From positions 1-33,083 of the forward strand of contig CAMLYK010000007.1 of the NCBI GenBank assembly GCA_946491735.1: a stretch of DNA of 33,083 nt, given 5' to 3'. The notes beneath the pieces are model-generated. The model did no database searches. It saw nothing but the letters and a program-made list of their open reading frames with translations, and had not been told where the DNA came from. Each line of letters starts with the position of its first letter. The stretch's first letter is position 1. The position numbers and the translations under genes were made by a program. Origin of the DNA: an uncultured Clostridia bacterium. GTDB taxonomy: Bacteria; Bacillota; Clostridia; Christensenellales; UBA1242. Positions 1-33,083 of this stretch are shown here, one piece after another.

Positions 1-10
1 TATATTATAT

Positions 11-16
11 TATAAT
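11..16 (+). promoter_or_regulatory. Possible -10 element of the miaB operon
   Basis: A TATAAT hexamer ends 10 bases before the miaB ATG. The -35 position lies outside the window. The surrounding sequence is almost pure A/T, so the match may be chance. If real, the leader would be only about 4 bases long, which would agree with the missing Shine-Dalgarno sequence. Confidence 0.25.
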
Positions 17-26
17 ATTATTTATT

Positions 27-1352
27 ATGAATAGTTATCAAGGAAAAACTTATCATGTCGTAACATATGGCTGTCAGATGAACGTGCACGAATCAGAAAA
101 AATTCGTGGTATTTTGTCCAGTCTAGGTATGAATGAAATTGATGATATTGAGACTGCAGATGTTGTGGTGTTTAATACTTGTTGCATTAGAGAAGGGGCA
201 GAAGATAGAGCCTATAACAACATAATGGCATTGAGGCCGAGCAAGGAAAAAAATCCTGACAAAATAATTGTTCTGTGTGGATGTATGCCACAGCAGAAAG
301 AGGGTAAATACAAGTTGAAAGAAAGATTATCGTTTGTAGATATCATTATCGGTACTCACAACGTCAATCAATTGGATCAATATTTACTAAGATATGCAAC
401 GGACAAAACCCACATATATGAAATTATAGATAAACCAGTTGGCAACCTTGATCGCAATAACGCTATTAGAGATGATAAAATTAATGCCTATGTCAACATC
501 ATTTATGGTTGTAACAAATTTTGCACATATTGTATTGTTCCATATGTCAGAGGTAGGGAGCAAAGTCGTCCAGCAAAAGAGATTTATAATGAAGTAAAAG
601 ATCTAGTTCAAAATCAAGGTTACAAATATATTACTTTGCTTGGACAAAATGTCAATTCTTATGGAAAAGATCTAAAAGACAAGATGAGTTTTAGCGAATT
701 ATTATCTTATCTATGCACTATAGAAGGGGATTTTAAAATTAAGTTCATGACTTCTCATCCTATGGATTTGGGAGATGACCTAATTCGTGTCATGAAAAAA
801 GAAGACAAAGTGGCAAAAGCTTTGCACTTGCCTGTACAATCGGGGAGCAGCAAGATACTAGCAAAAATGAATAGGCATTATGATATAAAACATTATATGT
901 CTATCATTCGCAAACTAAAGCGTGCTATGCCGAATATTTCACTATCCACGGATATAATAGTAGGTTTTCCGGGAGAAACTGAAAAAGATTTTAATCAAAC
1001 CTTAAAATTGTTAAAGAAGGTTAAATATGATCAAGTTTTTGCATTCATGTATTCAAAACGTACGGGTACACCTGCTGCGACTTTTGAAAATCAAATTGAT
1101 GAGAAAGAGAAAAATATAAGATTAAACAAACTGTTGAGGTTGCAAAAATTGATTCAAAAAGACCAAATAAAAAAATATTTTAATAAGACATATGATTGTT
1201 TAATTCGTCACATCAATGGAGTGGCTGTCGGGATCACTGATGGAGGTAAAGAAATATATATTCCAAATTACAAATATGTGAATCAGAATTATTTTGCTTT
1301 GGTAAAAGTAGAGAACATTCGCAATCATAAATTGTCAGGAGAAATCAAATGA
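27..1352 (+). CDS. miaB: tRNA-2-methylthio-N6-dimethylallyladenosine synthase MiaB
   Basis: Radical-SAM methylthiotransferase that adds the 2-methylthio group to i6A37 of tRNAs reading U-starting codons. The N-terminal domain carries three cysteines that bind the auxiliary Fe-S cluster (YGCQMN, NTCCIRE, LCGCMPQ). The radical-SAM cluster motif is YGCNKFCTYC near residues 160-169, and the last ~65 residues fit a TRAM RNA-binding domain. Its substrate is made by MiaA, encoded four genes on in the same operon, which separates it from RimO and MtaB. The 441-aa length is normal. The stop overlaps the mutS start by 4 bases (ATGA). No ribosome-binding site precedes this ATG, and the reading frame stays open to the window edge, so an upstream start cannot be ruled out, although MNSYQGKTYHVVTYGC is a sensible N-terminus. 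Confidence 0.95.
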   Translation: MNSYQGKTYHVVTYGCQMNVHESEKIRGILSSLGMNEIDDIETADVVVFNTCCIREGAEDRAYNNIMALRPSKEKNPDKIIVLCGCMPQQKEGKYKLKERLSFVDIIIGTHNVNQLDQYLLRYATDKTHIYEIIDKPVGNLDRNNAIRDDKINAYVNIIYGCNKFCTYCIVPYVRGREQSRPAKEIYNEVKDLVQNQGYKYITLLGQNVNSYGKDLKDKMSFSELLSYLCTIEGDFKIKFMTSHPMDLGDDLIRVMKKEDKVAKALHLPVQSGSSKILAKMNRHYDIKHYMSIIRKLKRAMPNISLSTDIIVGFPGETEKDFNQTLKLLKKVKYDQVFAFMYSKRTGTPAATFENQIDEKEKNIRLNKLLRLQKLIQKDQIKKYFNKTYDCLIRHINGVAVGITDGGKEIYIPNYKYVNQNYFALVKVENIRNHKLSGEIK

Positions 1353-3916
1353 TAAAAAGAGAAAAAACTAAAAAGGGAAACAAACCATCACCAATGATGA
1401 TGCAATATCTGGCTACAAAAGAGCAATACAAAGATTGCATATTGTTTTATCGTTTGGGTGATTTTTATGAAATGTTTTATGATGATGCTGTACTGGTAAG
1501 CAAAGAATTGGATTTGGTGCTGACAGGAAAGGATTGTGGTACTGATCAACGTGCTCCAATGTGCGGAATTCCATATCATGCCTACGAATCTTATGCTCAA
1601 AAATTGATAGAAAAGGGCTATAAAATTGCAATATGTGAGCAGATGGATGAAAGTGAAAATAAATTGGTAAAACGTGACGTCGTACGAATTATAACTCCGG
1701 GCACTGTCATAGACTCTTCAATGTTGAATGAATCAAACAATTCATTTATCATGTGTATCTACAACTCTAAAACTACAGTTGCTTATGCATACAGTGATAT
1801 GAGTACGGGAGAAATTTATGTGGGCGAATACACAGGAAAGAATTATAAAAATTATATAAACGATCAAATTGTACGTGTTATGCCATCTGAAATTATTTGC
1901 AATGCTGAAATGCAAGAGATATCAAATGATTTGCCATGTGTCCAATCCAAAGACAAATTCAAATTTAATTTATTCTACGATTGGGCATTCAATTATTCAG
2001 ATGCAGAGAGGAGAGTGTTAAAACAGTATAATTTGGATTCATTGAAAGAGTTTGACTTTGATTCAAAAAATTGCATCATTGTTGTTGGAGCATTGCTTGA
2101 ATACTTCAATGAAACGCAAAAACGAGAACTAAAACATTTAAAAATGCCTAAACTTATTCGCGATGAACAATTCATGTACATTGATACCAATACAAGAAGG
2201 AATTTAGAAATTGAAAGCACTATGCGCGACAACTCCAAATATGGCAGTTTACTGTGGGTTTTGGACAGCACATGCACTAATGGTGGCTCGCGTATGTTAC
2301 GCAACTGGATCAGACAACCACTTCAAGATAAAAATCAAATAAATTATAGACTTAATATGGTCGAAACGTTATATTCGGATGCTCTTATAAGGGCAGATTT
2401 AAAAAACACTTTATCCAATGTCCAAGATATTGAGCGAATTGTCGGCAAAGTGGCTTATGGCAATTTTACACCTAAAGATTGCCTTGCATTAGCATCTTCA
2501 TTATCTCAAACACCTGATTTGAAAAAGATTTTAAACAGGTCAAATAATCAAAATATTCGTGATTTAGCTTCAAAATTAATTGACACTTCGGATATTGTCA
2601 ATTTAATATTTGCTACAATTTCAGACAAACCTCCTGCAACTGTCAAAGATGGTGGATATATAAAAGATGGCTTTAACGAAACGCTAGACAAGTTGCGCAA
2701 TATGAAGACAAATGCTGAAAATTATATTTTAAATATTCAAGCTAGAGAAAGAGAAGCCACAGGAATAAAAAATTTAAAGATAGGATACAACAAGGTATTT
2801 GGTTATTACATTGAAGTTAGCAAGATGTATAATGATTTAGTTCCTTTTAATTATATTAGAAAGCAGACGATTTCAAATAATGAGAGATACATAACTGAAG
2901 AATTAAAAAAATTTGAAGAAGATGTCTTGACCAGTCATGAAGATGCAATAAAACTAGAGGAAAAGATCTTTGCCAGTCTAAAGTCACAACTATTAGAAAA
3001 TACAGAGATAATGCAAAAGATAGCAGTGACCATATCTACAATTGATTGTATATATTCACTAAGTACGGTTGCAGTTAATAATGACTATTGCAAACCAAAC
3101 ATCACAGACGGCAAACAGATCAATATAGTTGAGGGTCGTCATCCAGTCGTAGAAAAAATGCTAAAGGGTTCAGACTTCATTCCAAATGATTGCAAATTAA
3201 ATGATTCAGATCAACGAACAATAATTTTAACAGGACCTAATATGGCTGGTAAATCAACTTTCATGCGACAAGTTGCTTTGATCACATATCTGGCACATAT
3301 CGGTAGTTTTGTGCCTGCTAAAAGTGCAGATATTTGTATAGTAGATAGAATTTTCACACGTATTGGTGCCAGCGATGACTTGTCTGTTGGTCAGTCAACA
3401 TTTATGGTCGAAATGATTGAAGTTGCCAATATTTTAAATTATTCTACTGATAATAGTTTAATAATTTTGGATGAAGTGGGCAGAGGCACGTCCACATTTG
3501 ATGGGCTATCAATTGCGTGGTCAGTAGTGGAATATTTATCTAAAAAGTTGAATGCCAAGACATTGTTTGCGACTCATTATCACGAATTGATGCAATTGGA
3601 AGGTCTATATGATGGCGTAAAGAACTTTTGTATATCGATAAAAGAAATTGGCGGAAAACTCGTCTTTTTGCGAAAAATCATGCGCGGAAGTGCCACCAGA
3701 AGTTATGGAATAGAAGTGGCAAGTTTAGCTGGACTTCCAGATGAAATCATCAATCTTGCTAAAGAATTGATGAAAGAGTTTGAAAGCGAAAAAATGAACG
3801 AATCAGCCCAGGTTGAAAGTGAAATAATTGATACTCTGCGTGAGATTGATATAAACAAATTGTCACCTATGGTGGCTTTTGATACACTGGCACATTTGAT
3901 AGAACTTGTTAAATAA
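1349..3916 (+). CDS. mutS: DNA mismatch repair protein MutS
   Basis: Mismatch-recognition ATPase of methyl-directed repair. The N-terminal mismatch-binding domain has the Phe-X-Glu motif (GDFYEMF, F39 and E41) that stacks on the mispaired base. Connector, lever and clamp domains follow. The C-terminal ABC-type ATPase has Walker A GPNMAGKST near residue 628, Walker B LIILDEVGRGTS and the FATHYHEL switch. The 855-aa length and the C-terminal tail (INKLSPMVAFDTLAHL) are typical, so the gene looks intact. It overlaps miaB by 4 bases, which implies translational coupling, and mutL follows after 11 bases. This is MutS1 rather than MutS2: the mismatch-binding domain is present and there is no Smr domain. 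Confidence 0.98.
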   Translation: MIKREKTKKGNKPSPMMMQYLATKEQYKDCILFYRLGDFYEMFYDDAVLVSKELDLVLTGKDCGTDQRAPMCGIPYHAYESYAQKLIEKGYKIAICEQMDESENKLVKRDVVRIITPGTVIDSSMLNESNNSFIMCIYNSKTTVAYAYSDMSTGEIYVGEYTGKNYKNYINDQIVRVMPSEIICNAEMQEISNDLPCVQSKDKFKFNLFYDWAFNYSDAERRVLKQYNLDSLKEFDFDSKNCIIVVGALLEYFNETQKRELKHLKMPKLIRDEQFMYIDTNTRRNLEIESTMRDNSKYGSLLWVLDSTCTNGGSRMLRNWIRQPLQDKNQINYRLNMVETLYSDALIRADLKNTLSNVQDIERIVGKVAYGNFTPKDCLALASSLSQTPDLKKILNRSNNQNIRDLASKLIDTSDIVNLIFATISDKPPATVKDGGYIKDGFNETLDKLRNMKTNAENYILNIQAREREATGIKNLKIGYNKVFGYYIEVSKMYNDLVPFNYIRKQTISNNERYITEELKKFEEDVLTSHEDAIKLEEKIFASLKSQLLENTEIMQKIAVTISTIDCIYSLSTVAVNNDYCKPNITDGKQINIVEGRHPVVEKMLKGSDFIPNDCKLNDSDQRTIILTGPNMAGKSTFMRQVALITYLAHIGSFVPAKSADICIVDRIFTRIGASDDLSVGQSTFMVEMIEVANILNYSTDNSLIILDEVGRGTSTFDGLSIAWSVVEYLSKKLNAKTLFATHYHELMQLEGLYDGVKNFCISIKEIGGKLVFLRKIMRGSATRSYGIEVASLAGLPDEIINLAKELMKEFESEKMNESAQVESEIIDTLREIDINKLSPMVAFDTLAHLIELVK

Positions 3917-3927
3917 AAGGAGCAATT

Positions 3928-5799
3928 ATGGCTATTAATATACTGGATAGTATGGTTATTAATAGAATCTCTGCGGGAGAAGTTGTAGAGAGTCCTTTTT
4001 CTATTGTAAAAGAATTGATTGATAATTCTCTTGATGCAGGTGCCACAAAAATTTCAATCGAAATAAAAAATGGAGGCATTGATTCCATTATTGTAAAAGA
4101 TAACGGAAAAGGAATTGAGTATGATGATATCAAAAAAGCGTTTTTACCTCATGCTACTAGCAAAATAAAAGATGTTGATGACTTAGATTCAATTTTAACG
4201 CTTGGTTTTAGAGGGGAAGCTTTGGCGAGCATTTCGAACGTCAGTCAAACCAATATGATTACCAAAACTGAAATTTCTGATTATGCATATTCAATTGATG
4301 TCAATGGGGGAGTATTTAGTGATATAACTCCTGCGCCAAGCGATAATGGTACGAAAATTGAAGTAAAAAATTTATTTTATAATACTCCAGCAAGAAGAAA
4401 ATTTTTGAAAAAACCAAAACAAGAAGAAAATTTGATAACAAATATAGTGGCAAGATATATTTTGGCCCATCCAGAGATTTCATTTAAATATATCTCAGAT
4501 AATAAAACAATTTATCAAACAGTGGGTAAAACATTATTGGACGCAATATATTGTGTATATGGCGAAGAAACTATTCAAAATATAATGCCTGTTGAGAAAA
4601 CAATTGGAAACTTGAAATTGTATGGGTATGTATCAAAAGTGGGATATAGTAAACCAAATACTACATATCAAACATTGATTATAAATTCTAGATATGTAAT
4701 TGACGAAATCGTATCAAAAGCCGCTTACATGGCTTTTGAAGAATATTTGATGACAAGACAATTTCCATTCTATGTATTGAATTTGACAATGCCAACAGTA
4801 GATATAGATGTCAATGTTCATCCAAGTAAAATGAATGTCAAATTTGCTTATCCGTCTAAAATATATGATTTAGTTTATACAGCAATACGTTCATCAATTT
4901 ATCAATTTTTGAATCCTAATAAAAACACTTCTGTAGATATTGCTGAAATAGAAAAACCAGAGCAAAATCTGATAAGAACCGATCTAAATTCTCTAAAAGA
5001 AATCACAGTAGAGCCAAACAGAAAGACAAAAAATGATTCAGGCTTTGTTGAATTAAAGCAAACTACATATAATCCTGTGACAATTTTTGATATAAAAAAT
5101 GACGATGTTGTAAAATTCAACACAAGGCAAGAAGAAAACGTAAAAAATGAAAATAATAATACTGAAAATACTAATTCTTTACTTATAAATAATTCGGATA
5201 ATGGCTATAGAAATGTTAATGAATTTTTGGATTACAAAATAGTGGGTGAATTGTTTAATGAATTTGTTATATTAGAAAAAGGCGATAAGATGCTTTTAGT
5301 GGATTTTCATGCTGGGCACGAACGACTCAACTATGACAAATTTACCAAAATGGTAAATGATAGAGATATAGTAATTCAAAATTTATTGATTCCATACACT
5401 CAAGAAATGACCGAACTAGAGGTCGATTTTATAATGCAATTAAAGCCGGAATTAGAAAAATTGGGCTTTGATGTCGATGCCTTTGGAGATAAAAAAATAA
5501 TTATCAATTCAGTGCCAATGCAACTAAAAGATATCAATTTGAAAAATTTCATTGATGATCTAATTCACGACATGAAAAATCTAAAACCGAGCATGAATAA
5601 TGAAATTCGTCATTATCTGATGCAAAAGGCATGCAAAAGTAGTGTTAAGTCTGGTATGAAACTGTCAGAAATGGAAATAAGAGAATTATTAAAAGATTTA
5701 GATATTAATAACCCTGTTTTGTTGTGTCCGCACGGTAGACCTGTCGTGACTGTGATTACTAAAGCGCAAATTGAAAAATGGTTTAAGAGAATAGTGTAG
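3928..5799 (+). CDS. mutL: DNA mismatch repair protein MutL
   Basis: GHKL ATPase that couples MutS to strand incision. The N-terminal ATPase motifs are all present: KELIDNSLDAGA, DNGKGI and GFRGEALASI. A poorly conserved Asn/Glu-rich linker (about residues 330-425) leads to the C-terminal dimerisation domain. That domain keeps ACKSSVKSG and CPHGRPVV, the metal-site motifs of endonuclease-type MutL. The endonuclease signature, normally DQHA(X)2E(X)4E, reads DFHAGHERLNYD near residues 458-469, so Gln is replaced by Phe and the last Glu by Asp. No mutH is in view, as expected for an endonuclease-type MutL. The start has an AAAGGAG site at good spacing. The 623-aa length is normal. Confidence 0.97.
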   Translation: MAINILDSMVINRISAGEVVESPFSIVKELIDNSLDAGATKISIEIKNGGIDSIIVKDNGKGIEYDDIKKAFLPHATSKIKDVDDLDSILTLGFRGEALASISNVSQTNMITKTEISDYAYSIDVNGGVFSDITPAPSDNGTKIEVKNLFYNTPARRKFLKKPKQEENLITNIVARYILAHPEISFKYISDNKTIYQTVGKTLLDAIYCVYGEETIQNIMPVEKTIGNLKLYGYVSKVGYSKPNTTYQTLIINSRYVIDEIVSKAAYMAFEEYLMTRQFPFYVLNLTMPTVDIDVNVHPSKMNVKFAYPSKIYDLVYTAIRSSIYQFLNPNKNTSVDIAEIEKPEQNLIRTDLNSLKEITVEPNRKTKNDSGFVELKQTTYNPVTIFDIKNDDVVKFNTRQEENVKNENNNTENTNSLLINNSDNGYRNVNEFLDYKIVGELFNEFVILEKGDKMLLVDFHAGHERLNYDKFTKMVNDRDIVIQNLLIPYTQEMTELEVDFIMQLKPELEKLGFDVDAFGDKKIIINSVPMQLKDINLKNFIDDLIHDMKNLKPSMNNEIRHYLMQKACKSSVKSGMKLSEMEIRELLKDLDINNPVLLCPHGRPVVTVITKAQIEKWFKRIV

Positions 5800-5800
5800 T

Positions 5801-6703
5801 ATGAAAAAAATAATTATTATTACAGGACTCACTGCCAGTGGGAAGAGTGAATTGGCAATAAATATCGCAAAAGAATACAATGGGGCGATAATCTCTGCTG
5901 ACAGCGTTCAAATCTACAAAGGCTTAGATATAGGCAGTGCAAAAGAAAGTATCTTGATAAGAAAATCGATACCTCATTATTTGATAGACATCAAAGATTT
6001 TAATGAAAGTTATGATGTGGGTCAGTTTCTACAGGATTGTGCCAATGCAATCGAGGATGCAATATCTAAAGGATATATTCCAATAATTGTTGGTGGTACA
6101 GGGCTATATATCAAGGCACTAATTGAAGGTTATTCGCTTGGGAACATTAAATCAAATTCAGAATTCAGAGAAAAATATCAAAAATTAGCAATTGAAAAAG
6201 GGAATGAATACGTTTGGAATGAATTGTATAAAATCAATCCTGAAAAGGCTAAATCAGTTCATCCAAACAATTTAAAGCGGATTATAAGATATCTAGAACT
6301 GGAAAATTCCAATCAATCTGACAAAAACATAGTTAGAAACAAATCAATATTAGCTCAATATGATGCTTTGAAATTGGCAATAGTCGAAAATAGAGAACAG
6401 TTATATGATAAAATAAATAAACGAGTGGACAAGATGATTGAAAATGGACTATTGGATGAAGTAAAAGGTTTGATCAATCAAGGCGCTACGCGCAACATGC
6501 ATTCTATGAATTCGATAGGGTATAAGGAATGGTTTGATTATTTTGATGGTATGCAAGATCTCAATTCTACCATTTCATTGATAAAGCAACACAGTAGAAA
6601 TTATTGTAAAAGGCAATTGACATTTTTAAAGACAATAGATGGATTAAAATTTTGTTCAATATCTGAAGCAAAAGAAACAATTAAGGAGTTTATGGATGAT
6701 TAA
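5801..6703 (+). CDS. miaA: tRNA dimethylallyltransferase MiaA
   Basis: Transfers a dimethylallyl group to N6 of A37 in tRNA, making the substrate for MiaB. The P-loop GLTASGKSELA sits at the N-terminus, followed by ISADSVQIYKGLDIGSAK (substrate-binding Asp), IVGGTGLYIKALIEG and the C-terminal SIGYKEW and KRQLTFLK motifs typical of the family. The 300-aa length is normal. The ATG lies one base after the mutL stop and has only a weak ribosome-binding site, so translation probably relies on coupling. Its last 8 bases overlap the next gene, which leaves no space for the hfq gene often found here in Clostridia. Confidence 0.97.
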   Translation: MKKIIIITGLTASGKSELAINIAKEYNGAIISADSVQIYKGLDIGSAKESILIRKSIPHYLIDIKDFNESYDVGQFLQDCANAIEDAISKGYIPIIVGGTGLYIKALIEGYSLGNIKSNSEFREKYQKLAIEKGNEYVWNELYKINPEKAKSVHPNNLKRIIRYLELENSNQSDKNIVRNKSILAQYDALKLAIVENREQLYDKINKRVDKMIENGLLDEVKGLINQGATRNMHSMNSIGYKEWFDYFDGMQDLNSTISLIKQHSRNYCKRQLTFLKTIDGLKFCSISEAKETIKEFMDD

Positions 6704-7940
6704 TATAGATAACGAAATATTATCACTGATTAATGATTGCGAAAAAGAGTGTTTAGATCAATTCGCAGAAATTGAAAAAATTGAATTTTCTAACCAATTA
6801 AAAGTATTGAATGCTTTCATAGACAATCATATCCAATCTCATCATTTTATAGGCAGTAGCGGATACGGACACAATGATATAGGCAAAGAAAAAATATCAT
6901 CAGTTTTTGCTGATATTTTTCATACAGAATCAGCCTTTGTCAGTCCATTAATCAGTTGTGGCACGGAAGCTATCAGTCAAACTCTTTTTGGAATATTAAG
7001 ACCTAATGACTGTATCCTTTGCATTTCAGGCACACCATATGACACTTTGAAACAGGTTATTTATGGAGTAGAAGGGAAGAACGTGGGCTCATTGAAAGAT
7101 TATAATATTCATTATGATGAAATTGATTTGATTGATGGAGAATTTGATGTTTTAGGTATCAAAAATAAAATTAAATCATTAACTCCAAAAATTGTCTATA
7201 TTCAAAGGTCAAGAGGTTATTCACTAAGAGATGCAATTAAAATTGAGCAGATCAAGAATATTATCTCAGAAATTAGGACTTATTCTGATGCGTACATTAT
7301 AGTTGACAACTGCTATGGCGAATTTACAGAGGAATTAGAGCCTACTGATGTGGGTGCTGATCTAGTGGTTGGATCTCTTCTTAAGAATATGGGTGGGGGA
7401 ATAACACCAGCTGGTGGATACATTGCAGGTAAAAGAGAGCTTATAGAATTGATATCATATAAGATGACAAGCCCTGCATTAGGTATAGACACAGGTTCAT
7501 ACGAGCCGGGTTATAAGTTGTTTTTTGAGGGAGTATTTTTATCTCCACATGTGGTAGCTCAAGCAAAAAAACTGGTTGTATTAGCGAGTAGGGTATTATC
7601 TAAATTAGGATACAAAACTATTCCTAATTATAATGATAAATTATCTGATATTGTTTGTTGTATACATTTTAATGATAAGGATAAACTGATCAAATTTACA
7701 CGTGCAATCCAATCAGCCAGTGCAATAGATAGTGATTCGATCTTAGAAGCAGGCGAGATGGACGGCTATGAGGATTTGATTATAATGGCAAGCGGAAGCT
7801 TCAATCAGGGCAGTAGTATAGAACTCAGTTGCGATGGACCAATGCGTGAACCTTATGCAGGATATCTACAGGGATGTTTGACTTATCAGCATGGCAAGAT
7901 AGGATTAATGAATGCTGTCAAACAGATTATCTCTAAATAA
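6696..7940 (+). CDS. PLP-dependent methionine gamma-lyase-like protein (YnbB / 'aluminium resistance' family)
   Basis: Fold-type I pyridoxal-phosphate enzyme of the family often labelled aluminium-resistance protein, YnbB or methionine gamma-lyase-like (Pfam Met_gamma_lyase, from memory). The likely PLP lysine is in VGSLLKNMGGG, the cofactor aspartate region is YIIVDNCYGEF, and ISCGTEAISQTLFGIL fits the phosphate-binding loop. The 414-aa length is typical. The N-terminal HHFIGSSGYGHNDIGKEK also fits this family. The substrate is not established; a C-S lyase activity is an inference from homology. The start at 6696 has AAGGAG seven bases upstream inside miaA, giving an 8-base overlap and coupled translation. 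Last gene of the miaB-mutS-mutL-miaA operon. Confidence 0.88.
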   Translation: MINIDNEILSLINDCEKECLDQFAEIEKIEFSNQLKVLNAFIDNHIQSHHFIGSSGYGHNDIGKEKISSVFADIFHTESAFVSPLISCGTEAISQTLFGILRPNDCILCISGTPYDTLKQVIYGVEGKNVGSLKDYNIHYDEIDLIDGEFDVLGIKNKIKSLTPKIVYIQRSRGYSLRDAIKIEQIKNIISEIRTYSDAYIIVDNCYGEFTEELEPTDVGADLVVGSLLKNMGGGITPAGGYIAGKRELIELISYKMTSPALGIDTGSYEPGYKLFFEGVFLSPHVVAQAKKLVVLASRVLSKLGYKTIPNYNDKLSDIVCCIHFNDKDKLIKFTRAIQSASAIDSDSILEAGEMDGYEDLIIMASGSFNQGSSIELSCDGPMREPYAGYLQGCLTYQHGKIGLMNAVKQIISK

Positions 7941-7960
7941 TTAAAAACAGTAGCTTTCAA

Positions 7961-7991
7961 AAATCATCTTAAATTATGAGATGATTTTTTT
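7961..7991 (+). terminator. Rho-independent terminator of the miaB-ynbB operon
   Basis: A perfect 9-bp stem, AAATCATCT paired with AGATGATTT, has a 9-base loop and is followed by a T run. It starts 20 bases after the stop of the last gene. Confidence 0.88.
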
Positions 7992-8088
7992 ATATCTCAA
8001 ACTCAAAAAAACAATTTATTTCAATGTGTAGTTAGGGTAGAATAGTCAAAAAAGACAATAACATTATGAAAATATCAAATTAGCTTTA

Positions 8089-8272
8089 TGTGGAAGAATG
8101 TGGGGAAGTGTACAAATTCATATCCATATCTTTTCGCAAAACACTTCTTTTGCGAAAAGATAATCAAAAAGTTGGCAAAAATCCTGTGGAAATCACATAA
8201 TTTATCCACCGATATGATTTTATTATTTTGTATCCGACAAATTGTGACATCATATATATTGAGTTGTCCACA
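8089..8272. promoter_or_regulatory. Cluster of five DnaA-box-like 9-mers
   Basis: Compared with TTATCCACA, two sites match at 8 of 9 positions: TTATCCACC at 8202-8210 and TTGTCCACA at 8264-8272. Three match at 7 of 9 on the opposite strand: TGTGGAAGA at 8089-8097, TGTGGGGAA at 8099-8107 and TGTGGAAAT at 8185-8193. They flank the 8127-8162 inverted repeat, with those to its left pointing one way and two of those to its right the other. They may bind DnaA (an origin or a titration locus), or they may be chance or sites for another protein. Gene orientation around them does not favour an origin. Confidence 0.35.
8127..8162. other. Candidate dif-like recombination site (perfect 15-6-15 inverted repeat)
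   Basis: The left arm TATCTTTTCGCAAAA (8127-8141) and right arm TTTTGCGAAAAGATA (8148-8162) are perfect inverted repeats around a 6-base centre, CACTTC. No T run follows on either strand, so it is not an ordinary terminator. The core is 11-6-11 with ATC in front. As I recall it, the streptococcal/lactococcal dif(SL) site has the same layout with the left arm ATC-TTTCCGAAAAA. The XerS-like recombinase gene begins about 2.25 kb away. Function is inferred from architecture and proximity; a binding site for another dimeric protein is the main alternative. Confidence 0.55.
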
Positions 8273-8669
8273 TATCGTTGTTCTGATCTTTAACACACAC
8301 AATTAGACTAATTTCATATTAATTGGCTACTATAAGGAGCCAACTAAGTTGACAATAATATTAGTATTAAAAACCTAAAATGAAAGTGAATTCTTTTAAT
8401 AATTAGACAACATATTACTCATCTTTTTGAATCTGAATTCGTCTCAGCGCATTCTAGCATATTAATTATTTATCAATTAGAATTAATCCACTATTCTATT
8501 ACTTCAATGATCAATTAGACAGGAACATTTATAATTAAATTTTCTAAGATCAATTTACTTTGTAATATAATTGTTGATATATTCTATTTTTTAATTTGCA
8601 TGAATAATATCATACATATTGTCTAGAAAATACAAAATCTGTCAGTTTTGATGGAATTTATAAAGCAAT

Positions 8670-8686
8670 ATATCTTTGCGTAAAAA
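8670..8686 (+). repeat. 17-bp dif-like half-site, copy 1
   Basis: ATATCTTTGCGTAAAAA is identical to the reverse complement of 10358-10374. It also resembles the left arm of the 8127-8162 inverted repeat (TATCTTT, one variable base, CG, one variable base, AAAA). It lies about 10 bases beyond the serS terminator. I see no convincing partner arm six bases further on, so it is a half-site at most. Confidence 0.55.
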
Positions 8687-8695
8687 CCAAAAGCC

Positions 8696-8729
8696 AAATA
8701 AAAAATCTAACAACTAAAATGTTAGATTT
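8696..8729 (-). terminator. Rho-independent terminator of serS
   Basis: Read on the - strand, AAATCTAAC and GTTAGATTT form a 9-bp stem with a 9-base loop, followed by TTTTT ATTT. It starts about 25 bases after the serS stop. Confidence 0.85.
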
Positions 8730-8753
8730 CACATCAAATTGATTTTAGATTGA

Positions 8754-10040
8754 TTATTTTTTAGGTTTGATAACTTTGGTGCCTCCCATATATGGCCATA
8801 ACACTTCAGGAATTGTGACAGATCCATCTTTCTGAAGATGATTTTCAACGAATGCAATCAACATTCTAGGCGGTGCTACAACTGTATTATTTAATGTATG
8901 TGCGAATTGATTACCCTTTTCAGTTTTGTATCTAATACCTAGTCTTCTAGCTTGTGCATCAGTAAGGTTGCTACATGAACAAACCTCAAAATATTTTTTC
9001 TGTCTTGGACTCCACGCTTCGACATCTAGGCTGCGATATTTCAAATCAGCCAAATCTCCTGAACAGCACACTAAAGTTCTAACTGGAATTTCCATAGACA
9101 CAAATAATTCGACTGAATAATTCCACATTTTATTGTACCACTCTTCACTTTCTTCTGGCTTACAAATCACTATCATTTCTTGTTTTTCAAATTGGTGTAT
9201 CCTGTATATTCCCCTTTCCTCTATACCATGAGCACCTTTTTCTTTCCTAAAACATGGACTATATGATGTCAAAGTAATTGGCAATTTTTCTTCAGGAATA
9301 ATTGTGTTCATGAATCGTCCAATCATAGAGTGTTCACTAGTGCCGATAAGATATAAATCTTCTCCCTCAATTTTATACATCATGTTGTCCATTTCTTCAA
9401 AACTCATCACGCCTTTGACAACATCACTTCTGATCATAAAAGGAGGTATTACATAAGTAAATCCTTTATTAATCATAAAATCACGCGCGTAAGCTAAAAT
9501 TGCGCTATGGAGTCTTGCAATATCTCCGGTTAAGTAATAAAAACCTTGACCAGAAGTTCGTCTTGCACTATCAATATCTATTCCATCTAATTTTTCTAAA
9601 ATATCAGTATGATAAGGTATGTCAAAATCTGGGATTTTAGGCTCTATAAAAGTCTTCTCTTGCACATTGTATCTATCATCCTCGCCGATAGGAACATCAT
9701 CTGCAATAATATTAGGAATGTTCATCATTGCTTGTTTTATTTTACTATCAAGTTCGCTAACTTCTTTTTCAATTATATCTATACGTTCATTATTCTTTAC
9801 TACCTCAGCTTTGATTTTGTTAGCTTCCTCAATCTTTTTTTCTTTCATCAAACTGCCGATTTGTTGAGATAAGGTATTGCGCTTAGCACGCAATTCATCT
9901 CCCTCTTGTTTTAATGTTCGGACTTTTGAATCAAGTTCAATTACTTCATCAACTAGGTGTAGTTTATGATCTTGAAACTTCTTCTTGATATTTTCTTTTA
10001 CTTTTTCTGGATTTGTTCTAATCAAATTAATATCTATCAT
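8754..10040 (-). CDS. serS: Serine--tRNA ligase SerRS
   Basis: Class II aminoacyl-tRNA synthetase that charges tRNA-Ser. The N-terminal ~110 residues form the long antiparallel coiled-coil tRNA arm (Glu/Lys-rich, ending near MNIPNIIADDVPIGEDD). Motif 2 is in CFRKEKGAHGIEERGIYRIHQ, followed by FEKQE. The motif 3 region reads TLNNTVVAPPRMLIAFVENH and the C-terminus IPEVLWPYMGG. Several core segments (TSEHSM, GAHGIEERG, CCSGDLADLKYRSLDVEAW) look closer to what I remember of archaeal-type SerRS than to the common bacterial GTAEVPLT type. The 428-aa length is normal. AAAGGAG precedes the ATG. It is transcribed alone behind a T-box leader and ends in its own terminator. Confidence 0.96.
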   Translation of the reverse strand: MIDINLIRTNPEKVKENIKKKFQDHKLHLVDEVIELDSKVRTLKQEGDELRAKRNTLSQQIGSLMKEKKIEEANKIKAEVVKNNERIDIIEKEVSELDSKIKQAMMNIPNIIADDVPIGEDDRYNVQEKTFIEPKIPDFDIPYHTDILEKLDGIDIDSARRTSGQGFYYLTGDIARLHSAILAYARDFMINKGFTYVIPPFMIRSDVVKGVMSFEEMDNMMYKIEGEDLYLIGTSEHSMIGRFMNTIIPEEKLPITLTSYSPCFRKEKGAHGIEERGIYRIHQFEKQEMIVICKPEESEEWYNKMWNYSVELFVSMEIPVRTLVCCSGDLADLKYRSLDVEAWSPRQKKYFEVCSCSNLTDAQARRLGIRYKTEKGNQFAHTLNNTVVAPPRMLIAFVENHLQKDGSVTIPEVLWPYMGGTKVIKPKK

Positions 10041-10061
10041 ATTTTCTCCTTTTAAACAAAA

Positions 10062-10236
10062 AAAATCACCTAATTAGAGGTGATATTGACCACTGTGCCA
10101 CTCTATTTGACGTTCATTACGCCCTACTCTTTTTTGCAAATTGTGCTATGCAATCAGCCCCGCATTACCAGGTATCTAAGGGGTAGACATATATAACTTC
10201 CGTGATTTGCTCTCACCAACCGCAAACTCTCTCGCA
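10062..10236 (-). promoter_or_regulatory. T-box riboswitch leader (serine) of serS
   Basis: On the - strand the leader begins GCGAGAGAGTTTGCGGTTGG, whose GTTTGC pairs with a later GCAAAT to give the distal part of stem I. Further on, ATGTCTACC is consistent with a UCU (Ser) specifier. The antiterminator bulge reads TGGCACAGTGG in place of the usual TGGNACCGCG. Its variable base is C, which would pair with discriminator G73 of tRNA-Ser. The terminator follows as ATCACCT...AGGTGAT plus eight T. The antiterminator stem would use AGAG and CTCT. The downstream gene being serS supports the assignment. Uncharged tRNA-Ser should promote readthrough. Confidence 0.88.
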
Positions 10237-10241
10237 CTTTC

Positions 10242-10247
10242 ATTATA
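10242..10247 (-). promoter_or_regulatory. -10 element of the serS T-box transcript
   Basis: TATAAT on the - strand lies seven bases before the first base of the stem I region, which places the start at about 10235. I see no good -35 hexamer at the usual spacing. Confidence 0.55.
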
Positions 10248-10357
10248 TACTAGTCCCTATCATTGATATATTTAACTACAAAAATTATAAAAGAATTTTA
10301 TTATTATGTCAAATTATTTTTATCAAATTTTAAAAAAATTATTCAAAATCATTAGTT

Positions 10358-10374
10358 TTTTTACGCAAAGATAT
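10358..10374 (-). repeat. 17-bp dif-like half-site, copy 2, in the recombinase promoter
   Basis: The - strand reads ATATCTTTGCGTAAAAA, identical to 8670-8686 and inverted relative to it across serS and its T-box. It covers the -35 region and abuts the extended -10 element of the recombinase gene. A protein bound here would be expected to block that promoter, which suggests autoregulation. Whether the recombinase binds it is inference. Confidence 0.55.
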
Positions 10375-10382
10375 GATATAAT
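10374..10382 (+). promoter_or_regulatory. Extended -10 promoter of the recombinase gene
   Basis: TGATATAAT is a TG-n-TATAAT extended -10 element 28 bases before the start codon. No consensus -35 is seen, as is common for extended -10 promoters. The -35 region is taken up by the 17-bp half-site. Confidence 0.65.
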
Positions 10383-10409
10383 AAAAATAAATAAAAAAGG
10401 AAAATATTT

Positions 10410-11456
10410 ATGTCAAATAATTATTATCTTGATAGAAATAGAAACAATATGCGAAAACTCAATGAAATGTTGACAGAATTGCCCGCATTCTGTAGTATTT
10501 TTTTCATAGGGATACAGGACACTACCACCCCACTTACTAGAATCAATTATGCCATTGATTTGAAAACATTTTTTAATTATTTGATTACATATGAAACAAT
10601 ATGTTATGGGAAGAAACTTCAAGATATAACAATTGGAGATATTGACAAAATTGATTCACATTTAATTGAACGATTCATGGCGTATTTATCATATTATGAC
10701 AAAGATAACGGCGAAGTCATCACTAATGGCGAACGAGGCAAATTGAGAAAATTGTCCAGTTTGAGAGCATTTTTTAAATATTTGTTCAACAAAGATATGA
10801 TAAAAGCAAATGTGGCATCAAAGGTGGCTTCACCAAAATTGCATGAAAAACCGATAATTAGATTGGAGCCTCAAGAGACTGCTGAATTATTGTATTCATG
10901 TGATACTCTCACTGGATTTTCATCACATCAACAAAAATATAATGAAAAATTTAAAATTCGAGATAATGCAATAATTTCATTGTTTTTGACCACAGGAATT
11001 CGTGTCAGTGAATGTGTTGGATTAAATATTGATGATATCAATTTTAGTCTAAATTCTTTTCGAGTTACCAGGAAAGGTGGCAATCAAGTGATACTCTATT
11101 TTGGTGAAGAGACAGCCGATATTTTGAAAGAATATTTACAATATCGTGAAAGTTTAAATTTGCCTAAAGAAGAGCGTGCTCTATTTATATCTAGTCAAGG
11201 TAAACGTCTTGGAGTGCGTGCAATGGAATATTTAGTGAAAAAATATGCAAAAGTTGCTACCCCATTAAAAAATATTACTCCACATAAACTTCGATCTACA
11301 TATGGCACGAATCTATATAATCAAACCAAAGACATATATATTGTTGCAGAAGTTTTAGGTCATAAAGATGTCAACACAACAAAGAAACACTATGCAGCTA
11401 TCAGTGATGATATAAGACGCTCTGTTGCAGGAAAAGTAAAGTTAAAAGAAGAATAA
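10410..11456 (+). CDS. XerS-like tyrosine site-specific recombinase
   Basis: Tyrosine recombinase with the complete catalytic set: R198 (TTGIRVSECVGL), K222 (TRKGGNQ), H292 and R295 (PHKLRSTYG), H318 (LGHKDVNTT) and the nucleophile Y328 (KHYAAI). An N-terminal core-binding domain covers roughly residues 20-150. The 348-aa length exceeds XerC/XerD (about 300). The extra N-terminal helix segment and the insertion before the catalytic domain (SSHQQKYNEKFKIRDNAI) resemble what I remember of XerS (about 356 aa) of streptococci and lactococci. It has its own promoter and an AAAGGA ribosome-binding site, and sits just upstream of lexA. No phage or transposon genes surround it, so a housekeeping role in chromosome-dimer resolution is more likely than an integrase role. 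The XerS assignment rests on general layout only. Confidence 0.85.
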   Translation: MSNNYYLDRNRNNMRKLNEMLTELPAFCSIFFIGIQDTTTPLTRINYAIDLKTFFNYLITYETICYGKKLQDITIGDIDKIDSHLIERFMAYLSYYDKDNGEVITNGERGKLRKLSSLRAFFKYLFNKDMIKANVASKVASPKLHEKPIIRLEPQETAELLYSCDTLTGFSSHQQKYNEKFKIRDNAIISLFLTTGIRVSECVGLNIDDINFSLNSFRVTRKGGNQVILYFGEETADILKEYLQYRESLNLPKEERALFISSQGKRLGVRAMEYLVKKYAKVATPLKNITPHKLRSTYGTNLYNQTKDIYIVAEVLGHKDVNTTKKHYAAISDDIRRSVAGKVKLKEE

Positions 11457-11589
11457 TCAATATTTAGTGTATTCTAACTTATATACATACTATATTTATT
11501 AATTATAATTTAAAAGTTATTTAATAATAGATTTGATGGTTTTTTTCTATTGAAAATTTATTTAAAAAATAATAGAAAAATTCTACAAA

Positions 11590-11611
11590 TTGTCGAACAA
11601 ATGTTTGACAA
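11590..11611. promoter_or_regulatory. LexA operator (SOS box) of lexA
   Basis: CGAACAAATGTTTG at 11594-11607 fits the Firmicute SOS box CGAAC-N4-GTTyG. It lies inside a longer 22-bp near-perfect dyad that starts TTGTC and ends GACAA. The box overlaps the -35 hexamer, so LexA would repress its own gene. The left edge also contains TGTCGAA, the core of a Spo0A box. Confidence 0.92.
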
Positions 11612-11633
11612 ACGATAATTTTTTTGTTAAATT
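11605..11633 (+). promoter_or_regulatory. lexA promoter
   Basis: TTGACA at 11605-11610 and TAAATT at 11628-11633 are separated by 17 bases. The -35 is perfect and the -10 is weak. The -35 is embedded in the SOS box. Confidence 0.6.
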
Positions 11634-11652
11634 AAAATAGGAGTATAATTTT

Positions 11653-12237
11653 ATGGATAAAACTAAAGAAACGTATAATTTTATTGTATCATACTTAGAA
11701 AACAAAAAATATCCCCCAACAATTCGTGAAATTTGCGACAAATTAGATTTAGATTCTACATCTAGTGCGGTTTATCATCTCAAAAAATTAGAAAAGATGG
11801 GAAAAATTACACGCTCTGTCAATAAAAATCGTGCCATTGAATTGGTAGACAAATCTATTAACAACATTACCCTACCAGTTGTCGGAGTCATTGCGGCGGG
11901 TCAACCAATCTTTGCTGAAGAAACCTTGTTGGATAAAGTTGTTGTTTCTGAAAATTTATTTTCTGGTACAAATATGTTTATTTTGAAAGTCAAGGGTGAT
12001 AGCATGATCAATATTGGTATTTACAATGGAGATTTTGTCGTAATTTCAAAACAATCAGTAGCCAATAATGGTGAAATTGTTGCCTGCTTGATAGATAACG
12101 AGGCAACTGTTAAACGCTATTATAAAGAAAATGGATATTTCCGTTTGCAACCTGAAAATTCTTTTATGCGTCCTATTATTACTGATCATGTTGAGATTTT
12201 GGGTAAAGTAGTTGGATTGATAAGAAACAAATTTTAA
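11653..12237 (+). CDS. lexA: SOS repressor LexA
   Basis: Repressor of the DNA-damage response that cleaves itself when stimulated by RecA filaments. The N-terminal winged helix-turn-helix (about residues 1-65) includes PPTIREICDKLDLDSTSSAVYHL. The self-cleavage site is Ala-Gly in VIAAGQPIF. The catalytic serine is in VKGDSMINIGI and the catalytic lysine in NEATVKRYY. The 194-aa length is normal. AGGAG precedes the ATG by nine bases. The gene is monocistronic: an SOS box lies upstream and a terminator follows immediately. In many Clostridia lexA lies near the miaA/ynbB genes, as here. Confidence 0.97.
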   Translation: MDKTKETYNFIVSYLENKKYPPTIREICDKLDLDSTSSAVYHLKKLEKMGKITRSVNKNRAIELVDKSINNITLPVVGVIAAGQPIFAEETLLDKVVVSENLFSGTNMFILKVKGDSMINIGIYNGDFVVISKQSVANNGEIVACLIDNEATVKRYYKENGYFRLQPENSFMRPIITDHVEILGKVVGLIRNKF

Positions 12238-12245
12238 AATAAAAG

Positions 12246-12276
12246 ATTTATGCTGGTTTTGGCATAAATTTTTTAT
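12246..12276 (+). terminator. Rho-independent terminator of lexA
   Basis: ATTTATGC and GCATAAAT form an 8-bp stem around TGGTTTTG and are followed by TTTTTTATTT, starting 9 bases after the lexA stop. Confidence 0.85.
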
Positions 12277-12281
12277 TTCTA

Positions 12282-12310
12282 TTGACTAAACTGTCTTTTT
12301 AATATATAAT
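12282..12310 (+). promoter_or_regulatory. Promoter of the PadR/ABC operon
   Basis: TTGACT and TATAAT with a 17-base spacer, 29 bases before the start codon of the PadR-like gene. This is a near-consensus sigma-A promoter. Confidence 0.8.
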
Positions 12311-12339
12311 ATTATAAATATTATTTTTTAAGGGGTATT

Positions 12340-13605
12340 ATGAAAACCGCAGATTTAATTCCATTAATTTTGTTAGAATTAAATGAGTGTGATAAATATG
12401 GTTTTGAATTGACTAAATCTATTGAAACAAAATCAAAAGGTAAAATCATAATTAAACAACCCACTCTTTATACAATATTGAAAAAGTTAGAGAAATCTAA
12501 GTTTATTTCTTCGTATTGGCAAGACAGTGACATAGGTGGGAAACGTCATTATTATAAAATTACTGACAATGGAAGGTTGCAAGTCTCTACCCTGCCTAGC
12601 TATGAAAAATTAATTAATAATATTATATCAGAAGACACTCATAATCAAAATTTTTTCGTGCCTAACAATGATTATGGTAACAATTATGCAGAAAATTCAA
12701 ATAATGGTTATCAATCAGTATCTATAATGGATAGTATTATGTCGGACGATGAAAATATTGATAATAGCAGTGAAAAAGATGATAATATCAATTCAATTGG
12801 TTTGCAAGAAAGTATTCTGCCATCACAAGAGGTATTTGAAAGTTCGAATATTGATAATGCTACAGAACTTGAAATCAATCAATCAAATACTGAAATTTTG
12901 AAAAGTGACAAGGTCAATACTGAAGAAAAGTTCGCAGAGAACAAAGATGTTTCAAAATTCACTGAAAAAGAATCCACTATCATTTCAGATGAATACAAAA
13001 ATCAATTCATTCAAGATGAAAATAAATCTGCTGTATCCGCATTGGATGAAAACAATGAATTAGATTATGATGCACATACATATTCAAACGTAGATGATGA
13101 GTCATATAGAAAAATTAAATACGTAGATTATATTGACTTTAAAACTAATCCAAATTATATTTATGCAAAAAATACAGCCAAGAATATGAAAAACAAAATT
13201 TTAGCAACAACTGTCTATTTGTTTGTCATGATATTAATTTCTTCTATAGTTACTACTATTCAAGGCAATGCTAAACCAATTTATTATATATTCTTTTTGA
13301 TCGCTTTGGGTGTTATGATCTTCTACCCTTCTATTTATGCGGGTCTTTATGATAAATTTAGATTGCATTTGCAGAATAATAAGTATGAACCTGATTTGAA
13401 AAAACAATTGTATATTTCGCTTGCTATTGAATTGTTAATCATAACAATTTGCATAATTGTAAATATTAATATTGGTAATAATAGTATTCAAAAGATGTTT
13501 AGTTTATCAAATTTTGCCAATTTATATGCACCTATTATAATGTCTACTGTTATATTTGCTGATATATTATTTGGTTATATATTTATGAAAAGAAATAAGA
13601 AATAG
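12340..13605 (+). CDS. PadR-like regulator fused to a four-helix membrane domain
   Basis: The N-terminal ~95 residues are a PadR-family winged helix (DLIPLILLELNECDKYGFEL, PTLYTILKKLEKSKFISSYW, GGKRHYYKITDNGR). A long acidic, Asn/Ser/Glu-rich segment of about 170 residues follows with no recognisable domain. The C-terminal ~140 residues contain four hydrophobic stretches that should span the membrane (ILATTVYLFVMILISSIV, IYYIFFLIALGVMIFYP, LYISLAIELLIITICIIV, YAPIIMSTVIFADILFGYI). The protein would therefore hold a DNA-binding head at the membrane. It is the first gene of an operon with an ABC ATPase and an ABC-2 permease (8-base gaps), so it probably controls or senses that transporter. AAGGGG precedes the ATG. 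PadR proteins are normally about 110-180 aa; the fusion is unusual. The ligand is unknown. Confidence 0.8.
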   Translation: MKTADLIPLILLELNECDKYGFELTKSIETKSKGKIIIKQPTLYTILKKLEKSKFISSYWQDSDIGGKRHYYKITDNGRLQVSTLPSYEKLINNIISEDTHNQNFFVPNNDYGNNYAENSNNGYQSVSIMDSIMSDDENIDNSSEKDDNINSIGLQESILPSQEVFESSNIDNATELEINQSNTEILKSDKVNTEEKFAENKDVSKFTEKESTIISDEYKNQFIQDENKSAVSALDENNELDYDAHTYSNVDDESYRKIKYVDYIDFKTNPNYIYAKNTAKNMKNKILATTVYLFVMILISSIVTTIQGNAKPIYYIFFLIALGVMIFYPSIYAGLYDKFRLHLQNNKYEPDLKKQLYISLAIELLIITICIIVNINIGNNSIQKMFSLSNFANLYAPIIMSTVIFADILFGYIFMKRNKK

Positions 13606-13613
13606 GAGTTTTA

Positions 13614-14546
13614 ATGATACCTGTATTGAGCGTAAATGGTTTAACAAAAATATATGGAATAAAAAAGGTTGTCAATAATGTCACCTTCTCTCTTTATCCG
13701 GGTCAAATATTTGGTTTTGTTGGACCTAACGGCGCGGGAAAATCTACTACAATCAGAATGATTACAGGGCTTACTCCAATTACAAATGGTAGTGTTAAAA
13801 TCTGCGGTTATAGCATAGAAAAAAGTTTTCAAAAAGCAATATCAAATGTCGGAGCTGTGGTAGAGATTCCACAACTCTACCCTTATTTGTCTGGGCTAAA
13901 AAATTTGAAATTATTTGCAAGTTTTTATGGTAAACGTGCATTGTATCGTATACCTGAAATTGTAAAACTTGTTGGAATGGAAAACAGAATTAATGATAAA
14001 TTATCTACCTACTCATTAGGAATGAAACAAAGACTGGGCATAGCTCAGGCGTTGTTAAATAAGCCAAAACTTTTAATTTTGGACGAGCCAACCAATGGCT
14101 TGGATCCTAATGGTATTGTTGAGATGCGAAATATTTTGAAAGCATTGGCAGAAAAGGAAAAAATGGCTATTATTATCTCTAGTCATAACCTTGCTGAATT
14201 AGAGCACACTTGTGATGTCATTGGTCTGATAAATAATGGCAAAATCATTGAATATAAAACAATGAAAGAGATCAGCAACATTGTTGAATCTAAACAACGT
14301 GTACAGTTGCTTTGCAACTACCCTAATTATGCCGCGTTGTTGTTAAAAAAGAAATATAAGATAAATTCAAAAGTTGTTGGAAATTCTGTCATTTTGCCGT
14401 TGAAAGAGGCAAATATAGCAGTTGTTATATCATATTTGACTTATAAGAAAGTGAAGATTTATAGTATCAAAAAAATACAAAAATCTTTAGAAGAATTATA
14501 TTTTGAATTATTAAATAACGAACGTCCATCATCAAGTATTATATAG
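13614..14546 (+). CDS. ABC transporter ATP-binding protein (BcrA/NatA-like)
   Basis: Nucleotide-binding subunit of an ABC-2 exporter. Walker A is GPNGAGKSTT, the Q-loop region is VGAVVEIPQLYPYLSG, the signature is YSLGMKQRLGIAQAL, Walker B is LLILDEPTNGLDP and the H-loop is ISSHNLAELE. The ~90 residues after the ATPase core are a family-specific C-terminal region. The 310-aa length is typical of bacitracin- or lantibiotic-immunity type and sodium-extrusion type ATPases; the substrate cannot be read from sequence. TAGGAG precedes the ATG. It lies between the PadR-like regulator and the permease in one operon. Confidence 0.93.
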   Translation: MIPVLSVNGLTKIYGIKKVVNNVTFSLYPGQIFGFVGPNGAGKSTTIRMITGLTPITNGSVKICGYSIEKSFQKAISNVGAVVEIPQLYPYLSGLKNLKLFASFYGKRALYRIPEIVKLVGMENRINDKLSTYSLGMKQRLGIAQALLNKPKLLILDEPTNGLDPNGIVEMRNILKALAEKEKMAIIISSHNLAELEHTCDVIGLINNGKIIEYKTMKEISNIVESKQRVQLLCNYPNYAALLLKKKYKINSKVVGNSVILPLKEANIAVVISYLTYKKVKIYSIKKIQKSLEELYFELLNNERPSSSII

Positions 14547-14553
14547 GAGAAAT

Positions 14554-16305
14554 ATGTATAAAGTAATGTCCGCAGAAATGAAAAAAATGGTATCAAAGCC
14601 TGGTATATATATCTTGGCTATTTTATTAGCACTGATATTGGTACTGGGTGTGTTTATTTATCGCCCAACCATTTATGAAGACACTTCTGTAAATATTCAA
14701 GGCAATACTGTTTTGGACGTGTATAGTCGATTTTATGCTGGATCAAATTCAGGATTTAAGGCAGAGGCAGATGATTCTATTATAGATGCTACAAATTCTA
14801 TTAATCTGTACACTACTAATGGAACAACATATGAGGAATATATAGATAGTTTATATTCTATATTTGAAAACAATTTTTCTGCTTATAGAAATTGTGCTTA
14901 TGACTCTTCTAGCACTACAAATATAAATTTAAATCGGACAGCACTATTGAACAGTTTAAATAATTTGAACACTGCTATCACTACGGGTATAAATAATGCA
15001 CAAAATGGTTCATACACAATTCTTTCAACTAATAGGAATTATAATCAATATGAAGATGCGTATGAACAGATGAATGAAATATTTTCTGTAGAAGTTGATG
15101 AAAACAATAGAGCACAAATCGCAGATATTTGTAAAGACTATGAAGATAATTATCAAGATAATTTTACTACTGCATTGAATAATTTTAAATACCCTACTTT
15201 ATCAGAAGAATTCATCAATAATTACACTGCCAATGAGGAAGGTACAAGATATAACACAATTAATGATCGTATGCAAATTATTCTCGATGACATTTATGAA
15301 TTGAGAGATTTTGCACAAGTTGACACAAATGTAAACCAAAACATAAACTCAAAAAATGAAATGCTAAGGCTGATAAATTTATATATTAATACAGCAAAAA
15401 CTTATACAAATCTGGTTAAATATGAATTGTTGTCAAATGCGTTTGCAACTGTTAGCACCGCTGAACAATTGGATTTGATTTATTTGAGTAATGAATCTGA
15501 ATATGATGCCAATTCATTTTTGATTAGATATACATATCTATTTGAAAACAATAAAACAGAAGACGATTATGCTCACCCTCTCACTATTGGTGTCACATCA
15601 AATCATGAAACAAATGCATATGATTACGCTTATTTTATTTTAAGATTGTTTTCATTTGTTATTATAGTTTATGCGGTAATGGCTGCTTGCCACTCTATTG
15701 CTGGTGAATTAAAAGAAGGTTCTATGAGATATCTTGCGATAAGACCAGTCAGTAGGACAAAACTATTCTTTGGAAAATTTTCTGCAATTTTATTGATGTC
15801 AGCTATCATGATCATTTTCTCTGCAGTTGTAGCTCTTTGTGTTGGTGGTGCTGTGTACGGCTTTGAATCGTTGACAATTCTTACGATATTCAATGGCACA
15901 ACTGCTATTACAATGCATCCTATTGTAATGTTATTGTTGTATTTGATTAGTTTATTCCTAGAATTGACTGTCTACGCATCCATAGCAATGTTGTTATCAT
16001 GCCTGTTCAAATCTGACTTGTTTGCAGTTACAATTATGCTAGTATTGTATCTATTAAACATTTTATTACCGATATTCGCTGGTGGCATTAACAGTTGGCT
16101 TGCTTTCTATCCATTCTCGCACATTTCTTTATATTCATTATTTGGTAGTTCAAATTATGCGTTGGCAGACAATTTCTTGAATGTTTTGTTAGGAGCGAAA
16201 GTGTACGCGGGAACAAACATTGGTTTAACTATATTTATTATTGTGTTATTTATAGCAATTGCGAATATTATAGGTTCTGCAGTGTTTAAGAAAAAGGAAT
16301 TATAA
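14554..16305 (+). CDS. ABC-2 type transporter permease with large extracytoplasmic domain
   Basis: Membrane subunit partnering the preceding ATPase. One transmembrane helix (GIYILAILLALILVLGVFIY) lies at residues ~17-37. A soluble region of about 320 residues follows, rich in Asn, Thr and Tyr and predicted outside the cell. Five more hydrophobic helices span residues ~360-583, the last ending in KKKEL. The segment HSIAGELKEGSMRYLAIRPVSRTKLFFGK is the typical cytoplasmic loop of ABC-2 permeases. Ribosome-binding site AGGAG; 7-base gap to the ATPase gene. The large outer domain suggests binding of a peptide or cell-wall ligand, but this is inference. Confidence 0.88.
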   Translation: MYKVMSAEMKKMVSKPGIYILAILLALILVLGVFIYRPTIYEDTSVNIQGNTVLDVYSRFYAGSNSGFKAEADDSIIDATNSINLYTTNGTTYEEYIDSLYSIFENNFSAYRNCAYDSSSTTNINLNRTALLNSLNNLNTAITTGINNAQNGSYTILSTNRNYNQYEDAYEQMNEIFSVEVDENNRAQIADICKDYEDNYQDNFTTALNNFKYPTLSEEFINNYTANEEGTRYNTINDRMQIILDDIYELRDFAQVDTNVNQNINSKNEMLRLINLYINTAKTYTNLVKYELLSNAFATVSTAEQLDLIYLSNESEYDANSFLIRYTYLFENNKTEDDYAHPLTIGVTSNHETNAYDYAYFILRLFSFVIIVYAVMAACHSIAGELKEGSMRYLAIRPVSRTKLFFGKFSAILLMSAIMIIFSAVVALCVGGAVYGFESLTILTIFNGTTAITMHPIVMLLLYLISLFLELTVYASIAMLLSCLFKSDLFAVTIMLVLYLLNILLPIFAGGINSWLAFYPFSHISLYSLFGSSNYALADNFLNVLLGAKVYAGTNIGLTIFIIVLFIAIANIIGSAVFKKKEL

Positions 16306-16333
16306 AAATAGGCATCTTAATGCCTATTTTTTA
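16306..16333. terminator. Bidirectional terminator between the ABC operon and rnhA
   Basis: AAAATAGGCAT and ATGCCTATTTT form an 11-bp stem with loop CTTA. A T run follows on the + strand, and the A run before it gives a T run on the - strand. It directly follows the permease stop and overlaps the rnhA stop codon. Confidence 0.9.
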
Positions 16334-16764
16334 TGTTTTGCTATTTCAGATGTGGCAAGTTTGTCACACCTGTTATTATACTCATTATCTGAATGCCCTT
16401 TCACTTTTATCCAATTGATTTTGTGCATATTATTTAATTCAATCAATTGTTGCCATAACTCTAAGTTTTGTACGGACTTTTTATCACTTGTTCTAAAACC
16501 ATTTAATTGCCATTTTGTAATCCAATCTTCTTGAAATGCTTTAATCAAATATGCACTGTCGCTATATAGATCGATTTCGCATGGTTCTTTTAATAAATCT
16601 AATGCTTTGATCGCAGCAGTCAATTCCATTTGGTTGTTTGTAGTATTTTCTTGATAACCGCTAATTTCTTTTTTTATATCCTTATAAAATAAAATCGCTC
16701 CCCATCCTCCATCGCCGGGATTTCCGCTACATGCACCATCAGTATAAATTGTTACTTTTTTCAT
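16324..16764 (-). CDS. rnhA: Ribonuclease HI
   Basis: Degrades the RNA strand of RNA-DNA hybrids (R-loops, Okazaki primers). The carboxylate active site is visible: YTDGACSGNPGDGGWG (Asp), NNQMELTAAIKAL (Glu), IDLYSDSAYLIKAF (Asp) and the C-terminal NNRCDKLATSEI (Asp). WIKVKGHSDNEYNNRCD matches bacterial RNase HI. The start is moved from the ORF track to MKKVTIYTDG, giving 146 aa; the extra 12 upstream residues (MTNKDCFFIIMI) are encoded by the promoter itself. There is no Shine-Dalgarno sequence and the promoter is immediately upstream, so the message is probably leaderless. Confidence 0.93.
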   Translation of the reverse strand: MKKVTIYTDGACSGNPGDGGWGAILFYKDIKKEISGYQENTTNNQMELTAAIKALDLLKEPCEIDLYSDSAYLIKAFQEDWITKWQLNGFRTSDKKSVQNLELWQQLIELNNMHKINWIKVKGHSDNEYNNRCDKLATSEIAKHKK

Positions 16765-16771
16765 AATCATT

Positions 16772-16800
16772 ATTATAAAAAAACAATCCTTATTTGTCAA
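16772..16800 (-). promoter_or_regulatory. rnhA promoter, predicted leaderless
   Basis: Perfect TTGACA (16800-16795), 17-base spacer and perfect TATAAT (16777-16772). The expected start is at 16765 or 16764, and the A of the rnhA ATG is 16764. Confidence 0.85.
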
Positions 16801-16862
16801 ATAAATAAGGATATAATAGATTTGAATGCTTCAAATAAAAACATTATAAATTTATATAATTT

Positions 16863-16937
16863 TGGCAGGGGAGACGCGATTCGAACACGCAACCGACGGT
16901 TTTGGAGACCGCTACTCTACCATTGAGCCACTCCCCT
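16863..16937 (-). tRNA. tRNA-Trp (anticodon CCA)
   Basis: The acceptor stem AGGGGAG/CTCCCCT, the D arm GGCTCAATGGTAGAG, the anticodon loop CTCCAAAA with anticodon CCA, and the T arm GCGTGTTCGAATCGC are all present. Discriminator G and an encoded CCA complete the gene. It has its own consensus promoter and lies between rny and rnhA on the same strand. Confidence 0.97.
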
Positions 16938-16946
16938 ATTTTTTTT

Positions 16947-16975
16947 ATTATACAATACTTAAAATTCATTGTCAA
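16947..16975 (-). promoter_or_regulatory. Promoter of tRNA-Trp
   Basis: Perfect TTGACA (16975-16970), 17-base spacer and perfect TATAAT (16952-16947), ending 9 bases before the mature tRNA 5' end. A full-consensus sigma-A promoter is typical of stable RNA genes. Confidence 0.9.
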
Positions 16976-17042
16976 GAAAAGTCAACATTTTATTGGGTTT
17001 TATTTTTTTATAAATATAATTCAGCAAAATAATAATAAAATA

Positions 17043-17074
17043 AAAAAATAGCCTTTCAATAAGACTATTTTTTT
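17043..17074 (-). terminator. Rho-independent terminator of rny
   Basis: On the - strand AATAGTCTT pairs with AAGGCTATT (one G-U pair), and the stem is followed by TTTTTTT. It begins about 14 bases after the rny stop. Confidence 0.85.
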
Positions 17075-17087
17075 AATTAAAGTTTAT

Positions 17088-18683
17088 TTATTTTGCAGTG
17101 TCTGTAAATCGAGATTCTCTAATTACATTTACTTTAATATGACCTGGATACTCTAGTTTTGCTTCGATTGCTTTTGCGATGTCGTGAGCTAAAACTTGAG
17201 CTTCATCATCGCTGATTTGTTCAGGTTTGACCATAACACGAATTTCACGTCCAGCTTGAATAGCATAAGTTTTCTCTACTCCGCTGAATGAGTTTGCTAT
17301 ATCCTCAAGATCTTGCAAACGTTTGATATAATTTTCAATAGACTCTCTTCTTGCGCCTGGTCTAGCACTAGATATAGCATCTGCAGCTTGAACCAAAACT
17401 GCTTCAAGCGTTTTAGGTTCAACATCATTATGATGTGCCTCAATACAATGAATTACTGCTTCACTTTCTTTATATTTTCTAGCAAGTTCCACACCAATGC
17501 TTACGTGTGTACCTTCAACCTCGTGATCAACAGCTTTACCTATATCGTGAAGTAATCCAGCTCTTCTAGCGACTTTTTCGTTCGCTCCCACTTCAGCAGC
17601 CAACATTCCGGCGATATATGATACCTCTAATGAATGATTTAATACATTTTGACCATAACTTGTACGATATTTTAGTCTACCTAAAACCTTGACAATTTCA
17701 GGATGAAGATTGTGAATATCTGCATCAAAACATGCATTTTCTCCCGCTTCTTTGATCGTTTCATCTACATCTCTTTGAGCCTTTTGAACTAATTCTTCAA
17801 TTCTGGCAGGATGAATTCTTCCATCCATGATCAATTTTTCCAAAGCGATACGTGCCACTTCACGTCTGACTGGGTCAAAGCCCGAAAGTGTGATTGCTTC
17901 AGGGGTGTCATCTACAATGAAATCAATTCCCGTAGCAGCCTCTAATGCACGTATATTTCTACCCTCACGTCCGATGATTCTACCTTTCATTTCTTCATTA
18001 GGCAAAGTCACTGTACTGGTAGTCACTTCACTGGTGTGATCAGCAGCACATTTTTGTATTGCTAATGTGATAATGTTCCTAGCTTTTTTCTCTGCTTCAT
18101 CTTTTGCTTTATCCTCAATTTCTTTTGCAATTTTTATTGCATCAATTTTGGCTTCTTCGGTGTAGCGGTCAATAATTACTTGTTTTGCCTCATCCTTAGT
18201 CATTTGACTAACTTTTTCTAACTCTTTGATGATATTTTCTTGCATCTCATCAAGAGCATTTTCTTTGCTAGCAAGAGCCTCAATTTGATTGTGTACTTTT
18301 TCTTTTGCTTGTTCTAATTCTTCCGATTTTTTATCAAGAGCAGTTTCACGTTTAGTAATTAATTCTTCACGAGCATAGAGACGTTCTTCGCTGCGTTTTG
18401 CCTCTTCTCTACGTTCTTTGTTTTCTTGCTCAAAAGTTGATTTTAATATACCAATTTCTTTGTTAGTTTGTTCAACTTGCTCTTTCTTGATTTTATCTGC
18501 CTGAGCATAAGCATCTTCTAATATTTTATCTGCATTTTTTTTAGCCGATTTAGATTTTTTATTCATAATCACGGCATAAATACCAAAACCAGCACCTATA
18601 CCGACCAAAAATAGCACAATAGATAAAATAGTCGCCAAACCATTACTTACGCTACATAGCAAACTTAAATTTACTATGTTCAT
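17088..18683 (-). CDS. rny: Ribonuclease Y
   Basis: Membrane-anchored endoribonuclease that starts mRNA turnover in many Firmicutes. An N-terminal transmembrane helix ([21 protein letters not shown]) is followed by a long charged coiled coil (about residues 45-200). Next comes a KH RNA-binding domain ([20 protein letters not shown]) and an HD metal-dependent phosphodiesterase domain with [12 protein letters not shown] and EAHHNDVEP. The 531-aa length is close to the B. subtilis protein. The ATG is preceded by AAAGGTAGG. Transcribed alone from its own promoter. Confidence 0.97.
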
Positions 18684-18720
18684 TTTTACCTACCTTTCAT
18701 GTCATTTTCACGACATTAAT

Positions 18721-18749
18721 ATTTTACAATATTTGTTGGTATAAGTCAA
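18721..18749 (-). promoter_or_regulatory. rny promoter
   Basis: TTGACT (18749-18744), 17-base spacer and TAAAAT (18726-18721), leaving a leader of about 30 bases before the rny ATG. Confidence 0.75.
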
Positions 18750-18762
18750 GTCCTATGGATAC

Positions 18763-18794
18763 AAAATAAAATTCATTTTATTTAATAAAATGAA
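18763..18794 (-). terminator. Probable terminator of the iscS-thiI pair
   Basis: TTCATTTTATT and AATAAAATGAA form an 11-bp, mostly A-T stem with a very short loop. On the - strand it is followed by TTTTATTTTGT. It lies about 90 bases beyond the thiI stop. The low G+C content makes it a weak candidate. Confidence 0.45.
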
Positions 18795-18885
18795 AACACA
18801 TTAAACAATATTAATAAGCATGATATATGTAGCGTATATATTAAAATAATTACACAATATATTGGATAAATATGAAAAAAATTTA

Positions 18886-20034
18886 TTATTTTTCCAAATC
18901 TATGATTTCAATATTGTTGATAATTAAATTAATTAGATTATTTAAATCAATCTTCTTTTCTTCGAATTCGGCATCTTTAATTTTAGGTTTTATTATTGGA
19001 TTTCTTGGCAAAAAGACAGTACAACAGTCTTCATAAGGCAGAATACTCGTTTCATATGTGTCAATATCTTTAGCAATTTTTATAATTTCTTCTTTGTTAA
19101 AACTAATTAATGGACGCAATACAGGATATTTTGCCACTGCATTGGTGCTTGTCAAACTTTCAATAGTTTGGCTTGCCACTTGGCCAAGGCTTTCTCCTGT
19201 GATAATTGTTTTATATTTATACTGTTCACATAAAATGTTTGCGACTCTAATCATAGAACGCCTCAATAAATTGATGGCATATTCACTTTTGCAGTTGACA
19301 TGAAATTCTTCCTGCAATTTTGTCATGCTACAAATATACATATATTTTGACCCAATATATGGCTGAATCTTTTTTGCTAACGTTATAACTTTTTCTTTAG
19401 CTTGTGGGCTTGTGTAAGGAAAGCTATCAAAATGTAATATATCTTGTCTCAAACCTCTTTTTGCCATACAAAAAGCAGCAACTGGACTATCTATTCCCCC
19501 ACTCAACAGCAACAATCCATTACGTTTCTCATCTAATGGAAGACCTGAATATGTATAAATTATATCATAAAATATGAAGGTAAAACCATTTTCTCGTATA
19601 TCTACATGAATTGTTAGTTTCGGATTATGAATATCTACTTTTGCATTTTTGTTGTTATTTAAAATAATTTCTCCTAAATCTGCTTCAAATTCATTTGATT
19701 TTACAGGGAAAGTTTTGTCTGCACGATTGACATCGCATTTGAACGAGGTATTGATGTCTAATGATGAAATGTATTTTGTTATACTTTCTATATCGTTTTT
19801 AATTTCTATTGCTTTGGATATAGAGTGTATTCCAAATACGCACTTTAATTTTGAGATTATCTCGTTTTCATCTTCGTAGTTACGAATTACAAATCGATTT
19901 TGAATTGTTTCGATTTTATATATACAATTTTTTAGCGCAGTTTTAATATTATTCAATAACAATTTTATAAAATATTTTTTATTGCCACCTTTTAAGTGAA
20001 TTTCATTAAATCTGATCAATATTACATTATTCAT
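18886..20034 (-). CDS. thiI: tRNA 4-thiouridine synthase ThiI
   Basis: Makes 4-thiouridine at position 8 of tRNA and can supply sulfur for thiazole synthesis. The N-terminal ferredoxin-like and THUMP domains (about residues 1-165) bind tRNA. The PP-loop ATP site is LLLSGGIDSPVAAF near residue 178, and TGESLGQVASQT is typical of the AANH core. The 382-aa length matches the short form without a C-terminal rhodanese domain, as in most Firmicutes. It overlaps the cysteine desulfurase gene by 4 bases, and that partner would deliver the persulfide sulfur. AGAGG lies upstream of its ATG inside the neighbour. Confidence 0.95.
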   Translation of the reverse strand: MNNVILIRFNEIHLKGGNKKYFIKLLLNNIKTALKNCIYKIETIQNRFVIRNYEDENEIISKLKCVFGIHSISKAIEIKNDIESITKYISSLDINTSFKCDVNRADKTFPVKSNEFEADLGEIILNNNKNAKVDIHNPKLTIHVDIRENGFTFIFYDIIYTYSGLPLDEKRNGLLLLSGGIDSPVAAFCMAKRGLRQDILHFDSFPYTSPQAKEKVITLAKKIQPYIGSKYMYICSMTKLQEEFHVNCKSEYAINLLRRSMIRVANILCEQYKYKTIITGESLGQVASQTIESLTSTNAVAKYPVLRPLISFNKEEIIKIAKDIDTYETSILPYEDCCTVFLPRNPIIKPKIKDAEFEEKKIDLNNLINLIINNIEIIDLEK

Positions 20035-21137
20035 TTGTTCAACCTCTTATTTAATTCAGTAACTGTTTCATTTAAAGCACTTGCTAGCAAAATACAATCT
20101 TTTTCACAAATCTCTGCACCGAAACTAATTCTTATTGCACCATCTAAATATTCATTTGGCACTATGCCCTTTAAAACTCTATTTTGCCCTGCCTTGCTAT
20201 TACATGCGGAGCCTGTCCCAATCAAAAACCCTTTTGATTCAAGCATGTGCTCAATAGTTTCTCCTCGCAATCCCTTGAAACACAAAGAAATGATATTGTC
20301 AACACATTTTTTATCAGACACTAGGTAATAATCGACTTTAAAATTATCTAAAATCAAATTTTTCTTTTGAGAATAATCTAAAATTTGTACATTGTTCATT
20401 GCAGTTTTGAACGCTTGTATTGCAGGGAAATTTTCAGTACCAGAACGCAAATTCATTTCCTGTCCGCCACCCAATATGAATGGTTTGAATTTATTTACAT
20501 TAGTTATAAATAATCCGCCTATACCCTTTGGACCATTAATTTTGTGTGCTGAAATGGTGTAAAAATCGACTCCCAACTTTGATAAATCAATTTTTATTTT
20601 TCCTACAGCTTGTACCCCATCAGAGTGAACTAATATGTTCGGATTAATTTCCTTTGCTCGTTTTGTAATATATTCAATATCATTTATAGCGCCCGTTTCA
20701 TTGCTAACATGAATAACTGAAATAAAAGCCACTTCACTATCAATTAAATCGATCAACTTATCAGTGTCAACACTCCCATTTTTATTTAAAGGAACAAAAA
20801 TTATATTATATCCATTTTCTTTTAATTTTTTTGCAGTTTCATATACTGAACTATGTTCTCCACTACTGATTAAATATTTTTTATCTTTACGTGTCACCAT
20901 TGAATTCAATACGGCATTATTGCTTTCGGTAGCAGAACCTGTGAAGATAAAGGTAGATTTTGCTTTTGCATTGAATTTTTTTAAAAAGAAATTTCTAGTT
21001 TCTTCAATATTCTTTTTCACATCAACTGATGGCAAATACAATGAACTTGGATTAAAATAATTATCACTTGCTTCAATATAACTATCAAGTGATTCTTTGC
21101 TTAATTTTGTAGTTGATGCATTGTCAAAATAAAACAT
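20031..21137 (-). CDS. Cysteine desulfurase (NifS/IscS family) paired with ThiI
   Basis: PLP enzyme that removes sulfur from cysteine as a protein-bound persulfide. The N-terminus YFDNASTTKLS is typical. The cofactor lysine is in ISAHKINGPKGIGG, the PLP aspartate region is ILVHSDGVQAVGK, and the active-site cysteine is in GTGSACNSKAG. LRSGTENFPAI is another family motif. The 368-aa length is typical of the ThiI-associated desulfurase (NifZ in B. subtilis). The stop overlaps the thiI start by 4 bases. There is no ribosome-binding site, and a promoter sits immediately upstream so that the predicted start is the A of the ATG. Confidence 0.95.
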   Translation of the reverse strand: MFYFDNASTTKLSKESLDSYIEASDNYFNPSSLYLPSVDVKKNIEETRNFFLKKFNAKAKSTFIFTGSATESNNAVLNSMVTRKDKKYLISSGEHSSVYETAKKLKENGYNIIFVPLNKNGSVDTDKLIDLIDSEVAFISVIHVSNETGAINDIEYITKRAKEINPNILVHSDGVQAVGKIKIDLSKLGVDFYTISAHKINGPKGIGGLFITNVNKFKPFILGGGQEMNLRSGTENFPAIQAFKTAMNNVQILDYSQKKNLILDNFKVDYYLVSDKKCVDNIISLCFKGLRGETIEHMLESKGFLIGTGSACNSKAGQNRVLKGIVPNEYLDGAIRISFGAEICEKDCILLASALNETVTELNKRLNK

Positions 21138-21143
21138 GATTAT

Positions 21144-21172
21144 AGTATATCATGTTTTTTATATTTTTACAA
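21144..21172 (-). promoter_or_regulatory. Promoter of the cysteine desulfurase/thiI operon, predicted leaderless
   Basis: TTGTAA (21172-21167), 17-base spacer and TATACT (21149-21144). The expected start, seven bases on, is 21137, the A of the ATG. An ATGATATAC...ATCAT partial dyad overlaps the -10 and the start codon. Confidence 0.6.
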
Positions 21173-21185
21173 TATTTTAAATAAA

Positions 21186-21836
21186 TTATGGTACAAGATT
21201 GAGTGTTTTTCCTATAATAGAACCATTCAAATAAACCTCTGGTACTTTTCCAACAATTATGCTTTCTGCTAATAGTACTTGATTAGTTGTGTAAATTTCA
21301 TATGATTTAATGGGCAAAACAATATTTACATGTACATTAATATACAAATACAACGTGTGTTTAGTCATATTTATTCCTGCAGATTCAAATAGGCTTTCAA
21401 AATTGCTACCTACAGCGCCAATAGGTGTAAGTTTAAAATTGATTACTGGTCCACGTCCAATCAAGAACGGAATTCCAGAAAGTGTACCCAAATTGATATT
21501 CAAACCATTATTACCTAGTGATGACATCTCTATTTGTGTCTGTTCTACTATTTTACGTGAGATGCTATTTATCTCGTATTGATTCGCTGTAAATGAAGCA
21601 ATTTCTCCATTTGTCGTATAATTAATGTTTATCAATGAATCGTATGCCAACGTTTGATTTATAACCTTACTGACTGCCCTATTGATAGCCTCTTCTGTCA
21701 ATGCTCGCGTTTCTGCTGATGTATATGTTTTGATAACTGGACTAGCGACGAAAAAATAATAGATCAATATAATAAATATAAAAATTACAATGAAAAATTT
21801 TATGAAAAAAGTTTTTTTTCTTATTAATCTTTTCAT
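21186..21836 (-). CDS. yunB: Sporulation protein YunB
   Basis: Conserved in endospore formers; in B. subtilis it is made in the mother cell and needed for efficient sporulation, biochemical role unknown. An N-terminal membrane anchor (FFIKFFIVIFIFIILIYYFFV) follows a basic start (MKRLIRKK). The soluble part has the family pattern: EEAINRAVSKVINQ, NINLGTLSGIPFLIGRGP and an ending in GKVPEVYLNG. The 216-aa length is close to the family norm. No good ribosome-binding site is visible before this ATG. It follows spoVAE after 82 bases on the same strand, with other sporulation genes upstream. Confidence 0.88.
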   Translation of the reverse strand: MKRLIRKKTFFIKFFIVIFIFIILIYYFFVASPVIKTYTSAETRALTEEAINRAVSKVINQTLAYDSLININYTTNGEIASFTANQYEINSISRKIVEQTQIEMSSLGNNGLNINLGTLSGIPFLIGRGPVINFKLTPIGAVGSNFESLFESAGINMTKHTLYLYINVHVNIVLPIKSYEIYTTNQVLLAESIIVGKVPEVYLNGSIIGKTLNLVP

Positions 21837-21918
21837 GTTTTATATTTATTAAAATTTTTATATATTAAGTTGATTTCGCCATAATATTACAAAATCTTTT
21901 ATTTATTTTGTAGTGTCG

Positions 21919-22296
21919 TCAGTGTCCTCCGCGTTTTGTTTTGCTACTAAATATGAGTGCAAAAATAAATGAAGCAAATATGGCCATTGCAATTCCTCCA
22001 GCGGATGCAGTCAGCCCTCCTGTAAATATTCCGATTATTCCATCTTCTTTTGCTGCCATGATTGCACCTCGTGCAAGATTTGCTCCAAAACCTATGATTG
22101 GAACGCTTGCTCCAGCCTTAGCAAATTCTTTGAACGGAGCATAAATATTAAACACTTCTAGAATCATTCCAATTATTAAAAACAACACTAAAATTCTAGC
22201 GGTGGTTATCTTTGTACGGATTACCAAGATTTGAGCCAAAAAACATATGAATCCACCTACTAAAAATGATATTACATAATCCCAAATACTAAACAT
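21919..22296 (-). CDS. spoVAE: Stage V sporulation protein AE
   Basis: Small integral membrane protein of the SpoVA channel that moves Ca-dipicolinate into the forespore and releases it at germination. Its 125 residues are mostly hydrophobic helices (YVISFLVGGFICFLAQILV, ARILVLFLIIGMILEVF, IAMAIFASFIFALIFS). The motif PFKEFAKAGASVPIIGFGANLARG is characteristic and recurs in related form in SpoVAC. AAAGGAT precedes the ATG. Third gene of a spoVAC-AD-AE set transcribed together. Confidence 0.94.
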   Translation of the reverse strand: MFSIWDYVISFLVGGFICFLAQILVIRTKITTARILVLFLIIGMILEVFNIYAPFKEFAKAGASVPIIGFGANLARGAIMAAKEDGIIGIFTGGLTASAGGIAMAIFASFIFALIFSSKTKRGGH

Positions 22297-22335
22297 CTTT
22301 TATCCTTTTAAATTATTACAATTGTTACCAATTTT

Positions 22336-23385
22336 TTATTTTTTAATAGATTTTTTATTTTTGCTAGTTTTATTTGAAATTTTTTTGTTTTCATCCGCTA
22401 CATACACTAATTCAACAGCGTGTGCAATGCCAGGAATGGTTTCTCCCTGTTGTGAGGTTGTAGTGCTCATTAATGCACCAGTGGACACTAGTAAAACGCG
22501 TTTGAAATCTCCTTTTTTCATTTTGTACAACACATATGAATTTAACACGCTTGCACTACATCCTGCTCCACTTCCTCCCATAAATACACGCTCTGTTTTG
22601 TCATAAATCATGCATCCACAGTCCGAATAATTTTGTCCTAAAATAATGTTTTCGTGTTCCATCAAATCTATTAATAATTCACTTCCAAGTTTTCCCAAGT
22701 CACCGGTTAAAATAATGTCATAATCGTCCACTTTATGTTTTGTATTTTCCAAATGAGTTTTAATCGTGTCACAAGCGGCAGGTGCCATAGCGGCTCCCAT
22801 ATTATTGATATCTGAAATGCCGTAATCAATAACTTTACCAAAAGTTACAGCCTCAATCTTAATTTTGCTTGCAAGATTTGAAACAATACTTGCTCCGCCA
22901 CCAGTAATTGTCCATTGTGCTGTGGGCGGGCGTTGGTTGCCCAATTCTAATGGAAAACGATATTGTCTTTCTGCACTGCTAAAGTGAGTACATGTAGCAG
23001 AAACAATATTATTGGCAATTTTATTATCTACAAATATACTACTAATCGCTAAAGATTCGGTCATATTAGCACAAGCAGAATATAGTCCAATAAATGGCAA
23101 ATTTAATTCACGAGCGGTATATGATGAACTGACAATTTGATTTAATAGATCACCACCAACGAAAAAGTCTATATCACTTATCTTTAATCCTGCTTTATCA
23201 ACTGCATTAATTATGATATCGTACAAAAGCTTACGTTCAGATTTTTCAAATGTTTTTTCCTTTAATGTATCGTCCTGAATTACATAATCAAAATAATCTT
23301 TTAATGGTCCTTTGCCTTCTAACGGTCCGACCATACTGAATCCATCCAAGATATAGACATTGTTTTTTAATTTATACGTTTGCAT
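22336..23385 (-). CDS. spoVAD: Stage V sporulation protein AD
   Basis: Thiolase-fold, membrane-associated component of the SpoVA channel that binds dipicolinic acid. Family motifs include DGFSMVGPLEGKGPLKDYFD, GLYSACANMTES, CTHFSSAERQYRFPLELGNQ and MGGSGAGCSASV. The 349-aa length is close to the B. subtilis protein; the Lys/Asn-rich tail after VELVY is an extra. Ribosome-binding site AGGAG. Lies between spoVAC and spoVAE with gaps of 19 and 39 bases. Confidence 0.97.
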   Translation of the reverse strand: MQTYKLKNNVYILDGFSMVGPLEGKGPLKDYFDYVIQDDTLKEKTFEKSERKLLYDIIINAVDKAGLKISDIDFFVGGDLLNQIVSSSYTARELNLPFIGLYSACANMTESLAISSIFVDNKIANNIVSATCTHFSSAERQYRFPLELGNQRPPTAQWTITGGGASIVSNLASKIKIEAVTFGKVIDYGISDINNMGAAMAPAACDTIKTHLENTKHKVDDYDIILTGDLGKLGSELLIDLMEHENIILGQNYSDCGCMIYDKTERVFMGGSGAGCSASVLNSYVLYKMKKGDFKRVLLVSTGALMSTTTSQQGETIPGIAHAVELVYVADENKKISNKTSKNKKSIKK

Positions 23386-23404
23386 AATAATCTCCTATAG
23401 CCCA

Positions 23405-23851
23405 TTACAAAAAATATCCTATGAAACCACATATTATTGATCCAACAACACCGCAGACTATTACAGGGCCAGCTATAGTAAACATTTTGACGCAAATTCC
23501 GTAGATAATACCTTCTTTTTTAAACTCAATAGCAGGACTAGATATAGAATTAGAAAAACCGGTTATAGGGATGACCGAACCTGCTCCTCCCCACGCACCT
23601 ATTACGTCATAAACACCAATTCCTGTAAGCAAGCATGTGATAAATATTATGGTCATTAACATACATGTGGTAACTTCACTCTCGCTTAAGTTAGGAAAAA
23701 AATATGTGTACATATCAAAAAATCCCTGACCTATAGCACATATTGTTCCTCCTAAAATAAATGCTTTGATAAGTGATGGCCATGCACGAGTTTTGGGAAC
23801 TTTTGATTCCACATACAAATTGTAATTTATATTTCTTCTATTTTTATCCAT
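23405..23851 (-). CDS. spoVAC: Stage V sporulation protein AC
   Basis: Integral membrane subunit of the SpoVA channel; the B. subtilis protein behaves as a mechanosensitive channel. Four hydrophobic segments are visible. SLIKAFILGGTICAIGQ and GAWGGAGSVIPITGFSNSISSPAIEFKKEG are strong family signatures. The start is moved from the ORF track's TTG to MDKNRRN, because GGAG lies six bases before that ATG and is itself part of the longer frame. This gives 148 aa, matching the family. First gene of the - strand spoVA operon; the divergent lipoprotein gene starts about 135 bases away. Confidence 0.96.
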   Translation of the reverse strand: MDKNRRNINYNLYVESKVPKTRAWPSLIKAFILGGTICAIGQGFFDMYTYFFPNLSESEVTTCMLMTIIFITCLLTGIGVYDVIGAWGGAGSVIPITGFSNSISSPAIEFKKEGIIYGICVKMFTIAGPVIVCGVVGSIICGFIGYFL

Positions 23852-23935
23852 AATAATCTCCAATTAGATTATTAACTAAAAAATGAAATATAAACAGTAT
23901 TGATTTAATAAAAACCATAAAAATTTTCAAAAATT

Positions 23936-23965
23936 TAAATATTTATATCAAATTTATACATAATA
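23936..23965 (+). promoter_or_regulatory. Possible sigma-G/F-type promoter of the lipoprotein gene
   Basis: TAAATA, 17-base spacer and CATAATA, compared with the sigma-G pattern TGAATA-17/18-CATACTA (from memory). It lies 20 bases before the start codon. The region is A/T-rich, so chance matches are likely; the neighbouring forespore genes make it worth noting. Confidence 0.35.
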
Positions 23966-23985
23966 ATGGTAGCAAAGGAGTAATT

Positions 23986-25806
23986 ATGAAAAAAATTATA
24001 CCAATTATATCAATAATAAGTGCAGGAGTGATGCTCACAGGATGCAGCAATTCGCCTGCAAAATTATCTTCAAATGAACTACTAGATAACGTCAATACCT
24101 TTCAAAATTGTGTTGAAAATTATACAAAAAATGAAAGTGAATCATTGTCAAAAATTGCATTAGGCAAATATGAATTGACAGTTTCTGCCCCACTTAATGC
24201 CACATTGGTAAATGGAGAGATCTTAGAAGATAAAGATATAGAAAACAAAAATTTGCAAGATACAAAAAATAAAGATAATAGTGAAAAAAATATAAAGGCA
24301 GCATCAGATATTACTAGCGATTCAAATGATAGCAATAAAAAAGAAGACAAATTAATATCAAACAATTCAATTAGTAATCCAGAAGAAGATACAAAAAATA
24401 TAACTGAAAACACAAGGACAATCACACCTATAGAAAATAAAACCATTGAAGGTATGAGCGAAAATAGAGAAATAATAAAACAAAATGTGCAAAGAAAATT
24501 GGCAGAAAATAATAATCAAAACAATACCAATAAAGCTTTGGACACTAATTTAAATTCAAATTCGATTGATAATGCAACTCCGCAAATTTTAAATTCAGAA
24601 AACACTACAGATGATTCCAACGAAGAAATTACTGATCAGAATCAAGAAACTGAAAAAATCTCCACTTTGTATTCTCTATCAGCAGATATAGAAGACTCAT
24701 GTGATGAATTTTGTGAACTAAAGGAAGATATCGTCGATGCAATAATTGAGACACAGAATCTAATATCAAAAGTTCAGTCTAAAGAAATTGAACTGACTGC
24801 TGAGCAACGTATATTCTTATCTGAACAGTCAAATCAATTAAAAAGTCTTGCTCGCAGACTGTCAAATATCACAACTGAATTATCATTAAACTTAACAGAT
24901 TTATCAAGCATGGTCAATGGAACTGACAATTTTGATACACTTTCTTTGAAATATTTAATTGTGTTAGACAATTTGGTCAACGGAAATGAATTGCTAGAGA
25001 ATGGTTTGCAATCTTTGAATATGATAAACAATTTAATCGATACAAAATCTGATCTTGCACCTAATAATAGAGGTAGAATATTATATGGTTTTAAGAGAAA
25101 CAATGAAGAACCAATTATTAAAGATTATATTATCAATGAAGATGGAAATATAGAAGAAAACAATATAGATAACAGCACAGCAAATAATGAAGATAAAATA
25201 GTTGCAGATATGCCCAATGAGGACAATCAAACTATATATCAGAACAAAATCAATACAAACAATACCACTAACAAATCTAATGAAAATAATACAAATGATA
25301 CCAAAAACACTGATACGTATCAAAATAATAGACACAATACAAATATAGATACTTATGGCAATAGATATAGAAATACAGACACATTTTTTAATACAGCATT
25401 ATTAGATAACGAATTTATGTATGGCAGAGGTGGTTATCCGTACGGAAATAATGCTATGTATAATTATAATGGTATAAACAACAATATGAACAATTTAAAC
25501 AATAACGTTGATAATCAAACAAATAATACTACAACTGAAAGTGTAGATAATAATCAAATAACACAAAATACAGAAGAAAAAACAACTATCAATACAGTAA
25601 AAAAACAAAGAAAATTGACTAAGAATATAGATACTTATAAAGATGAAAATACTCCCACTCTAAGTGCAAAGTTAAAAAAATTCAAACAATCTGTATCAAA
25701 TTTCTTTTCGAAACTTTCTTTGCCTAAAAAAGAAGGACAATATAAAAATCCTATTTATAAATACAGCGAAATAAATAATATATCTGATATAGATGACATC
25801 AAATAG
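23986..25806 (+). CDS. Asn-rich lipoprotein of unknown function in the sporulation region
   Basis: I do not recognise this family. The signal peptide MKKIIPIISIISAGVMLTGC ends in a good lipobox (LTGC, Cys20), so the protein should be lipid-anchored outside the membrane. Residues ~25-75 contain a short ordered segment (LLDNVNTFQNCVENYTK). A highly polar Asn/Lys/Glu-rich segment runs to ~220. A helix-rich domain spans ~225-345 (YSLSADIEDSCDEFCELKED to LQSLNMINNLID). A second Asn-rich tail contains NRYRNTDTFF and GRGGYPYGNNAMYNYNG. Residues ~555-585 are basic. It is the only + strand gene among - strand sporulation genes, and its 3' end overlaps the sigF 3' end by 8 bases. AAAGGAG precedes the ATG. 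A role at the spore or septal membrane is a guess from context. Confidence 0.75.
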   Translation: MKKIIPIISIISAGVMLTGCSNSPAKLSSNELLDNVNTFQNCVENYTKNESESLSKIALGKYELTVSAPLNATLVNGEILEDKDIENKNLQDTKNKDNSEKNIKAASDITSDSNDSNKKEDKLISNNSISNPEEDTKNITENTRTITPIENKTIEGMSENREIIKQNVQRKLAENNNQNNTNKALDTNLNSNSIDNATPQILNSENTTDDSNEEITDQNQETEKISTLYSLSADIEDSCDEFCELKEDIVDAIIETQNLISKVQSKEIELTAEQRIFLSEQSNQLKSLARRLSNITTELSLNLTDLSSMVNGTDNFDTLSLKYLIVLDNLVNGNELLENGLQSLNMINNLIDTKSDLAPNNRGRILYGFKRNNEEPIIKDYIINEDGNIEENNIDNSTANNEDKIVADMPNEDNQTIYQNKINTNNTTNKSNENNTNDTKNTDTYQNNRHNTNIDTYGNRYRNTDTFFNTALLDNEFMYGRGGYPYGNNAMYNYNGINNNMNNLNNNVDNQTNNTTTESVDNNQITQNTEEKTTINTVKKQRKLTKNIDTYKDENTPTLSAKLKKFKQSVSNFFSKLSLPKKEGQYKNPIYKYSEINNISDIDDIK

Positions 25807-26524
25807 TTTTTATACTCTCCTTCATATCTTTTAAAACTTTATTTTCAATTCGACTAACTTGAACTTGGCTTACACCAAGTTCCTTTGCTATCTCGCTTTG
25901 AGTTTTGTCAAAATAATAGCGCATTATTATTACTTGTTTTTCGCGAGCAGACAGGTTTTCAATTAAGTCTCTGATAGTTAATTTATCTAAAAAATTATCG
26001 ACATTAAAATTGTCAGATAATTTATCCAAAATTGTAGTGGAGTCTTCGTCTTCACTATATTTTTCATTTAATGATAAAGGAGAAGTGTTGGCTTCCATGG
26101 CAAATACAATATCACTTATTTCCATATGAAATTCTTTAGATATCTGCTCTAACGAGGGGTTTTCACCATGCTGTTTAGTGTATTCATATATGAAGTTTTT
26201 GATAGATATTGCAGTGTGCTTTATGCTTCTTGACACTTTGACGCTTCCATCATCCCTTAAAAATCGCTTGATCTCTCCAGCTATCATTGGAACAGCGTAT
26301 GTTGTGAATTTCACATTAAAATTGGCATCATAATTGTTTATAGCTTTTACAAATCCAAGCGCACCCAATTGATACAAATCATCGTATTCAATTCCTTTAT
26401 TTAAATATCTTTTTACCACACTTTTAATTAAGGGGGAATTTAAAGTAATTAGTTTTTCTTTTGCTAAGTCATTTCCATTTTTTGCTTGATTCAACAAGTC
26501 AAAAGTTTGTTCATTCGTCAGCAT
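25799..26524 (-). CDS. sigF: RNA polymerase sporulation sigma factor SigF (SpoIIAC)
   Basis: First forespore-specific sigma factor. Region 2 has GIEYDDLYQLGALGFVKAINNYDA and KFTTYAVPMIAGEIKRFLRDDG. Region 3 has SLEQISKEF. Region 4 has LSAREKQVIIMRYYFDKTQSEIAKELGVSQ and QVSRIENKVL. The 241-aa length and its position as third gene after spoIIAA and spoIIAB identify it as sigma-F rather than sigma-G. The start codon directly follows the spoIIAB stop. It should be held inactive by SpoIIAB until SpoIIAA is dephosphorylated in the forespore. Confidence 0.97.
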   Translation of the reverse strand: MLTNEQTFDLLNQAKNGNDLAKEKLITLNSPLIKSVVKRYLNKGIEYDDLYQLGALGFVKAINNYDANFNVKFTTYAVPMIAGEIKRFLRDDGSVKVSRSIKHTAISIKNFIYEYTKQHGENPSLEQISKEFHMEISDIVFAMEANTSPLSLNEKYSEDEDSTTILDKLSDNFNVDNFLDKLTIRDLIENLSAREKQVIIMRYYFDKTQSEIAKELGVSQVQVSRIENKVLKDMKESIKTI

Positions 26525-26956
26525 CTACATCCCCACTACTGCATTTTCAATCTCTTTTTCCATATTTACGGTCAATCCCTCTTTGTTATTTTTCACCTCC
26601 AATTTGTCCATGAAACTTTCCATAACGGTAAATCCCATTCCACTGCGTTCTTGATCGGGTTTGCTGGTGTAAAAAGGCGTGAGTGCCCTTTCAATATCCT
26701 GTATGCCAATACCGTTATCTGTGATAGATATACTAACTTTATTATCAATAGTAATAATTTTCATATTGACGTAGCCAGATTTATCCGGATATGCGTGTAC
26801 AATAACATTTGTTACGGCTTCATTTACTGCGGTTTTAATATCTTCCAATTCACTTATACTGGGATTTAGTGGCAAAATAAAACTAGCGACAACGTTTCTA
26901 GCGAATGCTTCATTTTCAGCAATCGCTTTAAATTTAATTTCCATACTATTTTTCAT
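26525..26956 (-). CDS. spoIIAB: Anti-sigma-F factor / serine kinase SpoIIAB
   Basis: GHKL-fold kinase that sequesters sigma-F and phosphorylates SpoIIAA. The ATP-site N-box is ELEDIKTAVNEAVTNVIVHAY and the G1 box is VSISITDNGIGIQD. RSGMGFTVMESFMDKLEV matches the conserved C-terminal motif. The 143-aa length is normal. GGAAGG precedes the ATG. Middle gene of the spoIIA operon. Confidence 0.97.
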   Translation of the reverse strand: MKNSMEIKFKAIAENEAFARNVVASFILPLNPSISELEDIKTAVNEAVTNVIVHAYPDKSGYVNMKIITIDNKVSISITDNGIGIQDIERALTPFYTSKPDQERSGMGFTVMESFMDKLEVKNNKEGLTVNMEKEIENAVVGM

Positions 26957-26971
26957 TTTTATACCTTCCTT

Positions 26972-27283
26972 TTATATAATTTTTGGCATAATGTCATAAA
27001 GCCCTGACATTTTAAAAATTCTTTCAGCATTCCTACTTGGATTTGTTATAAATATTGGTTTATTGCATTCACGCATTTTTTTATATCTGCCAATCAAAAC
27101 TCCTACTCCAGTACTATCCATAAAGGTCAGTTCGGATAGATCCATCACAATTTGCACAAACCCCTTTTGAGTGTCTAGCAAAGTATCCAAATTTTTTCGT
27201 ACAGTACTTGCTGTATATTCATCAAGTTCCCCTGAAAGCAAAATATATAATGTTTTGTTTACAATTCTAGATTTTATTTGCAT
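26972..27283 (-). CDS. spoIIAA: Anti-sigma-F factor antagonist SpoIIAA
   Basis: STAS-domain anti-anti-sigma factor. LSGELDEYTASTVRKNLD is the N-terminal STAS motif. The phosphorylated serine lies in TFMDSTGVGVLIGRYKK. Unphosphorylated protein binds SpoIIAB and frees sigma-F; SpoIIE is the phosphatase in B. subtilis. The 103-aa length is slightly shorter than usual but includes all core strands. AAGGAG precedes the ATG. First gene of the spoIIA operon. Confidence 0.96.
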   Translation of the reverse strand: MQIKSRIVNKTLYILLSGELDEYTASTVRKNLDTLLDTQKGFVQIVMDLSELTFMDSTGVGVLIGRYKKMRECNKPIFITNPSRNAERIFKMSGLYDIMPKII

Positions 27284-27339
27284 AATACGCTCCTTATTAG
27301 CATTTTAACAAAACTAGAATTAAAAAAAATAATAAGTAT

Positions 27340-27377
27340 TGTTGAATTTAATTAGTATTTTGTTGAAGATTGTTGAG
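27340..27377 (+). promoter_or_regulatory. Three Spo0A-box-like heptamers upstream of spoIIA
   Basis: TGTTGAA at 27340-27346 and 27361-27367 and TGTTGAG at 27371-27377 lie on the strand opposite to the operon, with centres 21 and 10 bases apart (two and one helical turns). The known 0A-box core is TGTCGAA, so the first two differ at one position and the third at two. They lie 57-94 bases before the spoIIAA start. Binding is an inference from similarity and phasing; spoIIA is a known Spo0A target in Bacillus. Confidence 0.4.
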
Positions 27378-27400
27378 TTTGAATTTAATTTTTAAGGTGA

Positions 27401-27427
27401 AAAAAAAAGCTATTGATATTAGCTTTT
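27401..27427 (-). terminator. Rho-independent terminator of the zinc-ribbon membrane gene
   Basis: On the - strand AAAAGCTA and TAGCTTTT form an 8-bp stem with a 7-base loop, followed by more T. It starts about 37 bases after the stop of the upstream gene and about 120 bases before spoIIAA. Confidence 0.82.
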
Positions 27428-27463
27428 ATATATAAAATAATTAATAGGTATTAAAAATGAAAT

Positions 27464-28501
27464 TTATTTAGAAAAATACATAATTAGTAGAATTGCACCT
27501 ACGATAAGTAAGCAAACAAAGAAGACAGTCAAGAATACTCTTAGTTTGTCTTTTGGCAGCTTCCCGACCTTTCCTGTCTGACCATTCATTAAAACCTTGT
27601 ATTGTTTTTCCTTTACTTTGGTATTGACAAAATATACAGGTAACAGACAATAATTATATCTTCGGTCAGTATAAGATGTATCCAAGTCTAATTGCTCAAT
27701 TTTAGTGCAGCCATGTTTATTTAATAATTGGCGTTTGATGTCATCTCTTATAATGTTTTCTGCTGTTTCAACACACGAATTGAACATTTTGTCTTTATAT
27801 TCTAGCATATAACCGTGCATGAAATCTTCTTTGAATTCAACAGCTGATCCATATTCAAAAGGCATTATAGAAGTCAATTCGCTTTGTTCAATATTAGAAT
27901 TCGCCTCCACTGTAATATTTTTGTATGCTTTATCAAAAAAGCCACTGACGTTTTTATATCTTATTCGTGTTTGTGCCTGACCTTTTCTGTCATGATATGT
28001 TTCTGTATAACTAAATACCCCATGATATCTTGATGAAGTGACCATATCAAATACAAAAGTATTTACATATACCCCAGTCACATCGTTTTCTTTTACATTT
28101 TTAAATATTTTTTTATTTGCATAAAACTTTTTATTTACAGTGGTTTTAAATTTTTTCAATGCATCCGCTTTGCCAAATGAAAAAGGTATGATTGAATCAA
28201 TGTAAAGTAAATTTTTAGATTTCGATTTCACTATTGACGTATTGCCACAATATGGACAGGACGTCTGCATTTGAAATTTTGTCAACATCACATTTGCACC
28301 GCAAGATTTGCATTTAAAACTACGCAATGAATTGGCTAATTCATCACTAGAAGGTTCAATTATATGTTCATCAAAAGTTTTCTTGTTAAAATTATAGTTA
28401 TATTGTATAGGAAAAATAGAACCACAATTTTCACAAATGTTCCCTTTATCTTTTGGACTGAAATGCAATTGTCCGCCACAATTTTCACAATTTTTTAACA
28501 T
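27464..28501 (-). CDS. Zinc-ribbon membrane protein of unknown function
   Basis: Not assigned to a characterised function. The N-terminus has two zinc ribbons: CENCGG with CENCGS (residues ~4-26) and CKSCGA with CPYCGN (~60-85). A soluble domain of about 220 residues follows (YIDSIIPFSFGKADALKKFK, GVYVNTFVFDMVTSSRYHG, IMPFEYGSAVEFKEDFMHGY). A single C-terminal helix (FLTVFFVCLLIVGAILLIMYF) should anchor it. Similar Firmicute proteins are often annotated only as zinc-ribbon or TFIIB-type zinc-finger protein. Single-gene unit between asnS and spoIIA. No ribosome-binding site precedes the ATG; the promoter predicts a leaderless mRNA. Confidence 0.85.
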   Translation of the reverse strand: MLKNCENCGGQLHFSPKDKGNICENCGSIFPIQYNYNFNKKTFDEHIIEPSSDELANSLRSFKCKSCGANVMLTKFQMQTSCPYCGNTSIVKSKSKNLLYIDSIIPFSFGKADALKKFKTTVNKKFYANKKIFKNVKENDVTGVYVNTFVFDMVTSSRYHGVFSYTETYHDRKGQAQTRIRYKNVSGFFDKAYKNITVEANSNIEQSELTSIMPFEYGSAVEFKEDFMHGYMLEYKDKMFNSCVETAENIIRDDIKRQLLNKHGCTKIEQLDLDTSYTDRRYNYCLLPVYFVNTKVKEKQYKVLMNGQTGKVGKLPKDKLRVFLTVFFVCLLIVGAILLIMYFSK

Positions 28502-28507
28502 ATCAAT

Positions 28508-28536
28508 ATAATATCAAATAAAAATATTTATATCAA
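28508..28536 (-). promoter_or_regulatory. Promoter of the zinc-ribbon gene, predicted leaderless
   Basis: TTGATA (28536-28531), 17-base spacer and TATTAT (28513-28508). The expected start, seven bases on, is 28501, the A of the ATG. The A/T-rich context lowers certainty. Confidence 0.55.
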
Positions 28537-28624
28537 ATAAATTTCATATTTTTTTAATTTTATCAATAATTTTATATTTTTTTTATCTAATTATTGCAAA
28601 AATTAAAATAAAAATATTAAGATA

Positions 28625-28654
28625 ATAAAAAAGAATTAGAAAAATCTAATTCTT
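28625..28654 (-). terminator. Rho-independent terminator of aspS-asnS
   Basis: AAGAATTAGA and TCTAATTCTT form a 10-bp stem with a 4-base loop, followed on the - strand by TTTTTTATT. It starts about 24 bases after the asnS stop. Confidence 0.88.
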
Positions 28655-28677
28655 AAATGTTTTTTATATAATTTAAA

Positions 28678-30060
28678 TTAATATTCACAATTATTCGGTG
28701 TACGTGGGAACAAAATGACATCACGAATATTGGTAATGCCTGTAATATACATCAAAATTCTTTCAAATCCAAGTCCAAATCCGCTATGTTGAACAGAACC
28801 GAATTTTCTAAGATTCATATACCACCAATAATCTTCTTCTTTCAGATTTTTTTCCTGCATGATTGCCTTTAACTTATTATAGTCAGTTTCCCTTTCACTT
28901 CCTCCAGTAACTTCACCAATTCCTGGGAATAGCAAATCACATCCTCGCACAGTTTTGTTATCCTCATTGATTTTCATATAAAAAGCTTTGATATCTTTTG
29001 GATAATCTGTGACAAACACTGGACGTTTGAATATGGTTTCAGATAAATATCTTTCATGTTCTGTTTGAATATCTGCTCCCCACTCAACAGGATATGCAAA
29101 ATTTTTGTTATTTTTCTTGAGAATCTCTATCGCTTCGGTATAAGTGATATGTGCGAAATCATTCTCTATAACATTATTCAATCTATTGAACAAATCTTTA
29201 TCTACAAAATTGTTGAAGAATGCCATTTCATCAGGACATTTTTTCATAATACCAGATATGATATATTTCATCATTTCTTCTTCTAATTCCATTAATCCGT
29301 TTAGATCCATAAAAGATACTTCTGGTTCCAAGTGCCAGAATTCATTTAAATGCCTATTTGTGTTGCTATTTTCCGCTCTGAAAGTTGGGCCAAAGGTATA
29401 AATTTTTCCAAATGCAGCAGCACACGCTTCACCTTCCAATTGCCCGGTTGGTGTTAGATATGTTTTTTTGCCAAACAATTCATCTTTAGGGTCAAACTTT
29501 TTCTCTTCATCATAAATGTCTTGCGTGGTCACTCTAAATAGTTCACTTCCACCTTCACAATCTGATGAAGTGATTATTGGAGTGTGAACGTAAACAAATC
29601 CCTTTTTATTGAAAAATTCGTGTAGCAAAAATGACAATTCACTTCTCACTCTAAATACTGCATTGAACAGATTTGTTCTTGGTCTTAAATATGCAATTTC
29701 TCTCAAAAATTCAAGAGAATGTTTTTTCTTCTGGAGAGGATATTCGCTATCTGTAGCACTGATGACAGTAATCTCACTTGCTTTCATTTCAAAAGGTTGC
29801 TTGTTCTCTGGTGTTAGAACTATTTTGCCCTTACACATAACAGCAGAACCAGTATTCAATTTTTCAATTATATCAAAATTAGGCAAATCTTCCTTTGTAA
29901 ATACAACTTGCAAGCCTTTAAAAGATGTTCCATCATTGACATCCAAAAATCCAAAATTTCCATTTCCTCTACAACTTTTCACCCAACCGGCAATGATAAT
30001 TTCTTTATCTTTGTATTCGTCTATATCCTTATGCAAAAATGCAATATCTGTTTTCTTCAT
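28678..30060 (-). CDS. asnS: Asparagine--tRNA ligase AsnRS
   Basis: Class IIb aminoacyl-tRNA synthetase. The N-terminal OB-fold anticodon-binding domain (about residues 1-105) includes IIIAGWVKSCRGNGNFGFLDVNDGT. Motif 2 is FGPTFRAENSNTNRHLNEFWHLEPE and motif 3 is GFGLGFERILMYITG. GGSELFRVTT and GGSERETDY are AsnRS-type active-site segments. The 460-aa length is normal. AGGAG precedes the ATG. It follows aspS after 35 bases, so the two related synthetases are co-transcribed from the aspS promoter; no T-box is seen. Confidence 0.97.
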   Translation of the reverse strand: MKKTDIAFLHKDIDEYKDKEIIIAGWVKSCRGNGNFGFLDVNDGTSFKGLQVVFTKEDLPNFDIIEKLNTGSAVMCKGKIVLTPENKQPFEMKASEITVISATDSEYPLQKKKHSLEFLREIAYLRPRTNLFNAVFRVRSELSFLLHEFFNKKGFVYVHTPIITSSDCEGGSELFRVTTQDIYDEEKKFDPKDELFGKKTYLTPTGQLEGEACAAAFGKIYTFGPTFRAENSNTNRHLNEFWHLEPEVSFMDLNGLMELEEEMMKYIISGIMKKCPDEMAFFNNFVDKDLFNRLNNVIENDFAHITYTEAIEILKKNNKNFAYPVEWGADIQTEHERYLSETIFKRPVFVTDYPKDIKAFYMKINEDNKTVRGCDLLFPGIGEVTGGSERETDYNKLKAIMQEKNLKEEDYWWYMNLRKFGSVQHSGFGLGFERILMYITGITNIRDVILFPRTPNNCEY

Positions 30061-30095
30061 ATATACTCCTAAAATTCAAATAAATTCAAATAAAA

Positions 30096-31373
30096 TTATG
30101 GTGTCAATCTGTCTGGACCTCTGAACAAGAACATGCTGTCTTTAATAGTTGGAATATTTAACAAAAGCATAGTCAATCTGTCGATTCCAATCGCAAAGCC
30201 ACCATGTGGAGGAATTCCGTATTTAAAGAATTCCAAATAAAATTTGACATCCTCGCCCAAACCCTTTTCTTCTGCATTCTTTTTGATCTCTTCGTATCTA
30301 TGCTCTCTTTGTGCTCCAGATGTTATCTCAATGCCCTTCCATATTAGGTCATATCCTTGTAAAATTCCATTTTTTCTCATATGATAAAATGCTCTTTTGT
30401 CAGGTGGATAATCTGTAACAAATAGATATTCGTGATTGAATTTATCTTTAGCAAGTTTTTCACATAATCTTTCTGCTTCAGTGGTCAAATCAGTTTTTTC
30501 ACTTTCAGGCACTGTAAAATTATATCTTTTCTCAAGTTCGTCATAAATGTCTAACAGTTTCATTTGAGGGAATGGCAATGTTGGCACATTGATTTCAACA
30601 CCAAAGACTTCTTTTATTTTTTCTCCATATTTTTCTTTTGTCTTTTTTAATGCATAAGTGAGCATTTCAGCCTCTAGATTCATAACATCCTGGAACGAAT
30701 CAATATAAGAAAACTCCACATCAAAGCTAGTGAATTCAGTGGCATGTTTTTTCGTATGTGATTTTTCTGCTCTAAAACAAGGAGCAACCTCAAATATCCT
30801 TTCAAATCCGCTCGCCATAGCCATTTGTTTATAAAATTGTGGACTTTGAGCGAGATACGCTTTTCTATCAAAATATTTTACTTCAAACACATCTGACCCA
30901 CTTTCGCTGGCTGTGGCAATCAATTTTGGTGTATGAATCTCAATGAAATCATTATTCAATAAATATTCACGCATTGAATTCGTCATCATAGTTTGGACTT
31001 GAAACATTAATTGATTTTTTTCTTGCCTTAAGTCGATCCAACGATAATCCATACGCTGATCAATTGAACTATCATCACTGATAGGCAATGCCTCTGCTCT
31101 AGAGGTTATCTCAACAGAATCAGGAATGACTTCTATGCCATTTAGTTTGACATATTCGTTCGCAACTGCTGTACCAGTTACTTTCACAGTGCTTTCTAGT
31201 GTAGCATGTGAAAAAATTTCAGCAATTTCAGATTTTTCAGATTTTATGACAGTTATTTGAATTTTTCCTGACAAATCACGGATGACAACAAATTGCATAT
31301 TTTTTTTATCTCTAAGATTTTCTATAAATCCTTGGAACTCTACTTTGCCGGGCTTAATTTCTGCTATTTTCAT
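30096..31373 (-). CDS. aspS: Aspartate--tRNA ligase, archaeal/eukaryal type (AspRS2)
   Basis: Class IIb synthetase of the short archaeal-like type. At 425 residues it lacks the ~100-aa bacterial GAD insertion found in ~590-aa AspRS. The N-terminal OB fold is VEFQGFIENLRDKKNMQFVV. Motif 2 is FEVAPCFRAEKSHTKKHATEF and motif 3 is GFAIGIDRLTMLLLNIPTIKD. The start is moved from the ORF track to MKIAEIKPGK because GGAG lies eight bases before this ATG and the 25 extra residues are encoded by promoter DNA. Whether it is tRNA-Asp specific or non-discriminating cannot be settled here; an asnS is present, and no gatCAB genes are in view. Confidence 0.95.
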   Translation of the reverse strand: MKIAEIKPGKVEFQGFIENLRDKKNMQFVVIRDLSGKIQITVIKSEKSEIAEIFSHATLESTVKVTGTAVANEYVKLNGIEVIPDSVEITSRAEALPISDDSSIDQRMDYRWIDLRQEKNQLMFQVQTMMTNSMREYLLNNDFIEIHTPKLIATASESGSDVFEVKYFDRKAYLAQSPQFYKQMAMASGFERIFEVAPCFRAEKSHTKKHATEFTSFDVEFSYIDSFQDVMNLEAEMLTYALKKTKEKYGEKIKEVFGVEINVPTLPFPQMKLLDIYDELEKRYNFTVPESEKTDLTTEAERLCEKLAKDKFNHEYLFVTDYPPDKRAFYHMRKNGILQGYDLIWKGIEITSGAQREHRYEEIKKNAEEKGLGEDVKFYLEFFKYGIPPHGGFAIGIDRLTMLLLNIPTIKDSMFLFRGPDRLTP

Positions 31374-31397
31374 ATATATCTCCAAATTACGTATATA

Positions 31398-31426
31398 ATT
31401 ATAGCATAGATTTATTTTTATGTAAA
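31398..31426 (-). promoter_or_regulatory. aspS-asnS promoter
   Basis: TTTACA (31426-31421), 17-base spacer ending in TGC, and TATAAT (31403-31398). It thus has -35, extended -10 and consensus -10 elements, and the leader is only about 18 bases long. Confidence 0.85.
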
Positions 31427-31483
31427 GAAATCTAAATTTACTTATCAAATGAAATTAAAACAATTATTATATTTTTAAAACTG

Positions 31484-31536
31484 ACAAAAATAAAGAGGTC
31501 GTTTTAGATGACAGAATAAGGCACAACCTCTTTATT
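31484..31536 (-). terminator. Long-stem terminator downstream of the tetR unit
   Basis: On the - strand AATAAAGAGGTTGT pairs with ACGACCTCTTTATT (14 bp with one G-U), the loop is about 20 bases, and TTTGTC follows. It lies about 160 bases beyond the tetR stop. The 31537-31694 stretch between them is A/T-rich and shows nothing else convincing. Confidence 0.65.
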
Positions 31537-31694
31537 ATGCTAAAAAGCACGTTATTATTTTATAATATAACAATTCAAAATAAAATTAAAATTTTTATTA
31601 ATTTGCTATTTTTTTCATTATAAATTATGACTAAATTAAATTTTTGTCGAATTTTATGGTAGAGTTTTTATTTTATATTATGAATTTTTTAATA

Positions 31695-32276
31695 CTAATC
31701 AATATTTTTTTTGATACATTCAGATAGTATGTCAATGATCTCTTCAATGTCATCTACACAATTTAATTTTACCCATTTCATAATTACAGAAACAACGCCA
31801 TTTGTAAAAAATTCAAATATGTATATTTTTTTATTTTTAGGAATATCAAATTTATTTAAAATTGGTTCAAACACTTCTCTATACATTTTTTGAAAAGTTT
31901 TATCAACATTGAATAAATCCGGCTTTTTATTGATCAGTTGGAATGCCCTTTTATTTTCTTTTACAAACAATAGATAAGGTCTTAAATATTCTGGCGTTAT
32001 TAATATTAGATCACTTAAATTTGCATCTTTAATTTTTGATACAATAGTATTGTTATCAAACGATTGCATAAAATCTTTATTGAGCATTTCAATTGTTTCT
32101 GCAAGCAGATCATATATGTTTTCATAATGAAGATAAAATGTTGAACGATTGACACCCGCTTTGTTGCAAATTTCTTTTATTGTGATATATTCTATATCTT
32201 TTTTCTCCAACAAAATAAGGAGAGCTTCATCCATCAAACGTGCAGTATTAAAGTATTTACTTTCCGCTTTGTTCAT
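31695..32276 (-). CDS. TetR/AcrR family transcriptional regulator
   Basis: The N-terminal helix-turn-helix domain covers residues ~10-60: LMDEALLILLEKKDIEYITIKEICNKAGV and NRSTFYLHYENIYDLL are classic TetR signatures. The C-terminal ~130 residues are helical with no identifiable ligand pocket, resembling the DhaS-like subgroup (YLLFVKENKRAFQLIN, FFTNGVVSVIMKWVK). The 193-aa length is normal. AAAGGAG precedes the ATG. It is the second gene of a two-gene unit, 17 bases after the small membrane protein, which it may regulate. Confidence 0.9.
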   Translation of the reverse strand: MNKAESKYFNTARLMDEALLILLEKKDIEYITIKEICNKAGVNRSTFYLHYENIYDLLAETIEMLNKDFMQSFDNNTIVSKIKDANLSDLILITPEYLRPYLLFVKENKRAFQLINKKPDLFNVDKTFQKMYREVFEPILNKFDIPKNKKIYIFEFFTNGVVSVIMKWVKLNCVDDIEEIIDILSECIKKNID

Positions 32277-32293
32277 AAAACTCTCCTTTAATT

Positions 32294-32650
32294 TTATTCA
32301 GCTTCATTGCTGATTTCATTTGCTAAATTGATGATATCCTGGGCATATTTATTTTTGCTGTTAGTCAAAATCTTTTTATAGATAGGATAATTTACGCTCA
32401 TTCCTACTATGCCTATTACACCAATAATGCTACCAACAATTTGCCATACAAGTCCTGTTGCAATGATTTCCATAGCTAAGCACATTCCAATTCCTAATAT
32501 CAATGTAAATGCAATACCAAATGTATAAGCAAATACATTTGATGGGGTCTTAGCTTTCTTGTCTAATTTTTTAAGAGCCTTAACTTTAGAAGTATCTTTT
32601 GTTGCATATTCGTTAGCAATCTGTTCTGCATAAAATTTATCTGTGTTCAT
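32294..32650 (-). CDS. Small membrane protein of unknown function
   Basis: Not recognised. With the start placed at MNTDKFYAEQ the protein has 118 aa. A perfect AAGGAGG lies seven bases before that ATG, and the 19 upstream residues in the ORF track would be promoter DNA. A basic segment (KVKALKKLDKKAKTP) precedes two transmembrane helices (VFAYTFGIAFTLILGIGMCLAMEII and GLVWQIVGSIIGVIGIVGMSV). A short cytoplasmic tail ends in NLANEISNEAE. First gene of a unit with the TetR regulator. Confidence 0.85.
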   Translation of the reverse strand: MNTDKFYAEQIANEYATKDTSKVKALKKLDKKAKTPSNVFAYTFGIAFTLILGIGMCLAMEIIATGLVWQIVGSIIGVIGIVGMSVNYPIYKKILTNSKNKYAQDIINLANEISNEAE

Positions 32651-32670
32651 ACTTGCCTCCTTACACACGC

Positions 32671-32681
32671 TTATTATAGCA
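32671..32681 (-). promoter_or_regulatory. Extended -10 promoter of the membrane protein/tetR unit
   Basis: On the - strand TGCTATAAT is a TG-n-TATAAT element (hexamer 32678-32673), about 23 bases before the start codon. No -35 is found at standard spacing; TTGTCT lies 20 bases upstream. Confidence 0.65.
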
Positions 32682-32764
32682 TGAGAAAAGCAATAGTTAG
32701 ACAACACAAAGATAAATTTTTGTTGATTTAAAGCAGTGAAAACAAATTATTTAATAAATTTTAT

Positions 32765-32796
32765 AAAAAAAAATTGATAATTTGAATTATCAATTT
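32765..32796 (-). terminator. Terminator of the tRNA cluster
   Basis: AATTGATAATT and AATTATCAATT form an 11-bp stem with a tiny loop, followed on the - strand by nine T. It begins at the CCA end of tRNA-Tyr. Confidence 0.82.
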
Positions 32797-32881
32797 TGGT
32801 GGGAAGAGGTGGATTCGAACCACCGAAGACGAAGTCGACGGATTTACAGTCCGTTGCATTTGGCCGCTCTGCAATCTTCCC
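32797..32881 (-). tRNA. tRNA-Tyr (anticodon GTA)
   Basis: The acceptor stem GGGAAGA/TCTTCCC, anticodon arm ACGGACTGTAAATCCGT with anticodon GTA, a long variable arm (CGACTTCGTCTTCG) typical of bacterial class II tRNAs, T arm GGTGGTTCGAATCCACC, discriminator A and encoded CCA are present. Confidence 0.97.
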
Positions 32882-32883
32882 AA

Positions 32884-32958
32884 TGGAGCTAGTGAAGGGA
32901 ATCGAACCCCCAACCTGCTGATTACAAGTCAGCTGCTCTACCGTTGAGCCACACTAGC
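32884..32958 (-). tRNA. tRNA-Thr (anticodon TGT)
   Basis: Acceptor stem GCTAGTG/CACTAGC, D arm GGCTCAACGGTAGAGC, anticodon arm GCTGACTTGTAATCAGC with anticodon TGT, T arm GGGGGTTCGATTCCCTT, discriminator T and encoded CCA. It is separated from tRNA-Tyr by two bases. Confidence 0.97.
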
Positions 32959-32969
32959 ATATTAAGGAC

Positions 32970-32987
32970 TGGTGCCTCGAACCGGAA
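32970..32987 (-). repeat. Duplicated 3' end of tRNA-Phe
   Basis: The - strand reads TTCCGGTTCGAGGCACCA, identical to the last 18 bases of the tRNA-Phe gene at 33030-33047 and lying 60 bases downstream of it. No D or anticodon arm precedes it, so it is a fragment and not a second tRNA. It could be a leftover of an att site or a decayed duplicate. Confidence 0.8.
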
Positions 32988-33029
32988 GCAGAAAATCTTG
33001 CGATTGTTCTGGTTCCTCTCAAGCACTTT

Positions 33030-33083
33030 TGGTGCCTCGAACCGGAATCGAACCAGTGACACAAGGATTTTCAGTCCTTTGCT
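33030..33083 (-). tRNA. tRNA-Phe (anticodon GAA), 5' part cut by the window edge
   Basis: The visible part includes the anticodon arm AAGGACTGAAAATCCTT with anticodon GAA, variable loop, T arm ACTGGTTCGATTCCGGT, acceptor 3' strand TCGAGGC, discriminator A and encoded CCA. The D arm and acceptor 5' strand lie beyond the window. Confidence 0.93.

Follow-up and report, generated by a model that had tools for sequence, protein, structure and literature searches.

The window (the whole stretch of 33,083 bp that was analyzed, from an uncultured bacterium of the Clostridia) contains a perfect 15-6-15 inverted repeat at 8127–8162, to which no strand is assigned and which can be read directly from the sequence. 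The left arm TATCTTTTCGCAAAA (8127–8141) and the right arm TTTTGCGAAAAGATA (8148–8162) are fully complementary and enclose an asymmetric 6-bp centre, CACTTC (8142–8147); the 11-6-11 core spans 8131–8158. No genes are present in the surrounding 813 bp (7941–8753). The repeat is 2248 bp from the start (10410) of an open reading frame for a tyrosine recombinase and has the general layout of a dif site: two inverted arms of ~11 bp around a centre of 6–8 bp, in intergenic DNA. One 15-6-15 palindrome was observed, vs. no perfect 12-6-12 palindrome in 40 Markov shuffles of the window; thus, the repeat is not due to chance. Within the 883-kb genome, the exact 14-mer of the arm occurs in the two arms of this site and nowhere else. 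The recombinase (348 aa; 10410–11456, + strand) has six catalytic residues (R198, K222, H292, R295, H318, and Y328), none of which varies among 22 aligned sequences. The original prediction of a perfect, symmetric repeat with identical arms, free of genes and ~2.25 kb from a recombinase with a full catalytic set, is therefore borne out in each of these respects. Elsewhere in the window are genes which, by inspection, we take to be for sporulation (spoIIAA-spoIIAB-sigF and spoVAC-AD-AE). A lexA-like gene (11653–12237) follows the recombinase gene (xer), as it does in 29 of 30 same-genus loci.

The best curated family for the recombinase is XerS (equivalog NF003462), with a score of 186.1 bits that is under the cut-off of 267. 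In a tree of 73 proteins, it belongs to a group of 44 with support of 100/98, to which the XerS clade is the neighbour beneath a node with support of 99/92; the XerC/XerD-type proteins included in the tree fall outside that node, with the exception of one long-branch sequence. The recombinase family is placed, with support, as sister to XerS and not within it. A structure model (pLDDT 85, pTM 0.59) adds only a predicted Xer-type fold. No gene exceeded the family cut-off of the XerD model in any of 161 genomes of the order Christensenellales, and three of the genomes (G011, G033, and G062) each encode a single PF00589 gene, consistent with one chromosomal Xer. The genome of the window encodes two PF00589 genes, namely the recombinase and an integrase-like gene on another contig (C18) that adjoins two helix-turn-helix genes; the recombinase is its sole candidate for a Xer protein. 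The FtsK gamma domain was identified in 15 of 16 genomes examined, including that of the window. A genome titled Corallococcus sp. (Myxococcota; L129) clusters with Christensenellales in the tree and is probably mislabelled. A more distant member of the family (L313) carries a symmetric site of its own, ATCTATCGGATAAA-N6-TTTTTCCGATAGAT, immediately ahead of the gene, near position 2575.

The same 161 Christensenellales genomes were surveyed with a relaxed site pattern, using the reversed pattern as a control. The site was found in 124 genomes, usually as a single copy (one per genome in nearly all matches), and the control in three; the recombinase was found in 149, nearly always as one copy. 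The commonest form of the site in the order is AACTATTCGCAAAA-N6-TTTTGCGAATAGTT. The form in the window, allowing ≤3 mismatches, occurs once each in 26 of 60 relatives; a relative of the window's genus is Candidatus Onthoplasma faecipullorum (NCBI: Christensenellales, Clostridia). The arms co-vary between genomes (TTTTCGC to TTTGCGC on both), and the centre is variable and not symmetric. Eleven of the 12 genomes that lack the recombinase also lack the site; this co-occurrence (Fisher p = 2.6e-7) partly reflects physical linkage, because missing contigs would remove a linked site and gene alike. Conservation beside orthologous recombinases holds across the order, and in all but one of 67 loci (66) the site is on the 5' side of the gene. 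The distance between them is often <250 bp, ~2–5 kb in the window's genus, and, as an exception to close linkage, 28–54 kb in one family (f3). At ≤2 mismatches, the site was not found in 26 of the 149 recombinase-bearing genomes; two of the genomes without a pattern match (L202 and L204) have a diverged symmetric site in the same place. Conversely, several public loci, including those of Lachnospiraceae, have the site and no recombinase of the window's family within the 8 kb read.

The position of the site corresponds to the replication terminus, with one copy per chromosome at the shift in GC skew, as is general for dif. The cumulative GC skew of four same-genus contigs reaches its maximum at a distance from the site of 14 bp in G011, 19 bp in G018, 34 bp in G033, and 430 bp in G017. 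Two Christensenellales chromosomes are complete (G144 and G087); in both, the skew changes from positive to negative within ~2 kb of the site, and the 20-kb skew is positive before the site and negative beyond it. Among 86 public Clostridia loci with ≥800 bp on either side, Lachnospiraceae included, a strict change from positive to negative skew across the site was found in 61, and the reverse in one. On the short contig of the window, the cumulative skew is maximal near 16 kb, away from the site, owing to several consecutive genes on the + strand. DnaA-box-like motifs near the site (see below) raised the reading of an origin. This was rejected because the skew changes from positive to negative at the site, and because dnaA is elsewhere, as are DnaA boxes at their highest density: in the fully read same-genus genome G011, these boxes form an oriC-like cluster beside dnaA on a different contig from the site, and in the complete chromosome G144, dnaA-dnaN-recF-gyrB begins at base 101. 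Three contigs (37–96 kb) of a viral collection also carry this site (L347:9846–9875, L351:2367–2396, and L352:11889–11918), and the skew clearly flips there. The first of these has ORFs that resemble ParA, ParB, and a replication initiator; it may be a plasmid or phage-plasmid, and may borrow the Xer of its host.

We therefore regard the repeat as very probably the dif site of the chromosome, served by a Xer system with a single recombinase, as was originally proposed; the single copy, the terminus position, the linkage to the recombinase gene, and the lack of any XerD over the cut-off are all consistent with that proposal. By this mechanism, the 348-aa recombinase would most likely bind both identical arms as a dimer; when chromosomes are joined in a dimer, its two dif sites would then synapse, and strands would be exchanged across the 6-bp centre. 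Since the arms are equal, direction would have to come from the asymmetry of the centre together with FtsK, which presumably assists resolution of the dimer at cell division.

Three other readings of the repeat were considered. The foremost is that it serves as an operator or RNA hairpin for a neighbouring gene (the recombinase gene or serS) and is no recombination site. The repeat is indeed just upstream of the recombinase gene in many genomes, the compensatory changes in its arms are hairpin-like, and a related half-site is present in the xer promoter. However, a regulatory element would not account for a skew maximum within tens of bases of the repeat, for distances that can be 2–54 kb from the recombinase gene, or for the persistence of the skew flip at sites without a recombinase nearby; furthermore, no Rfam family matches at the repeat, and we consider this reading very improbable. 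A replication fork trap (of the Tus/ter or RTP/Ter type) would agree with placement exactly at the terminus, but known fork traps are polar and present in several copies on both sides, unlike a symmetric, single site tied to a tyrosine recombinase, such that this reading has very little to recommend it. Equally implausible is that the repeat is where a mobile element attaches, with the 348-aa protein as its integrase: mobile elements often use tyrosine recombinases, but the gene and the site are kept across most of the order beside housekeeping genes in one copy each, and in the window no element lies between them.

In the window's genus, the dif site is accompanied by single copies of its arm. 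One such half-site, ATCTTTGCGTAAAA, lies in the xer promoter (10359–10372, − strand) directly before an extended −10 (TG-A-TATAAT), of which the −10-like TATAAT is at 10377–10382 (+ strand); the spacing to the half-site is kept in most of the genus, where the promoter half-site has the form TTTTTACGCAAAGAT-N-TGNTATAAT or a close one. An accessory half-site of the same sequence is found at 8672–8685 (+ strand), ~510 bp from dif in the direction of xer. In the genus, the half-sites outside the promoter are 240–730 bp from dif, with the ATCTTT end mostly facing it. In 15 same-genus genomes there are 68 exact matches to ATCTTTKCGYAAAA (reversed control: one), of which 63 are within ~4 kb of dif, comprising 28 dif arms and 35 accessory copies. 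Because a half-site is inside the xer promoter, it is predicted to be an operator for autorepression of the recombinase. This prediction is limited to the window's genus, because across the order a −10 straight after a dif arm is found in a few loci only. Since the two half-sites flank serS, they might be remains of an older dif site split by insertion of serS; however, this does not readily fit G014 and G006, which have three to five accessory half-sites, or G033, in which the orientation is altered.

Three DnaA-box-like motifs are found beside dif in the window: TGTGGAAGA to the left (8089–8097, − strand; GTGGA core at 8090–8094), and TGTGGAAAT (8185–8193, − strand; GTGGA core at 8186–8190) and TTATCCACC (8202–8210, + strand; TCCAC core at 8205–8209) to the right, at fixed distances of −39, +25, and +44, respectively. 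Across the genus, TTATCCACA-like motifs have a density of 7.5 per kb in the 200 bp next to dif vs. 0.29 per kb beyond. Of 21 same-genus genomes, 20 have a GTGGA that starts at −39, and 18 have a GTGGA and a TCCAC that start at +25 and +44, respectively. The right pair is displaced by exactly 10 bp in the remaining three, to +15 and +34. Such constant spacing, together with a displacement by about one helical turn, suggests a protein bound at a fixed helical phase beside dif, and this protein may be DnaA. The motifs were not seen at the two sites inspected from same-family genomes of another genus (L299 and L300). It is conceivable, though we hold it to be rather unlikely, that dif in this genus forms the centre of a larger assembly at the terminus, with Xer on dif and the half-sites and DnaA (or another reader of GTGGA/TCCAC) phased beside it, thereby coupling the initiator to dimer resolution. 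If the motifs bind DnaA, control of replication initiation and chromosome segregation would meet at one locus. Both the accessory half-sites and the phased DnaA-box-like motifs are additional to the original prediction, which was silent on them.

A large group of gut Clostridia (Christensenellales) appears to rely on one enzyme and a fully symmetric site rather than on the usual two-enzyme system, and the sites also occur in some other Clostridia. To our knowledge, single-recombinase Xer systems have been described from few lineages. A full-text search of open-licence papers found none on Xer/dif of Christensenella, although an earlier description is still possible. Full symmetry raises the question of how direction and strand order arise when one protein binds two equal arms. 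The site also provides an exact marker of the terminus for Christensenellales genomes, including very small ones.

Among known systems, canonical dif is acted on by XerC and XerD, two different recombinases on two unlike arms. The system described here shares with it the 28-bp 11-6-11 core at the terminus and the presence of FtsK gamma, but differs in that the XerD cut-off is not reached in any genome of the order. The XerH/difH system of Helicobacter and Campylobacter has one recombinase, is linked to FtsK, and has its site near the gene, with unequal arms (PMC5357621). It resembles our system in the single recombinase, the proximity of site and gene, and a fold match (5jk0/5jjv), and differs in the imperfect arms of difH (11 and 10 bp) and in the protein (~20% identity). 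XerL/dif of Legionellales has perfect dyad symmetry, and in Legionella the xerL gene and dif are >400 kb apart (PMC9765430). In layout, the likeness is one recombinase and a site with long perfect dyad symmetry at the terminus; the system of the window is in another phylum.

XerS/dif(SL) of streptococci and lactococci has one recombinase, unequal arms, and an 11-bp centre (PMC5357621). The left arm of dif(SL) had been given correctly in the original prediction: ATCTTTCCGAAAAACTATAATTTTCTTGAAAA lies next to the gene in a genome positive for XerS (557 bits), and true dif(SL) was seen in L305. Among 300 genomes of the phylum, seven (L305–L311) have XerS over the curated cut-off, and five of these are of 5.6–7.3 Mb and belong to family f122; thus, XerS may extend beyond streptococci and lactococci, and the search of open-licence papers found none linking XerS to Paenibacillus or Lachnospiraceae. 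The system of the window agrees with XerS/dif(SL) in having one recombinase of ~350 aa, a site beside the gene in most relatives, and a left arm of the same pattern (ATC-TTT-N-CG-N-AAAA). Exact membership of XerS was rejected on the cut-off (186 vs. 267 bits), the clade, and the layout of the site, which has equal arms and a 6-bp centre. The designation "XerS/dif(SL)-like" therefore holds for the architecture and for sister-clade kinship, and not for the protein, which is below the cut-off and outside the clade, or for the site, which has neither the 11-bp centre nor the unequal arms of dif(SL).
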